Assembly: GCF_003855095.1 (NCBI RefSeq)
Contig: NZ_CP033972.1
Location: forward strand, 124,001 to 188,000
Reading direction: 5' to 3'
DNA length: 64,000 nt
From: Gordonia insulae
GTDB lineage: Bacteria; Actinomycetota; Actinomycetes; Mycobacteriales; Mycobacteriaceae
Every line of letters begins with the position of its first letter. Position 1 is the stretch's first letter. This document shows, piece after piece, positions 1-64,000 of this stretch. A program made the translations under genes and the position numbers. The notes beneath the pieces were generated by a model. That model was not told the DNA's origin and ran no database searches. It saw only the letters and a program-made list of their open reading frames with translations.

Positions 1-229
1 TCAACAAGGCCTCGCGGACCGGTGTCACGCTCACGCCGAGGCGCTCGGCGGTCTCGTCCATCCGGACGTAATCGCCGGGACGGATCGCGGCGGTCATGAT
101 CTGCTCACGGAGGTGCGTGGCGACCTCTTCGGACAGCTGCGGCCGGCGACGCAGTCGCTGACGTGGCGACGGGCGCAGCGGACCCTCAGAGTCCGAAGGT
201 TTTCCCGATGATGTCGCGCTGGATCTCAT
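1..229 (-). CDS. GntR-family transcriptional regulator (N-terminal part, runs off the window)
   Basis: Only the first 76 residues are in the window. They hold a typical GntR winged-helix N-terminus: a helix with VATHLREQIM, then RPGDYVRM and the recognition segment ERLGVSVTPVREALL, which is the hallmark GntR motif. The ATG at 229 is preceded by a GGTGG-like ribosome site and lies inside the 3' end of the acyl-CoA dehydrogenase gene. The two genes therefore overlap by about 44 bp and are probably co-transcribed. The effector domain (FCD or other) is outside the window, so the ligand cannot be named. By position it probably controls the adjacent acyl-CoA dehydrogenase (inference). Confidence 0.8.
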   Translation of the reverse strand, partial: MRSSATSSGKPSDSEGPLRPSPRQRLRRRPQLSEEVATHLREQIMTAAIRPGDYVRMDETAERLGVSVTPVREALL

Positions 230-1325
230 TCGTGCCACCGTAGACGGTCGAGATGATCGCGCCACGCATCAAACGCTCGGCGTCGAACTCGGTTGCATAT
301 CCGTAACCACCCATCATCTGCATCGCGTCGATCGTCATCCGCTTCGACGTCTCGGTCGCCTTCAACTTGGCCATCGACGCCTCCCGTGGGAGCAACGCGG
401 TCGGATCGTCATCGGCCTGGCGGGCCACCGAGTACACGAGTTGGCGGGTGCACTCGATCTCGGTCGCGAGGTCGGCCATGCGGTGACGCAGTGCCTGGAA
501 GCTGCCGATGGGACGACCGAACTGCTTGCGTTCGGTGATGAAGGACAGGGTGTCGGCAAACGACCGTTCCGCGACACCGAGCTGCATGGCGGCGAGGATC
601 AGACGCTCGGTGTTCAGGCCGGCCATCAACTGGTTCCACCCATTGCCGACCCGGCCCACCACTGAGGAGTCCGAGATGCGGCAGTCGGTGAAGTAGAGGT
701 CGTTGACCTCGCGACCGCCGAGCGTGTCGATGCCCTTGATCTCCAGCCCCGGGGTGTCGGCAGGGATGTGGAACTGCGTCAGTCCCTCATGCTTCTTGTC
801 GGTCTTCTCGGTTCGTGCGATCAGCAGGATCGACGTCGCGAAATGGGCGTTCGAGCACCACGTCTTCTGCCCGTTGACGACCCAGCCGCCGTCGACCTTC
901 TCGGCCCGACAGCTCAGATTGGCCACGTCGGAACCGGCCTCCGGCTCCGACATCGAGATCGCCAATGAGTCGCCCGCGACGACGCCGGCGAGCACGTCCT
1001 TCTTCAGCTGATCATCGGCGAACTTCTGGTAGGCGGCCGCCGTGATCAGGGTAGGGCCGATACCGCCGATCGGGGCCACGCCGCGCATCGCCTCCTCGAG
1101 GAGGATGCACATCTCGACGTTGCCGGCGCCCGCGCCACCGAACTCCTCGGGCACCAGGATGCCGGCCCACCCCAGGTCGGCCATCTTCGTGTACAGCTCC
1201 TGCGAGTGCAGTTCCGCACCGTTGTCGGTGAGTCGATCGCGCTGCTCGCGGGTACCGGACTCGCGTTGGCAGAAGTCGGCGACCGAGCGGGCGAATGCGG
1301 TCTGCTCGGCGGTGAAGGTGACCAT
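186..1325 (-). CDS. Acyl-CoA dehydrogenase
   Basis: This 379-residue FAD flavoenzyme is full length for the family and would introduce the alpha,beta double bond into an acyl-CoA. The flavin and substrate segment SEPEAGSDVANL and the C-terminal VYGGTNEIQRDIIGK signature are present. The usual catalytic Glu of the YEGT motif is Gly here (about residue 363). A Glu in NTERL (residue 240) sits where isovaleryl-CoA and long-chain dehydrogenases place their alternative base, so that residue is the likely base and a branched substrate is possible (inference). ATG 1325 has a GAGAGGA ribosome site. The frame extends upstream, but that part carries no family sequence. A GntR regulator overlaps its 3' end. 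Confidence 0.93.
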   Translation of the reverse strand: MVTFTAEQTAFARSVADFCQRESGTREQRDRLTDNGAELHSQELYTKMADLGWAGILVPEEFGGAGAGNVEMCILLEEAMRGVAPIGGIGPTLITAAAYQKFADDQLKKDVLAGVVAGDSLAISMSEPEAGSDVANLSCRAEKVDGGWVVNGQKTWCSNAHFATSILLIARTEKTDKKHEGLTQFHIPADTPGLEIKGIDTLGGREVNDLYFTDCRISDSSVVGRVGNGWNQLMAGLNTERLILAAMQLGVAERSFADTLSFITERKQFGRPIGSFQALRHRMADLATEIECTRQLVYSVARQADDDPTALLPREASMAKLKATETSKRMTIDAMQMMGGYGYATEFDAERLMRGAIISTVYGGTNEIQRDIIGKTFGL

Positions 1326-1382
1326 TCGATTCGGTCCTCTCGTCACGGTGGCCCCGGCGGGCGGGAGTGACAGCCAATCTAA

Positions 1383-1399
1383 CACATCAAATATATGTG
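1383..1399. promoter_or_regulatory. Imperfect palindrome in the divergent promoter region (candidate operator)
   Basis: CACAT and ATGTG form 5-bp inverted arms separated by an AT-rich 7-bp centre, in an unusually AT-rich patch between the acyl-CoA dehydrogenase start (1325) and the divergent membrane-protein gene (1451). The position and symmetry fit a GntR-type operator for the regulator encoded just downstream of the dehydrogenase. This is inferred from context only. Confidence 0.35.
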
Positions 1400-1450
1400 A
1401 TATGAAAAGGCGTGATCTGGACCACGACCACCACTCGCTACATTGGTCGC

Positions 1451-2173
1451 ATGCCCAAGTCCCAACGACCGCCCGACGTGGGCGAGAGTGACGCCGCATC
1501 CGATGACGTGACCCCGCTCGACGGCGCGGATTTCCTCGCGGCCAATCGAGTCAGTCGGGAGCAGGCGAGGATCGAGGCGCAGCAGAAGGCCGATCGTCGC
1601 ACCCCGGGAAAGGTCGACCCGCCGTCGCGGCCTCGTCGACGGTGGACGTCGGGTTGGCGCCGCCCGCGGATGGGGGTGGTGGCGATCATCCTGGCGGTGT
1701 TCGTCGTCGTCCTGGGTGCCTCGACCGCATACTTCGCCCACGCGTACGTCCAGCAACGCGATCAGGTCGAGGCCGCGGGGCCGTCCCCGGCGCAGCGCCA
1801 GGAGGCGATGGACGTGGCGCGCGAGTACGCCACCACGTTGGCCACCTACGATCCGGCGGACTATGGGGACCTCGACCGTCGGATTCGGGAGATCTCCACG
1901 CCGGAGTTCGCGAAGACCTACATCACGTCGTCGCAGGAGGCGCGACGCGGCAACGCGACCGCGCGGGGTACGTCGCGGGCAGAGGCGAAAGAGGCCGGGC
2001 TCCAATCGATCTCCGACGGCAAGGCGGTTGTCCTGGTGGCCCTCGACCAGACCGTGACGTCGCCACAGGTCAGCGCCGAGGTCCCCGACGGCATCCCGTA
2101 TCAGTCGCGGGTCAAGGTGACCCTCGACCGGCGCGACGGTCGGTGGCTACTCGCCGACTTCGACACGGTCTGA
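1451..2173 (+). CDS. Mce-associated membrane protein-like protein
   Basis: 240 residues: a charged cytoplasmic N-terminus (1-73), one membrane helix (about 75-96, GVVAIILAVFVVVLGAS) and an extracytoplasmic domain. The domain resembles the small accessory proteins encoded near mce loci (Mas family), ending in a strand pattern like VKVTLDRRDGRWLLADF. No mce genes lie nearby, so a link to lipid import is only suggested by family. ATG 1451 is chosen; a GTG at 1412 would add 13 residues, and neither has a clear ribosome site. The 3' end overlaps the convergent TetR gene by 27 bp. Confidence 0.6.
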   Translation: MPKSQRPPDVGESDAASDDVTPLDGADFLAANRVSREQARIEAQQKADRRTPGKVDPPSRPRRRWTSGWRRPRMGVVAIILAVFVVVLGASTAYFAHAYVQQRDQVEAAGPSPAQRQEAMDVAREYATTLATYDPADYGDLDRRIREISTPEFAKTYITSSQEARRGNATARGTSRAEAKEAGLQSISDGKAVVLVALDQTVTSPQVSAEVPDGIPYQSRVKVTLDRRDGRWLLADFDTV

Positions 2174-3382
2174 CCCGTCGTCGGCACCGAGGAGCAGGCG
2201 TAGTGCGAGTGCGGTGATGTGGTCCGGCGGTGGACGCCGACCGAGTCGCGAGAGATCGATGGCGACGTTGAGCGCCGCCTGCACCAGGAATCGTGCCTGC
2301 GCCGCCGAGAGTCCGGGGCGGACGCGGGTCAACCACGCAGCCCACTCCTCGATGTTGATCCGTTGCTGACCACGCAGTTCGGTTCGTTGACGCGCGGCCA
2401 CGTTGCCGATCTCGGTGACGTAGACCGAGAGCATGTCGTTGTTGGTGCAGCACAGGTCGACGTAGCGCTCGACGAGTGACTCGATCGCCTCGCGAGGGGT
2501 TCGAGACGACGACAACGCGTCACCGATCAGGACGGTGACGCGATCGGACGCGCGCCAGAACGCGGCCTGCAGGATCGCCGCCTTGCTCTCGAAGTGGCGG
2601 TACACGCCGGAGGCGGGGAGCTCGGCCGCGCGTGCGATGTCGTCGATGGTGACCTCACGGAAACCGTGCGCGGCGAACAACCTGATCGACTCTGCAAGCA
2701 GTACTTCGCGTTTGGACATCGGTGAAAGGCCGGTGGTGGTCTCGTCGACGGATCCGGCCGGGCTCGTCGACAGTTCCTCGTCGATCAGGGACCCGGCGGC
2801 GTCGGTGATCAGATCGCCGATCTGCCGGACCGGCAACGCCGCCCGGTGGGTCGCCGGACTCGCCACCGCGCTCGTCATCGCGGCGGTGATCAGGTCGGCC
2901 GACTCGAGGTCGAGAGTTGGCCGGACCCGCAGCAGGTTCGATCGCAGGCGGCGGTGCTGGGCCACCACGATCCCGCGCACGTAGTCGGCGTCGTCGCCCT
3001 GTAGGTAGTCGGCCTCCCAGTGGTAGAGCCCGCCGGTCCGCCGGTTCTCGATCGCGGCGCCCGTCAGCGCCGCGAGGAGATCGCGGAGCTCCTCGCGGGG
3101 GCGGTCGGGCCGTTCGGCGATCGCGCCGGTGGCGGATGCCAGGGCATCGGCGAGGGTGCGCGCGGTCTCGGCGAAGAGTGCGTACTTGTTCGGGAAATGC
3201 CGATAGAGGGCCGGCGCGGAGAGGCCGGCGGCCTCGGCGATGTCGTCGAGGCGCACCGAGTGATAGCCGCTCTCGCTGAACGCCTTTGCTGCCGAGCGCA
3301 GGATGACGGCACGGCGATCGGCCGGCCGGCGACGCGACGCACGGCGCGCCGACTCCGTCGAGGTCGACATTCGTGCGGTCAT
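2147..3382 (-). CDS. Tandem TetR-family regulator (two TetR DNA-binding domains)
   Basis: A 411-residue protein with two TetR_N domains in one chain. The first is around residues 22-70 (SVRLDDIAEAAGLSAPALYRHF) and the second around 222-270 (EVTIDDIARAAELPASGVYRHF); each is followed by a helical ligand/dimer region. Ordinary TetR proteins are about 200 residues with one such domain, so this looks like a head-to-tail fusion that could act as a pseudo-dimer. It is transcribed away from a crotonase and an acyl-CoA ligase and probably represses them (inference). ATG 3382 has no strong ribosome site; an in-frame ATG at 3370 is the alternative. Confidence 0.88.
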   Translation of the reverse strand: MTARMSTSTESARRASRRRPADRRAVILRSAAKAFSESGYHSVRLDDIAEAAGLSAPALYRHFPNKYALFAETARTLADALASATGAIAERPDRPREELRDLLAALTGAAIENRRTGGLYHWEADYLQGDDADYVRGIVVAQHRRLRSNLLRVRPTLDLESADLITAAMTSAVASPATHRAALPVRQIGDLITDAAGSLIDEELSTSPAGSVDETTTGLSPMSKREVLLAESIRLFAAHGFREVTIDDIARAAELPASGVYRHFESKAAILQAAFWRASDRVTVLIGDALSSSRTPREAIESLVERYVDLCCTNNDMLSVYVTEIGNVAARQRTELRGQQRINIEEWAAWLTRVRPGLSAAQARFLVQAALNVAIDLSRLGRRPPPDHITALALRLLLGADDGSDRVEVGE

Positions 3383-3434
3383 GACAAGGGAGCCTAGCCG
3401 GAGTCGACGTTCACCACGAGCATATTGGTCCGGC

Positions 3435-3470
3435 TCGAAGAAAGGCCAGTAAAACAGCCTCTTTCATCGA
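3435..3470. promoter_or_regulatory. Inverted repeat between the tandem TetR gene and the crotonase gene (candidate operator)
   Basis: TCGAAGAAAG (3435-3444) and CTTTCATCGA (3461-3470) are inverted arms with one mismatch, separated by 16 bp, in the AT-rich divergent promoter region. The wide spacing would suit a regulator with two TetR DNA-binding domains. Assignment to that protein is inference. Confidence 0.4.
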
Positions 3471-3576
3471 GATAAGTTAATGAGTATTCTCGTGATCTGA
3501 GTCGCACTGTGGTAGTAGTGTGGTCGGCAACCCGACCTGCGACGGGTCGGGACGAGCAGTGAGGGGCGTGTGGGTA

Positions 3577-4386
3577 GTGAGTGACAATGCGGCCGGTGGT
3601 GACGGGATCCGGGTCAGTGTCGACGACCGAGGGGTGGCCCGGATAGTCATCCACCGGCCGCATCGGATGAACGCGCTCGACGGAGCGGCGAGTCGTGCCA
3701 TCATCGAGGCGCTCGACGGATGGTCCGCGCGTGATGACATCCGCGTGGTGGTGATCGACGGCGAAGGTGGCAGCTTCAGCACCGGCGCCGACGTCATCGA
3801 CATCGCGAAGGTCGCCGGCGAGAACGCCGGTGGCGGGCTCGACCCGACTCAGGCCCGTGGCGTGATCTCCGGCGGTTCCGACCTCGCGCGTGCCATCCGT
3901 GGCGTCCGCGCGCCGGTCGTCGCCGTCGTCGACGGGCCGGCGGTCGGGATCGGGGCATCCGTGGCGTTCGCCTCGGATCTGATCTACGCGACCGAACGGT
4001 CGTACTTCCTGCTCGCATTCATCAACATCGGTCTGATGCCCGACGGCGGTGCCTCGATGTCGGTGGCCGCGGCCGTCGGCCGGGCCCGGGCCAACGCGAT
4101 GGCGCTGCTGGGCGAGAAGCTCCGTGCCGCAGAGGCTTTCGATGCCGGGTTGATCACCGAGGTGGTCGCCGACCGCGCCGCGCTCGACGCCCGGGTGAAC
4201 GCGGTGGTGGACAAGCTCGCCGGCCTGTCCTCGAGTGCGCTGCGCATGACGAAGGCCGCCCTCGACGCCCACACCATGGGCGACTTCGACGCCGCCCTCG
4301 ACCGCGAACTCGACGGGCAGACGGCGCTGTTGCAGTCGCCGGAGTTCCAGGCGGCCATGTCGGCCTTCGCCGGCACCAAGAACTGA
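3577..4386 (+). CDS. Enoyl-CoA hydratase/isomerase family protein (crotonase)
   Basis: 269 residues with the crotonase oxyanion-hole segment GGSFSTGADV, the glycine-rich PAVGIGASVAF loop and IGLMPDGGAS. In the last segment an Asp lies where PaaG-type isomerases carry their catalytic acid, so isomerase or a related activity is as likely as simple hydration. GTG 3577 (VSDNAAG) is chosen because GAGGGG lies about 10 bp upstream; the frame opens further upstream with non-family residues. It is followed by an acyl-CoA ligase gene 102 bp later, suggesting a fatty-acid or sterol side-chain catabolism pair under the divergent tandem TetR regulator. Confidence 0.88.
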   Translation: MSDNAAGGDGIRVSVDDRGVARIVIHRPHRMNALDGAASRAIIEALDGWSARDDIRVVVIDGEGGSFSTGADVIDIAKVAGENAGGGLDPTQARGVISGGSDLARAIRGVRAPVVAVVDGPAVGIGASVAFASDLIYATERSYFLLAFINIGLMPDGGASMSVAAAVGRARANAMALLGEKLRAAEAFDAGLITEVVADRAALDARVNAVVDKLAGLSSSALRMTKAALDAHTMGDFDAALDRELDGQTALLQSPEFQAAMSAFAGTKN

Positions 4387-4488
4387 GGTCGCCGCCTGCC
4401 CGGAGGCCGGCGCCGATCCCACCGAACACACACGTACACAACAGCAATCGTGGCCCGGCACCGCCACAGGACAGAGGAGACATCCCAT

Positions 4489-6093
4489 ATGACCGCCACC
4501 ATCGACCCGCGCAGCGATCTGATCACCGAACCGCTGCGCTCGCGGCGCAACCATTGGAACAACCAGATCCGCAGGCACGCGTTCATGACCCCGGACGACC
4601 CGGCACTGAAGTTCCTCGGCAAGGTGACCACCTGGCGAGAACTCGAGGAACGGACGCGCGGGTTCGCGGCCGCGCTGAGTCGGCGAGGCGTGCGGTTCGG
4701 TGACCGGATCCTGCTCCTCATGCTCAACCGCACCGAATACGTCGAGGCGACCCTGGGGGCCAACCTGATCGGCGCGATCCCGGTGCCGGTGAACATCCGG
4801 ATGAGCCCGGCCGAGGTCTCTTTCCTGGTGTCCGACAGCGGCGCCAAGGTCATCGTCACCGAGTCCCTGCTCGCGCCACTGGCCGACGCGGTCAGCGCGG
4901 CGACCGGCGCCATCGACGCCACGATCGTCGTCGGGGACACCGACAACCCGGCGCATCTGAAGTTCGAGGAGCTGGTGGCCGAGGACTCGTCCGATCTCCC
5001 CGAGATCGACGTGCCCGAGGAGACCGTCGCGCTGATCATGTACACCTCGGGCACGACCGGAAAGCCCAAGGGCGCCATGCTGACCCATCAGAACCTGCAG
5101 GCGCAGGCGGTCACGTGCCTACAGGCGCTGCACACCCGTCCGGACGACATCGGTGCCTGTGTCGCCCCGTTGTTCCACATCGCCGGTCTGGGTGCCATGG
5201 CGCCGTTGTTCTACATGGGTGCACTGTCGGTGATCCACCCGCTGGGTGCCTTCGACCCCGACGCCATGCTCGACACGCTCGAGCAGGAGGGCACCACATC
5301 GATCTTCCTGGTACCCGCCCAGTGGCAGGCCGTGTGCGCCGCGCAGCAGGCCAAGCCGCGCGACCTCAAGCTACGGGTGATCAGCTGGGGCGCCGCACCG
5401 GCGTCGGACACGGTGCTGCGGGCGATGAACGACACCTTCCCGGACGCGATCAACGTGGCGGTCTTCGGGCAGACCGAGATGTCGCCGATCACCTGTGTCC
5501 TCGAGGGACAGGATGCGTTGCGCAAGCTCGGGTCGATCGGCAAGGTGGTGCCTGCGGTGACCGCCCGCATCGTCGATCCGGAGATGAACGACGTCGCGCC
5601 GGGGGAGGTCGGCGAGATCGTCTACCGCGGGCCGAACATGATGCAGGGCTATTGGCAGAATCCGCAGGGCACCGCGGATGCGTTCCACGGCGGGTGGTTT
5701 CACTCCGGCGATCTGGTCCGGGAGGACGACGAGGGCTTCATCTACGTCGTCGATCGCGCCAAGGACATGATCATCTCCGGCGGCGAGAACATCTACTGCG
5801 CCGAGGTCGAGAACGTCCTGTTCGGGCATCCGCAGATCGCCGAGGCCGCGATCATCGGTCGGGCGCACGAGAAGTGGGGTGAGGTCCCGGTCGCGGTGGT
5901 CGTCCTCGCGGCCGGCACCGACGACCTGACGCTCGAGGAACTCGAGCCGTACCTGAACGAGAACCTGGCTCGCTTCAAGCATCCGAAGGACATCGTCGTG
6001 GTGGACGAGCTGCCGCGAAATGCCGGCGGCAAGGTGGTCAAGCCGACCCTGCGATCGACCTACGGCAGCAAGGACGCCGGCCTGGCCCGCTGA
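4489..6093 (+). CDS. Acyl-CoA synthetase (FadD-type AMP-dependent ligase)
   Basis: A 534-residue adenylate-forming enzyme that would activate a carboxylic acid to its CoA ester through an acyl-AMP. The ATP-binding motif YTSGTTGKPKG is at about residue 185, FGQTEMSP is the A5 motif, and GWFHSGDL plus DRAKDMIISGGENIY are motifs A7 and A8. The catalytic Lys is at about 515 in NAGGKVVK. ATG 4489 follows a GAGGAGA ribosome site. It is probably in one transcript with the crotonase upstream, and a strong hairpin (6138-6186) ends the unit. Chain-length preference cannot be read from the sequence. Confidence 0.93.
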   Translation: MTATIDPRSDLITEPLRSRRNHWNNQIRRHAFMTPDDPALKFLGKVTTWRELEERTRGFAAALSRRGVRFGDRILLLMLNRTEYVEATLGANLIGAIPVPVNIRMSPAEVSFLVSDSGAKVIVTESLLAPLADAVSAATGAIDATIVVGDTDNPAHLKFEELVAEDSSDLPEIDVPEETVALIMYTSGTTGKPKGAMLTHQNLQAQAVTCLQALHTRPDDIGACVAPLFHIAGLGAMAPLFYMGALSVIHPLGAFDPDAMLDTLEQEGTTSIFLVPAQWQAVCAAQQAKPRDLKLRVISWGAAPASDTVLRAMNDTFPDAINVAVFGQTEMSPITCVLEGQDALRKLGSIGKVVPAVTARIVDPEMNDVAPGEVGEIVYRGPNMMQGYWQNPQGTADAFHGGWFHSGDLVREDDEGFIYVVDRAKDMIISGGENIYCAEVENVLFGHPQIAEAAIIGRAHEKWGEVPVAVVVLAAGTDDLTLEELEPYLNENLARFKHPKDIVVVDELPRNAGGKVVKPTLRSTYGSKDAGLAR

Positions 6094-6137
6094 CCCCGGG
6101 CAGTCACCGCGTCGGGTCGTGGCGCCGCCCCGACCAG

Positions 6138-6186
6138 CACGAACGGATCGCATGCCCGCTACGCGAGTGCATGCGATCCGTTCGTG
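6138..6186 (+). terminator. Strong hairpin terminator after the acyl-CoA ligase gene
   Basis: Perfect 18-bp inverted arms (6138-6155 and 6169-6186) flank a 13-bp loop, 45 bp after the ligase stop codon. There is no long T-run, which is usual for actinobacterial intrinsic terminators. Confidence 0.75.
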
Positions 6187-6218
6187 TCCCGGGGGCCCGA
6201 CGTGCCGGAAATCAATAC

Positions 6219-6232
6219 TAGAACACGTTTCA
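6219..6232. promoter_or_regulatory. KstR-like operator upstream of the alcohol dehydrogenase gene
   Basis: TAGAACACGTTTCA fits the published mycobacterial KstR consensus TNNAACNNGTTNNA exactly and is extended to the left by AC. It lies about 98 bp before the dehydrogenase start, in a short AT-rich patch suited to a promoter. KstR represses sterol-catabolism genes, so this gene may belong to that regulon (inference). Confidence 0.55.
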
Positions 6233-6329
6233 TTTTTTGCCGAAAGTGACTAGGGTCTCTTCTAGGTTGTTGCGTCTGTCGGGGGGTCGATCCGTCGGAC
6301 GGCGCGTTTCTATCGAGTGGAGGATGTGC

Positions 6330-7460
6330 ATGAAGACCAAGGGTGCGCTGCTGCGGGAACTCAACAAGCCGTGGGCGATCGAGGAGATCGAGATCGGCGA
6401 TCCTGCACGCAGCGAGATCAAGATCAGGATGGAGGCGGCCGGCATGTGCCACTCCGACCACCACCTGATGACCGGTGGTATCCCGATGGCGGGCTTCCCG
6501 ATCCTGGGCGGTCACGAGGGCGCCGGAGTCGTCGCGGAGGTGGGGGAGGGTGTCACCGACTTCGAGGTCGGCGACCACGTGGTCCTGTCGTTCATCCCCT
6601 CGTGCGGCAAGTGTCCGTCGTGCAAGGCCGGACTGGCCAACCTGTGTGACTTCGGCGCGATGCTGCTCCAGGGGGAGGCGGTGTCGGACAACACGTTCCG
6701 CATTCACACGGCGGCCGGTGAGAACGTCTATCCGATGACGCTGCTCGGCACGTTCTCGCCGTACATGGTCGTCCACGAGGCGTCGGCGGTGAAGATCGAC
6801 AAGGACATCCCGTTCGAGGTGGCGGCCCTCTGCGGCTGCGGAATCCCGACCGGCTACGGCTCGTCCACCCGCAGCGGTGACGTGCGGCCGGGCGAGGACG
6901 TCGCCATCGTGGGTGTCGGAGGCGTGGGCACCGCGGCCCTGCAGGGCGCGGTCATCTCCGGTGCCCGCAACGTCATCGCGATCGACCCGGTGGAGTGGAA
7001 GCGCGAGCAGGCCATGAAGTTCGGTGCGACGCACACATTCGCCTCGGTCGAGGAGGCGGCGATGAGCATCGCCGAACTGACCCAGGGGCACATGTGCCAC
7101 AAGGTGATCGTCACGGTCGGCGAGGTCCACGGCAGTGATGTCGACACCTGGATGGGGATCACCGCGAAGGCGGGCACCTGCGTGCTGACCGGCATGGGCA
7201 ACATGATGGAGAACCAGGTCACGCTGAACCTCGCGATGCTGACCCTGCTGCAGAAGAACCTGCAGGGCACCATCTTCGGTGGCGCCAACCCGAAGCTCGA
7301 CATCCCGCAGCTGCTGTCGATGTACCGGATGGGCAAGCTGAACATCGACGACATGATCACCCGGCAGTACCGCCTCGACCAGATCAACGAGGGCTATACG
7401 GACATGCTGGAGGGTCGCAACATCCGCGGAGTCATCCGATACACCGACGAGGATCACTGA
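6330..7460 (+). CDS. Zinc-containing alcohol dehydrogenase, NDMA-dependent type
   Basis: A 376-residue medium-chain dehydrogenase. Catalytic-zinc ligands appear as Cys40 (GMCHSDHH) and His62-Glu63 (GGHEGAG). The structural-zinc lobe has CGKCPSCKAGLANLC, and the nucleotide fold has GVGGVG near residue 197. Overall sequence, including the opening MKTKGALL and the C-terminal IRGVIRYTDEDH, resembles the actinobacterial nicotinoprotein family assayed with N,N-dimethyl-4-nitrosoaniline, in which NAD(H) stays bound. ATG 6330 is preceded at good spacing by GGAGG; ATG 6324 is the alternative. It has its own promoter region with a KstR-like box. The alcohol or aldehyde substrate is unknown. Confidence 0.88.
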   Translation: MKTKGALLRELNKPWAIEEIEIGDPARSEIKIRMEAAGMCHSDHHLMTGGIPMAGFPILGGHEGAGVVAEVGEGVTDFEVGDHVVLSFIPSCGKCPSCKAGLANLCDFGAMLLQGEAVSDNTFRIHTAAGENVYPMTLLGTFSPYMVVHEASAVKIDKDIPFEVAALCGCGIPTGYGSSTRSGDVRPGEDVAIVGVGGVGTAALQGAVISGARNVIAIDPVEWKREQAMKFGATHTFASVEEAAMSIAELTQGHMCHKVIVTVGEVHGSDVDTWMGITAKAGTCVLTGMGNMMENQVTLNLAMLTLLQKNLQGTIFGGANPKLDIPQLLSMYRMGKLNIDDMITRQYRLDQINEGYTDMLEGRNIRGVIRYTDEDH

Positions 7461-7485
7461 GCATCGCGGACGGTAGTGTCGCGGT

Positions 7486-8310
7486 GTGTCGTCACTTGAT
7501 GCTGTAGCGGACTGGCCGGTCGACCACGCGTCGGCTGCGATCGTCACCGCGGACGGGGCCGTCGAGCAGTTCGGCGACCCCGATCGAGTCTTCGAACTGG
7601 CCTCGGTCACCAAACTCCTGGTGGCCGAGGCCGTTCTCGTCGCGGTCGAAGAGGGTGCCGTCGAACTCGACGACGCCGCCGGGCCGCCCGGCGCCACCAT
7701 CGCGCATCTGCTGGCCCACGCCTCCGGGTTGTCCTTCGACAGCCGTGAGGTCGCGGCCCCGGTCGCCACGGCGCGGATCTACTCCAGCGCCGGTTTCGAG
7801 GTTCTCGCGGAGACGGTCGAGAGCGCGACCGAGATCGGCTTCGCCGACTATCTGCACCAGGGCGTGTGCGAGCCCCTCGGCCTGCGCTCCACCGAACTCG
7901 CGGGCCCGGCCGGCCACGGTGCCCGCTCGAACGTCGCCGATCTGGGCCGGTTCGCCACCGAACTCCTGCAGCCGCAGCTGCTGTCGCCAGGACTTCACGA
8001 ACGTGCGACGTCGGTACAGTTCGCCGGGCTCGACGGATTCGTCCCGGGCTACGGCAGGCACCGTCCGAACGATTGGGGGCTCGGGTTCGAGATCCGCGCG
8101 CGGAAGCACCCGCATTGGACCGGAACCGAGAACTCGCCGCAGACCTTCGGGCACTTCGGTCAGAGCGGGACCTTTCTGTGGGTGGACCCGGTGCTGGGCG
8201 CCGGCTGCGTGGTGCTCACCGACCGGCCCTTCGGTGCGTGGGCCAAGCCATTGTGGAGCGAATTCAACGACACCGTCGTCGCCGAGATCTCCGCGGCTGA
8301 CCAATCCTGA
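7486..8310 (+). CDS. Beta-lactamase-family serine hydrolase
   Basis: 274 residues with the serine beta-lactamase/penicillin-binding-like fold. The SVTK tetrad provides the nucleophilic Ser and Lys, YSSAG is the second motif and HFGQSG replaces the KTG box, as in class-C-like esterases and peptidases. No signal peptide or membrane helix is visible, so it is likely cytoplasmic and not a resistance enzyme. It starts at GTG 7486, 25 bp after the alcohol dehydrogenase stop, so read-through transcription is likely. The substrate is unknown. Confidence 0.78.
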   Translation: MSSLDAVADWPVDHASAAIVTADGAVEQFGDPDRVFELASVTKLLVAEAVLVAVEEGAVELDDAAGPPGATIAHLLAHASGLSFDSREVAAPVATARIYSSAGFEVLAETVESATEIGFADYLHQGVCEPLGLRSTELAGPAGHGARSNVADLGRFATELLQPQLLSPGLHERATSVQFAGLDGFVPGYGRHRPNDWGLGFEIRARKHPHWTGTENSPQTFGHFGQSGTFLWVDPVLGAGCVVLTDRPFGAWAKPLWSEFNDTVVAEISAADQS

Positions 8311-8434
8311 GAAAGCACTCCAGAAACTGGCGCAACACGGGCAACTTGAGGCACAATTGGCAACACAAGTGTGATATCTGGTTCGCGAGGTGTGTTGGGG
8401 AAGACGTTCCTCGTCGAAACCGGAGGTGAGCAAG

Positions 8435-8953
8435 GTGCGCAATCTGAACCAGTTTGCGGACAGAACGACAGGAGTGGTGTACATCCACTCGGCGCCGGTG
8501 GCGCTGTGCCCGCATGTCGAGTGGGCTCTGTCGTCGACCCTGAATGCGCGGGCCAACCTCAAGTGGTCCGCGCAAGAGGCCGACCCCGGGATGCAACGTG
8601 CCACCGTTGACTGGGCCGGCCCGGTCGGCACTGCCGCACGCCTGGTGACGGCGTTGCGTGAGTGGTCGTCCCTGCGCTTCGAGGTGACCGAGAATGCCAG
8701 CGACGGCGTCGACGGTGAACGATTCAGTTATGTCCCCGGCCTCGGGCTGTGGCGAGGATCGACCAGTGCGTGCGGCGACGTGATGATCGGCGAGATGCAG
8801 TTGCGCTCGCTGATCGAGTCGCAGCCCGACAGCGTCGGCCTGGCCGGTGAACTCGAGGCCGCTCTGGGCGTCGCATGGGATGACGCACTCGAGCCCTACC
8901 GCATGGGTGGTGCGGGCGCCGAGGTCACCTGGTTGCAGCAGCGCGTGGGATAG
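8435..8953 (+). CDS. DUF3145 family protein
   Basis: 172 residues recognisable as the actinobacteria-restricted DUF3145 family, with GVVYIHSAPVALCPHVEWAL near the start and the conserved LVTALREWSSLRFEVTE segment. The function of the family is unknown. GTG 8435 is chosen because GGAGGTGA lies 5 bp upstream. No membrane helices or catalytic motifs are seen. A strong bidirectional hairpin separates it from the convergent accD6. Confidence 0.85.
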   Translation: MRNLNQFADRTTGVVYIHSAPVALCPHVEWALSSTLNARANLKWSAQEADPGMQRATVDWAGPVGTAARLVTALREWSSLRFEVTENASDGVDGERFSYVPGLGLWRGSTSACGDVMIGEMQLRSLIESQPDSVGLAGELEAALGVAWDDALEPYRMGGAGAEVTWLQQRVG

Positions 8954-9003
8954 GTCGCGCCACACACACTTTCGCGGCGGTGACATCACAACCGCCGAAA
9001 CGA

Positions 9004-9041
9004 GATTCGGCCCCGGCAGATTGAACTGCCGGGGCCGAATC
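9004..9041. terminator. Bidirectional hairpin terminator between DUF3145 and accD6
   Basis: Perfect 16-bp inverted arms (9004-9019, 9026-9041) with a 6-bp loop lie between two convergent genes. A second, weaker hairpin with CGGCGGT/ACCGCCG arms lies just before it (about 8972-8998). Confidence 0.8.
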
Positions 9042-9051
9042 GCTGTTCAGG

Positions 9052-10503
9052 TCACAACGGGATGTTCTTGTGCCGTCCGCGCCGGGCGGGCGCTGCCGCG
9101 AGTGCCTCGGCGATCCTGCTGCGGGTCTTCGCCGGGTCGATGACCTCGTCGACCACACCGATCGACTGGGCGCGGCCCAGACCGCCGGCGATCGCCTCGT
9201 GCTCGACGGTCAGACGCTCGTGCAGAGCCTCCCGCTCGTCGTCGGGTGCGGCGGCGAGCGCCTTCTTGTGCAGGATGCCGACGGCGGCCTTGGCGCCCAT
9301 CACGGCGACCTCGGAGCCCGGCCAGGCGAACACGGCGGTGGCACCCAGCGAACGCGCGTTCATCGCGATGTAGGCGCCGCCGTAGATCTTTCGCGTCACC
9401 AACGTGACACGGGGGACGGTGCATTCGGCGAACGCGTGCAGCAGCTTCGCGCCACGACGCACCACGCCGTTCCATTCCTGGCCGACGCCGGGAAGGTAAC
9501 CGGGGACGTCGGTCACGACGATCAGCGGGATACCGAAGGCGTCGCAGAGGCGGACGAATCGAGCGGCCTTCTCGGCGCTCTCCGAGTTCAGGCAGCCGCC
9601 CATGCGCAGCGGATTGTTGGCGATGACGCCGACGCTGCGTCCGGAGAGGCGACCGAATCCGACGACGATGTTCGGCGCCCACTTCGCCTGCAGCTCTTCG
9701 AAAGTGGAGATCTCGGTGTCGCCGTCGGCAGCGAGTTGGGTGTCGAGCATCTGCTCGACGATCGGATGCACGTCGTAGGCGCGACGGTTCGACTCGGGCA
9801 ACAGTGCCTTGAGGTCGACGTCGCCGGCCTCGGCCTGCTCCCGGTTGAAGTGGCCCTGCTGGCTGAACGTCGACACGAGTCTGCGTGCGCGCCAGTAGGC
9901 GTCGGGCTCGGAGTCGGCCATGATGTGGCACACGCCCGATTTCTTGCCGTGGGTCAGCGGCCCACCGAGCGACTCCATGTCGACAGATTCACCGGTCACG
10001 CTCTTGACCACGTCGGGGCCGGTGACGAACACGCGGCCGGCGGGCGCCATGATCACGACGTCGGTGAGCGCGGGTCCGTATGCCGCGCCGCCTGCGGCGA
10101 AGCCGACGACCACGGAGATCTGCGGGATGTACCCGGAGGCCCGGACCATGGCCTCGAACACCTGGCCCACCGCATGCAGCGCCTCGACACCCTCGGCGAG
10201 TCGAGCGCCGCCGGAGTGCCAGATGCCGATGACCGGGGCCTGCTCGGTGATCGCGGTGTCGATCGCGTTGACGATGTGAGCACACCCCACCACACCCATG
10301 GCACCGCCCATCACGGTGCCATCGGTGCAATAGGAGACGGTACGAACGCCGTTGACCGATCCGATCGCCGCCTGCACGCCGGATTTGTCCCGGGCATGCA
10401 GCAGCGACATCGAACCTTCGTCGAAGAAGTTGGTCAACCGCAACAGCGGGTCACGCGGATCCGCTGCATCCTCATGGCCGGTGATGGGAGCCAATGTGGT
10501 CAT
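9052..10503 (-). CDS. accD6: Acyl-CoA carboxylase beta subunit (carboxyltransferase) AccD6
   Basis: A 483-residue carboxyltransferase subunit that transfers carboxyl groups from biotin to acetyl-CoA or propionyl-CoA, supplying malonyl-CoA to FAS-II. Oxyanion-hole glycines occur in GIWHSGGARLAEG and GGAAYGPA in the N-terminal half, and the second half carries the GRLSGRSVGVIANNP and GGAYIAMNARSLGA elements. It is the last gene of the fabD-acpM-kasA-accD6 operon, as in M. tuberculosis, 27 bp after kasA. ATG 10503 has an AGGAGA ribosome site. The biotinylated alpha subunit is not in the window. Confidence 0.95.
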   Translation of the reverse strand: MTTLAPITGHEDAADPRDPLLRLTNFFDEGSMSLLHARDKSGVQAAIGSVNGVRTVSYCTDGTVMGGAMGVVGCAHIVNAIDTAITEQAPVIGIWHSGGARLAEGVEALHAVGQVFEAMVRASGYIPQISVVVGFAAGGAAYGPALTDVVIMAPAGRVFVTGPDVVKSVTGESVDMESLGGPLTHGKKSGVCHIMADSEPDAYWRARRLVSTFSQQGHFNREQAEAGDVDLKALLPESNRRAYDVHPIVEQMLDTQLAADGDTEISTFEELQAKWAPNIVVGFGRLSGRSVGVIANNPLRMGGCLNSESAEKAARFVRLCDAFGIPLIVVTDVPGYLPGVGQEWNGVVRRGAKLLHAFAECTVPRVTLVTRKIYGGAYIAMNARSLGATAVFAWPGSEVAVMGAKAAVGILHKKALAAAPDDEREALHERLTVEHEAIAGGLGRAQSIGVVDEVIDPAKTRSRIAEALAAAPARRGRHKNIPL

Positions 10504-10530
10504 CGCTGTCTCCTGTGGTGTCGGGGTGTG

Positions 10531-11802
10531 TCAGTAGCGACCGAAGGCGAGCGCGACGTTGTGCCCACCGAATCCGAACGAGTTGTTCAACGCGTAATCG
10601 ATTTGCCCGTAACGGGCTTCACCGTGAACGACGTCGACGTCGCACTCAGGATCCTGGTTCTCCAGGTTGAGCGTGGGTGGGATGACCCCTTCTTCCACAC
10701 TCTTGATGGTGAGCACGGACTCCAGCGCCCCGACCGCGCCGATGGAGTGTCCGAGTGCCGACTTCGGCGCATAGACCGCCGCATGCTGACCGATCGCCGC
10801 GGCGATACCCGCGGCCTCGGCCGTGTCGCCGATCGGTGTCGACGTCGCGTGCGCGTTGATGTGCGTGATGTCGGCCTTGGTGAGTCCCGCGGTCTGGATC
10901 GCGCGCGTCATCGCACGAGCATTGCCCTGACCACTCGGATCCGGCGCCACGAGATGGAAACCATCCGAGGTGATACCGGCACCGAGCAGGCGCGCGTGGA
11001 TGTGCGCACCGCGAGCCCTGGCGTGCTCCTCGCGTTCGATGATCATCATCGCTGCACCCTCACCGAACACGAAGCCGTCGCGATCCTTGTCGAACGGACG
11101 TGACGCACCGGCGGGGTCGTCGTTGCGTGTGCTCATCGCCCGCATCATCGAGAACGCCGCGATCGGGATCGCGTCGATGTGGCCTTCCACGCCGCCGGTG
11201 ACGACCATGTCGGCGTCACCCATGACGATGTGACGCCATGCGTGCGCGATCGCCTCCGCGCCCGACGAGCACGCCGAGACGGGGGTGATCACACCGGCGC
11301 GCGCACCGATGTTGAGGCCGGTGACCGCGGCCGGGCCGTTCGGCATCGCCATCGAGACGGCGAGCGGTGAGACCTTGCGGTAGTTGCCCGACGACTCGAT
11401 CGCCTTGACGGCGTCGACCATCGCGTCGCCGCCACCCTGGCCGGTTCCCAGGACGACGGCCAGACGGTCGGGATCGACCTCGGGCTCGCCGGCCTGCGCC
11501 CAGAGGCGCTTGCTCATCACGTGGGCGATGCGCTCGACGTACGCCATGCGGCGTGCTTCGACTCGCGTCACCTCCTCGGCGGGGTCCTTGACCAGACGTC
11601 CACCGATCCGGCACGGCAGGTCGCCGTACTTGGTGACGAAGTCATCGGTCAACTCACGGATGCCCGACTCACCCGCCAGCAGCTTCTTCCACGTCGTGTC
11701 GAGATCCTCGCCGAGCGAGGTGGTGGCCACCATGGAGGTGACCACCACGCTCGGGAAGTTCCCGCCCAGCGTGGAGTATTCGCGGAGGGAGGGGGAGCTC
11801 AC
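10531..11802 (-). CDS. kasA: Beta-ketoacyl-ACP synthase KasA
   Basis: A 423-residue FAS-II condensing enzyme extending acyl-AcpM for meromycolate synthesis. The Cys-His-His triad is visible: Cys178 in SACSSG, His318 in [11 protein letters not shown] and His352 in ALGHSIGA. The start GTG overlaps the acpM stop in a GTGA, implying translational coupling. M. tuberculosis has a second synthase, kasB, directly after kasA; here accD6 follows at once, so this operon has only one Kas enzyme. Confidence 0.96.
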
Positions 11803-12104
11803 GAGTTCTTGTCTGCCTCGACCTTGGCCTGGATGGCGGCAGCAGCCTCGGGGTTCTCCTCCGCAAGCTTCTGGATGTAGGACACGGCGTCACCGACGGT
11901 GCGCAGTCCGGCCAGATCCTCGTCCGGGATCTTGACGCCGTACTTGTCCTCGGTCTGCACGGCGATCTCCACCATCGACAGCGAGTCGATGTCGAGGTCG
12001 TCGACGAACGACTTCTCCATGGTCACCTCGGACGGCTCGATGCCGGTGACTTCCTCGATGATCTCGGCGATGCCGGCGATGAGTTCTTCCTGGGTGGCAG
12101 CCAC
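11799..12104 (-). CDS. acpM: Meromycolate extension acyl carrier protein AcpM
   Basis: A 101-residue acyl carrier protein. The phosphopantetheine Ser is Ser41 in DIDSLSMVE. It has the extended acidic/Ala-rich tail ([20 protein letters not shown]) that distinguishes AcpM from general ACPs, though it is shorter than the 115-residue M. tuberculosis protein. GTG 12104 (VAATQEEL) follows a GAAGGGAA ribosome site; the longer open frame upstream has no family sequence. It carries the growing chain between FabD, KasA and the other FAS-II enzymes. Confidence 0.95.
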
Positions 12105-12135
12105 TGTGTGGTTCCCTTCTTGTTTGAGCTCCAAT

Positions 12136-12149
12136 GTGCTCCGGAGCAC
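12136..12149. other. 14-bp perfect palindrome in the fabD-acpM spacer
   Basis: GTGCTCCGGAGCAC is self-complementary and lies about 31 bp before acpM in the 124-bp spacer after fabD. In RNA it could fold into a small hairpin that separates or processes the two messages. No further support is visible. Confidence 0.3.
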
Positions 12150-12228
12150 CCACGGGCATCCCGCCCATGAGTGCTTGGACAACCGGTCTGATCCGGTTTT
12201 CCGGGGGTCACGGCCTCAGGCCGGACCG

Positions 12229-13152
12229 CTATCCAAGTTCGGTGATTTTTTCGAGGTCGTCGGGCGTCTTCAATGCCACGGTGGGCGTGCCCTTCAACTC
12301 TCGCTTCGCGATGCCCACCAAGGTTCCGGCGGGCGGCAGCTCGACGATGGCGTCCGTGGACTGCTCGCGCATGTATGCCGAGCACAGATCCCAGCGAACC
12401 GGTTTCGTCACCTGTCCCACTAGTTTTGTCAGTGCGTCGGCGCCATTCGTTACAGGCCGGCCGTCCGAATTGGACAAGAGCGTCCGATTCGGGTCGCCGG
12501 GGGTGATCTTCGCGGCGGCCGCGGCGACCGCATCCTGGGCCGGGGCCATGAATCGCGTGTGGAACGCGCCCGCGACGGCGAGCTTGCGGACCCGGGCCTT
12601 CTCCGGTGGGTTGGCGATCAGTTCGTCGATGGCATGAACCTGACCCGCCGCGACGATCTGCCCGGCCGCGTTGCGGTTGGCGGGGATCAGATCGAGCTCG
12701 GCGAGGCGGGCGAGTACTGCGGCCTCGTCGCCACCGAGCACGGCGGCCATGACCGTCGGCTCGATCGCGCACGCCTTGGCCATCTCAGCACCACGGATGG
12801 CCGCCAGCCCGACCGCCTCGTCGGCGCTGAGCACGCCGGTGATGGCCGCGGCGGCGAGTTCACCGACCGAGTGGCCGGCGACGATCGCGTCGGCGGGCAG
12901 CGCCGACCGCTTGGACAGCTCGTCGAACGCGAGAAGCGCGGACGCGACGACGAGGGGCTGGGTCACCGCGGTGTCGGTGATCTCCTCCGCCGTGGCCGTC
13001 GTACCGAGCCGCTCGAGGTCGAGTCCGGTCAGCTTCGACCACGTCGCGAGTTGGTCGCGGGCCCCGGGGAGTTCCGCCCACGTGGTCAGCATCCCGGGTG
13101 TCTGTGAGCCCTGGCCGGGCGCAAGCATCGAAAGCACGTGACCAGAGAACAC
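12229..13152 (-). CDS. fabD: Malonyl-CoA:ACP transacylase FabD
   Basis: A 307-residue malonyltransferase loading malonyl groups onto AcpM. The nucleophile Ser95 is in GHSVGE, the catalytic His198 is in GAFHTRFM, and the N-terminal LAPGQGSQTPGM motif is present. GTG 13152 is chosen for its GGAGG ribosome site; an internal GTG at 13137 lacks one. It is the first gene of the FAS-II operon. Its leader (13153-13341) carries a perfect inverted repeat that may be the MabR operator. Confidence 0.95.
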   Translation of the reverse strand: MFSGHVLSMLAPGQGSQTPGMLTTWAELPGARDQLATWSKLTGLDLERLGTTATAEEITDTAVTQPLVVASALLAFDELSKRSALPADAIVAGHSVGELAAAAITGVLSADEAVGLAAIRGAEMAKACAIEPTVMAAVLGGDEAAVLARLAELDLIPANRNAAGQIVAAGQVHAIDELIANPPEKARVRKLAVAGAFHTRFMAPAQDAVAAAAAKITPGDPNRTLLSNSDGRPVTNGADALTKLVGQVTKPVRWDLCSAYMREQSTDAIVELPPAGTLVGIAKRELKGTPTVALKTPDDLEKITELG

Positions 13153-13202
13153 CGTCCGAGGCCTCCGTGTGGGTGTTGAGGCCCATGAACCTTATGGCGC
13201 GC

Positions 13203-13222
13203 TTTTGTGGGTTTCCCACAAA
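13203..13222. promoter_or_regulatory. Inverted repeat in the fabD promoter region (candidate MabR operator)
   Basis: TTTGTGGG-TTT-CCCACAAA, 8-bp perfect arms with a 3-bp centre (13204-13222), lies about 52-70 bp upstream of fabD. In M. tuberculosis MabR (Rv2242), encoded immediately upstream as here, binds the FAS-II operon promoter. That this repeat is the binding site is inference; as RNA it could also form a hairpin in the leader. Confidence 0.4.
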
Positions 13223-13341
13223 CTTCATCTCAGCCGTACCTGGTTCGTCATCACTCCGAGATGCGTTATGAAAATGTGTCCTAGTGAGGTTGATCAGCGC
13301 AAACACCGAAAAGCGGCTGTGGCTGATGTGATTCATGTGGC

Positions 13342-14603
13342 TCATGAGTGCGATTCGTTTTGCAAGTGTGTCAATCGACCCACAGTCGCCGCGACCCTCA
13401 GGACATAGGCGTCACGAGGGTTAGTTGGATCACGTCCTGTGATTTCTGCAATTTTCTTCAGCCTGTACCGAACTGTATTTGGATGGATATACAGTACGCG
13501 CGCGCAGCTTTCCACCGACCCCCCGGAGTCGAGGTAGGCCTCCAGGGTGGCGCTCAGGGTGGCGCCCCCTTGGCGAGCGGACGGACGAGTGTCTCGTTGA
13601 GCGCGGCCATCGCAGCGGTGTCGCCGTTGAGCGCTCTCTCGGGCAGGAGTTCGAGGCTGTGGACCGGCCGAGGGGCGCTCGGCCAGCCCACCACCGCGGC
13701 GATCGCGGACATCGCCTCGTCGGAACTGGTGTGTGCACTCCCGAGGTTGGGCATCGTCGGGCCGATCACCACCGGTCCCTCCGCGAAATGTTTGAGCAGT
13801 TCGGTGACGAACCGTTCGGACGGCCGGATCGGACCGCTGACGATGGCGACCAGGAACTTGCCCTGCACCACCGAGAGGGCGGATCGGTCGTACTGCTTGG
13901 CGGTGTTGTGGATGGCGAGTGGCACCGACACGTTCTGTTCGGGCGGGGGAGCCCCGACGATGATCGTCGCCGGTGCGTCGGAGTCCCAGTTGAGCGCGGC
14001 AGCGCGGGAGAGGAGTTGTGGCCCGGTGTCGCCGCGGACCACCGCGTCGACGACGAGCGCCTCCAGCCGCGAGTCCCACGCGCCGCGGGACTCGGCGGCC
14101 GACGCATAGATGGATGCCGCCGCGAACCCGATCTCTCGTCCGTACCGCAGAACGGATTCGGTCAGCGCCCGCAGCTGCGCGTCGTTGCGGGCCAGCAGGG
14201 GGAGCCATTTCTCGAAGAACTCCATCGCGACGCGGACCATCTCGACGGTCTGCAGCAGCGTGATGCGCCGGGCCAGATCCTGCGGGACGACCTGGAACGC
14301 CTGCACGGTGAACTTGACATTGCCCTCGGGATCCTGAATCCACTCGACGAAGTTGACCACGGCCGTCTGGACCACCAACTGCACACTGGCGCGTTGCGCG
14401 GCGTCGAGGTCGCCGAAGTACGGCAGCTGGTCCTGCATCGAGTGCACGGCCTCGGTGGCCAGGCGCCCGCTGTACTGCTTGACCCGCCGGAGCAACGTGT
14501 CGGGAAGGGCATCGTGCACCGTCGCCGGGGCCGGCACGTGCGCTCCGCGTGCGCCGAACACATCGGCGGTCGGTGGCTCTTGGTTCACGCGCGCATCGCT
14601 CAC
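13342..14603 (-). pseudogene. mabR: FAS-II regulator MabR (PucR/CdaR-type), frameshifted in a G5 run, probably a sequence error
   Basis: Two adjoining frames make one protein of about 420 residues, close to the 414 of M. tuberculosis Rv2242. Frame one (14603 to about 13570) gives the N-terminal and middle domains and ends abruptly in PLAKGAPP. Frame two resumes with ATLSATLEAYLDSGGSVES and the PucR-type helix-turn-helix (VLYIHPNTVRYRLKKIAEITG). One extra G in the run of five (complement of 13565-13569) restores PLAKGG-ATLSATLEAYL. MabR controls the FAS-II operon and is essential in mycobacteria, so loss of its DNA-binding domain would be surprising. GTG 14603 is the start. Confidence 0.8.
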
Positions 14604-14621
14604 CGTCTCAATCTATGCCCA

Positions 14622-14659
14622 CGTGCCGTGCGCCCATCCGCAGATGGGCGCACGGCACG
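14622..14659 (-). terminator. Hairpin terminator after aceE
   Basis: Perfect 17-bp inverted arms (14622-14638, 14643-14659) with a 4-bp loop lie 14 bp beyond the aceE stop and just upstream of mabR on the same strand. This should insulate mabR from aceE transcription. Confidence 0.8.
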
Positions 14660-14672
14660 GCGGCTGCGGGCG

Positions 14673-17492
<2,820 letters not shown>

Positions 17493-17700
17493 TGTGATGC
17501 CTACTCCCTCGGTCGGCCGGTACACGGTGGTGTCCGGCGTGCGATGACACGGGCGCCGCTCCCATGATGTCGGGACCGCGGCGTCCCCCCTTCATCGTGC
17601 CCCATGTAACTGCGGTTGGCACCGGGTGGGCGAGCTTACTGCCACCCGCCGCGACCTGCGGTAGCGTTTCGGTGTTTGTTACTCGTGGGTCAGGAGGACG

Positions 17701-18342
17701 ATGCGGGGCGCAAGGGGGAGACGGGTGGCGCGAAGGCGTGCCGACGGAGTCCGCGCAGCGGCGTCGGCGGTGCTGTTGTGCCTTCTGGCCGCGATCAGCG
17801 CAGGCTGCGCGAGCACGGTCGACGGCGCTGGCGGCGCCGCCCCCGGGGAGGTGGCCGCCTATCGCTCGGAGGTGTCCGCGGCGGCCGCCTCGTCTATCCG
17901 CCGGGACGGTGTCGCGCTGTGCCGGGAGGCGATGTCGTCGATGGTGGTGATGGTGCGTGGGTACAACGCGTTCGTCGACCGATTGAGCACGGTCCATGCC
18001 TACGACCGGGTCGGCGACCTGGATGACCGGGCGCGCGCGAGTCTGATCGCCGGAGCCGACCTGATCCGCAAACGGATCACGCCGTTGACGCCGGCCGACG
18101 TCGCGGACCCGGCCAATCGCTTCCTCGATTCCACCGGGCGGCTCGGTGCGGCCATCGCGGCGCGTCAGCTCACCGGCCTGAATCCGATTGCCGCGCAATG
18201 GACCCGGGACAAGCAGGCCGTCCTCACCAATTGTTCGTCGTACCTGCCCCTGCCGCCGACGGCGGGTGCCTCCCCGGCGCCGGACCCGCGCGCGACGAGT
18301 TCGGCCCCCTCACCGTCGTCGTCCGTACCGCCGACTCCGTGA
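17701..18342 (+). CDS. Putative lipoprotein (position of Rv2240c)
   Basis: 213 residues with an Arg-rich N-terminus, a hydrophobic core (AVLLCLLAAISAGC) and a lipobox whose Cys is near residue 36, so it is probably a secreted lipoprotein. The mature part is helical with scattered Cys residues and ends in a Pro/Ser-rich tail. No catalytic motif is recognised. ATG 17701 follows AGGAGG. It occupies the place of M. tuberculosis Rv2240c beside aceE and DUF3052; function unknown. Confidence 0.75.
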   Translation: MRGARGRRVARRRADGVRAAASAVLLCLLAAISAGCASTVDGAGGAAPGEVAAYRSEVSAAAASSIRRDGVALCREAMSSMVVMVRGYNAFVDRLSTVHAYDRVGDLDDRARASLIAGADLIRKRITPLTPADVADPANRFLDSTGRLGAAIAARQLTGLNPIAAQWTRDKQAVLTNCSSYLPLPPTAGASPAPDPRATSSAPSPSSSVPPTP

Positions 18343-18453
18343 CGACTCGTTGGCCTTGCCCCCTGTTCGGGTTGCACTCTGAGCATTTAGGCTGTTCTCT
18401 AAGCTGACAGTCGTTTTCGCAAAGACAATCCAACGGCAGGGAGGTCGCACGCG

Positions 18454-18885
18454 GTGGTAGCCGCCACAGAGTCCAGCAGCGCTGGGGGCAATAGCGCCCA
18501 CAAGCTCGGATTCACGTCCGGCATGATGGTGCAGGAACTCGGTTGGGACGAGGACACCGACGACGACCTGCGGGCCGAGATCGAAGACCTCATCGGTGGA
18601 GAGATGCTCGACGAGGACGCCGATGACGTCATCGACGTGGTCGTGCTGTGGTGGCGCGACGGCGACGGCGACCTGGTGGACGCGTTGATGGATGCGATCT
18701 CACCGCTGGCCGACGACGGATATGTCTGGGTGTTCTCACCGAAGACGGGCACGGATGGGCACGTCGATCCGAGTGAGATCGCCGAGTCCGCGCCGACCGC
18801 CGGGCTCACCCAGACGAGTGTGATGAGCCTCGGGGGCTGGTCCGGATCTCGGCTGGTGCAGCCGAAATCCCGCAAGCGCACATGA
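18454..18885 (+). CDS. DUF3052 family protein (Rv2239c-like)
   Basis: A 143-residue acidic protein matching the actinobacterial DUF3052 family: KLGFTSGMMVQELGWDEDTDDDL, the DVVVLWWRDGDGDL segment and GLTQTSVMSLGGWSGSRLV near the end. Its function is not established. GTG 18454 follows GGGAGG. Its stop overlaps the ahpE start (ATGA), as the two genes are also adjacent in M. tuberculosis, implying co-translation. Confidence 0.88.
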   Translation: MVAATESSSAGGNSAHKLGFTSGMMVQELGWDEDTDDDLRAEIEDLIGGEMLDEDADDVIDVVVLWWRDGDGDLVDALMDAISPLADDGYVWVFSPKTGTDGHVDPSEIAESAPTAGLTQTSVMSLGGWSGSRLVQPKSRKRT

Positions 18886-19373
18886 GTGACGCCGAGTCGG
18901 GCCGGCCGCAGTTGCCGCTGGCCGTGGGTGACGTCGCGCCCGACTTCGAGCTCCGGGACCAGAACAACCAGCGTGTCGCGCTGTCGCGGTTGCGCGACGA
19001 GGGTCAGGTGCTGATCGTGTTCTTCCCGCTCGCCTTCACCGGGACCTGCCAGGGAGAACTCGGCTACATCCGGGACCATCAACCGCAGTTCGTGCACGAC
19101 GATCTGCGGACCGTCGCGATCTCGGTGGGGCCGCCGCCCACACACAAGGTGTGGTCATCTGCGCAGGGCTTCCTGTTCCCGATCCTGTCGGACTTCTGGC
19201 CGCACGGCGACGTCGCCCGCTCCTACGGCGTCTTCAACGACACGAGCGGGTACGCCAACCGGGCGACGTTCCTGGTGGACCGTGACGGTGTCATCAGGTT
19301 CTCCGACATGCTGGGCCCCGGGGAGGCGCGCGAGGCCGAATTGTGGGAGAAGGTTCTGATCGCGGCGAACTGA
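18882..19373 (+). CDS. ahpE: 1-Cys peroxiredoxin AhpE
   Basis: A 163-residue thioredoxin-fold peroxidase reducing hydroperoxides and peroxynitrite. The peroxidatic Cys56 lies in PLAFTGTCQGEL, and no other Cys occurs in the chain, which fits the 1-Cys AhpE class; mycobacterial AhpE relies on external thiols such as mycoredoxin/mycothiol. It begins at ATG 18882 within the DUF3052 stop codon. An N-terminal extension of about 10 residues precedes the core compared with the 153-residue M. tuberculosis enzyme. Confidence 0.92.
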   Translation: MSDAESGRPQLPLAVGDVAPDFELRDQNNQRVALSRLRDEGQVLIVFFPLAFTGTCQGELGYIRDHQPQFVHDDLRTVAISVGPPPTHKVWSSAQGFLFPILSDFWPHGDVARSYGVFNDTSGYANRATFLVDRDGVIRFSDMLGPGEAREAELWEKVLIAAN

Positions 19374-19469
19374 TCGCGAGCTCGGACGCCGCGGTTTGAG
19401 AGTTGCCCGGACGACCCATTACATTCATGTCTTGGTTCGACCCGACAGGTTTGCGGGTGCGGGCCGTCC

Positions 19470-19541
19470 GCGCGTATAGCTCAGCGGTAGAGCTCTGGTC
19501 TTACACACCAGCGGTCAGGGGTTCGAATCCCTTTGCGCGCA
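19470..19541 (+). tRNA. tRNA-Val (anticodon TAC)
   Basis: 72 nt folding as a complete cloverleaf: acceptor arms GCGCGTA/TGCGCGC with discriminator A, anticodon stem CTGGT/ACCAG around the loop CTTACAC (anticodon TAC at 19502-19504), and a T loop TTCGAAT. No CCA is encoded. The part from position 19499 onward is duplicated at 27472-27515, marking this tRNA as the integration site of the element that follows. Confidence 0.95.
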
Positions 19542-19542
19542 C
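19499..19542 (+). repeat. attL core, 44-bp direct repeat within tRNA-Val
   Basis: Runs from the end of the tRNA anticodon stem through the T arm and acceptor to one base past the discriminator. It is identical base for base to 27472-27515. Because the left copy completes the tRNA gene, insertion restored a functional tRNA. Confidence 0.93.
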
Positions 19543-19590
19543 TCCTATAGGTACAGGTCAGGCACCAATTCGATCCGCTATGCAGAGCAG

Positions 19591-19622
19591 CGAATCCCCG
19601 CAGTGTGCCGAGAATGTGCCAA
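19591..19622 (+). repeat. Left inner 32-bp direct repeat (candidate integrase arm site)
   Basis: Matches 27333-27364 with one mismatch and in the same orientation. It contains two spaced copies of TGTGCC. Its position just inside attL fits an arm-type binding site for the element's recombinase (inference). Confidence 0.6.
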
Positions 19623-19649
19623 TGGCCGGTGAAAATCGCTCCCAAGCAG

Positions 19650-20123
19650 TCACTGGGGGGTGATGTTCCGGACAGGCGTACCGAGTTCGGGTGGCTGAGG
19701 CGTCAAGAGGATTCCGGCGATTGGCCGTACCCTTACGGATGCTTCGTGGACGGCCTGCCGGACGAACGGGTAGAGGTCTTCAAGACCTTGCCGCGCGAGA
19801 CCTCGCTGGTAATCCTCTGGGATTCGCTCGAAGAGTGTGTCTCCGGACGTTAGTACGCTGCTCTCCGGATTGATTTGATAGAGGCCGACCAATTTGACGT
19901 TGACGCAGACCAAGTCCTTCTGCATCGACACCGACAGCGAGCACGCGACATGCGATTCGTCATCGAAGGACTCGACCGACACAACTCCGTTGCTTTCCGT
20001 CGTTTGGGTCATCCACGTGGGCAACGGGTCATCGCCATCGTCCAAACGTTCGCACAACATTCGCTGTAGATCGACATGTATCAACTGCACCTGCAGCGCA
20101 TCACCCTGCGGCCTTTTTTTCAC
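19650..20123 (-). CDS. SecB-like chaperone of a toxin-antitoxin-chaperone (TAC) module
   Basis: 157 residues resembling SecB: a beta-rich core (SVSMQKDLVCVNVKLVGLY, then INPESS) and a C-terminal helix region LYPFVRQAVHEASVR followed by PIAGILLTPQPPELG, matching the SecB end pattern. Actinobacteria lack the usual SecB export route, but TAC modules such as Rv1957 use a SecB-like protein to protect a labile antitoxin. The start GTG overlaps the antitoxin stop (GTGA), so the two are translationally coupled. It is the last gene of the toxin-antitoxin-chaperone series, the same order as in M. tuberculosis. Confidence 0.75.
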   Translation of the reverse strand: MKKRPQGDALQVQLIHVDLQRMLCERLDDGDDPLPTWMTQTTESNGVVSVESFDDESHVACSLSVSMQKDLVCVNVKLVGLYQINPESSVLTSGDTLFERIPEDYQRGLARQGLEDLYPFVRQAVHEASVRVRPIAGILLTPQPPELGTPVRNITPQ

Positions 20124-20521
20124 AGAGCGTCCTTGAGTAGATCACTCTCCGAAAATTCCCTCTTTACACGTTTCGCGCGGCGTAGTCGTCCGAGTTCGAG
20201 GACGTTCTGTTCGGGAACAGCTCGTGCGTCGAAACGGATCGATGACGTCCTCGGCTGGGGCGGTTCCACTACGTCGGGTTGAACAACGCGCATCTTCAAG
20301 ATCACACCGACGTGCATCGCGTACTCGATCAACTCCGAGATACGCGGGTTGCTGTCAACTCGCTCCATCCGACTGATCGTGCTTCGGTTGACACCCATCT
20401 GGTTCGCGAGTTGCGCCTGGTTCAACCCTGCCGCCTCTCGTGCGTCAACCAAGGCTCGCTTAAGCGCGAACTCGTTTCGCACGCTCGCCTTGGCGATCGC
20501 ACGCTTGCGGACGGAAGACAT
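20120..20521 (-). CDS. HigA-like antitoxin with XRE helix-turn-helix and C-terminal chaperone-dependence tail
   Basis: 133 residues. Residues about 24-72 form an XRE/Cro helix-turn-helix (AREAAGLNQAQLANQMGVNRS, TISRMERVDSNPRISELIEYA). After it comes a tail of about 60 residues, rich in Arg, Pro and hydrophobic residues, with no known domain. In TAC antitoxins such a tail (chaperone addiction sequence) makes folding depend on the SecB-like partner. ATG 20521 follows GAGAGGG. It overlaps the chaperone gene by 4 bp and lies 45 bp after the toxin gene, with a palindromic operator in that gap. Confidence 0.85.
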   Translation of the reverse strand: MSSVRKRAIAKASVRNEFALKRALVDAREAAGLNQAQLANQMGVNRSTISRMERVDSNPRISELIEYAMHVGVILKMRVVQPDVVEPPQPRTSSIRFDARAVPEQNVLELGRLRRAKRVKREFSESDLLKDAL

Positions 20522-20540
20522 GACCGGGACCCTCTCATAT

Positions 20541-20561
20541 GTGTTGCACTTGCTGCAACAC
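20541..20561. promoter_or_regulatory. Palindromic operator between toxin and antitoxin genes
   Basis: GTGTTGCA and TGCAACAC are perfect 8-bp inverted arms around a 5-bp centre, 20-40 bp upstream of the antitoxin ATG. This fits an autoregulatory site for the XRE antitoxin and suggests that antitoxin and chaperone have a promoter separate from the toxin's. Confidence 0.6.
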
Positions 20562-20566
20562 CAATC

Positions 20567-21091
20567 CTATCTTCGCAGGATACGATAGGTGCAGGACTCC
20601 TGAGTGGCCCATCGCTTCACGATCGATTGCGCCTTCCCGATTTGCGTTGTCTGCTTCACGTGGGCTTTTGAACGTGTGCGACGATGCGATTGAGTCTGGT
20701 GCCTTGCCTGCTCCTTCATCTCACGTGCCGTCTTCCACGCAAAGAGCGCAGCAACCGCGGAGCGACCGTCATGTGGTGCTTCACCGAAGTACAGCCGGTA
20801 CTCGCGACGCCCGCCCTCACCCTTCCGATGGGCCCCTTGCCGACCGAACTCGCCAATCCAGGCAGGAGCAACCGACATCGTGGTCGTACCCAATGGCGCT
20901 TTGTAGTCACCGGGTGCGATCGCACCTTCCTCAGAGTCCTCCAGGAGGGCCTCGAAAAAGGCAAGCGCGGCGTCGTCTACCCCTTCTTCCTCTAGCTTCT
21001 TGATTTCGGCGAGGTACGGCTCAAGCTGCGTCCATTTGGTTGGTCCAAGCTCGATGCAGGACACCGACTCCGGATCGCGGCTGGTCGTCAC
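20567..21091 (-). CDS. Putative HigB/RelE-fold toxin of the TAC module
   Basis: 174 residues. The central strand pair REYRLYFGE and SAVAALFAWKTAREMKEQARHQ resembles the HigB/Gp49 toxin core, in which a basic strand and helix bind the ribosome and cut mRNA. It is longer than M. tuberculosis HigB1 (125 residues), with an acidic N-terminus and a basic tail (HRRTRSKAHVKQTTQIGKAQ). Position as the first gene of a toxin, XRE antitoxin, SecB series supports the call more than sequence alone does. GTG 21091 has a GAGGGC site upstream. No catalytic residue can be assigned with confidence. Confidence 0.62.
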   Translation of the reverse strand: MTTSRDPESVSCIELGPTKWTQLEPYLAEIKKLEEEGVDDAALAFFEALLEDSEEGAIAPGDYKAPLGTTTMSVAPAWIGEFGRQGAHRKGEGGRREYRLYFGEAPHDGRSAVAALFAWKTAREMKEQARHQTQSHRRTRSKAHVKQTTQIGKAQSIVKRWATQESCTYRILRR

Positions 21092-21164
21092 AACACGGCC
21101 CTCGATCTCGGCAGAACGTCTCGGCCCTGCATAGCTGGCCCAGCGCAGATCCGATGTGCGCCGG

Positions 21165-22511
21165 TCACTCGCTCGCCGCCCGCGACCCGAGCAGCGATGC
21201 GCCGGCCGATTCGAGTGCGTCGTCGTAGACGTGCCCGTACACCCGCAACGTCATGCCGGGATCATGCCCGAGCCACTTTGCCGTCGCCGACAAAGTGTTG
21301 CCCGAGTCGAGCATCATCGTCGCCGCAGTGTGCCGCACATCGTGCAACCGGATCATCGGCACACACGCAGCCTTGGCCTGCCGGACGAACTCACCCGAGT
21401 ACGTTTCCGGCCGGATCCGTGACCCGTCACCGTTGACCGCGACGAGCCCGGTATCCCGCCAATCAGGACCGATGACCAGGCGTTCGGCTGCCTGCGCCGC
21501 CTTGAACGATCGGAGCGCGGCGATCACGTCACCGGGCACCGGCAGCACCCGACGAGACCGCGCCGACTTCGGGGCGCCCTCGACGGTGCCCTGACCCGGC
21601 ACGATCACCCGACCCGACACGATCGCGACGGTGCCAGCGTCGAAGTCGATCGCATCCCACCGCAGGCCCAGGACCTCGGATCGCCGCAGCCCGCACAAGG
21701 TGAGCAGCCATAGTGCATAGAGCCGATCCGACTCGACGTGCCTCCGGAACTGTGCGGCCTGCTCTCGGGTCCATGTCGCCATCTCCCGCGATGCGATCTT
21801 GGGTCGCTCGACGAGCCGAGCGACGTTGCGCGCCACGAGACCTTGCGCCATCGCATCGTCGAGCGCCGCCGACAGCTGCACGAGCATCGTCACGACCGTC
21901 CGCGCGCTCACCCCAGCAGGCTGCTCGGCGTCGTCGACCTCGACAGCGATGTAGCGGCCACGCGCCGGCCGGTCGAGGTGCCCACCCTCGCGTAGCCGGT
22001 CGAGGAACTTGCCGGCGTTCGCCCCGAACTCGGCCTCGACCTGCACGTAGCTCACGCCATCGGCATGTTCGGCGACGAACGCGAGTATCTGCGCGGCCCG
22101 TTCGGACAGACGACGCGCCGGCACCCGCCCCGATTCCGTGCGCCACGCCACGAGGTCGTCGACGTGCGACTTGCTGAGCTGCTGCAGTTGTATTCCGCCG
22201 AGCCGGTCGATTACCGGTTTCAGTGCCTGCCGGTAGCCAGCCAGCGTGACCGGCCGAATGTCGCGGCGACCGTCAAGCCAACCGGTCAGGAACTCGGAGA
22301 CCGTAACCGCGTGCCGCACAACGTATGTGCCGGCGGCGACTTCAGTTGCGATGCGCCGGTATTCGCGTCGCGCCTCGGCCATCGTCCGATAGGTGAACCG
22401 CTGCCGCAGCCGACCGCCGTCGGGTTTACTTCCCACGTCGACCTGGAACGTGTAGCTCGCGGCACCGTTCTTCGCGGTGCGCCTGGTGATCGGTTCGGCC
22501 CGTCGCGTCAT
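21165..22511 (-). CDS. Tyrosine-type site-specific integrase with an inserted winged-helix-like segment
   Basis: A 448-residue phage-type recombinase. Catalytic residues seen are Arg near 275 (CGLRRSEVLGLRW), His-x-x-Arg near 390 (LHDVRHTA), the WLGH His near 412 and Tyr near 424 (RVYGHVYDD). The N-terminal part has an AP2-like arm-binding domain and a SAM-like core-binding domain starting at VTVSEFLTGWL. Between VAWRTESG and VSARTV, where relatives have a short Gly-rich loop, about 70 residues (about 128-200) read like a winged helix. ATG 22511 is chosen; the upstream frame is non-coding in composition. It should catalyse integration at tRNA-Val. Confidence 0.92.
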   Translation of the reverse strand: MTRRAEPITRRTAKNGAASYTFQVDVGSKPDGGRLRQRFTYRTMAEARREYRRIATEVAAGTYVVRHAVTVSEFLTGWLDGRRDIRPVTLAGYRQALKPVIDRLGGIQLQQLSKSHVDDLVAWRTESGRVPARRLSERAAQILAFVAEHADGVSYVQVEAEFGANAGKFLDRLREGGHLDRPARGRYIAVEVDDAEQPAGVSARTVVTMLVQLSAALDDAMAQGLVARNVARLVERPKIASREMATWTREQAAQFRRHVESDRLYALWLLTLCGLRRSEVLGLRWDAIDFDAGTVAIVSGRVIVPGQGTVEGAPKSARSRRVLPVPGDVIAALRSFKAAQAAERLVIGPDWRDTGLVAVNGDGSRIRPETYSGEFVRQAKAACVPMIRLHDVRHTAATMMLDSGNTLSATAKWLGHDPGMTLRVYGHVYDDALESAGASLLGSRAASE

Positions 22512-22671
22512 GCCGACACCATAGCGCCGAGATCTGATACATTCGGGAACGTTCAACGCTGCAGGCGAGGAGCCGGGCGATCGAAAGGTCACCCGAGCCC
22601 GAACCGGCGGCACCAATTTTCGCAGCTGGCTAGGGGCCGGGCGACCTGATCCTTCCGAGGACCGCCCCGCC
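22512..22671. promoter_or_regulatory. Divergent int-xis control region
   Basis: 160 bp between the divergent integrase and excisionase genes. It contains a TGATACATT patch that could serve as a -10 element on either strand, and two copies of GCCGGGCGA. This is the expected site of the integration/excision switch, but no operator palindrome is clear. Confidence 0.35.
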
Positions 22672-23004
22672 ATGCCCAGAACTGCCGAACCAGCTATCGA
22701 CCTCGCTGACGCACTCGACGCGATCGCGAAGGTTCCCACCGACAGCCTCGACCCCGTGACGGTCGACGCACTCGACACTGCCCTCCGCGCGATCACCTCG
22801 CTCGGCAACACCGGCACCGCCGAGTGGGCCGTGCGCAATCAGCCGACGATCTCAGTGGTCCAGTACGCGAACCTGATCGGCATCAACCGCATCACGGCCT
22901 ATGAGCACGTCGAGCGCGGCGACATTCCGTCGATCAAGGTCGGCCGGCGCCGACGTATCCCGGCCGCGGTCATCCGCCGGCAACTCGGCATCGAGGACGC
23001 GTGA
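22672..23004 (+). CDS. Excisionase-like helix-turn-helix protein
   Basis: 110 residues. The C-terminal half (SVVQYANLIGINRITAYEH, then IPSIKVGRRRRIPAAVIRRQLG) is an Xis/AlpA-type winged helix that recognises DNA through a MerR-like wing. It is transcribed divergently from the integrase, as directionality factors often are. ATG 22672 has GAGGA upstream. It probably bends DNA at the att arm sites during excision or acts as an AlpA-type activator; which of the two cannot be told from sequence. Confidence 0.8.
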   Translation: MPRTAEPAIDLADALDAIAKVPTDSLDPVTVDALDTALRAITSLGNTGTAEWAVRNQPTISVVQYANLIGINRITAYEHVERGDIPSIKVGRRRRIPAAVIRRQLGIEDA

Positions 23005-23008
23005 CGCG

Positions 23009-23602
23009 ATGCCCAACAATAACGAAGGCCGGCAACAACTGCCGGCCCCCGAACGCCCCTCCAACAAAGGCATCGCCGAGTCTATCCGTCCGACAGCGTT
23101 CGAGGAATGGCGCGCAATCCCCGGCTACGTCGGCGTCTACGAGGTATCGGACCTCGGCCGCATCCGATCACTCGACCGCACGATGGTCAGCGCTATCGGA
23201 CACGCGACACGCCGGACCGGGCAACTGATCTCACCCGCCCGAGACAGCAAAGGCCACCTCGTTGTCAGCCTTTACGGGCGTGACCACACCAAGCGCAGCG
23301 CCCGCGTCCACAGGCTTGTCCTGTCTGCGTTCGTCGGCCCATGCCCGCCCGGCCGCGAAGCACTGCACCGCAATTCGCGAGCCGAGGACAACCGGCTCAC
23401 GAACCTGAGGTGGGGTACACGCGTCGATCTCGGCAGGCTCACCGTCCAGAACGGACGGCATCCGGTGGCCCGGCGCGCACACTGCGCCCACGGCCACCAC
23501 TACAGTGCCGAGAACACTCGCATAGTCCAGCGTTCCAACGGTCGTACTGTCCGCGTCTGCCGCGCCTGCCAGACCATCCGCGGCACGAGGCCCCAGCGAT
23601 GA
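23009..23602 (+). CDS. NUMOD4/HNH homing-type endonuclease
   Basis: 197 residues. A NUMOD4 motif (EEWRAIPGYVGVYEVSDLGR) is near residue 30. An HNH core follows: VHRLVLSAFVGPCPPG, the central His-Arg-Asn segment, and EDNRLTNLRWGT. A C-terminal zinc-knuckle-like segment has Cys/His pairs (HCAHGHHY and CRACQ). Such genes are common in actinophages as free-standing homing endonucleases. It starts 5 bp after the excisionase gene and overlaps the ATPase gene by 4 bp (ATGA), so it is part of the same operon. It may be a homing parasite or take part in element replication. Confidence 0.85.
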   Translation: MPNNNEGRQQLPAPERPSNKGIAESIRPTAFEEWRAIPGYVGVYEVSDLGRIRSLDRTMVSAIGHATRRTGQLISPARDSKGHLVVSLYGRDHTKRSARVHRLVLSAFVGPCPPGREALHRNSRAEDNRLTNLRWGTRVDLGRLTVQNGRHPVARRAHCAHGHHYSAENTRIVQRSNGRTVRVCRACQTIRGTRPQR

Positions 23603-24885
23603 GCCCACACGCAGCGAAACGTCAGCGCCCCAGCCGGCCACGCAGCAACCTCGTCGACGACATGCGACGAGCCGAACGCACCAACCTCGACAACCACCAC
23701 GACCGGAAGATCGACGAGCCCCGGCACGTCCTCGATCGCCGACAAGCCGCCACAGCCAGCACTGAGGCTGTGACAACCACCGTCGAAGCGCCCGACGTCG
23801 ACCTCAGCGGCCCCCACGACGTACCGCTGCCCGAGGAACCCGTAGCCGAGGACGGCGGCCCTTCTGAGCATGGCCCGCGACGCTCCATGCGCGCGCCTTT
23901 GGCCGATCGCCTGCTGACGCTCTCGTCGCTCGGCGAACTCCGCATACCGACGCCCCTCGTCGGCGGGCTGCTCTACCGCGGAACGCTCGCCCAGCTAGCC
24001 GGTCCTGCCGGCAGCTACAAATCGTTTCTCGCGATCGCCGTTGCTTGCTCCGTAGCGGCTGGTACAGACCTCGACGGGCAAAGGGCAGGTGAACCCGAGC
24101 GGGTCATCTACGTCGCCGCTGAGGGCGCTGCAGGACTGCGTGCTCGAATCCTCGCGTGGTGTGAACACCACGGCATCGACCCCCGCGTACTCGAACCGAC
24201 TCTCCGTGTCCTGCCTGTGCCCGTCCAACTCGGCAATCGGTCCACCGACGTTGCCGAAGCCGCCGAAGCCGCACAACAATTTCACGCCGCGCTCGTCATC
24301 CTCGACACCCGATCGAAATGCACGATCGGTTTGGAAGAGAACAGCAACACCGAGCAGGCAAAGGCAGTCGAGGCCGCCGAGCAGATTTGCGAAGCGACCG
24401 ACGCAACAGTCCTCGTCATCCATCACACCGGGAAAACCGGCAGCACGCCGCGGGGAGCCACTGCATGGGACGGCGGCGTCTGGTCCGACCTGCGCATCAC
24501 CAACGGCAAGGACTTCGCTGTCACGGTCCGTTGCGAAAAGCACAAGGACGCCCCGTCCGGCTGCTCACATGGCTACCAACTCGTCGAGCATCAGGTGTCC
24601 GACGACGCTATGCCGCGCAGCTCCGAGAACGCGCGAAGCACCCTCGTCTGTGTCTCACGAAAGGGTGAGACTCCTGCCTCGGTGTCTCAGTCCGACAGTC
24701 TCATCGTCAGAACACTGCGTGAGACTCCTGGCCTTACCGGCCCGGAGCTAGTCGCGGCAACCAGGATCTCGAAATCGACCGTGTACAAGCGCTTAAGAGC
24801 GCTGCTAGCAGACGGAACCGTGGTCAAGTCGGGGACCCGTCACTCGCTTACCTCGTCCGCAGTCGCTCAGCGGAAAGTCTCATGA
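23599..24885 (+). CDS. RepA-like AAA ATPase (AAA_25 type) with C-terminal winged helix
   Basis: 428 residues. Residues 1-110 are charged and probably disordered. A RecA-fold ATPase follows, with Walker A GPAGSYKS (135-142) and Walker B LVILD (about 232-236), and the IHHTGKTGSTPRG segment typical of RepA/KaiC-like helicases. The C-terminus has a DNA-binding helix-turn-helix (LTGPELVAATRISKSTVYKRL). It is likely the element's replication helicase or initiator. The gene's 3' end and the DNA beyond contain ten GTCTCA sites that could be its binding sites. ATG 23599 overlaps the HNH stop. Confidence 0.82.
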   Translation: MSPHAAKRQRPSRPRSNLVDDMRRAERTNLDNHHDRKIDEPRHVLDRRQAATASTEAVTTTVEAPDVDLSGPHDVPLPEEPVAEDGGPSEHGPRRSMRAPLADRLLTLSSLGELRIPTPLVGGLLYRGTLAQLAGPAGSYKSFLAIAVACSVAAGTDLDGQRAGEPERVIYVAAEGAAGLRARILAWCEHHGIDPRVLEPTLRVLPVPVQLGNRSTDVAEAAEAAQQFHAALVILDTRSKCTIGLEENSNTEQAKAVEAAEQICEATDATVLVIHHTGKTGSTPRGATAWDGGVWSDLRITNGKDFAVTVRCEKHKDAPSGCSHGYQLVEHQVSDDAMPRSSENARSTLVCVSRKGETPASVSQSDSLIVRTLRETPGLTGPELVAATRISKSTVYKRLRALLADGTVVKSGTRHSLTSSAVAQRKVS

Positions 24886-24969
24886 GTCTCACCGCAGTCT
24901 CACCCCACGGTCACCAGTCTTACCCACCCCACACCCTTAGGGGTGGGACTGAGACTCGGGAAGTGAGAC
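24652..24969. repeat. Cluster of ten GTCTCA/TGAGAC sites (candidate iterons or origin)
   Basis: The hexamer occurs at 24652, 24666, 24684, 24698, 24720, 24877, 24886, 24897, 24950 and 24964, in both orientations, within 318 bp where about 0.15 would be expected by chance. GTGAGACTCCTG is present twice (24665 and 24719). Five sites lie in the ATPase coding region and five at or beyond its stop. Iterons inside or beside the initiator gene are typical of plasmid-like replicons; binding by the ATPase is inferred. Confidence 0.6.
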
Positions 24970-25399
24970 AGGACATGGTTGGTCGCGTTTCTGCTCCGCT
25001 CCTTCGTCGCTCCGTTCCGCCCCAAATCGCTCCGCTGGCGCTCCACGATTCACGCCGGCCATCATCACGACAGGAACGCCGAGCAGGTACCTCACGCCCC
25101 CTACCACGAGGCAAGAGGTTCGTGGAGGGAGGAACGACCGGAGCGGTTCTCGCGGCAGCGGAGCGAGGGACGAGCGGAGAACCGAACCCGACCACCAACC
25201 GAGGCGAGACGCGCCGACGACGACCGACGAACTCGGCGACCACCCACAGACACGAACCCGGCTACGCGGGTCGACTTCGACGACGCCGGCGACCACCCCG
25301 ACGCCTTGACCACACCAGGAAGGGACCGGATCGCTACCGCACGAGCAGCAGCGAACTACCTGTAGGCCCACAACCCTGCCAAAGAGACAGGAACCCACG
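24886..25399 (+). other. 514-bp region without a certain gene; possible small coding sequence at about 24979-25365
   Basis: No ORF with recognisable family sequence is present. One frame ending at 25365 has a plausible C-terminus (RVDFDDAGDHPDALTTPGR) and could encode up to 128 residues from a TTG at 24979, but no ATG or GTG start with a ribosome site is visible. A competing frame (24882-25403) overlaps the ATPase stop by ATGA, but is Arg-rich and looks like a composition artefact. The region also holds half of the GTCTCA cluster and a hairpin, so it may be mainly regulatory. Confidence 0.35.
24923..24947 (+). terminator. Hairpin after the ATPase gene (possible terminator)
   Basis: CCCACCCC (24923-24930) and GGGGTGGG (24940-24947) form 8-bp perfect arms with a 9-bp loop, 37 bp beyond the ATPase stop. 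It is embedded among the GTCTCA sites, so it might instead be part of an origin structure. Confidence 0.4.
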
Positions 25400-25810
25400 A
25401 TGACCACAAGCACCGGCGGATACCCGCCACCCGACGACGAGGACGACGACCAGATCGCCGCCCAGTTCCTCGACGACCTCCGCGCCCGCCTCGACGCCGC
25501 CGGTGAATACGGGTCGGTCCCGTGGCGCACCGAACGCGACGCCCAGATCCACCGACTTGCCTCACTCGGCTGGACCGACGCCGACCTCGCCGCCCACTAC
25601 CGAATCGGCCGCGACACCGTGCGCGCAGCACGCGTCCGCCACGCCAGCAACACGACTGCACCCGACCCGGCGACCATCCGCCGCAACAGCTACCGCGTCC
25701 GCATCCCCGACTACGCGATCGACCTCACCGTCGACCACGAGACAGCGACGCGCCTGCACAGCGTCATCAACGACTACGGAATCGACGCCCAGATCGTTCG
25801 TCACGACTGA
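25400..25810 (+). CDS. Hypothetical protein with helix-turn-helix-like segment
   Basis: 136 residues: an acidic N-terminus (PPPDDEDDDQ), a helical middle with LGWTDADLAAHYRIGRDTVRAAR that reads like a helix-turn-helix, and a C-terminal region with YRVRIPDYAIDLTVDHETATRL. ATG 25400 has AGGAA upstream. No named family is recognised. As the last plus-strand gene after the ATPase it may be an accessory replication or copy-number regulator of the element (inference). Confidence 0.65.
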   Translation: MTTSTGGYPPPDDEDDDQIAAQFLDDLRARLDAAGEYGSVPWRTERDAQIHRLASLGWTDADLAAHYRIGRDTVRAARVRHASNTTAPDPATIRRNSYRVRIPDYAIDLTVDHETATRLHSVINDYGIDAQIVRHD

Positions 25811-25949
25811 CCGTTCGCTTTGCGACGGTTGCACCCGGACCACACTCGTGCATCGCCCCTAGAAGGTGACACACCTAGAAGGCACCAGGCCAGTGTCTGT
25901 CGATCGGTCGTTTACGATTCGCTGAACATCGTCAGAGGAAGAGTGCGTC

Positions 25950-26432
25950 GTGAGAAAGCTGATCGGAACCGCCGCTGCCGTGGCACTCGTACTGCTGGCT
26001 GCGACAGGGTGCTCCACCGACGAACCAACGTCGACCCCACCGACCACAGACCTCGCCAGCGTTTCGACCAGTAGCGTTCACGCCACGACGACAACCTCCG
26101 CCCCATCAACGACCCAACAGCAGCCCGCCACCGTGTCGTCGGTCCTCACAGCACTGACAACACTCGGCTATGCCTGCGCCGCTGAGACCGACATGACGAT
26201 CTGCACCAACGACTCCGGCGAACACTGGCAGATACGCGAATCGCCCCAAGGTGATGGTGACCGCGCCTTTGTGACCGCGGCGTGTGAGGCCGGAGTCAGC
26301 GACGACGGCCGAGTCATCACAGACAGGGCACGGGTAGTGATCTACGCCGGTAACGACGAGGATCTAGACGCGCTCGTCACGACTCTTGCGAGTAGCGGCC
26401 TATCCGGGCTTGAAGTCATCGACTACTGCTAG
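25950..26432 (+). CDS. Element-borne putative lipoprotein
   Basis: 160 residues with a classic lipoprotein signal (basic MRKLIG, hydrophobic core, LLAATGC lipobox with Cys near 21). A Thr/Ser/Pro-rich linker follows (about 22-60), then a small domain containing four Cys residues (YACAAE, ICTND, AACEAG and the terminal Cys) that could form disulfides. GTG 25950 has GAGGAAGAG upstream. The layout (anchor, flexible linker, small secreted domain) would suit a surface-exposed exclusion or immunity factor, but there is no direct evidence for this. Confidence 0.7.
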   Translation: MRKLIGTAAAVALVLLAATGCSTDEPTSTPPTTDLASVSTSSVHATTTTSAPSTTQQQPATVSSVLTALTTLGYACAAETDMTICTNDSGEHWQIRESPQGDGDRAFVTAACEAGVSDDGRVITDRARVVIYAGNDEDLDALVTTLASSGLSGLEVIDYC

Positions 26433-26496
26433 AGACCGGAAGCCAGAACACCCACCAAGGATGCGCAGCGAGACTCTTTCGCTGTCGACACTCGAT

Positions 26497-26760
26497 TCAA
26501 GCGCTCGGTCTGTTTTCGTCGTCTGCTCGCCCACTGAACCCGCGCCGTCGCCGCTCCGCCTCCCGCTGTTGAAACTCTCTCCACGCGATACGCCGCGCCT
26601 CGTGATTGCCGAACGCCCACATGCTCAGCAACACCCGTTTACCCGCGTACGGATTGGCCGCCGCGGGCCGGGAACTCAGGCCCTCAAGGTAGGCCGGCTT
26701 CGCTGCCTCCGCAGTTGGCAGCAGCTGTGACCGACGGTCACGTTCCCGAGGAGTCACCAT
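26497..26760 (-). CDS. Small hypothetical protein
   Basis: 87 residues, basic and Arg/Glu-rich in the last third (FQQREAERRRRGFSGRADDENR). No family is recognised. ATG 26760 is preceded by a GAGG-like site lying in the 3' end of the upstream gene, overlapping it by 23 bp, so the two form a minus-strand pair at the right end of the element. The overlap and ribosome site support translation, but the evidence is modest. Confidence 0.5.
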   Translation of the reverse strand: MVTPRERDRRSQLLPTAEAAKPAYLEGLSSRPAAANPYAGKRVLLSMWAFGNHEARRIAWREFQQREAERRRRGFSGRADDENRPSA

Positions 26761-27295
26761 CACCTATCGCCTCGTCGTCGAACTCACTGCCAGGTGTCCA
26801 TGTCTCGCGATGCTCGGCACCGTGCTCGGCGACGTACCGCCGTCGGTTGCCCATTGCGGCCCTAGCGATCTCGGCATCTGGCGACCACACCGATTCAGTG
26901 ACCATCGGCCATCTCGGCGTCTCGACCTCGGACCGCCGGCGGATCGGTGGAGGCGTCCACCCGACCGACAGCGTGGCACCGTCGTCGAGATCGTCGAGCG
27001 TGAGGACCGTCGACCACTCAACACCGGTCCCCGGCTCGACGAACGCAGCGAACCCGATCCGCTCTGCGCGGTGAGCATCCGGACGATGCACGTAGACCAC
27101 CACCCGGTGCGCCGGCCCGTCGCCGAAGTTGCTCACCGTGCCCGCGAACCGGAGACCACCCTGCGCCGGCCGCACCTCGCCGGCGAACTCCCAGTCGACC
27201 GTCGAGCGGTTCCACCACGCCCGCACGATGACACCGCCGAGCGACGCGAGCGATATCCCGGCCGCGATCCACGACGACAACGTGCCCCAGTCCAT
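26738..27295 (-). CDS. Hypothetical membrane-anchored protein
   Basis: 185 residues with one N-terminal membrane helix (about 6-26, LSSWIAAGISLASLGGVIVRAWW) and a soluble domain with a beta-rich run (LRFAGTVSNFGDGPAHRVVVYVHRP) resembling an immunoglobulin-like strand pattern. The C-terminal third is charged. Similar short membrane proteins are frequent in actinophages and islands, but no named family is recognised. ATG 27295 lacks a strong ribosome site, so translation may be leaderless. It is the rightmost gene of the element. Confidence 0.6.
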   Translation of the reverse strand: MDWGTLSSWIAAGISLASLGGVIVRAWWNRSTVDWEFAGEVRPAQGGLRFAGTVSNFGDGPAHRVVVYVHRPDAHRAERIGFAAFVEPGTGVEWSTVLTLDDLDDGATLSVGWTPPPIRRRSEVETPRWPMVTESVWSPDAEIARAAMGNRRRYVAEHGAEHRETWTPGSEFDDEAIGDGDSSGT

Positions 27296-27332
27296 GCCGG
27301 AACCGTAGCGACCCTGTCGCTAGCGCGACACA

Positions 27333-27364
27333 CGAATCCCCGCAGTGTGCCGAGAGTGTGCCAA
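27333..27364 (+). repeat. Right inner 32-bp direct repeat (candidate integrase arm site)
   Basis: Matches 19591-19622 with one difference (G for A) and in the same orientation. It lies 107 bp inside attR. Together the pair probably marks the P and P' arms of the circular form's attachment site. Confidence 0.6.
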
Positions 27365-27471
27365 GAACCGCACGACCAAGCCAGTACGGAACCGACCGGC
27401 AAAGCCCGTTCACACTGGTCAGAGCCGATCGAGACGACCATCGCCGACCCTGCTCGAACACATGATCTCGC

Positions 27472-27515
27472 TCTTACACACCAGCGGTCAGGGGTTCGAA
27501 TCCCTTTGCGCGCAC
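27472..27515 (+). repeat. attR core, 44-bp direct repeat (displaced tRNA-Val 3' part)
   Basis: Identical to 19499-19542 over 44 bp, with differing bases on both sides. It has no upstream D arm or acceptor 5' strand, so it is not a second tRNA gene. Host synteny resumes immediately to its right. Confidence 0.93.
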
Positions 27516-27533
27516 CACATCGTCCCGGGTGGC

Positions 27534-28322
27534 TCACTCCCGACGCCGACCGATCACCGCGGTCGCGCCGAGATCCTCCGACGTCGCGAGCGTGACGTCG
27601 AGGCCCGCGCGGCTCAACGCATCGGCCGACAACTCCGCCTGCCCCTCGCTGGTCTCGATCAGCACGTGCCCGCCCGGGATCAGCCACCGCCCCACCTCGG
27701 CACCGATCCGGCGATGGAAGGCGACCCCGTCCACGCCACCGTCGAGGCTGTGGTGCGGCTCGTGGTCACGTGCCTCGGCGGGCATCAGGGCGATCTCCGC
27801 CGTCGGTACGTAGGGCGCGTTGACCACGACCACATGGACCCGCCCGAGGAGCGTGGTGGGCAAGGGGGCGAACAGGTCGCCACACCAGGTGTGTCCGCCG
27901 ACGGCGCCGACGTTGCGGGCGGCGTTGCGGACGGCCACCGGGTCGACGTCGCAGGCGTGGAGTTCCACGTGCGGCACTGCGGCCGCGACGGCGAGGCCGA
28001 TGGCGCCGGTGCCGCAGCACAGGTCGACGACGACGGCGCGTGGGCGCGTCAGCGTGACAGCTTGTCGGACAAGGAAAGACGTTCGCCTGCGCGGAACGAA
28101 CACCCCGGCGTCCACTTCGACGCGCAGCCCGTGGAACCCCACCCATCCGAGGATCACCTCGAGCGGGACGCCCGACATCCGCCGCGCGACCATGATGTCG
28201 AGTTCGGTGGCATCGGCAGCCTCGCCGACGATCAACTCGGCCTCCTCCTCCGCGAACACGCACCCGGCGTCGCGCAGGCGGGAGACGGTCCGGGACACGA
28301 CATCGGCACCGACGTCCTTCAT
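27534..28322 (-). CDS. PrmC-related N5-glutamine methyltransferase-like protein
   Basis: 262 residues of the class I S-adenosylmethionine methyltransferase fold: an N-terminal helical domain with VSRLRDAGCVFAEEEAELI and GVPLEVILGWV, motif I VVDLCCGTGAIGLA, and VVVNAPYVPT. True PrmC release-factor methyltransferases have NPPY at the last site; Asn-Ala-Pro-Tyr here fits the PrmC-paralogue family, whose substrate is unknown. ATG 28322 has a GGATGG site and starts 10 bp after the WYL regulator, so they are an operon. The gene's 3' end lies 19 bp from attR. Confidence 0.82.
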   Translation of the reverse strand: MKDVGADVVSRTVSRLRDAGCVFAEEEAELIVGEAADATELDIMVARRMSGVPLEVILGWVGFHGLRVEVDAGVFVPRRRTSFLVRQAVTLTRPRAVVVDLCCGTGAIGLAVAAAVPHVELHACDVDPVAVRNAARNVGAVGGHTWCGDLFAPLPTTLLGRVHVVVVNAPYVPTAEIALMPAEARDHEPHHSLDGGVDGVAFHRRIGAEVGRWLIPGGHVLIETSEGQAELSADALSRAGLDVTLATSEDLGATAVIGRRRE

Positions 28323-28332
28323 GTGCCATCCG

Positions 28333-29319
28333 TCATCTCGTGGCCGTGTCGCCGACCGCGCGCCGGTAGCGGTCGGCGAGTCCGTCGTGATAGCTCGCCA
28401 CCGCACGGCACTCCTCGATCAGCTCGGGCGGATCGAGCACTGTGAAGTCCGCGTCGAACGCGCGCAGCCAGCGCGCGATGCTCACCAGGGAGGTACTGAA
28501 GAGCGTCAGCTCGCACCCCTTGTCGTCGCCGGCCTCGATGCTGCCCCAGGCATCGTCGACCATCGCGGCGACCTCCTCCATCGGTGCGTGGATCCGAACA
28601 CGCGCCGACGCGCGCCGGTAGACCGCACCCAGACTGCGGCTCAGGTAGCCGGTGGCGCCACCCTCGGGCAGCGCGCGCGGTGTGAAGCGAGGCCCGGTCG
28701 GGGTCTTCGGTTCCATCCGGTCGACGCGGAAGGACCGCCAGTCCTCGCGACCGAGATCCCAGCCGACCAGATACCAGCGCAGACCGCTGCGGACCAGGCG
28801 ATACGGCTCCACCTCACGTCTGCTCTCGGCGCCGTCTCCGCGCCGATAGTCGAACCGCAGCCGCTCGCTGCGGTGGCACGCGGTCGCGATCTCGGTGAGC
28901 ACATCGCCGGACACCGGGTTGCGGGCCTCGCGCGGGACGGCGTCCATCGACAGCGCGTCGAGACGATGCCGCAACCGCGACGGCATCACCTGCCGCAACT
29001 TGGTGAGCGCGCCCGCGGAGGCCTCCGCCATGTCGGCGACCGAACCGGTGGTGATCTCGTTCAGCCCCAGCGCCACGGCGAGCACCTCCTGGTCGTCGAG
29101 CAGCAGCGGAGGCATCTCGGCTCCGGCACCGAGGCGATAGCCGCCGCCGACCCCGACGGACGCGTCCACGGGATAGCCGAGTTCGCGCAGCTTGTCGATG
29201 TCGCGGCGCACGGTGCGGGTGGTGATGTCGAGGCGATCGGCGAGCTCGGAACCCGACCACTCGCGCCGCGTCTGCAGCAGCGTCAACAGGGCCAGCAAGC
29301 GTGCCGAGGTCTCCAACAT
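28333..29319 (-). CDS. WYL-domain transcriptional regulator
   Basis: 328 residues. An N-terminal HTH_11/DeoR-type winged helix (SGSELADRLDITTRTVRRDI, GYPVDASVGVGGGYRLG) is followed by a WYL domain (about 140-240, with LRWYLVGWDLGREDWRSFRVDRM) and a C-terminal WCX extension. WYL proteins sense nucleic-acid or nucleotide ligands and regulate stress or defence genes. ATG 29319 (MLETSARLL) matches typical family starts; ATG 29328 and a TTG at 29349 are alternatives. It is co-transcribed with the methyltransferase downstream. Confidence 0.9.
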   Translation of the reverse strand: MLETSARLLALLTLLQTRREWSGSELADRLDITTRTVRRDIDKLRELGYPVDASVGVGGGYRLGAGAEMPPLLLDDQEVLAVALGLNEITTGSVADMAEASAGALTKLRQVMPSRLRHRLDALSMDAVPREARNPVSGDVLTEIATACHRSERLRFDYRRGDGAESRREVEPYRLVRSGLRWYLVGWDLGREDWRSFRVDRMEPKTPTGPRFTPRALPEGGATGYLSRSLGAVYRRASARVRIHAPMEEVAAMVDDAWGSIEAGDDKGCELTLFSTSLVSIARWLRAFDADFTVLDPPELIEECRAVASYHDGLADRYRRAVGDTATR

Positions 29320-29386
29320 GGCTGCCATCCTGCCGCCTTTTGCGGACAATTGGTGACCGCAATGGACACGACGGCGCGCGAAGACG

Positions 29387-30265
29387 TCAGTCGGGTGCGC
29401 CCAGATTCAGATCGTCGGGATGTGCTCCGACCCGATCTCCGGTGTCGAGGGTCGCGATCGCGTCCATGTCGGCGGCGTTCAACTCGAAGTCGAGGACGTC
29501 GATGTTCTGCGCGATCCGATCGTCGTGCACCGACTTGGGGATGACGATCACCCCGTTCTGCAGGTGCCAGCGGATCATGACCTGCGCGGTCGAACGTCCG
29601 TGGCGTTCGGCGATGCCGGTCAGCGTCGGGTCCGTGATCAAGGTGTTGGGCGTCGAATCCGAGCCCCAGCCCGCGCCACTGCCGCCCAGCGGACTCCACG
29701 CCTCGACGGCGATCCCACGATCGGCGCAGAAGGACCGCAGCGCATGTTGCGCGAGACGGGGGTGCAGTTCGATCTGATTGACCGCGGGAGCCCGGCCGGT
29801 GGCGTCGATGATCGCGTCCAGGTGATGCGGCTCGAAGTTCGAGACACCGATCGACGTGGCCTTGCCGACCTCCTGGATCTCGATCAGTGCCTGCCAGGTC
29901 TCGACCATCCGCGCGGTGTCCTGCAGCGGCCAGTGGATCAGGTAGAGGTCGACGTGATCGAGGCCGAGGCGGGCCAGGCTCGCGTCGATCGCCGCCAGTG
30001 CGCGATCGCGACCGTGGTCGGCGTTCCACAGTTTGGTGGTGACGAACACGTCGGACCGATCGATGCCGGAGGCGGCGATGCCTCGGCCCACCGCCGCTTC
30101 GTTCCCGTACGCGGCAGCCGTGTCGACGTGCCGGTAGCCGGCGGTGCCGACCGCGAAACGGACCGCGCGCTCGGTGTCGGAGTCGTCCGCCTGCCAGACG
30201 CCCAGCCCGAGCTGCGGGATCAGCGCGCCGGTGGAGAGCTCGATGGTCGGGAGATCAGTACTCAT
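29387..30265 (-). CDS. Aldo/keto reductase
   Basis: A 292-residue (beta/alpha)8 NADPH-dependent reductase. The catalytic tetrad is visible: Asp and Tyr in HVDTAAAYGNE, Lys in TTKLWN and His in LYLIHWP. The NADPH-binding end has VIPKSVHDDRIAQN. It fits the AKR5-like 2,5-diketo-gluconate reductase group common in actinobacteria; the natural substrate is unknown. ATG 30265 is preceded by GGAGGA. Confidence 0.92.
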   Translation of the reverse strand: MSTDLPTIELSTGALIPQLGLGVWQADDSDTERAVRFAVGTAGYRHVDTAAAYGNEAAVGRGIAASGIDRSDVFVTTKLWNADHGRDRALAAIDASLARLGLDHVDLYLIHWPLQDTARMVETWQALIEIQEVGKATSIGVSNFEPHHLDAIIDATGRAPAVNQIELHPRLAQHALRSFCADRGIAVEAWSPLGGSGAGWGSDSTPNTLITDPTLTGIAERHGRSTAQVMIRWHLQNGVIVIPKSVHDDRIAQNIDVLDFELNAADMDAIATLDTGDRVGAHPDDLNLGAPD

Positions 30266-30312
30266 TCCTCCAGGCTAATGCCCGGTGTCGGCCGCGGGTC
30301 GGGTCCGGCTGA

Positions 30313-31326
30313 TCACGACGAGCCGAGTCGGGGAGCAGTGCGGAAGAACTGCCAGATCAGCTCGGTGGCCGAGATCGTGTCGCTGATGCTGCCGGCCGCG
30401 CGGTTGCCGGTCGAGCCGGGCCACCGGTGGGAACCGCCACGGATGCGGTAGTGCACCACCGGATGGCCGGTGCCGCGGCACAGGGGCCAGGTGACGGTGT
30501 CGACCACCTGATTCACCGGCAGGATGACCGGCGCGTCGACGCAGCCGGCTCGGTCGACCCAACGCTGCAGCCACGCCGACGACGAGAGATACCGTTCGCC
30601 GTACCGGGTGCCGCCGTCGTAGCCGATGACGCGGTCCGCGGTCCCGTGGAAGTCGATGAGCGAGATCGGTGGACCGTGCCCACAGCCGGTGGCGGAGCGG
30701 CTGTAGACGGCCGCGCTGACGGTGGCGAAACCGGCGAACCCGGCCGGCATCCGGCAGGCCAGCAGGGCGACCATGCCGCCGCCGTTGGAACGTCCGACGG
30801 CGTAGGTGCGGGCGCGGTCGACACAGGCGGTCGCGGCCATCGCGCGCAGGATCGCCCGGGTGAACGCGACGTCGTCGGCCCGCGGCGACGAATAAGGCGC
30901 GCCCTGCCACGAGAAACGGTGATCGGTGCCGCGCAACCCGTCGGGATAGACGACGACCGCGGGCAGCGCCGACAGTCCGGTGTATCGCTCGAACGTCGCG
31001 CCTCGCTCGGCATGCCCGTGAAAGGCCAGGATCATCGGGACCCGCTGGCGGCCGGTGTAGGTACGTGGGACGTGGACGCGGTACGTCCGTACCAGTCCGT
31101 TGACCGTGACCGACCGGGTGATCGTCGCGCCCGGTCGCATCGACGGTCCGCCGCACGTGCTCGCCGACCGGGCCGCATCGTGGGGCGCCGGAGCCGGCGC
31201 AGCCGAGGCCACCCCGGTGAGGCTGCCGGCGACGATCGCGCCGACGACGAGGACTGCGCACCCGATGAGAGTGCGAACTCGGGGTCGGCGGCGGGCGCGA
31301 GATGCCTCGGTGCGGCGGTCGGACAC
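30313..31326 (-). CDS. Secreted esterase of the PHB depolymerase/feruloyl esterase type
   Basis: 337 residues with an Arg-rich N-terminus and signal peptide (TLIGCAVLVVGAIVAGSL, cleavage near ASA-AP). The alpha/beta hydrolase follows, with ILAFHGH (oxyanion side), the nucleophile in VGRSNGGGM, an Asp in DFHGTADRVI and a His in GGSHRWPG near the end. Family members cleave polyhydroxybutyrate, feruloyl esters or acetyl-xylan, or act as LpqC-like esterases. GTG 31326 is chosen as just before the signal sequence, but no ribosome site is clear. Divergent from a secreted glycoside hydrolase 98 bp away. Confidence 0.82.
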   Translation of the reverse strand: MSDRRTEASRARRRPRVRTLIGCAVLVVGAIVAGSLTGVASAAPAPAPHDAARSASTCGGPSMRPGATITRSVTVNGLVRTYRVHVPRTYTGRQRVPMILAFHGHAERGATFERYTGLSALPAVVVYPDGLRGTDHRFSWQGAPYSSPRADDVAFTRAILRAMAATACVDRARTYAVGRSNGGGMVALLACRMPAGFAGFATVSAAVYSRSATGCGHGPPISLIDFHGTADRVIGYDGGTRYGERYLSSSAWLQRWVDRAGCVDAPVILPVNQVVDTVTWPLCRGTGHPVVHYRIRGGSHRWPGSTGNRAAGSISDTISATELIWQFFRTAPRLGSS

Positions 31327-31423
31327 CCGGACAGAGTAGTGCGTTGAGGACCTGCCGAGTGGGCGAAGTCGGCGCGGCGGTGAAACGCGCTCCGCCGTGG
31401 ACGCGATCTGACATCCTTTCCCC

Positions 31424-32764
31424 GTGCACTCCTCCGCCGTGTTGCCCGGACGTCGTCGTCGCGGGCGGGCCGTCATCGTCGGTCTGCTGTCGTCGGTGCT
31501 CATGATCACCGCCGGTGTGTTCGCTCCGGTGACCTCGGCGACGCCGGCGAGAGGCCTCGCGCCGCTGCCGGCCGACTTCGCGTGGGGCGTCGCGTCATCC
31601 GGATTCCAGAGCGAGGGCTCGTCGCCGGACAGCAACTGGCTGCGGCACGTCCGCGCCGGGCGCACACACGACCGGATCGGTGGCTCGGTCGACTTCCGGC
31701 ACCGCTACCGTCAGGATGTGGCGCTGGCCGCGTCGCTGGGTGTGAAGGTCTATCGCGTCGGGGTCGAATGGGCGCGGATCGAGCCGCGCCCGGGTGTGGT
31801 CGACCGCGCCGAACTCGCGTACTACGACGATCTGATGGCCGCGATCGTCGCCGCCGGGATGCGGCCGATGATCACGTTGGACCACTGGGTCTATCCCGGC
31901 TGGGTCGCCGACCGTGGCGGATGGGCGAGTCCTTCGACACCCGCGCTGTGGTTGCGCAACGCACGTCGGGTCGTCGACCGGTATGCACACCTGCACCCGC
32001 TCTGGATCACCGTCAACGAACCCGCCGCCTATGTGATGAACGAGATCAAGATCGGCGCGATCGCTCCCGGCGAGGTCCCCGCGATGGTCGATCGGCTCGT
32101 CGCCGTGCATCGCGAGATCTACCGGCACATCCACCGCCGCGATCCCGCCGCGATGGTGTCCTCGAACGTCGCCTACATCCCGACCGTGGAACCGGTGCTC
32201 GACACCGCTTTCGTGGACCGCGTCGCCGACAGCCTCGACTTCATCGGCCTCGATTACTACTACTCGATCTCGCCCGCGAACACCGATGCGTGGCATGCGA
32301 TCACCGACGAACTGTGGCTCGCGCCGGTGGCGGCCGACGGTCTGTATCACGCACTGCGCGACTATGCGCGGCGGTACCCGTCGAAGCCGTTGTACGTCGT
32401 CGAGTCCGGAATGCCGACGCGCGACGGCGCCCCACGCGCCGACGGATACCGGCGCGGCGACCATCTCCGAGACCTCGTCTACTGGATCCAGAGGGCCCGG
32501 GGCGACGGGGTCGACGTGATCGGGTACAACTATTGGAGCCTCACCGACAATTTCGAATGGGGAAGCTACACACCGAGATTCGGACTGTACACGGTGGACG
32601 TCCGCAAGGATCCGTCGCTGACCCGACGCCCGACGGACGCGGTCGCGGCCTACCGTCGGATCACCGCCGACAACGGCGTGCCGGGTGCGTACCGGCCGAC
32701 CCGTCCGGCCGAGACCTGTTCGCTGGTGGCCGGACTGTCGAGTTGTGTCGACCCCGTCCGATGA
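31424..32764 (+). CDS. Secreted glycoside hydrolase family 1 (beta-glucosidase-like)
   Basis: 446 residues with a signal peptide (VIVGLLSSVLMITAGVFA). The TIM-barrel hydrolase carries the GH1 acid/base Glu at about 200 in TVNEPAAY and a nucleophile Glu at about 326 in YVVESGMP. In standard GH1 the latter motif is ENG; here Ser replaces Asn. The final GYNYWSLTDNFEWGSYTPRFGLY motif is strongly conserved. It starts at GTG 31424 without an obvious ribosome site. It shares a divergent promoter region with the secreted esterase, suggesting extracellular breakdown of esterified plant or lipid glycosides (inference). Confidence 0.88.
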   Translation: MHSSAVLPGRRRRGRAVIVGLLSSVLMITAGVFAPVTSATPARGLAPLPADFAWGVASSGFQSEGSSPDSNWLRHVRAGRTHDRIGGSVDFRHRYRQDVALAASLGVKVYRVGVEWARIEPRPGVVDRAELAYYDDLMAAIVAAGMRPMITLDHWVYPGWVADRGGWASPSTPALWLRNARRVVDRYAHLHPLWITVNEPAAYVMNEIKIGAIAPGEVPAMVDRLVAVHREIYRHIHRRDPAAMVSSNVAYIPTVEPVLDTAFVDRVADSLDFIGLDYYYSISPANTDAWHAITDELWLAPVAADGLYHALRDYARRYPSKPLYVVESGMPTRDGAPRADGYRRGDHLRDLVYWIQRARGDGVDVIGYNYWSLTDNFEWGSYTPRFGLYTVDVRKDPSLTRRPTDAVAAYRRITADNGVPGAYRPTRPAETCSLVAGLSSCVDPVR

Positions 32765-32831
32765 CCCCGTCCGATGAGCCCGACGGCCACAGCCCACGTG
32801 CCGTCCGAACCAGAATCGAAGGAGACCGGCC

Positions 32832-33656
32832 GTGGCCAAGAACCTGCTACCCGTCGAACCCGTCGTCAGCGCTCTGACCGCGCAATGGGCGAGCATCGAC
32901 GCGCTCGTGTCCGCGCTGCCGGACGATCGGTGGGCGGCGTCCTCGATCCTGCCCGGGTGGACGGTCGCCGACATCGTCGCGCACGTGATCGGCACGGAGA
33001 GCTTTCTCGAGGGACGCGACGTCACGGCCGGTCGTGACGTCGCCGCGCTCGATCATGTCCGCAACCCGATCGGTGAACTCAACGAGCGGTGGATCGATCA
33101 CCACCGCGCCGCTTCCCGCGACGAGGTGATGGCCGCCTACCGCGAGATCATCGCCGTGCGGCGGGAATCGCTGTCGCGGATGAGTCAGGACGACTTCGAC
33201 GCGGACACGGTGACACCCGCCGGGCCGGACACCTACGGCAGGTTCATGCGCATCCGCTGCTTCGACTGCTGGATGCACGAGATCGACATCCGCGACAGCA
33301 CCGACGGCTCGGTGCCCATCGACCCCGGTCCCGCCGATCTGGCGCTGGCCGAGCTCGCCGCGTCGTTGCCGTTCGTCGTGGGCAAGCGGGCCGGCACGCC
33401 GAAGGGGACGTCGGTGCTCATCCGGATCGGCGGCGTGGCGCCCCGGGACGTACGGATCGCGGTCGAGGATCGCGCATCGGCGGTCGATGCCTTCCCCGGC
33501 GGCGACGATGCCGCGGATGTGACCCTGACCCTCGACACCGTCGACCTGGCCCGGCTCGCGGGCGGCCGAAGCACCGCCGATCCCGCGCGGGTGACCATCG
33601 ACGGTGACCGCGAGATCGGCACCGCGATCGTCGGCAACCTGAACTACGTCATCTGA
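32832..33656 (+). CDS. Mycothiol-dependent maleylpyruvate isomerase-family protein
   Basis: 274 residues of the DinB/MDMPI fold: an N-terminal four-helix bundle with a metal-site pattern (GWTVADIVAHVIGTE for the first His, later FDCWMHEIDIRD) and a C-terminal SCP2-like alpha/beta domain (VTLTLDTVDLARLAGGRS). Members use mycothiol, consistent with an actinobacterial host, but most have unknown substrates. GTG 32832 follows AAGGAGA. It lies 67 bp after the glycoside hydrolase gene. Confidence 0.87.
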   Translation: MAKNLLPVEPVVSALTAQWASIDALVSALPDDRWAASSILPGWTVADIVAHVIGTESFLEGRDVTAGRDVAALDHVRNPIGELNERWIDHHRAASRDEVMAAYREIIAVRRESLSRMSQDDFDADTVTPAGPDTYGRFMRIRCFDCWMHEIDIRDSTDGSVPIDPGPADLALAELAASLPFVVGKRAGTPKGTSVLIRIGGVAPRDVRIAVEDRASAVDAFPGGDDAADVTLTLDTVDLARLAGGRSTADPARVTIDGDREIGTAIVGNLNYVI

Positions 33657-33683
33657 CCGGCCGGCTCGCGATCGCCGGTGCGG

Positions 33684-35558
<1,875 letters not shown>

Positions 35559-35820
35559 GGCGCCTCCACTCTCGACATGATCGTTCGTTCTCCCCACCGG
35601 TGCTGTCGGCTCACCCTATCGGCAGCGGCCCGACGAAGGCGGTGATGTCCCGCGTCCGCGCGGGCCGCGGGCCGGGAAACGTCGAATGTCTGTGCGAGAA
35701 ATGATTCACCCGCTGAATCGCGGAGTTCACTCGGGGAAACCCGGTGTCATCTGTCCGGATGACCACGGGAACGTAAGTGCAGGTGGCGGTTACACCATCC
35801 GAACGATCGGTCCGGACGCC

Positions 35821-36633
35821 TTACCCGGGTGCGTCGTCGTGGGTGACGACACCGGATCCGAAGTCGCGTGCGCGCCTGCCCGTCAGTATCTGGGCCGGCT
35901 GCGGGTCGCTGAGCAGTGTCCGCACGAGCGCGGGCGAATCCTCGATCGGCGTGTCCGCGGCGACGAGCACGATGTTGCCGGTGCGTCGACCCTTCAGCAT
36001 CGCGGCGTCGGCGACGAGCGCCACATGCGCGAAAACCGCTGCGGCCGTCGTCACCTCGGCGCGTGCGAGTGCCAGGTCCCGATTGTCGCCGCAGTTGGCC
36101 AGATAGAGCCCGCCGGGCGCGAGAACACGGTGGACCGCGGTCAGGAACTCGTGGGTGGTCAGGTGACGGGGCGTGCGGGCCGCGACGAACGCGTCCCGGA
36201 TGACGACGTCGCGTGTCTGCTCGGTCAGTGTGGTGACGACCTCACGGGCATCGCCGACCCGGATGCGCAACAGGGGTGCACGCGGCAGGTCGAACCACTC
36301 GCGGGCCAATCGTGCGAGTTCGCCATCGATCTCGACCGCGACCTGGCGGGACGCCGGATACCGGGCGGCGAGGTAGCGGGGCAGGGCGCACGCGGCGGCG
36401 CCGAGGTGCAGGACGCGCAGCGGGCCGTCGCCGTCGTACCGGCTCGCGATGACGGCGGCCATCTGCCGCATGTACTCGAAATCGAGGATCGTCGGATCGG
36501 GATGGATGTGGGAGCTCTGCGCCCCGTTGATCGTCACCAGCCAGCCACCGGTGAGCGTGTCCCGCGTCAGCTCGGCGACGCCGGTGTCGATCGGGTGTCT
36601 GCCGGGGACGGGTTCGGGGCGGGATCTGGCCAT
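35821..36633 (-). CDS. Spermidine synthase-like methyltransferase-fold protein
   Basis: 270 residues with a Rossmann core: LRVLHLGAAACALPRYLAARY (cofactor loop), VAVEIDGELARLA, and RVGDAREVVTTL followed by RDVVIRDAF. This matches the spermidine-synthase/fused-SpeE-like proteins of actinobacteria. The polyamine-binding Asp pattern is incomplete, so it may be a methyltransferase or an orphan with another aminopropyl acceptor. ATG 36633 is chosen; the upstream frame is Arg-rich and antisense to cobD. No strong ribosome site is seen. Confidence 0.75.
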   Translation of the reverse strand: MARSRPEPVPGRHPIDTGVAELTRDTLTGGWLVTINGAQSSHIHPDPTILDFEYMRQMAAVIASRYDGDGPLRVLHLGAAACALPRYLAARYPASRQVAVEIDGELARLAREWFDLPRAPLLRIRVGDAREVVTTLTEQTRDVVIRDAFVAARTPRHLTTHEFLTAVHRVLAPGGLYLANCGDNRDLALARAEVTTAAAVFAHVALVADAAMLKGRRTGNIVLVAADTPIEDSPALVRTLLSDPQPAQILTGRRARDFGSGVVTHDDAPG

Positions 36634-36643
36634 CGCGCTGAGT

Positions 36644-36673
36644 CTATGTGCCCGGCGTCTATGTGCCCGGCGT
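36644..36673. repeat. 15-bp tandem duplication
   Basis: CTATGTGCCCGGCGT is repeated twice head to tail in the 73-bp gap between the divergent spermidine-synthase-like gene and cobD. It is probably replication slippage in a promoter region and would change promoter spacing. Confidence 0.7.
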
Positions 36674-36706
36674 CGCCGGACTGCGCCGCGTCGATACGAT
36701 CGGCCG

Positions 36707-37684
36707 GTGCCCGCACGTATCCGCCGCCCCCGACGTGTTACGCGAGACCGGCGTCGTCGGACCGCGGTCGCGATCGGACTGCTCGTCGGGTTCGCCGCTG
36801 ACCGGCGCATCGGCGATCCGCAGCGATATCACCCGGTGGCGGGGATCGGTCGGGTGGCCGGAGCGCTGGAGGGTCCGCTCCACCGGGACTCGCGGCCGGC
36901 CGGCGTCGCGTTCGCGGGGCTGTGTGTGGGTGCGGCGTGGTCGGTCGGGGCCCTCGCCGCCCGTGTCCCCACGGCTCCGGCGGTGGCCGTTCTCACCGGT
37001 GTGACCACGTGGTCCGTGCTCGGTGGGACGTCGCTCGCCCGGATCGGTGCGGCGATGGCCGATGCGCTCGACGACGACGACATCGAGGCCGCCAGAGCCC
37101 TCGTGCCCAGTCTGTGCGGCCGCGACCCGCAGGCCCTCGACGCCGACGGGATCGTCCGCGCGGCGCTCGAATCCCTCGCCGAGAACACCTCCGACGCGAC
37201 GGTGGCACCTCTCTTCTGGGGTGGGGTGGCGGGCGTGCCCGGCCTCCTCGCGTACCGCACCGTCAACACCCTGGACGCGATGGTCGGTTACCGCAACGAC
37301 CGGTATCGACGGTTCGGCTGGGCCGCAGCCCGTCTCGACGACGTCGCGAATCTGATCCCGGCGCGGCTGACCGGGCTGCTGGTGGTGCTGCTCGGTGGCG
37401 ACCGCGGGCAGGCGATGGCTGCCTGGCGCCGTGACGCGCACCGTCATCCGAGCCCCAACGCGGGGGTGGTCGAGGCGACGTTCGCCGGTGCGCTGGGCGT
37501 CACGCTGGGTGGTCGCACGGAGTATCCACACGGCGTCGAGGACCGGCCGCTGTTGGGAGCTGGTCCGGCGCCGACGACCGGCGATCTGCGGGCCGCGGTG
37601 ACGGTGTCCCGGTGGGTGCAGACGGGCGCCGCGCTCATGGCGGCGGCGGTGGCCGCCGGACTCAGCCGCCGTAGCGCTCGCTGA
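36707..37684 (+). CDS. cobD: Adenosylcobinamide-phosphate synthase CobD/CbiB
   Basis: A 325-residue integral membrane enzyme of cobalamin synthesis that attaches aminopropanol (or its phosphate) to adenosylcobyric acid. Family segments are FAADRRIGDPQRYHPVAGIG, ESLAENTSDATVAPLFWG and AYRTVNTLDAMVGYRNDRY. GTG 36707 is used. It overlaps the convergent SURF1 gene by 23 bp, the same pairing as Rv2236c/Rv2235 in M. tuberculosis. cobC lies about 3 kb away. No cobalamin riboswitch is visible upstream. Confidence 0.93.
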   Translation: MPARIRRPRRVTRDRRRRTAVAIGLLVGFAADRRIGDPQRYHPVAGIGRVAGALEGPLHRDSRPAGVAFAGLCVGAAWSVGALAARVPTAPAVAVLTGVTTWSVLGGTSLARIGAAMADALDDDDIEAARALVPSLCGRDPQALDADGIVRAALESLAENTSDATVAPLFWGGVAGVPGLLAYRTVNTLDAMVGYRNDRYRRFGWAAARLDDVANLIPARLTGLLVVLLGGDRGQAMAAWRRDAHRHPSPNAGVVEATFAGALGVTLGGRTEYPHGVEDRPLLGAGPAPTTGDLRAAVTVSRWVQTGAALMAAAVAAGLSRRSAR

Positions 37685-38612
37685 GTTTCGCCCGGACGTC
37701 GGCGGCGGTGGCCCCGGCTTCCGGGCCGCTGCCGATCTGACCGCGTTGCCGCGTGCCGGTCGCGGTCCCGGCCTGTTGCAGATCGGCACGGACACGATCG
37801 CGGCGGTTCCGCGGGCCGGACTCCGCTGGTGTGTCCGGCGTCCCGCCGGCGTCCGGGGATCCCGCGGCGGCGGCCGCACGCGCGGCGCGGCGTTGCCGGA
37901 TCTCGGAGACCAGGAAGTAGCCGGCACCGAGGGGGGCCATGATGCCGAAGGCAAGCCACTGCAGACCGTAGGAGAGGTAGGGCCCCGATTCGAGCTGGGG
38001 GAGCGGGATCTCGCCGAGGGACCCCGGCTGATCGGGCGACAACTGCAGGTAGAACGGGTCGAGGGTGGTGCGGATCGCGGTACCGACCTCGGCCGGATCG
38101 ATCGTGTAGACGGCCAGACTGCCAGCCTCCGTGTGGGCACCGCGTCCGGGCGAGGTGCCCTCGCTCTTCCGGATGCGGGCGGCGATGGTGGTCTCCCCGG
38201 TCGGCGCAGCCGGGACCTCGGGGAGTGCGCCCTGTTCGGGTCGCACGAAGCCGCGGTCCACGAGCAACACGCGCGAGCCGTCGCCGACGGCGAACGGCGT
38301 GAGGACCTCGATGGCCGGGCGTTCGTCGACCGAGCGGAGGCGCACCAGGACCTCTTTGTCGGTGAGGTAGCGGCCGGTGAGGGTCACCTCGCGCCATTCG
38401 GTCGAGGGGGCGAACGCCGCGCCGGGCCGGGCCACGTCGGCGAGATCGACCGCATCGGTGGACATGGCCGACTTGATGAGGTCGTTGCGTTCCTCGGTCG
38501 CGGTGTTCTTGCCCAACTGCCAGGGGGCCAGGAGCGTGAAGCACATCGCGGCGAAGGCGACGACGACCACGCCCAGGGCGATCCACCCGGGGCGCAGGAA
38601 CGTCCGCAGCAT
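37662..38612 (-). CDS. SURF1-family cytochrome oxidase assembly protein
   Basis: 316 residues with two membrane helices: near the start (GWIALGVVVVAFAAMCFTLL, with the APWQLGKN motif) and at about 215-240 (LQWLAFGIMAPLGAGYFLV). The extracytoplasmic part carries the family strands VTLTGRYL, VLLVDRGFV and the SGPYLSYGLQWLAF signature. The C-terminal tail is long and charged (about 75 residues) with no domain. SURF1 proteins assist heme a insertion into cytochrome aa3 oxidase. ATG 38612 is chosen; GTG 38618 is possible. Confidence 0.9.
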   Translation of the reverse strand: MLRTFLRPGWIALGVVVVAFAAMCFTLLAPWQLGKNTATEERNDLIKSAMSTDAVDLADVARPGAAFAPSTEWREVTLTGRYLTDKEVLVRLRSVDERPAIEVLTPFAVGDGSRVLLVDRGFVRPEQGALPEVPAAPTGETTIAARIRKSEGTSPGRGAHTEAGSLAVYTIDPAEVGTAIRTTLDPFYLQLSPDQPGSLGEIPLPQLESGPYLSYGLQWLAFGIMAPLGAGYFLVSEIRQRRAARAAAAAGSPDAGGTPDTPAESGPRNRRDRVRADLQQAGTATGTRQRGQIGSGPEAGATAADVRAKLSERYGG

Positions 38613-38698
38613 GTGCACACCCCAACGGTACCCAGGCCCGCGTCGCCGGTGTACCCGGCTGTCATCCGCTGCGCCGAACGCAGGGTAGCGTTTGGCCG

Positions 38699-39700
38699 AT
38701 GCGCGATTTCCTCTGCCGCGAGTGCGGTCAGCGACTGTCCTTCGAGAACAGTCTGTGCCTGCACTGCAAGAGCGCGTTGGGATTCTGGCCTCCCACCCGG
38801 ACCATCTACGTTCTCGACGACAAGGGTCGCGCCGAAGTCGACGGCACGCTTCTCGAACGCTGTGCGAACAACAAAGTAGCCCAATGCAATTGGCTGGTCG
38901 CGTGGACCGGTGTGCCGACGCTGTGCGCATCGTGCGCATTGACCAGGACCCGTCCGGCGGACGCGGACACGGTCGCCATGGCCGAGTACGGGCGGGCCGA
39001 GACGGCCAAGCGCCGTCTGGTCCTCGAACTCTGTGAGTTGGGTCTGCCCATCACCGGCCGAGGCGAGGATCCGGTGGCGGGCCTCGCCTTCGACCTGTTG
39101 TCGAGTTCACAGTCGCCCGTCGTGACAGGCCACGACAACGGGCTGATCACGCTGGACCTCGCGGAAGGCGACGATGTGCACCGCGAGCAGATGCGCGTCG
39201 AACTCGACGAGCCGTACCGCACGGTACTCGGGCACTTCCGGCACGAGATCGGGCACTACTACCAACTGGTGTTGGTCGACGCGGCGGCCCGACCGGCGTT
39301 CGAGGAACTGTTCGGTGACCCCGACGACGACTATCAGGCCGCGCTGGATCGGCACTACTCCCAGGGCGCCCCGGCCGGCTGGAAACAGAACTACGTGTCG
39401 TCCTACGCGACCATGCATCCGGCCGAGGACTTCGCCGAGACGTTCGCGCACTACCTCCACATCCGCGACACCCTGGACACCGCGGCGGCGTTCGCGATGG
39501 CACCGGCGGGCTCGACCCTCGACGGCGTGCTGCCCGGCGACGTCGGTTTCGATCAGCTCGTCGACCGGTGGCTGCCCCTCACCTGGGCGCTCAACCAGAT
39601 CAACCGGTCGATGGGGCACAGCGACCTCTATCCGTTCGTCCTGCCGCGTCGTGTCCTGGACAAGATCAGGTTCGTCCACAACCTGGTGCGGCCCGGCTGA
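38699..39700 (+). CDS. Putative zinc-binding metallopeptidase with N-terminal zinc ribbon
   Basis: 333 residues. An N-terminal zinc ribbon (CRECGQRL, then CLHCKS) is followed by a second Cys group (CASCAL). A metallopeptidase-like domain has the HEIGHYY zinc signature and MHPAEDFAETFAHYLHIRD supplying a third ligand. This matches the conserved bacterial family of zinc-dependent putative peptidases (DUF2248-like). The substrate is unknown and it is predicted cytoplasmic. ATG 38699 is chosen, divergent from SURF1. Confidence 0.87.
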   Translation: MRDFLCRECGQRLSFENSLCLHCKSALGFWPPTRTIYVLDDKGRAEVDGTLLERCANNKVAQCNWLVAWTGVPTLCASCALTRTRPADADTVAMAEYGRAETAKRRLVLELCELGLPITGRGEDPVAGLAFDLLSSSQSPVVTGHDNGLITLDLAEGDDVHREQMRVELDEPYRTVLGHFRHEIGHYYQLVLVDAAARPAFEELFGDPDDDYQAALDRHYSQGAPAGWKQNYVSSYATMHPAEDFAETFAHYLHIRDTLDTAAAFAMAPAGSTLDGVLPGDVGFDQLVDRWLPLTWALNQINRSMGHSDLYPFVLPRRVLDKIRFVHNLVRPG

Positions 39701-39712
39701 CCGGGACGAGGG

Positions 39713-40192
39713 TCAGTTGCCCTCGAGTGTGGCGTGTACCCACGCGAGGAGGCCGGGGACCGCGCGTTCGATCTGTTCGCGCGTGACGGCGAAATCCTCG
39801 CTGGTGCCGTAATACGGGTCGTTGAGGTCGAGATCGTCCGGACCGGCATCGGGGTCGAAGCTGCGCAGCAGCCGCACGCGATCGCCCAGACGCTTGCGTT
39901 CGAGCTCGCGGACGTGGCCCGCGTCCATCGCCACCAGCAGATCGGCGTCGAAATCGGCGGGTGAGAGTTGCGCGGCCACATGCGCATCGGAGTATCCGTG
40001 TGCCAGCAACTCGGTTCGCGCACGATTGTCGGCCGGTTCCCCGTTGTGCCAGCCGTTCGTGCCGCTGCTGGTCACCCGGACCTGTCCGGCCAGCCCGGCG
40101 TCGGCGAGCGCCGAGCGGAAGATGTTCTGTGCCATGGGCGACCGGCAGATGTTGCCGGTGCACACAAAGCACACGTGTAGTTGCTCAGACAC
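39713..40192 (-). CDS. ptpA: Low-molecular-weight protein tyrosine phosphatase PtpA
   Basis: 159 residues. The P-loop FVCTGNICRSPMA supplies nucleophile Cys and Arg, and DPYYGTSEDF near the end supplies the general-acid Asp. The gene's GTG start overlaps the upstream HAD gene stop by 8 bp. In M. tuberculosis ptkA (Rv2232) and ptpA (Rv2234) form the same pair, a tyrosine kinase and phosphatase. Whether this homologue is secreted or has a signalling role outside a pathogen is unknown. Confidence 0.92.
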   Translation of the reverse strand: MSEQLHVCFVCTGNICRSPMAQNIFRSALADAGLAGQVRVTSSGTNGWHNGEPADNRARTELLAHGYSDAHVAAQLSPADFDADLLVAMDAGHVRELERKRLGDRVRLLRSFDPDAGPDDLDLNDPYYGTSEDFAVTREQIERAVPGLLAWVHATLEGN

Positions 40193-40892
40193 CCAGTACC
40201 TCGCGCAGATCTGCGATGGACCCGACCGACCATGCGGCCAGGCCGTCCTCCCCACCCAGAGCGTAGCCCCAACCGACCAGGATCGCTGGTATGCCGAATC
40301 GGGCCGCGCCCTCGACGTCGTGAGCGCGGTCACCGATCATCACCACGGGGGCGCCGGCCACACGTGTCGCGGCATCGGCCGCGATCCCGAGCTGCTCGAG
40401 GGCATGGCCGATCACGTCCGACTTGGCGCGGCGGGTGCCATCGTCGCTGGCGCCCGCGATGACGCGAAAATGCTGGGCCAGCCCGAAATGGTCGAGGATC
40501 GCGCGGGCGGTGTTCTCGTTCTTCGACGTCGCCACCGCCAACGTGCGGCCCGACGACGCCAGGTCGGCGAGGACCGAGCCCATGCCGTCGAACACCGAGT
40601 TCTCCAGCCAGCCGACGTCGGTGTAGCGCTCGCGGTAGGCGCGCATCGCGGTGTCGGCGGTGTCCTGATCGAGCCCCATCGCGGTGAGGGTGTCGATCAT
40701 CGGGGGTCCGGCGATGCCGGCGACGAGTTCCGGTGCCGGCTCGGGAGCGCCGACGGCGGCCAGGGCATGGCGAAAGCTGTTGGCGATTCCGGCGAAACTG
40801 TCGGTGATGGTGCCGTCGAGATCTACCAGCAGGATGGTCGACGGGTCGGCCGGGTCGGGACGGGATGACGTGAGATCGGCGGATTCAGACAT
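40185..40892 (-). CDS. ptkA: HAD-superfamily protein, PtkA-like
   Basis: 235 residues with HAD motifs: DLDGTITDSF (nucleophile and second Asp), ATSKN (motif II), a Lys in RRAKSDVIG, and MIGDRAHDVEGA (motif IV). It is classed with phosphoglycolate-phosphatase-like proteins. By position before ptpA it corresponds to Rv2232 (PtkA), reported as a protein tyrosine kinase despite its HAD fold. ATG 40892 is chosen; a GTG nine bases upstream is possible. It is divergent from cobC. Confidence 0.8.
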   Translation of the reverse strand: MSESADLTSSRPDPADPSTILLVDLDGTITDSFAGIANSFRHALAAVGAPEPAPELVAGIAGPPMIDTLTAMGLDQDTADTAMRAYRERYTDVGWLENSVFDGMGSVLADLASSGRTLAVATSKNENTARAILDHFGLAQHFRVIAGASDDGTRRAKSDVIGHALEQLGIAADAATRVAGAPVVMIGDRAHDVEGAARFGIPAILVGWGYALGGEDGLAAWSVGSIADLREVLGV

Positions 40893-40931
40893 GTCGGTCA
40901 CTGCTCCATCGTGCACGTAGGCTGGTGATTT

Positions 40932-41987
40932 ATGACATCGGGGTTGTTTGCGCGTGATCGCCACGGTGATGTCGACGCCGAACCGGGCCTGGTCGACTTC
41001 GCCGTCAATGTGCGCCGGGGTCCGCCCGCATTTGTCCGCGACGCGCTCGCGGCACGGCTCGACGACCTGGCGCGCTACCCGTCTCGGGCCGACGAGCAGG
41101 GTGCGATCGCGACGGTGGCCGACGCACACGGCCGGAGTGTGGAGGAGGTGCTGCTGCTCGCCGGTGCCGCCGAGGGATTCGAGCTGTTGCCACGACTCGC
41201 GCCCCGCCACGCCGCGCTGATCCAGCCGTCCTTCAGCGAGCCCGAGCTCGCCCTCCGCGCGGCCGGCGTGCCGATCACCGACGTCGTCCTGCCACCGCCG
41301 TGGCGGTTGACACCCGAGGCGGTGCCCGACGACGCCGATCTAGTGGTGCTCGGCAATCCGACCAATCCGACGTCGGTTCTGCATCCCGCCGCCGGTGTCG
41401 AGGGGCTGCGACGTCCCGGCCGGATTGTCTTCGTCGACGAGGCGTTCGCCGACATCACCATCGACCCGCTGTCGGGTCGCCATGAGCCGGCTTCGCTCGC
41501 GTCGGCCGGGTACGACGACGTCGTCGTGATCCGCAGCGTGACAAAGACCTTCGGTCTCGCCGGACTCCGGGCCGGTTATCTGCTGGCGCACCCCGACATC
41601 GTCAGGAGGCTGAGTGTCGGGCGGCGACCGTGGCCACTCGGGACACTTGCGCTGACGGCCCTGACCGAATGTGTCGGGCCGGCCGGACAACGGTATGCGC
41701 AGACGCAGGCGCGGCAGATCGCGGCCGATCGTGCGGACATGGTCGCGCAATTGGCCGATGCGGGCATCGAGGTGTGTGTGGACCCGCAGGCGTCGTATGT
41801 GCTCATCGCCCTGCCGGATGCGGTGGGGGTCAAGGAGCGGTTGCGTGAGCGGGGATTCGCCGTGCGCAGCGCGGCCAACTTCGTCGGCCTCGACAGCCGC
41901 CACCTTCGACTCGCGGTGCGGGAACCGGCGACCACGCGCAGCGTGATCTCGGCGATTGCGGCGGTCCGGGAGGAGATCGGGGTATGA
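40932..41987 (+). CDS. cobC: Cobalamin-pathway aminotransferase-fold protein (Rv2231c/CobC-like)
   Basis: 351 residues of the class I/II PLP fold. The internal-aldimine Lys is in VIRSVTKTFGLAGLRAGY, NPTNPTSVLHP is the conserved Asn-Pro region, and the Arg for the carboxylate is near the end (RLAVREP). Family members make (R)-1-amino-2-propanol phosphate from threonine phosphate, the substrate used by CobD. ATG 40932. The stop overlaps the NIF3 gene start (ATGA). Confidence 0.88.
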   Translation: MTSGLFARDRHGDVDAEPGLVDFAVNVRRGPPAFVRDALAARLDDLARYPSRADEQGAIATVADAHGRSVEEVLLLAGAAEGFELLPRLAPRHAALIQPSFSEPELALRAAGVPITDVVLPPPWRLTPEAVPDDADLVVLGNPTNPTSVLHPAAGVEGLRRPGRIVFVDEAFADITIDPLSGRHEPASLASAGYDDVVVIRSVTKTFGLAGLRAGYLLAHPDIVRRLSVGRRPWPLGTLALTALTECVGPAGQRYAQTQARQIAADRADMVAQLADAGIEVCVDPQASYVLIALPDAVGVKERLRERGFAVRSAANFVGLDSRHLRLAVREPATTRSVISAIAAVREEIGV

Positions 41988-43147
41988 GCGGGCCGAATAC
42001 AACCGGCGCCGGGAGCGGAGCGAGCGGGCCGAATGTGGCCGGCGCCGAGGTGATCGCGATCCTCGACGACGCCTATCCGCGGCGTTTGGCTGAGCCGTGG
42101 GATTCCGTCGGCCCGGTCTGCGGGGATCCGCTGGAGCGGGTGGGATCGGTGCTCGTGTGCGTCGACGTCACCGACGATGTGGTCGACGCTGCGGTGGCGA
42201 TGGGTGCGCAGATGATCGTGGCGCATCATCCGTTGTTGTTGCGCGGGGTGGATTCGGTGGCCGCCGATACGGCCAAGGGTCGTGTCGTCCATCGGTTGAT
42301 CCGATCGGGTGTCGCGTTGTTCACCGCGCATACGAACGCGGACAGTGCGCGCCCGGGGGTGTCGGATGCCTTGGCGGACGTCCTCGACGTCGTCGACACG
42401 GTGCCGATCGACCCGAGACCTCGTGCTCCGATGGACAAGTGGGTCGTGATGGTGCCGGAGGGCAACGCCGAACAGGTGACCGAGGCGATGTTCGCGGCGG
42501 GTGCCGGTGCGATCGGGGAGTATCGCGACTGTTCGTGGTCGGTCGTCGGGACCGGCCAGTTCGAGGCGCAGGCGGCCGCCGATCCGGCGATCGGGATGAT
42601 CGGGGAGCGGACCCGGGTCGACGAGGATCGGGTGGAGATGGTTGCGGCCCGTGGTCTGCGGCGTGCCGTCCTCGACGCGCTGCGCGGGGCGCACCCATAC
42701 GAGGAACCCGCGTTCGACATCCTCGAATTGGCCGATGTGGCAAGCGACGTCGGACTGGGGCGGATCGGGCGACCGGCCCGGCCCGTGACGGTCGGGGAGT
42801 TCGCCGACCTCGTCCGGGACCGGCTGCACAGCCCGTCCGGGGTTCGGATGGCGGGCGATCCGGACGCGCCCGTCGAGTCGGTGGCGGTGTGCGGCGGCGC
42901 CGGTGATTCGCTGCTCGATGCGGTGACGGCGGCCGGCGCGGACGTCTTCGTGACCGGCGACCTGCGACATCACCCGGCCGACGAGAGTCGTCGTCGGGGC
43001 GGGCCCGCGCTGGTCGATGCCGGACACTGGGCGACCGAGTTCCCGTGGTGTGGTCAGGTCGCCCGGGTGCTGGTGGATGCGCTCGGCATCGCCGTTGCGG
43101 TCCACCGGGTGCCGACCGATCCGTTCCGCCTCGTCGGCCGGCCCTGA
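41984..43147 (+). CDS. NIF3-like dinuclear metal-centre protein (GTP cyclohydrolase I type 2 family)
   Basis: 387 residues. Metal ligands include the pair in MIVAHHPLLLRG and AHTNADSA, with late ligands in VTGDLRHHPADE and DAGHWATEF, typical of the NIF3 family. A PII-like insertion occupies the middle (about 145-265). Its biochemical role is unsettled. The N-terminus contains a near-duplicate segment (SGPNTTGAGSGASGPNVAGA), probably a slippage duplication. Same order as Rv2230c, between cobC and the zinc-ribbon gene. Confidence 0.92.
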   Translation: MSGPNTTGAGSGASGPNVAGAEVIAILDDAYPRRLAEPWDSVGPVCGDPLERVGSVLVCVDVTDDVVDAAVAMGAQMIVAHHPLLLRGVDSVAADTAKGRVVHRLIRSGVALFTAHTNADSARPGVSDALADVLDVVDTVPIDPRPRAPMDKWVVMVPEGNAEQVTEAMFAAGAGAIGEYRDCSWSVVGTGQFEAQAAADPAIGMIGERTRVDEDRVEMVAARGLRRAVLDALRGAHPYEEPAFDILELADVASDVGLGRIGRPARPVTVGEFADLVRDRLHSPSGVRMAGDPDAPVESVAVCGGAGDSLLDAVTAAGADVFVTGDLRHHPADESRRRGGPALVDAGHWATEFPWCGQVARVLVDALGIAVAVHRVPTDPFRLVGRP

Positions 43148-43314
43148 GCGCCGCGGCCGGGCGCGCTCGGGGGACGCGTACCGTATGGGGAACCTGCCGC
43201 CGGGGCACCCGATGTGGAGCCGCGGCGGACTGAACGGGGACCTGAGAACAGCACAGAGGATGAGGCAGTGGTGACGACAGAGCAGCATGCGCGCAGACGG
43301 CGGAGGTGGACATC

Positions 43315-44052
43315 GTGAAGGTCGATGCCGGGATACAGCGACAACTTCTCGATCTCGCCGATGCCGATGCCGAACTGGCCCGGCTCGACCACCGCCGGAC
43401 CCATCTGCCGGAGGATGCGGAGCTCGCCGGACTCGACGAGCGTGTCGAGGCGGCACGCAACGATCTGGTCCGCGCCGAGATCTCGGCGGAAGATCTCACC
43501 CGCGAGTACCGCCGGATCGACAGCGAGGTCACCGGGATGGCGTCGCGCGAGGCCAAGGATTCGGCCCTGTTGACCGCGGGCGGTCTTGCGCCGAAGGCGT
43601 TGTCCGAACTCCAGCACGAACTGACGGGACTCGCTCGACGTCGTTCCGGCCTCGAGGACGACCTGCTCGGCGTGATGGAGCAGCAGGAGGCGGTGACCGC
43701 CGAGCAGCAGCGTGCGGCCGCCACCATCGAGCATCTGAACGGCGAGGTCGAGAAGACCCGGGAGCGGCGCACGGGGGTCCTGTCGGAGATCGACAGCGAT
43801 CAGTCGAGGGCGGCGCAGCGGCGGGAGACCCTGGCTGCCGAGATCCCGGCGGATCTGCTCGCGATCTACGACCGGCAGCGAGCGTCCGGTCGGATCGGTG
43901 CCGGCCTGCTGCGGGCCCGGCGATGCGGCGCCTGCCGGATGGAACTCGATCGTGGCACCATCGCGGCGATCGCGGCGAAGACGTCCGACGAGGTCGTCCG
44001 ATGCGAGGAGTGCGGGGCGATCCTGGTCCGGACGGTGGAGTCGGGGCTCTGA
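43315..44052 (+). CDS. Coiled-coil protein with C-terminal C4 zinc ribbon (Rv2229c-like)
   Basis: 245 residues: a long alpha-helical coiled coil (about 1-180, heptad-rich with many Glu/Arg/Leu) and a C4 zinc ribbon at the end (RRCGACRM and RCEECGAIL). Such proteins are widespread; their role is unclear. GTG 43315 (VKVDAGIQRQLL) has GGAGG at good spacing and matches the start of relatives; a GTG at 43306 would coincide with the ribosome site. The stop overlaps the next gene's ATG by one base. Confidence 0.88.
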   Translation: MKVDAGIQRQLLDLADADAELARLDHRRTHLPEDAELAGLDERVEAARNDLVRAEISAEDLTREYRRIDSEVTGMASREAKDSALLTAGGLAPKALSELQHELTGLARRRSGLEDDLLGVMEQQEAVTAEQQRAAATIEHLNGEVEKTRERRTGVLSEIDSDQSRAAQRRETLAAEIPADLLAIYDRQRASGRIGAGLLRARRCGACRMELDRGTIAAIAAKTSDEVVRCEECGAILVRTVESGL

Positions 44053-44720
44053 TGGCCACCGCGGTCGCCGGCGCCGGCGCGGCGCCGACCTGGCAGGGGC
44101 AACGTGCGGAGCCGACCCGGATTCTGCTGCTGCGGCACGGACAGACGGAATTGTCGGTGCAACGCCGATATTCCGGGCGCGGCAATCCGGAGTTGACCGA
44201 ACTCGGTCTGCAGCAGGCCGAATCGGCCGCGGCGCGACTCGGCGTGGTTGCCGACATCGCGGCCGTGGTGTCCTCGCCGCTGGCCCGTGCGCGGACGACC
44301 GCGCAGGCGGTGGCCGACCGGCTCGGGCTCGATGTGGGGATCGATGACGGGTTCATCGAGACGGATTTCGGTGCGTGGGAAGGGCTCACGTTCACCGAGG
44401 CGTCCGGGCGTGATCCCGACCTGCACGCTCGATGGTTGTCCGACACCGACGTCGAGGCGCCCGGCGGGGAGAGTTTCGCCCAGGTCGCCGTACGGGTGAC
44501 CGCGGCCAAAAACGCTCTGCTCCATCGCTATCCGGGGCAGACGGTGCTCGTCGTCTCCCATGTGACACCGATCAAGTCCTTGTTGCGCGAAGCGCTGGGC
44601 ACCGGCCCGGAACTGTTGTTCCGGCTGCACCTCGACCTGGCGTCGCTGTCCATCGCCGAGTTCTACCCGGACGGCGGCTCCGTGGTGAGACTCGTCAACG
44701 ACACCGGGCACCTGTCCTGA
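44052..44720 (+). CDS. Histidine phosphatase, CobC-like (phosphatase half of Rv2228c; RNase H half absent)
   Basis: 222 residues of the phosphoglycerate-mutase/acid-phosphatase superfamily. The phospho-His is in LLLRHGQTELS, the second His in VVSHVTPIKSLL, and Arg-rich substrate segments include SSPLARAR. It aligns with the C-terminal half of M. tuberculosis Rv2228c, which is a bifunctional RNase HI plus phosphatase. Here translation begins in what would be the linker (ATAVAGAGAAPTW), directly at the end of the zinc-ribbon gene, so the RNase H domain is missing. Possible alpha-ribazole phosphatase. Confidence 0.88.
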   Translation: MATAVAGAGAAPTWQGQRAEPTRILLLRHGQTELSVQRRYSGRGNPELTELGLQQAESAAARLGVVADIAAVVSSPLARARTTAQAVADRLGLDVGIDDGFIETDFGAWEGLTFTEASGRDPDLHARWLSDTDVEAPGGESFAQVAVRVTAAKNALLHRYPGQTVLVVSHVTPIKSLLREALGTGPELLFRLHLDLASLSIAEFYPDGGSVVRLVNDTGHLS

Positions 44721-44755
44721 CCAGTGCGCATGCGCGACCGCGTCGGCGGTCGGGC

Positions 44756-44761
44756 TATCCT
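44756..44761 (+). promoter_or_regulatory. Probable -10 element of rnpB
   Basis: TATCCT ends 5 bp before the predicted 5' end of the RNase P RNA at 44767, the normal distance for a -10 box. No convincing -35 hexamer is seen in the GC-rich sequence upstream. Confidence 0.5.
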
Positions 44762-44766
44762 GTGTG

Positions 44767-45223
<457 letters not shown>

Positions 45224-45237
45224 TTACAGTCGGTGGT

Positions 45238-46743
45238 GTGCAGCGCATCCTGTCGGCTCCAGACCTCGACTTCGACGCGGTCCGTACCGAACTCGGCATC
45301 AGCGAGGACTACGGCGCGGCCGCGCAGGACGAGGCCGATCATCCCGCCGACCGATGGTCCGCCGATCGTGAGGATCGAACCGACCTGCCGTTCGTCACCA
45401 TCGACCCGCCCACGTCGATGGACCTGGACCAGGCCGTGCACATCGTGGCCGACGGCGATGGATTCCTGGTGAACTATGCGATCGCCGATGTGGCGGCGCT
45501 GGTGGAGCCCGAGCGTGCGCTCGATCAGGAGAGTCGCCGTCGTGGCGCGACCTTCTATTTCCCGGACCGGTCGGTCCCGTTGCATCCACGGTCGCTGTCC
45601 GAGGGCGCCGGATCGCTGCTGCCGGACCAGACGCGGCCCTGCGTGCTGTGGACGATCCGTGTCGGATCGGATGGTGCGCCGGTCGAGGTCGCGGTGCGCC
45701 GGGCGACGATCCGTTCGGTGGCCAAGCTGGACTATGCCGCCGTGACCGAGGATGCCGCCGCGCGACGGCTGCATCCGTCGATCGCCGCGCTGCCCGCATT
45801 CGGCGCGCTCCGGCAGCGGGTCGCACTCGCTCGCGGTGCCGTCGAGCTCGATCTGCCCGACCAGGAGGTGGTGCGCGACGACGGCCGGTGGACGCTGCGA
45901 CTGGCGCCGCACACCGAGGCCGACATGTGGAACTCGCAGTTGTCGCTGTTGACCGGGATGTGCGCGGGACAGATCATGGCGGACGCCGGTGTCGGCCTGC
46001 TGCGCACGCTGCCGCCGGCCGATCCACGGGCGGTGGCGGCGTTGCGGGCGGCCGCGGTCTCGTTGGGTGTGCGTTGGCCGGACGGCGTCTCGGTGGGCGA
46101 GTTCCTCGCCGGGTTGCCGAAGGACGATCCGGCGACCGTGGCCCTGATGTCCGCCGGCGCGGGTCTGATGCGAGGTGCGGACTATCTGGTCCTCGACCAC
46201 CCGGACCGCGGTGACCTGGTCGGCGGCGACCCGGACCGCGGCGACCCGGCCCTCGGCGACGTGGTCCTCACCAGCAACGACGGTCGGCCGTCGCCGGACC
46301 GCATGCGGCACGCCGCGATCGCCGGCCTGTACGCACACGTGACCGCACCCCTGCGCCGGCTCGGCGACCGGTTCGCCACCGAGGTGTGCCTCGCGGTGAC
46401 ATCCGGACAGCCCGTGCCGGACTGGGTGTCGCGCGCTCTGCCCACCCTGCCGAAGCTGTTGCGCTCGGCGGATGCCCTGGCGGCGACGGCCGATCGGGTG
46501 AGCATCGACCTGACCGAGGCGGTCCTGCTGGCGAGTCGGGTGGGTGAGACGTTCGAGGCGGTCGTCCTGCACGCCGCCACCGAACACCGTCCGGCTCAGG
46601 TGTTCCTCACCGACGTCGCGGTGATCGCACCGTGCGAGGGCGACCCGCTGCCGGGGCAGCGTCTCGCGGTGACCCTCGAGGTCGCCGACCCCTCGTCGCG
46701 CACGGTGCGGTTCGTTCCCGCGGACCGGCCGCGGACTCCGTAG
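45238..46743 (+). CDS. RNB-domain ribonuclease (RNase II/R family, minimal form)
   Basis: A 501-residue 3'-5' exoribonuclease-like protein holding an RNB domain but no recognisable cold-shock or S1 RNA-binding domains, so shorter than RNase R. The active-site segment reads FVTIDPPTSMDLDQAVHI: three of the four usual Asp residues are kept, while the fourth is Gln. YAIADVAA and HAAIAGLYAHVTAPLRR are conserved. GTG 45238 starts 15 bp after the RNase P RNA with no ribosome site, so leaderless or processed translation is possible. A Gly-Asp repeat (PDRGD twice) lies near residue 325. Confidence 0.85.
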   Translation: MQRILSAPDLDFDAVRTELGISEDYGAAAQDEADHPADRWSADREDRTDLPFVTIDPPTSMDLDQAVHIVADGDGFLVNYAIADVAALVEPERALDQESRRRGATFYFPDRSVPLHPRSLSEGAGSLLPDQTRPCVLWTIRVGSDGAPVEVAVRRATIRSVAKLDYAAVTEDAAARRLHPSIAALPAFGALRQRVALARGAVELDLPDQEVVRDDGRWTLRLAPHTEADMWNSQLSLLTGMCAGQIMADAGVGLLRTLPPADPRAVAALRAAAVSLGVRWPDGVSVGEFLAGLPKDDPATVALMSAGAGLMRGADYLVLDHPDRGDLVGGDPDRGDPALGDVVLTSNDGRPSPDRMRHAAIAGLYAHVTAPLRRLGDRFATEVCLAVTSGQPVPDWVSRALPTLPKLLRSADALAATADRVSIDLTEAVLLASRVGETFEAVVLHAATEHRPAQVFLTDVAVIAPCEGDPLPGQRLAVTLEVADPSSRTVRFVPADRPRTP

Positions 46744-46761
46744 CGCCGTGATCGCGATCGG

Positions 46762-46778
46762 GCACCGACGGTCGGTGC
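46762..46778. terminator. Short bidirectional hairpin between convergent genes
   Basis: GCACCGA and TCGGTGC are perfect 7-bp arms with a 3-bp loop in the 45-bp gap between the ribonuclease and CYTH-CHAD stop codons. It is likely a shared terminator. Confidence 0.55.
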
Positions 46779-46788
46779 GGCAGGCCCG

Positions 46789-48285
46789 TCAGAGGTCCTT
46801 GGCGACGCGGCGATAGGTCGCGATCGCGCGCTCGATGTCGGCTTCCTGACGTGCATCGATCCGACCGAGCACGAACATGTCCGCGGCCGAGACCGTACCG
46901 GACGCGGCGATCTCGGCCAGCCGATGCCGGTTGATCTGGGCGTCGTTGACGTCGCCGAGCGCCGACTGGATGGCCTTGGCGACCTTGGCCACCTTCCGGT
47001 ACCGCTTGCGCGCCAGCGGCTCGGCGGCGTCGGTGCTGTAGCGCAGGCGCTTCGCCTTCTTCCGGATCGTGTGCATCTGCTCGGTCCACTCCGCCGAACC
47101 CTCGGTGAGGGTCGACAGGGTCGACTGGGCCTTGCGGATGCTCTTGCGGCTCTTGGCGATCGCCTTGTCCACGGCGACGACGGCGTCGAGGTCGGCGTCC
47201 GGCCCGGGTGGGGGAGACGCGATCATCTCGTCGATGGCGTCGAGCAGGGCGAAGTAGCGGTCGGAGTTCATCGCGGCATGCGCGGCCCTGATCGCGCGAT
47301 CGTGGATCGCGGTCTCGGCGCCGGCGAGTGCGGCGATCAACTCCGGCGACGCGTTCTCCGCGCGGAGCAGTGAATCGTCGATGGCCAGTTGGACTTCGGA
47401 GTCCCGCGCGTCCCCGAGAATTCTTGCGAGCAGCTGCAATTCGGTGCTGAGGTGTGCGGTTCGGGTGGCATCGAGCACGCTCGGGAAACCGGAGAACACG
47501 CTGCGCAGACGTCGGCACGCCACCCGCATCTGGTGCACCGCGTCGTCGGCGTCGACCCGGACGAGCGGGTCGTAGCTGATCAACGAGTTGCGGTGGATGG
47601 CGATGTCGGTGATCACGAGTTCGAGCGCAGTCGGCCGCTTGCCGAGATGCGGTTCGGACACCGATGGGGTGGACCCGATCGCACGGGCGAGTTTGGACGC
47701 CGAGGACGCCGTGCGGCCGCCGCCGGCGCGGAGCAACTTCTCCGCGGCCTTCAGCAGCCGCGGATGTGCCTCGGTACCGAGGAGTTCGAACTCCCACTCC
47801 GCCCACTCCTGGAAATGTCCACCGGGCAGGAGGGATTGGGCGGTGACGAGGTCTTCGGCGAACTCGGCGACAGGGCGGCCGTCGGCGCCGAGCAGCGTGG
47901 TGATGGTCCGGGTCGTGGACACCGCGGCCACCGGGATGAGCTTGCGCGTGCGGGTCAGTGCGACGACGGGCGTGATGAGGTCGTCGGGTACGTCACCGTC
48001 GGCGGGTGCGTCGTCGAAGCGGACCTGGAGTTCGCGCCGGGCACCGGCGATCCCGGTCGGCTGCTTGAGGTGCCATCCCGAGTCGTGGCCGCCGGTGCGG
48101 CGTCGCATGGTGATGCGGTTGCCGGCGAGATCGAGGTTCTCGGTGTCGAAGTAGGTGGCGTCGAGGTTGACCGTCTCGGGGGCGGCGGCGCCGACGACAC
48201 CGGGCAGTACGCGGAGATCCGGGGCCGTGTGACCCGCGTCGACATCGAACTTCAGTTCCACTTCGACCTGCTCGACTGCGGCCAC
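46789..48285 (-). CDS. CYTH and CHAD domain protein
   Basis: 498 residues. The N-terminal CYTH (triphosphate tunnel) domain has the ExExK motif in VEVELKF, plus YFDTENLDLAGNRITMRRRTGG and WAEWEFELLG. The C-terminal CHAD domain (about 210-498) is helical with conserved His and basic residues (VHQMRVACRRLRSVF, IRKKAKRLRYSTDAAE). CHAD binds inorganic polyphosphate, and CYTH enzymes hydrolyse triphosphates, so a polyphosphate-linked phosphohydrolase is likely. GTG 48285 follows GGAGGA. Confidence 0.92.
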   Translation of the reverse strand: MAAVEQVEVELKFDVDAGHTAPDLRVLPGVVGAAAPETVNLDATYFDTENLDLAGNRITMRRRTGGHDSGWHLKQPTGIAGARRELQVRFDDAPADGDVPDDLITPVVALTRTRKLIPVAAVSTTRTITTLLGADGRPVAEFAEDLVTAQSLLPGGHFQEWAEWEFELLGTEAHPRLLKAAEKLLRAGGGRTASSASKLARAIGSTPSVSEPHLGKRPTALELVITDIAIHRNSLISYDPLVRVDADDAVHQMRVACRRLRSVFSGFPSVLDATRTAHLSTELQLLARILGDARDSEVQLAIDDSLLRAENASPELIAALAGAETAIHDRAIRAAHAAMNSDRYFALLDAIDEMIASPPPGPDADLDAVVAVDKAIAKSRKSIRKAQSTLSTLTEGSAEWTEQMHTIRKKAKRLRYSTDAAEPLARKRYRKVAKVAKAIQSALGDVNDAQINRHRLAEIAASGTVSAADMFVLGRIDARQEADIERAIATYRRVAKDL

Positions 48286-48349
48286 CCATTCCTCCTGCGT
48301 GCTGTGATGACGCGCGTGCTGCCGCGTCGTGCCGGTGCTGCCCCGCAGT

Positions 48350-49320
<971 letters not shown>

Positions 49321-49382
49321 TCAACCCTATGCGCGAGACCCACGTCTGGGCCCGACGTTTCGCTCCGGACGCCGGCGTCCGG

Positions 49383-50243
49383 TCAGTAGCTGTGTTCCGG
49401 TGCGGGGAACGTGCCGCGACGCACCTCGTCCGCGTACTGCTCGGCGGCCGAACGCAATTCCGTGCCGACCTCGCCGAAGCGCTTGACGAACTTGGCGGTC
49501 TTGCCGTGGGTGAGTCCGGCCATGTCCTGCCAGACCAGAACCTGCGCGTCGGTCTCGTTGCCCGCGCCGATCCCGACCGTCGGGATGGTCAGCTTGCGGG
49601 TGATCTGTCCGGCGAGGTCGGCCGGCACCATCTCCATCACCACGGCGAACGCGCCCGCCTCCTGGACGGCGATCGCGTCGGCGATGAGTTGGTCACCGGC
49701 ATCGCCGCGGCCCTGCACGCGGTAGCCGCCGAGCCCGTTGACGCTCTGCGGGGTGAAGCCGATGTGTGCCATCACGGGGATGCCTGCGGCGGTGAGGGTG
49801 GCGATCTGATCGGCCACCCGTTCGCCGCCCTCGAGCTTGACGGCGTGTGCGCCGGTCTCCTTGAAGACCTTCACCGCCGACTCCAGTGCCTGCTGCGGGC
49901 TCGCCTCGTAGCTGCCGAACGGGAGGTCGGCGACGACGAGGCTGTGCGGTGCGCCGCGGACGACGGCACGGATCAGCGGGATCAGTTCGTCGATGGTCAC
50001 TGGGATGGTGGTGTCGTAGCCGAGTACGACGTTGGCGGCCGAATCGCCCACCAGCAGGACGGGGATCTCGGCCGCATCGAAGATACGTGCGGTGGAGTAG
50101 TCGTAGCAGGTGAGCATCGACCACTTCTCGCCCTCGGCCTTCATCTGTGCGAGATGCTGCACGCGGGTGACGCGGCGGCGAGGTGCGGATGCGGAATCGG
50201 TCGCGACAGGGCTGGACGCGCCGTACACCGAAGAATCGGACAT
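49383..50243 (-). CDS. panB: 3-methyl-2-oxobutanoate hydroxymethyltransferase PanB
   Basis: A 286-residue TIM-barrel enzyme, the first step of pantothenate synthesis, transferring a hydroxymethyl group from methylene-tetrahydrofolate to ketoisovalerate. Metal and substrate motifs include [44 protein letters not shown] and [22 protein letters not shown] 50243 (MSDSSVYG) has AAGAGA upstream; the frame extends 24 residues further without family sequence. It is divergent from the CaeA-like protease gene, as in M. tuberculosis. Confidence 0.95.
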
Positions 50244-50403
50244 CGTTGTCTCTTTTCTGCCTCGAGTCCTGCTCAGCAGGTACCCGGGTTGGGTGGGACC
50301 GCACCATTGTCTCACCGTGGTTGGCCGTGATAAACGGCTTGACCTGTGGCTTTGCTCACATGCCCGCGCGAGTCGCGGCCGATCGCGACCGTAGGATCAC
50401 CGT

Positions 50404-51936
50404 ATGTCGTCCACCGCGCGCTCGATGGCGCGTCGGTTCCCGATCGTGGTGCTGATGCTCATCGCGGGGGTGGTGGCATCGTGCGGCGTCCCCGCCGCCG
50501 ACGACGACATCGGTTGGCGCACGTGCGGAACCGACGACGGAGTCTCGGTCGGGTCGTTGCCCGCATCCCTCGACGGGCGCGTCACCTGCGCGCACATCGA
50601 GAACCCGCTCGACCCCGGTGATCGGTCCGCCGGAACCATCTCCATCGCTGTCGCACGGCTGCAGGCGCGGGGACCGCGTGAGGGGACCGTGGTGCTCAAC
50701 CCGGGAGGTCCCGGCGGGGCCGGTGTGGCCCATCTCGTGGCGACGGCGCCGGAACTCGCCGCACTGGGGCTCGCCGACACCCACGACATCATCTCGTTCG
50801 ATCCGCGCGGGGTGGGAGCGTCGCGGCCGTCGGTGCGGTGTCGCACCGACGATGAACGCGATGCCGAGCGCGCGGCGGACTTCGGGGACCGGACGCCGGC
50901 CGGGATCGCGCGGATCGAGGCCCACCAGCGGTTGGTCGCGCAGCGGTGTCGGGAGCGAACTGGCGAGGCGCTGCTGGCCCGGGTGGGCACCGACTTCGTC
51001 GTCGCGGATCTCGACCGCATCCGCGGGGCCCTCGGCATCGACAAGATCGCGTTCGTCGGCCATTCGTACGGGACCCGGATCGGTATCGGGTACGCCCGGC
51101 AGTTCCCGTCGCATGTCGCGGGTCTCGTCCTGGACGGGGTCGTCGACCCGGCGGAGGATCCCGTCGAGGCGTCGCTCGATCAGCTGCGCGGGTTCCAGGT
51201 CGCGTTCGACGCCTTCGCCGACGACTGCGTCCGGCGACCCGACTGCGCACTCGGCGACCGCGCAGACGAGGCGGTCACGAACTACCAGCAGCTGATCCGG
51301 CCGTTGAGTGATCGTCCCCTGCGGGTCGGGAACCGGACCCTGACGGGCGCCGACGCGGAGAACGGGACGGTGGCCGCGCTCTATCAGGAGAGCAGCTGGG
51401 CCCGGTTGCGAGTCGCGTTGCGACGGCTCGCCGACGGTGCGGGTGCCGACCTGCTGGCCCTGGCCGACCGGTTCGCCGGCCGCGACGCGCGCGGTCACTA
51501 CGACGCGTCGCAGGACGCCTTCCTCGCGATCACCTGCGCGGACCAACCGTCGAGGTCCGCCGAGCGGAAGGTGTACGACGAGTTCGACCGCCGGGCACGC
51601 GACGTCGCACCGTTCCGCGACGACGGACGTGCCGGCGGACACGGACCGATCGGCATCTGCGAATCCTGGACGCCCGCCGCGCGATCCGATGCCGGTCCGG
51701 TCTCGGACGGTCCGTTCCCGCCGGGGGTGCCGCGCGGTCTCGTCGTCGCGGCGACTGGCGATCCGGCCACCCCGTATCCGACCGCGGTCGAGTTCGCCCG
51801 CCGGGTCGGTGCGGGGTTCATCGGCGTCGATGCCATGGCGCACACCGCCGTCTTCCGTGGCAACCGGTGCGTGGATGCAGCCGCGACCGCCTATCTGAGC
51901 GATCTCACAGTCCCGCGTGGTCGTCTCGTATGTTGA
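50404..51936 (+). CDS. caeA: CaeA/Hip1-like lipoprotein serine hydrolase
   Basis: A 510-residue alpha/beta hydrolase of the tripeptidyl-aminopeptidase type. The signal and lipobox end in VVASC (Cys near 27), predicting a lipid-anchored envelope protein. VVLNPGGPGGAG forms the oxyanion hole, the nucleophile Ser (about 221) is in VGHSYGTRIG, the Asp is in AATGDPATPYP and the His is in AMAHTAVF. The C-terminal TAP-like domain ends with a Cys pair. M. tuberculosis Rv2224c (Hip1/CaeA), at the same locus beside panB, cleaves GroEL2. ATG 50404. Confidence 0.9.
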   Translation: MSSTARSMARRFPIVVLMLIAGVVASCGVPAADDDIGWRTCGTDDGVSVGSLPASLDGRVTCAHIENPLDPGDRSAGTISIAVARLQARGPREGTVVLNPGGPGGAGVAHLVATAPELAALGLADTHDIISFDPRGVGASRPSVRCRTDDERDAERAADFGDRTPAGIARIEAHQRLVAQRCRERTGEALLARVGTDFVVADLDRIRGALGIDKIAFVGHSYGTRIGIGYARQFPSHVAGLVLDGVVDPAEDPVEASLDQLRGFQVAFDAFADDCVRRPDCALGDRADEAVTNYQQLIRPLSDRPLRVGNRTLTGADAENGTVAALYQESSWARLRVALRRLADGAGADLLALADRFAGRDARGHYDASQDAFLAITCADQPSRSAERKVYDEFDRRARDVAPFRDDGRAGGHGPIGICESWTPAARSDAGPVSDGPFPPGVPRGLVVAATGDPATPYPTAVEFARRVGAGFIGVDAMAHTAVFRGNRCVDAAATAYLSDLTVPRGRLVC

Positions 51937-51981
51937 GATTCACGCCGAAAAACCGCAGGAAGAGGACTTTGAATTGTGGAT

Positions 51982-51997
51982 GTAACACGGATTTAAC
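51982..51997. promoter_or_regulatory. GlnR-like half-box pair upstream of glnA2
   Basis: GTAAC and TTAAC are separated by 6 bp, giving the AC-n9-AC spacing described for actinobacterial GlnR sites, in an AT-rich patch 25-40 bp before glnA2. The second half departs from the GAAAC ideal, so support is moderate. Confidence 0.35.
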
Positions 51998-52021
51998 AGG
52001 CTGCTCCTAATGTCCGGTGTC

Positions 52022-53362
52022 ATGGATCGCCAAAAGGAATTCGTGCTCCGGACTCTCGAAGAGCGCGACATCCGATTCGTGAGGCTGTGGTTCACCGACG
52101 TTCTCGGCTATCTGAAGTCCGTGGCGATCGCGCCCGCCGAACTCGAGGGGGCCTTCGCCGAGGGTATCGGGTTCGACGGGTCGGCCATCGAGGGCTTCTC
52201 ACGGGTGTCCGAAGCGGACACCGTGGCCAAGCCGGATCCGTCGACCTTCCAGATCCTGCCGTGGACGACCTCGAGCGGCCGGCACCACTCGGCGCGCATG
52301 TTCTGTGACATCGCGATGCCCGACGGCACCCCGAGCTGGGCTGACTCGCGTCACGTCCTGCGTCGTCAGTTGAACAAGGCCGCCGATCAGGGCTTCAGCT
52401 GCTATGTGCACCCGGAGATCGAGTTCTTCCTCTTGAAGGACGCGCCGCTGGACGGCACCGTGCCCACGCCGGCCGATTCCGGCGGCTACTTCGACCAGGC
52501 CGTCCACGACGCCGCCCCGAACTTCCGTCGCCACGCGATCGAGGCGCTCGAGTCGATGGGCATCTCCGTCGAGTTCTCCCACCACGAGGGCGCCCCCGGT
52601 CAGCAGGAGATCGACCTGCGGTACGCGGACGCGCTCTCCATGGCCGACAACGTCATGACCTTCCGCTACGTCATCAAAGAGGTGGCGATCGACGAGGGTA
52701 CCTGGGCGACCTTCATGCCCAAGCCGTTCAGCGAACATCCCGGCTCGGCCATGCACACCCACCTGAGCCTGTTCGAGGGCGACACCAACGCCTTCCACAA
52801 TCCGGACGACCCGATGCAGCTGTCCGACACCGGCAAGAAGTTCATCGCCGGGATCCTGCACCACGCCAGCGAGATCAGTGCCGTCACCAACCAGTGGGTG
52901 AACTCCTACAAGCGCCTGATCCACGGCGGGGAGGCGCCGACCGCGGCCACCTGGGGTGGGGCCAATCGCTCCGCGCTGATCCGGCTGCCGCTGTACACGC
53001 CGAACAAGGCGTCGTCGCGGCGCATCGAGGTGCGTAGCCCGGATTCGGCCTGCAACCCCTATCTGACCTTCGCCGTCCTGCTGGCCGCGGGCCTCAAGGG
53101 CATCTCCGAGGACTACGAACTGCCCGACGAGGCCGAGGACGACGTCTGGGCGCTGACCCCCGCAGAGCGCCGGGCGATGGGCTACCGGGAACTGCCCGGC
53201 AGCCTGGCCGACGCGCTGGTGGAGATGGAGAAGTCCGAACTGGTCGCCGAGGCACTCGGCGAACACGTCTTCGACTACTTCCTCCGCAACAAGTGGGCGG
53301 AGTGGACCAACTACCGCAGTCTGGTCACCCCCTTCGAGCTGAAGAACTACCTGCCGCTGTAG
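52022..53362 (+). CDS. glnA2: Type I glutamine synthetase GlnA2
   Basis: 446 residues, closely matching M. tuberculosis GlnA2 from MDRQKEFVLRTLEERDIRFV onward, which decides the ATG at 52022 (ATG 52010 would add four residues). Key motifs are GFDGSAIEGF, HPEIEFFLL and SHHEGAPGQQEID (metal ligands), GSAMHTHLSLF, and NRSALIRLP (ATP/Glu region). GlnA2 is the non-dominant paralogue; the 3' end of glnA1 is at the right edge of the window. It is followed by glnE 50 bp downstream. Confidence 0.95.
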   Translation: MDRQKEFVLRTLEERDIRFVRLWFTDVLGYLKSVAIAPAELEGAFAEGIGFDGSAIEGFSRVSEADTVAKPDPSTFQILPWTTSSGRHHSARMFCDIAMPDGTPSWADSRHVLRRQLNKAADQGFSCYVHPEIEFFLLKDAPLDGTVPTPADSGGYFDQAVHDAAPNFRRHAIEALESMGISVEFSHHEGAPGQQEIDLRYADALSMADNVMTFRYVIKEVAIDEGTWATFMPKPFSEHPGSAMHTHLSLFEGDTNAFHNPDDPMQLSDTGKKFIAGILHHASEISAVTNQWVNSYKRLIHGGEAPTAATWGGANRSALIRLPLYTPNKASSRRIEVRSPDSACNPYLTFAVLLAAGLKGISEDYELPDEAEDDVWALTPAERRAMGYRELPGSLADALVEMEKSELVAEALGEHVFDYFLRNKWAEWTNYRSLVTPFELKNYLPL

Positions 53363-53412
53363 TCGCCGCCCTGCTCGACACCTGACCGGCGTCGCCCGCT
53401 ACCTTTTGGTGT

Positions 53413-56400
53413 GTGACATCACTTCGTGGACGCGGCAGCGTGCCCAGCGCCGGCCGGCTCGGGCTGCTCGAGACCAGCGCCCCGGGCCACCTCGCGGACC
53501 TGGAGTGGGACAACGAGGATTCCGTCGACGTCTTGTGGGCTCTCTCGCGCGCACCGGACGCCGATCTCGCGCTGCGCGCACTGATCCGGATCAAGGGTGC
53601 CGTCGGAGCCGACGCCTGGGCCGAGGTCGACGATCTGATCCGCACCGACAAGGGGTTCCGGGGCCGGTTGTTCGCGGTGCTCGGCGGATCCGACGCGCTC
53701 GGTGACCACGTCGTCGCGGAGCCGTCGAGCTGGCGTCTGCTGACGACGTCGATGCTCCCGTCGGTCGACGAGATGAACGAGCGGATGCTGGCGTCGGTCG
53801 GCGCCACCCCGGAGCCCGGCGAATTGGAGAAGGGCAACAAGGTCTATCGCGCGGCGCTCACCGGTCCGAAGGCCGTGGTCGCACTGCGGATCGCCTATCG
53901 GGACCTGTTGCTGCAGTTGGCCGCCCACGACCTCGCGCCGACCGTCGAGGACGAGGAGGTGATGTACCTCCCCGAGGTCGGCGCCTATCTGGCCGATGCC
54001 GCCGACGCCGCCCTGACGGCCGCGTTGTCGGTGGCGATCGCCGAGGTCTGCGGCGACAAGCCGATGCCGGTCCGGCTCGCCGTCATCGCGATGGGCAAAT
54101 GCGGGGCGCGCGAACTCAATTACGTCAGTGACGTCGATGTCGTGTTCGTCAGTGAGCCGGCCGACGGTGTCTCCGCGCGGATCGCCGGGGAGCTGATGCG
54201 GGTGGGGTCGCTGGCGTTCTTCGAGGTGGATGCGGCACTGCGTCCCGAAGGCAAGGCGGGCGCGCTGACCCGAACCGTCGACTCGCACCTGGCCTACTAC
54301 CGGCGTTGGGCCAAGACCTGGGAGTTCCAGGCGCTGCTGAAGGCACGTCCGATGACCGGCGACATGCAGCTGGCCGACGAGTACCTCGCCGCGGTGAGTC
54401 CGCTGGTGTGGACGGCGGCCGAACGCGATGACTTCGTCCCCGAGGTGCAGGCGATGCGCCGCCGGGTCGAGTCGCTGGTGCCCGAGGAACTCCGCGAGCG
54501 CAACCTCAAACTGGGCAGCGGCAGCCTGCGCGACGTCGAGTTCGCCGTCCAGTTGCTGCAGATGGTGCATGGCCGCGTCGACGAGGAGCTCCGCGTGCGA
54601 TCGACCGTCGAGGCCCTCGGCGCTCTCACCGCGGGTGGCTACGTGGGCCGCGACGACGGCGCGAACCTCACGGCGTCGTATCAGTTCATGCGATCCCTGG
54701 AACACCGTTTGCAGTTGCAGCGGCTCTCGCGTACCCACCTGTTGCCGGCCTTCGACGACGTGGACAACATGCGCTGGCTCGCCCGCGCGGCGCACATCCG
54801 TCAGGAGGGCGAACTCGATGCGACCGCGGTCCTGCGCGAAGAACTCAAGCGCCAGAAATCGCGGATCCGGCGGCTGCACGAGAAGCTGTTCTACCGTCCG
54901 CTGCTCGAGGCGGCGACCCGCTTCAACACCGACGAACTGACCCTGTCGGACAAGTCGGCCGAACGCCGGCTGTCCGCACTCGGATATGCGAAACCCGAAC
55001 GGGCGCTGAGTCATATCCGGGCCCTCGCGTCGTCGGCTGGTCGTCGCGGTCAGATCCAGCTGCTGATCCTGCCGTCCCTGCTCGAGTGGATCGGCAACAC
55101 CCCCGACCCCGATGCCGGGTTGTTGAACTATCGGCGGTTGTGCGACGTGATGGACGACGCCGACTGGTTCATCCGGCTGCTGCGCGACGACGGTGTGGTC
55201 GCCGAACGGTTGATGCACGTCCTCGGCACCTCCGAGTTCATCGCGAATCTGCTGATGCGATCACCCGAGGTGATCCATCTCTATTCGGACGGGGCCAACG
55301 GTCCCAAACTGTGCGAGGTGGATCCGGAGGACGTGGCCCGCGGCCTCATCGCGTCGACCGTGCGTCAACCCGACCTCAAACGTGCTGTCGCGGCGGCCCG
55401 TTCGCATCGACGGTTCGAGCTCGCCCGGGTGGCCTCCGCCGACATCCTCGGCATGATGGACGTGCCCGCGGTGTGCGCGGCACTCTCGAGCGTGTGGGCC
55501 GCGGTGCTCAACGCGGCCCTGACCGTCGTCATCGCGGAATCCGAGCGTGATCGCGGGGAGCCCGCGCCGGCGCGCATCGCCGTGATCGGCATGGGCCGGC
55601 TCGGTGGCGGCGAGCTCGGTTACGGTTCCGATGCCGACGTGTTGTTCGTCTGTCAGCCCGAGCCGGGCGTCGACGAGGCGCCGGCGGTGCGTTGGGCACA
55701 GACGGTCGCCGAGAAGGTGCGCTCGATGCTGGGGTCGCCCAGCGAGGACCCGCCGCTCGAGGTCGACACGGGTCTGCGCCCCGAGGGGCGCAACGGGCCG
55801 GTGGTACGGACCCTGGCCGCGTACTCCGCCTACTACGACCAATGGGCCCAACCGTGGGAGATCCAGGCGCTGCTCCGCGCCCATCAGGTCGCCGGTGACG
55901 ACGCCCTCGGTATCGACTTCCTGCACATGGCCGATCGCATCCGCTATCCGGAGGGCGGGGTCTCGGCCGACGCGGTCAAGGAGATCCGGCGCATCAAGGC
56001 ACGGGTCGACTCGGAGCGGTTGCCGCGCGGCGCCGACCCGGCCACCCACACCAAGCTCGGCCGTGGCGGACTGGCCGACGTCGAATGGACCGTGCAGTTG
56101 CTGCAGCTGCGTTACGGCCATCGCCATGTGACGTTGCACAACACGTCGACCCTGCAGTCGCTCGACGCGATCGGCGCGGCGGAGTTGTTGGGGGAGAACG
56201 ACGTGGCCCTGTTGAAGGAGGCCTGGCTGACCGCGACCAGTGCGCGCAACGCGCTCGTGCTGGTCCGCGGCAAACCGATCGACCAGCTGCCGGCGCCGGG
56301 CCGGCAGCTGCGTGCCGTCGCCTACGCCGCCGGCTGGCCGGAAGATCAGGCCGCCGAGTTCCTGGAGAACTATCTGCGTGTCACCCGTCGGGCGAAGACG

Positions 56401-56427
56401 GTGGTACGCAAGGTGTTCGGGGCGTGA
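53413..56427 (+). CDS. glnE: Glutamine synthetase adenylyltransferase/deadenylylase GlnE
   Basis: 1004 residues with two nucleotidyltransferase domains, each with a G-[MG]G..GGxEL.Y.SD.D pattern: the N-terminal one has [20 protein letters not shown] and the C-terminal one has [20 protein letters not shown]. They are joined by a regulatory helical region. One domain adds and the other removes AMP on the Tyr of GlnA1 (DLYELPPEE in the gene at the right edge). GTG 53413. The stop overlaps the next gene in a GTGA. Confidence 0.96.
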
Positions 56428-57374
56428 TCGGCCGGTTCCTCCGGTTTCTCGCGGTCTTCGTCGGCTGTGCGCTGCTGGCCGGCGCCGGCGTGGCGATCTG
56501 GCTGCATCACCACGACTCGCAGGGGGAGATCGCGCTCTACCTCACCACCGCCGTGCCGTTCGCCGTCATCGCCGGTGCGCTGGCCGTGGTGATCTTCGCC
56601 GCCACCCGCCGCTGGATTCTGTTGGCGCTGTCCGTCGTCGTCACCCTCGGTGTCGTCTACACCCAGATCCCGCTGTGGCGGGCGCAGGCCGCGCCGGCAG
56701 GTCAGCCGATCACGATCGTCTCGGCGAACATCCTGTTCGGCGGTGCCGACATCGACGCGCTCGCCCGGCAGGTGGCGGACGCCGATGCCGACCTGCTGTC
56801 CGTACAGGAGGTGACGCCGGAGGCGCTGGCCAGGTTGCGGGCCGGCTCGATCGCCCGGCAGCTGCCCTACGAGTACGCGGTCCCCGGACCGGTCTCGGCC
56901 GGCACCGCCCTGTTCAGCCGGACGCCGTTGAGGGGCCAGACGCAGGTCGACGGTACGGTGCTGCGCAACCTGGAGGCGCAGACCGATCTCGCCGGTGCGG
57001 CCGGGACCCGCGTCCTCGCGCTGCATCCCGGCGCACCGCTGCGCGGCCGTTCCCAGGTGTGGAAGGACGACATCGACAGCATCCGGGACCACCTGAGCGG
57101 GCTGCCGCCGGGGCCGGCCATCGCGGCCGGTGACTTCAACGCCACCTGGGATCAGGCCCGCTATCGGGCGCTGTTGCAAAACGGTTTCGCGGACGCCACC
57201 GATCAGGCGGGGGCCGGATTCGTCGCCACGTGGCCCACCGACCGGCCCGGCGGAGCGCCGGTCATCGCCATCGACCACGTCATCACCCGGGGATTCGTCG
57301 CGACGTCGATACGGACCTTCGACCTCCCCGGTTCCGATCACCGCGGTGTGGTGGTATCACTGGTGGCATCATGA
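56424..57374 (+). CDS. Membrane-anchored endonuclease/exonuclease/phosphatase (EEP) family protein
   Basis: 316 residues with three N-terminal membrane helices (about 5-27, 37-60 and 65-85), then an extracytoplasmic EEP domain: [21 protein letters not shown] (metal Glu), [15 protein letters not shown], and IDHVITRG with the terminal GSDHRGVVV His. Members cleave phosphodiesters in DNA, sphingomyelin or inositol phosphates; the substrate is unknown. It is translationally coupled to glnE (GTGA) and to the heme oxygenase gene (ATGA). Confidence 0.88.
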
Positions 57375-58033
57375 CGACCACGCCCGAAGACGCCCGTCGC
57401 CTCGTCCACGCCGAGCCCGCCCGCCCTCTCTCGGAAGACCTGCGTGCCGCGACGGCGGTGGCACACGACCGGGCGGAACGCGCGACGTTCGTCGACGATC
57501 TGATGTCGGGCCGGCTCGATGCCCTCGGGTATCGACGGATGGCCGAGCAGCTCTACTTCGTCTATCGGGCGCTCGAGACCGTCGGCGACGAGCTGTCCGG
57601 CGATGACGTCGCCGGGCCGGTCGTGGACGAGCGTCTGCGTCGTCTCCCGCGGCTCGGCGCCGACCTGGCGACCCTGGGCGTCGATCCGTCCGCGGTGATC
57701 CCGCTGCCGGGGGTACGCGCGTATGTCGCGGCCATCGAGGCGACCCGCGATGACCCGGCGCGCTTCGTCGCACTCCACTACACCCGATATCTGGGCGATC
57801 TCAGTGGGGGACAGGTGATCCGGAGCCGGATGAAGCTGCACTACGGACTCACCGACGACGCGCTGACCTTCTACGTCTTCGACGACATCGACAAACTCAA
57901 GCGCTACAAGGACGCCTATCGCGACACCCTCGACGCGCTGCCACTCGACGAGGCGCAGGCCGCGGCGCTCGTCGAGGAGGCGGTCGCCGCGTTCGGACAC
58001 AACGAGCGGATGTTCGCCGAATTGACCGGCTGA
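57371..58033 (+). CDS. Biliverdin-producing heme oxygenase
   Basis: A 220-residue all-helical enzyme opening heme to biliverdin, iron and CO. The proximal heme ligand is His32 (ATAVAHDRAE), and the flexible distal helix is YTRYLGDLSGGQVI. This is the canonical HmuO/HO-1 family, distinct from mycobacterial MhuD. ATG 57371 overlaps the EEP stop codon. It is the last gene of a glnA2-glnE-EEP-heme oxygenase run; no DtxR/IdeR box is seen immediately before it, since the start is buried in the upstream gene. Confidence 0.93.
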   Translation: MTTTPEDARRLVHAEPARPLSEDLRAATAVAHDRAERATFVDDLMSGRLDALGYRRMAEQLYFVYRALETVGDELSGDDVAGPVVDERLRRLPRLGADLATLGVDPSAVIPLPGVRAYVAAIEATRDDPARFVALHYTRYLGDLSGGQVIRSRMKLHYGLTDDALTFYVFDDIDKLKRYKDAYRDTLDALPLDEAQAAALVEEAVAAFGHNERMFAELTG

Positions 58034-58058
58034 GTCACGAAACCGCCCGGCGCCGCAC

Positions 58059-58469
58059 CTACTTCGCGTTGTCCGCGCGCTCCTCGCGGGCGTGCTTCAC
58101 GCCGGCCTTGGCCAGCAGATAGGGCACGAACAGGGTGCCGACGGCCGTGACGACCCAGACGATCACCGTTGCGCCGATCCAGGTGGCCACCCCGCTGATC
58201 TCGATGCCGTCGTTGCCCAGCAGACTCGCGAGCAGCAACGCCACGAACGTCGAGACCAGTCCGACACCACCGAGGAAGGCCTCGGCGTTGGTACGCACGA
58301 ACTTGACGATGAACGGGCCCAGGATGAGTTGCGCGGCAGCGAAGATCACCACGGCCAGCAGGAAGCCTGCGGCGTGGACGTTCATGTCGTCGAGGATCGA
58401 ACCGGCCACCAGGATTCCGAGGGCCGCCGAGATCAGGTAGACGACCGTACGGATGAGTATGCGGATCAT
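58059..58469 (-). CDS. Phage-holin-family membrane protein
   Basis: 136 residues with four predicted membrane helices (about 5-25, 35-55, 65-85 and 98-122) and a charged C-terminus (KHAREERADNAK). It fits the actinobacterial membrane proteins placed in a holin-like family. There are no phage genes nearby, so it is probably a housekeeping membrane protein of unknown role. ATG 58469. Its stop lies 25 bp from the convergent heme oxygenase stop. Confidence 0.75.
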   Translation of the reverse strand: MIRILIRTVVYLISAALGILVAGSILDDMNVHAAGFLLAVVIFAAAQLILGPFIVKFVRTNAEAFLGGVGLVSTFVALLLASLLGNDGIEISGVATWIGATVIVWVVTAVGTLFVPYLLAKAGVKHAREERADNAK

Positions 58470-58542
58470 GGGTCCATCCTAGGCGTGTGACACCGGATTT
58501 CGGACGTGGATCACCGGTGTCGGACGACTTCGCGGGCGGAGA

Positions 58543-59289
58543 TCAGACGGACTCGATGAGTGCGTCGATCCCGTCGAGGATCACCGACAGCCCGAAGGTG
58601 AGTTCGGTGGTGAAGTAGTCGTCGTCCTCGGGCGGTCCCGGATCGTTGATCGCCGCCGCGAGATGCGGCAACCGGTGGTCGACGAGTTCGGACACCATCG
58701 CCTCGTAGGTGGGGCCGGTCCCGGTGTCGGTGGCGTCGAGCATGCCCATCTGGCTCGCCTGCCGGACGTGGTGACGGACGAATCCGTCCACCAGGAGCAG
58801 GGCGCTCAGCTTCTGCTGCCCGGTCAGTCCGGTGTCGGTGAACGATCGGACGCCGGCGTCGGTCCAGGACAGTACGTTGGGCCCGACCGGTGGCCGGCGC
58901 AGCGGGATCGCAGCGAGCCAGGGACGTTCGCGCGACAACGACGCGGCGGCGAGCGCCCACGAGGTGAGCCGTTCCCGCCAGGTGCCCGTGGCGGTCAGGG
59001 TCGGATCGCACGGGCCGAAGGCCGTGTCGACCATCACCTCGATCACATCGTCCTTGCTGTCGACGTAGCGGTACAGCGACATGGTCGTCAGTCCGAGTTC
59101 CGCGGCGATGGCCTTCATCGACACCGCGCCGACACCCTGTGCGTCGGCGATCGCGACGGCGGCCCGACCGATGTCGTGCACGGTCAGGGTCGGACGGGGC
59201 CCGCGTCGCGGAGTCGGGTCCTCGCGTCCCCACAGCAGTGCGAGATACCGCGGGATCAGGGGGTGGTCGGCATCGTCAGACGAGGGCAT
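58543..59289 (-). CDS. TetR-family repressor (drug-efflux type)
   Basis: 248 residues: an extended N-terminus, a TetR helix-turn-helix (VGAVSMKAIAAELGLTTMSL, then YRYVDSKDDVIEVMVD) and a TetR_C_1-like ligand domain with tetracycline-repressor features (LVDGFVRHHVRQASQM). It is divergent from a DHA2 efflux pump with an operator-like palindrome between them, the classic TetR/efflux arrangement. ATG 59289 is chosen; ATG 59298 would add MSG. Confidence 0.9.
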   Translation of the reverse strand: MPSSDDADHPLIPRYLALLWGREDPTPRRGPRPTLTVHDIGRAAVAIADAQGVGAVSMKAIAAELGLTTMSLYRYVDSKDDVIEVMVDTAFGPCDPTLTATGTWRERLTSWALAAASLSRERPWLAAIPLRRPPVGPNVLSWTDAGVRSFTDTGLTGQQKLSALLLVDGFVRHHVRQASQMGMLDATDTGTGPTYEAMVSELVDHRLPHLAAAINDPGPPEDDDYFTTELTFGLSVILDGIDALIESV

Positions 59290-59336
59290 ACCGGACATCG
59301 TAACCAACTGCTTGCCATGTACACAGTTTCTGCCTA

Positions 59337-59379
59337 ATATCTGCGTATCCAATAAACAGTCTATTAAGTACGCAGATAT
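59337..59379. promoter_or_regulatory. Operator-like inverted repeat between TetR and MFS genes
   Basis: ATATCTGCGTA (59337-59347) and TACGCAGATAT (59369-59379) are perfect 11-bp inverted arms around a 21-bp AT-rich centre containing AATA/TATT. The right arm ends 14 bp before the pump start, placing it over the promoter. It is likely bound by the adjacent TetR repressor. Confidence 0.65.
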
Positions 59380-59392
59380 GAAAGGTGTTGCC

Positions 59393-60943
59393 ATGCCTCG
59401 CCGATCTCCCTGGCGCCGATCTCCCTGGCTCGGTCTGCTCGTCCTGTGCCTGCCGATGCTCATCGTGTCCATGGACGTGTCCGTCCTCTTCTTCGCCGTG
59501 CCATACATCGCGGCGGATCTGGCGCCGACTCCGGAGCAACAACTGTGGATCTTCGACGTGTACGGATTCGTCCTCGCGGGTCTGCTGCTGACGATGGGGT
59601 CGGTGGCCGACCGGATCGGGCACCGACGGCTGTTGATGATCGGGGCCGCGGGGTTCAGTGTGGCGTCACTGGCTGCCGCGTTCGCCACCTCGGCGGAGAT
59701 GCTGATCGGCGCCCGGGCGCTCCTCGCGGTGGCCGGGGCGACCCTGATGCCCTCGACGCTCGCGATGATCCGGCACATCTTCGACGATGCCACCCAGCGA
59801 ACGAAGGCCATCGCCATCTGGAATGCGGTGCTGGCCGGCGGCGTGGCGGTGGGTCCGGTCATCAGCGGCCTGCTGCTCGAACACGTCTGGTGGGGGTCGG
59901 TGTTCCTGATCAACGTGCCGATCATGGTGGTGCTCATGCTGGCCGCCCCGCTGGTCCTGCCGGGCCACACGTCGACGCCGGGTCGACGAGTGGATCTGCT
60001 GAGCGCCGCGTTGGTCCTGGGGTCCATGCTGCCGGTCGTCGCGGCGATCAAGAACCTCGCCGCCGACGGCTGGTCGGTGCCGCGGGTGCTGATGCTCGCG
60101 GTCGGACTGCTCGTGGGCGTGGTCTTCGTGATGCGGCAGAGGCGGATCGAGGAACCGATGGTCGATCTCGCACTGCTGGGTGAGCGACGATTCGCCACCT
60201 CGGTGTGGACCAACCTCGTCTGCATGTTCGCCCTGCTGGGCAACTCGATCCTGATGACGCAGTATCTGCAGTCGGTGCTCGGGTTCTCACCGCTGCGCGC
60301 AGCACTGTGGAGTCTGGCGCCGTCGGTCGCGGTCGGTGCGATGGCGCCGCTGGCCGCCGGTGCCGCGCAACGCGTCGGTCGGCTGGCCGTAATGGTCGCG
60401 GGATTACTCACCGGTGCAACGGGTTTCGCCACCCTCGGCGCATTCACCGGGACGGACTCGTTGGTCGCGGTGCTGATCGGGGCAACGTTGTTGGCGTCGG
60501 GCATCGTGGCGACCACGTCGATGATCGCGGACCATGTGGTCGGTGTGGCACCGGCGGACCGCGCCGGCGCGACGTCGGGGCTGCTGGAGACGTCGAGCGA
60601 ACTCGGTGGGGCGCTGGGTATCGCGATCCTCGGCAGCGTGGTCAACGCGGTGTTCCGCGCCGCCTTCCCCGGCGACCTGATCGGAGGAGAGGCGTCGCGG
60701 AGTCTGGCGGGTGCGGTGGCCGCGGTACCGCACCTCGCGCCCGATCAGGGTGCGGCGGTGCTGGCCGCCGCGCGCGAGGCCTTCGTCGACGGCCTCACCG
60801 TCGCGGCGTGGGTCGGTGCGGCGGTGCTCGTGGTCTCCGCTGCGGTCGTCTGCTGGGCACTGTGGGACCGACCGCGTACCGGGGCCGTGGACAACGGTCG
60901 GGTCCGTGCCGCCGCCGACCGGGATGTCAGTCGGATCCCCTAG
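59393..60943 (+). CDS. MFS multidrug efflux transporter (DHA2, 14 membrane helices)
   Basis: 516 residues with 14 hydrophobic helices and DHA2 motifs: LIVSMDVSVLFFAVPYIAADL (helix 1), GSVADRIGHRRLLMIG (loop 2-3 motif A) and AGGVAVGPVISGLLL (motif C, antiporter signature). It probably exports a toxic organic compound, induced when the divergent TetR repressor is released. ATG 59393 follows AAAGG at good spacing; ATG 59378 is the alternative. Confidence 0.93.
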   Translation: MPRRSPWRRSPWLGLLVLCLPMLIVSMDVSVLFFAVPYIAADLAPTPEQQLWIFDVYGFVLAGLLLTMGSVADRIGHRRLLMIGAAGFSVASLAAAFATSAEMLIGARALLAVAGATLMPSTLAMIRHIFDDATQRTKAIAIWNAVLAGGVAVGPVISGLLLEHVWWGSVFLINVPIMVVLMLAAPLVLPGHTSTPGRRVDLLSAALVLGSMLPVVAAIKNLAADGWSVPRVLMLAVGLLVGVVFVMRQRRIEEPMVDLALLGERRFATSVWTNLVCMFALLGNSILMTQYLQSVLGFSPLRAALWSLAPSVAVGAMAPLAAGAAQRVGRLAVMVAGLLTGATGFATLGAFTGTDSLVAVLIGATLLASGIVATTSMIADHVVGVAPADRAGATSGLLETSSELGGALGIAILGSVVNAVFRAAFPGDLIGGEASRSLAGAVAAVPHLAPDQGAAVLAAAREAFVDGLTVAAWVGAAVLVVSAAVVCWALWDRPRTGAVDNGRVRAAADRDVSRIP

Positions 60944-60952
60944 CCTGTGGCC

Positions 60953-62143
60953 ATGCAGATCCATCCGATCGGTCGCATCCTCGGTGACGCGCTGACCCTG
61001 CCTCTTCGTGTGGGGCAGAAGGTCGCGGCACCGGGGATCGCGGTCGCGGAGGAGGTCGCCCACCACGTGCCGCAGCGGGTGCTCGACCTCCACTTCGGCT
61101 CCGACGAGGTAGACCACCATCAGGTGGTCTACGACTTCTTCTCCGGGATCGAGCCGGAGATCCGGAACCCCGGCGGGTCGCTGCCGGGGGCCAACCGGTG
61201 GGACACGCCGCCGGGCGCCACCCACCGATACCCGGTGATCCTGGTCCACGGCACCGGGGGTGGCGCACAGAGCAACTGGGGGACCTACGTGCCGCTGCTC
61301 GTCGGCGAGGGGTTCTCGGTGTTCACACTCACCTACGGGGCGGTCGCGGGCGCCGCATGGCCGATGTCCGCGCTGGGCGGGATGAATCGCATCGAGGACA
61401 GCGCCGCCGAGTTCGGCGCGTTCGCGCAGAAGGTCCTCGACGCAACCGGTGCCGACAAGATCGACGTCGTCGGCCATTCGCAGGGCACCATCGTGCCCGA
61501 TTACTGGGCGAAGTTCCTCGGCGGCGCGGACAAGATCCGCAAGTACGTGTCGTTGGCGCCGCTGTGGCAGGGCACCACCGCGTTCTCCCACACCCACGAG
61601 ATCTTCCACTTCCTCAACCTGCGCTTCGGGTTGGACCCGTCGACGCTCATCCCGTGCTATTCGGCGCTCCAGATGGCGGCCGGTTCGGATTTCATCACCA
61701 CGTTGAATTCCGATGGTGGGCCGTATCTTCCAGGTATCGAATACACGAACATCTCGACCGAGCACGACGAGTTCGTGCGTCCGTACACCAGCGGGCAGCT
61801 ACCCGGACCGCCCGGGACGTCGGTGACCAACATCGTGGTCCAGGACGGTTGTCGCACCGATTTCAGCGACCATCTGGCGATCTGCGGTTCGAAACGGGCT
61901 GCCGCGCTGGTGCTGAACGCGCTCGACGACCACGCCGACCACGTGGTGCCCTGCGATGTGGTGCCGCCGTTCTTCGGTTCGGGACCCATCGGTCGGGTGG
62001 GTGGCGCGCCGGCACTCATCGAACCGTTCGCGGTGGGACTCGATGAGGACGGCGCGTCGCCATCAGTTCACGGCGCGGATCACGACGCGGATCGCGACCT
62101 GTCCACCGAGGACACGACGAACGACGAACGGGGACAACGATGA
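60953..62143 (+). CDS. Triacylglycerol lipase-like alpha/beta hydrolase
   Basis: 396 residues. The lipase nucleophile Ser (about 175) is in VVGHSQGTIVPDYW and the oxyanion region is ILVHGTGGGAQSNW. A catalytic Asp/His pair is probable around ISTEHDEFVRPY and SDHLAICG. This matches the bacterial class-2 triacylglycerol lipase group found in mycobacteria and Gordonia. No clear signal peptide; the last 30 residues are acidic and low-complexity. ATG 60953 is chosen (GTG 60947 possible). Its stop overlaps the next start (ATGA). Confidence 0.87.
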   Translation: MQIHPIGRILGDALTLPLRVGQKVAAPGIAVAEEVAHHVPQRVLDLHFGSDEVDHHQVVYDFFSGIEPEIRNPGGSLPGANRWDTPPGATHRYPVILVHGTGGGAQSNWGTYVPLLVGEGFSVFTLTYGAVAGAAWPMSALGGMNRIEDSAAEFGAFAQKVLDATGADKIDVVGHSQGTIVPDYWAKFLGGADKIRKYVSLAPLWQGTTAFSHTHEIFHFLNLRFGLDPSTLIPCYSALQMAAGSDFITTLNSDGGPYLPGIEYTNISTEHDEFVRPYTSGQLPGPPGTSVTNIVVQDGCRTDFSDHLAICGSKRAAALVLNALDDHADHVVPCDVVPPFFGSGPIGRVGGAPALIEPFAVGLDEDGASPSVHGADHDADRDLSTEDTTNDERGQR

Positions 62144-62643
62144 CCGAAGCACCGAGCGATCCGGTCCTGGCGCGTATCACCGCGGCGGTCGGACGGTCGC
62201 ACGGTGGTGACCTCGCCGGCGCACGGCAGACGCTGATCGCTCTCTGGACGGAGATCCGGCCCGACGGCGACGCGTTTCATCGGTGCGTGCTGGCGCACTA
62301 CCTCGCGGACATGTTCGCCGACCCGGCCGAAGCGCTGATGTGGGACACCCGTGCGCTCGACGCGGCCGACGCACTCTCGGACGGCCCGGTCACGGCGCAC
62401 GGTCACGACCTGCAGGTGGCGGCGTTCTATCCCTCACTGCACCTCAACCTCGCCGACAACCTGCGCCGCCTCGGCTCGTTCGAGGCCGCGGGCACGCATC
62501 TGGCGGCAGCACGCGATCGTCTCGACCTACTCGGAGACGACGCATACGGTGACATCATCAGGCAGGGGATCGCGGGGGTGGCGGAAGGAATCGCGCACCG
62601 GTCGACGGCACCCTCGCCGACCGCGCCCGCACAGGCACAGTGA
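62140..62643 (+). CDS. Hypothetical helical (TPR-like) protein
   Basis: 167 residues, almost all helical, with repeat-like segments (GGDLAGARQTLIALW, DPAEALMWDTRALDAADAL, SLHLNLADNLRRLGSFEAA) resembling tetratricopeptide hairpins. It ends in an Ala/Pro-rich tail. It is translationally coupled to the lipase gene by an ATGA overlap, so it may be a partner of that enzyme; otherwise function is unknown. Confidence 0.7.
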   Translation: MTEAPSDPVLARITAAVGRSHGGDLAGARQTLIALWTEIRPDGDAFHRCVLAHYLADMFADPAEALMWDTRALDAADALSDGPVTAHGHDLQVAAFYPSLHLNLADNLRRLGSFEAAGTHLAAARDRLDLLGDDAYGDIIRQGIAGVAEGIAHRSTAPSPTAPAQAQ

Positions 62644-62646
62644 CGT

Positions 62647-62688
62647 GGACGTTCAGGGATGAGGACGTTCAGTGATGAGGACGTTCAG
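62647..62688. repeat. Three GGACGTTCAG copies with 16-bp period
   Basis: Copies at 62647, 62663 and 62679 lie in the gap between the convergent TPR-like and GlsB-type genes, the last touching the GlsB stop codon. This is probably a slippage expansion of the gene end. Confidence 0.6.
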
Positions 62689-62984
62689 GCCCGCGGCGCG
62701 CGAGTCCGCTTGAGGATCGCCGAGCCGATCGCGACCACGATGATCGACCCGATGAGCGCACCGACGATGCCGCCCCAATCGAACTTGTCGGAATCGCCGA
62801 TCCCGAGCAGGCCGGTGAAGATCCAGTAGCCGAGCAGGGCGCCGAGCAAACCGAGGACCGTGGAGGCAACCCAGGATTGCCAGCCGCTCATGGTGTTGAA
62901 GGCGTCGTTCGGGATGAGCGCACGCGCGATGGCGCCACACACGAAACCGAGCAGTAGGGCAGCGATCAGACTTCCGACGTCCAT
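62685..62984 (-). CDS. GlsB/YeaQ/YmgE-family stress-response membrane protein
   Basis: 99 residues with three hydrophobic helices and glycine-rich motifs (AALLLGFVCGAIARAL, SWVASTVLGLLGALLGYWIF, IVGALIGSIIVVAIGSAIL), typical of this transglycosylase-associated/YeaQ family. ATG 62984 follows GGAGG. Members are induced by stress; the mechanism is unknown. Confidence 0.9.
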   Translation of the reverse strand: MDVGSLIAALLLGFVCGAIARALIPNDAFNTMSGWQSWVASTVLGLLGALLGYWIFTGLLGIGDSDKFDWGGIVGALIGSIIVVAIGSAILKRTRAPRA

Positions 62985-63109
62985 GATGACCTCCTGACCC
63001 GCAGACTAGGCCGGTCCGCCCGCGCTCGGCGGGCGTTTCGGGTCACCGACCGTCAACGGATCGGCATCGATTCGGAGGTCGGTGTGCGGACCGTCGGGCC
63101 CGGGTGGAG

Positions 63110-63307
63110 CTAGAGGATCTCGACCTTGGTGCCCAGCGACAAGGTGATCACATCGCGCTCGTCGGAGCTGTTCACGAGCGAGATGATCAGGTTGTCACCC
63201 GTCTCGTCGGGTACGGCGGAGCGGACTACGGCCCGCAATCCATCGACGCTGAAACGGTCGCCGGGTGCGAGGTCTTCGACGAATCTGGTGCGCATGGTGG
63301 TGGTCAT
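63110..63307 (-). CDS. Small hypothetical protein
   Basis: 65 residues, predicted as an all-beta domain (FVEDLAPGDRFSVDGLRAVV, NLIISLVNSSDERDVITLSLG), resembling a small barrel. No family is named. ATG 63307 (MTTTMRTRF) is favoured because upstream residues look non-coding. It lies between the GlsB-type gene and the glnA1 terminator and is probably monocistronic. Confidence 0.6.
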   Translation of the reverse strand: MTTTMRTRFVEDLAPGDRFSVDGLRAVVRSAVPDETGDNLIISLVNSSDERDVITLSLGTKVEIL

Positions 63308-63398
63308 GGCTATCAACCTAAGGGGAATCGGTGTGAAACGGCAGGGTACAAGGGCCTTAACGTGAGGCCAATCACGAAAATCCGTCATCGGCCAGACG

Positions 63399-63432
63399 CC
63401 GAAGGGCGGCCGGTGACCCGGCCGCCCTTCGG
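63399..63432 (-). terminator. Hairpin terminator of glnA1
   Basis: Perfect 15-bp inverted arms (63399-63413, 63418-63432) with a 4-bp loop lie 16 bp beyond the glnA1 stop codon. Confidence 0.8.
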
Positions 63433-63447
63433 GGATGGTGCCTGTGC

Positions 63448-64000
63448 TCAGCAGTCGTAGTAGAGCGCGAACTCGTACGGGTGCGGACGGATCTGCACCG
63501 GCTCGATCTCGTTCTCACGCTTGAGCGCGATCCAGGTCTCGATGAGGTCCTCGGTGAACACGCCACCGGCGGTGAGGTATTCGTGATCCTCTTCGAGCTT
63601 GTCGATGACGGCCGACAGTGAGGTCGGGGCCTGCGGGATGCCCTTGGCCTCCTCCGGCGGGAGCTCGTAGAGGTCCTTGTCGACGGGCTCGTGCGGCTCG
63701 ATCTTGTTCTTGATGCCGTCGAGGCCCGCCATCATCATCGCGGCGAACGCCAGGTACGGGTTGCCCGAGCTGTCCGGGCAACGGAACTCGAGACGCTTGG
63801 CCTTCGGGTTGTTGCCGGTGATCGGGATACGCACGCACGCGCTGCGGTTGCGCTGGCTGTACACCAGGTTGATCGGGGCCTCGTAGCCCGGCACCAGACG
63901 CTTGTAGGAGTTCACCGTCGGGTTGGTGAACGCCAGCAGCGACGGTGCGTGGTGCAGGATGCCGCCGATGTAGTAGCGCGCCAGATCCGACAGGCCCGCG
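63448..64000 (-). CDS. glnA: Glutamine synthetase type I GlnA1 (C-terminal part, runs off the window)
   Basis: The last 183 residues are present, including [40 protein letters not shown] (ATP and glutamate site) and [11 protein letters not shown], whose Tyr is the adenylylation site recognised by GlnE. The end [10 protein letters not shown] matches M. tuberculosis GlnA1. This is the principal ammonia-assimilating enzyme; its GlnE regulator and GlnA2 paralogue lie 7-12 kb away. The promoter is outside the window. Confidence 0.95.

Follow-up and report, generated by a model that had tools for sequence, protein, structure and literature searches.

A predicted, diverged toxin-antitoxin-chaperone operon with a SecB-like third gene on a tRNA-Val-integrated element of Gordonia insulae

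A three-gene operon situated between an integrase gene and a tRNA gene of Gordonia insulae raises the question of what a toxin-like protein, an XRE-family protein and a putative chaperone do together as passengers of an integrated element. In Mycobacterium tuberculosis, a toxin-antitoxin-chaperone (TAC) operon encodes, in this order, the toxin HigB1, the XRE-type antitoxin HigA1 and the SecB-like chaperone Rv1957, and the original prediction read the Gordonia operon as a repetition of that arrangement. We analyzed a stretch of 64,000 nucleotides (the window), contained in a 5.96-Mb single-contig genome, together with relatives of the operon in other genomes.

All three open reading frames (ORFs) of the operon were found intact on the minus strand. 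The toxin-like gene (20567-21091) has a GTG start and encodes 174 aa, about 50 residues more than HigB1, as had been proposed (the HigB1 chains contain 120 and 121 residues). The next gene (20120-20521) encodes a 133-aa XRE-family antitoxin of known DNA-binding type (HTH_3, PF01381, E = 1.7e-9, above the curated cut-off), whose C-terminal tail (residues 81-133, minus-strand positions 20123-20281) extends 53 residues beyond the core common to the ten XRE proteins compared below and is a candidate chaperone-addiction segment. The third gene (19650-20123), which encodes the 157-aa SecB-like protein, overlaps the antitoxin gene by GTGA (coding strand ...GACGCTCTGTGAAAAAA), with the stop codon TGA sharing bases with the GTG start. 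The predicted order of toxin, XRE antitoxin and SecB-like gene with the GTGA overlap was confirmed from the ORFs and recurred in other genomes, and the existence of relatives with the same gene order ruled out chance ORFs. No sigma-70-type promoter was found in 19500-21400.

The third protein of the window matched no Pfam family at E <= 1 and none in NCBIfam or PADLOC, and the canonical SecB family (PF02556) was absent from the six families matched by any of the 33 members of the third-gene family. For 19650-20123 a SecB-like protein had been guessed, and structure prediction, run as set beforehand, returned a SecB fold: the AlphaFold2 model (pLDDT 83) matched SecB folds in Foldseek with Rv1957 first, and a false SecB match was ruled out in that no other fold scored near. 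The model also matched the fold of streptococcal SP1558 (2hng) and of 2o2a, two structures with PDB titles of "unknown function" that are SecB-like, in keeping with their place among the SecB rows; this likeness is one of fold. Searches with the third gene alone found two genomes, G173 (locus L010) and Rhodococcus sp. ARC_M6 (L011/L012), the latter being the only one found in a scan of genome contigs with A1, and in both loci toxin-like, XRE and SecB-like genes occur in the same order with the last two overlapping. A SecB-like chaperone is thus encoded together with toxin and antitoxin there as in the window. No relatives of the third gene were found in viral contigs, and none of P0007, a relative of the third gene, in plasmids or phage records. 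TAC chaperones outside PF02556 have already been described; they fall in several communities and lie mostly in regions with transfer signatures (PMC4257090, in the portion available).

The operon had been placed on an 8-kb integrative element adjoining the integrase, and the borders of the element bear this out. A tRNA-Val (tac) gene identified by ARAGORN (19470-19542, plus strand) is the integration target, and its last 44 bp (19499-19542) form a perfect direct repeat with 27472-27515 (also a 44-base match at G000:C1:151472-151515), delimiting an element of ~8.0 kb with this repeat of the tRNA-Val end at both borders. Inside these lies a second pair of repeats of 32 nt (19591-19622 and 27333-27364, 97% identical), which may serve as recombinase arm sites. 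The tyrosine integrase ORF (21165-22838, minus strand; PF00589, E = 7.5e-15; gene start probably near 22517) encodes a protein 34.4% identical to the integrase of Rhodococcus phage REQ2, and an excisionase-like HTH protein is encoded on the plus strand at 22672-23004 (HTH_17, E = 2.5e-6; TIGR01764 over its cut-off). With its integrase, its excisionase-like protein and direct repeats at the 3' end of a tRNA gene, the element has the makeup of a tyrosine-integrase integrative element. The plus-strand gene at 23341-24885 encodes an AAA_25 ATPase with a winged HTH (PF13481, E = 5e-34) that resembles replication proteins and may act in replication. Residues 250-296 of the integrase ORF gave a weak match, below the cut-off, to the AbiEi_4 helix-turn-helix (PF13338, E = 0.0015). 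A homing-endonuclease-like ORF with NUMOD4 and HNH domains (22901-23602) also lies inside the element and overlaps the end of the excisionase-like gene; this ORF apart, the other scanned genes of the element gave no clear PADLOC match. The sequence to the right of the element was not found in the loci of 24 relatives, each taken with ~1.5 kb of flank, and since no empty site was found among them, the mobility of the element rests on the repeats and the integrase. The operon occupies the tRNA-proximal end, where its minus-strand genes lie between the integrase gene and the attachment site. Its gene order, overlap, SecB fold and tailed XRE antitoxin, with a weak toxin model nearest HigB1, back the TAC reading in its anatomy, and we consider it very probable that the operon has a diverged TAC architecture and is cargo next to the integrase of a tRNA-Val-integrated element.

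The comparison covered ten loci, the window included, in each of which an XRE gene comes after a toxin-like gene. In L010 and L012 the toxin-like gene was identified from its position and from motifs in the alignment (the toxin search returned neither G173 nor G165), that of L028 was a weak match (E = 1.5e-4), and the XRE genes of the relatives were recognized by alignment. The third gene was SecB-like in four of the ten (the window, L010, L012 and L014, the last with an hmmsearch E of 2.3e-10 and an hhalign probability of 73%). At two loci a DUF6941 gene, over Pfam's cut-off in both cases, occupies the SecB-like gene's position after a toxin-XRE pair of similar kind (L003:510-929, minus strand, E = 4.2e-8; L005:2500-2916, plus strand, E = 1.1e-8). 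The third genes of L004, L006 and L028 were left without a family because their scores against the SecB-like profile were within the range of 20 shuffles each. The tenth locus, L018, had no recognized third gene; its pair is followed by an 87-aa ORF and transposase-like genes, so that loss of the third gene by insertion is possible. In L014 (437-1453 of the reverse strand) a single open frame runs through the toxin-like and XRE parts, which may reflect fusion or decay, and the C-terminal part of its toxin departs from those of the relatives.

The XRE proteins of the ten loci share a common core, which is followed by divergent C-terminal tails in all nine three-gene loci, and the window tail aligned with no relative's tail when the alignment was judged by eye. 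The XRE protein of the partnerless L018 ends at the core and lacks the extension. Tails in all three-gene loci and none in L018 are what chaperone addiction predicts, with L018 as the single negative case. ChAD sequences, which confer dependence, vary in length and sequence (PMC5105189, in part). SecB-like or DUF6941 proteins are thus encoded behind the same kind of toxin-XRE pair, each time with an unrelated antitoxin tail of its own and often with the palindrome described below, and related pairs with a SecB-like, a DUF6941, an unassigned or no partner provide a natural test of the dependence of antitoxins on partners. We tentatively suggest, while rating the idea somewhat short of probable, that the third position of this toxin-XRE family may be an interchangeable sensor or chaperone slot, which DUF6941 would fill as another, non-SecB type of guardian for the antitoxin and as a sensor of infection. 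This exchangeable position is the part of the operon most worth following as new; if DUF6941 does replace SecB, chaperone addiction would be one case of a broader rule by which antitoxins borrow other proteins as sensors.

The distribution of DUF6941 bears on this suggestion. A search of 201 family genomes yielded six genomes and seven places, and these counts are lower bounds because the search missed L003 (G048), with which the total is eight places. DUF6941 followed a toxin-XRE pair in two of the eight (L003 and L005, the latter identical to L079), was joined to a Fic/Doc domain in one frame in three (L077:1036-1872, L081:835-1893 and L083:1048-1950), and was without a clear partner in two (L078 and L080); in the remaining one (L082:101-1866), genes for XRE, M78 (ImmA/IrrE-like) and DUF6941-like proteins stand in a row with the last two overlapping. 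The DUF6941 scores in L081, L082 and L083 were below Pfam's cut-off. Across the class, DUF6941 was present in 29 of 153 genomes (30 loci), and no XRE- or toxin-profile matches were found near any of these loci; one HicB-like ORF was seen upstream by eye (L113). A general role of DUF6941 as a toxin partner was therefore not upheld outside the bacterial family, the 30 class loci being without a profile-matched partner in a test that is itself weak, in that the Fic pattern missed three Pfam-confirmed Fic loci and the XRE profile missed the L082 XRE gene. DUF6941 may usually stand alone, and it seems to have been recruited beside toxins in this bacterial family, as SecB was. The name DUF6941 was found in no paper of the literature searched.

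Between the toxin stop and the antitoxin start of the window lies a palindrome, GTGTTGCA-N5-TGCAACAC (20541-20561), a candidate antitoxin operator with 8-bp arms, as good as which 4 of 500 shuffles were found. In 7 of the 10 loci the antitoxin gene is preceded by the motif TGTTGC-N7/8-GCAACA with one mismatch or none (none in five of them), at a distance of 4 to 70 nt from the start codon used, whereas the motif is missing in L010, L012 and L028; the window holds no other zero-mismatch site. Under a looser rule (two mismatches, spacers of 5 to 9), 7 to 22 of 500 shuffled stretches per locus held a site. The test is partly circular because the motif was first read from some of these loci, L014 not among them. 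The palindrome is likely an antitoxin-bound operator that would drive the antitoxin and third gene apart from the toxin.

The best explanation overall, which we hold with moderate confidence, is a diverged TAC module, cargo of the tRNA-Val element, that would act against phage through a chaperone-controlled toxin. The scheme builds on the computed SecB fold, tailed XRE antitoxin, overlapping gene order, recurrence in other genomes and palindrome; the rest of the mechanism we infer. The toxin would be a RelE/HigB-type ribosome-dependent mRNA-cutting enzyme, the SecB-like protein would recognize the antitoxin tail and thereby keep the antitoxin folded and safe from proteolysis, and the antitoxin would repress its own promoter, which would also feed the chaperone. 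Once a phage protein (a freshly synthesized tail or capsid protein in the systems already known) occupied the chaperone, the antitoxin would be lost and the toxin would stop growth before phage release. Addiction to the element would be a by-product.

Addiction could instead, as the original prediction suggested, be the function itself, with cells that lose the element killed or arrested as antitoxin and chaperone decay faster than the toxin. The position of the operon between integrase and attachment site, with the toxin gene 73 nt downstream of the integrase stop on the same strand, suits such a role, as does the prophage-like context of L006 with its serine recombinase, M78-like protein (below Pfam's cut-off) and cytosine methylase. 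(L006 / L024:14309-19023 is a prophage-like contig end from the same genus with toxin-like, XRE and third genes.) An addiction module, however, can do without a third protein, and relatives sit in other contexts, several of them beside restriction or candidate defense genes, so that the operon is not bound to a single type of element. Recorded locus by locus, these neighbors were two UvrD/GajB-like proteins, a DruE-like protein, an HNH protein and a TerD protein at L012; a McrBC-family protein and an AAA_5 ATPase at L014; a type IV restriction enzyme at L018; and the candidate defense models PDC-S28 and PDC-M30A at L028. Six proteins near L010, L003 and L005 gave no PADLOC match, and L004 sits on a 3.6-kb contig. 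Other TAC systems have been published as phage sensors (PMC11980606 and PMC11618068, each in part), and because relatives adjoin restriction or candidate defense genes or a prophage-like stretch, the comparative evidence leans to anti-phage defense. By analogy with those systems, defense appears the better supported role, addiction being possible and, as the primary function, unlikely; we regard an anti-phage role as slightly favored for the main function.

Considerably less probable is a three-gene regulatory unit that controls integration or replication of the element and in which the XRE repressor has a non-toxic partner encoded by the first gene. Searches of Pfam, NCBIfam and PADLOC assigned the window toxin to no family at E <= 1, and PF05973 (HigB/Gp49) was likewise absent from the families matched by 11 members of the toxin family, which lowers the case that it is a HigB and not that it has a HigB-like fold. 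Its model is weak (pLDDT 61.1; the other four models, 38-41) and gave no Foldseek match at E <= 0.001. Profile comparison with 21 of 22 Gp49/HigB proteins (L065, 315 aa, dropped) was not significant (hhalign probability 0.7%, E = 0.08, against an E of 0.19 for an unrelated control and 0.28 for the best of 10 column shuffles), and the toxin-family profile found no solved-structure sequence at E <= 10. This lack of a significant match to any toxin family, with the weak model, suits the regulatory reading. Against it, the toxin topology and structural alignments point to the RelE superfamily, the best VIA-align alignment being to HigB1 (23% identity, structure-aligned); the module also occurs outside such elements; and the pairing of a tailed XRE protein with a SecB-like chaperone is the TAC hallmark. 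From the model, the predicted toxin is probably RelE-type. Toxin relatives were rare: counting the genome itself, they occurred in 7 of 201 genomes of the family, 4 of 298 of the order and 3 of 394 of the class. None was found in viral contigs, and none of the window toxin in plasmids; two matches in the family genome search, L007 (E = 4.4e-4) and L008 (E = 8.4e-4), lay outside the ten-locus comparison. It is highly improbable that the third protein serves export as a supplementary general chaperone. That slot is free, since canonical SecB (PF02556) was detected in none of the 201 genomes of the family, own genome included, and overexpressed TAC chaperones can replace E. coli SecB (PMC5105189, in part), but the third gene follows and overlaps the antitoxin gene in 4 of 4 SecB-type loci and relatives of it occur sporadically, in 3 of 201 genomes of the family and 2 of 298 of the order (own genome included).

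The operon, read as a diverged TAC module, can be set beside three known systems. Like that of M. tuberculosis, it has toxin, XRE-type antitoxin and SecB-like chaperone in this order, and the antitoxin there also carries a C-terminal extension (PMC5105189, in part); Foldseek ranked Rv1957 first for the third gene, and VIA-align ranked HigB1 first for the toxin model. It differs in sequence, with 17% identity to Rv1957 (Foldseek alignment) and 23% to HigB1 (structure alignment), in the ~50 additional toxin residues and in being carried by an 8-kb element integrated at a tRNA gene. In E. coli, the HigBAC module likewise consists of a HigB toxin, a HigA antitoxin and HigC, a SecB-like chaperone, and its trigger is known to be a phage-lambda tail protein (PMC11980606, in part). 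The HigBAC toxin is placed in recognized HigB/Gp49 families, whereas the window toxin was placed in none. In CmdTAC, a sensor of the T4 capsid protein, a SecB-like chaperone also controls an antitoxin with a long unstructured C-terminal part, but the toxin is an mRNA ADP-ribosyltransferase and the antitoxin is not described as XRE in the available portion of the source (PMC11618068). The best reading of the operon is a new, diverged TAC family, whose toxin and chaperone were both missed by the three profile libraries searched, and since these libraries miss both proteins, actinobacterial TAC systems are probably under-counted.
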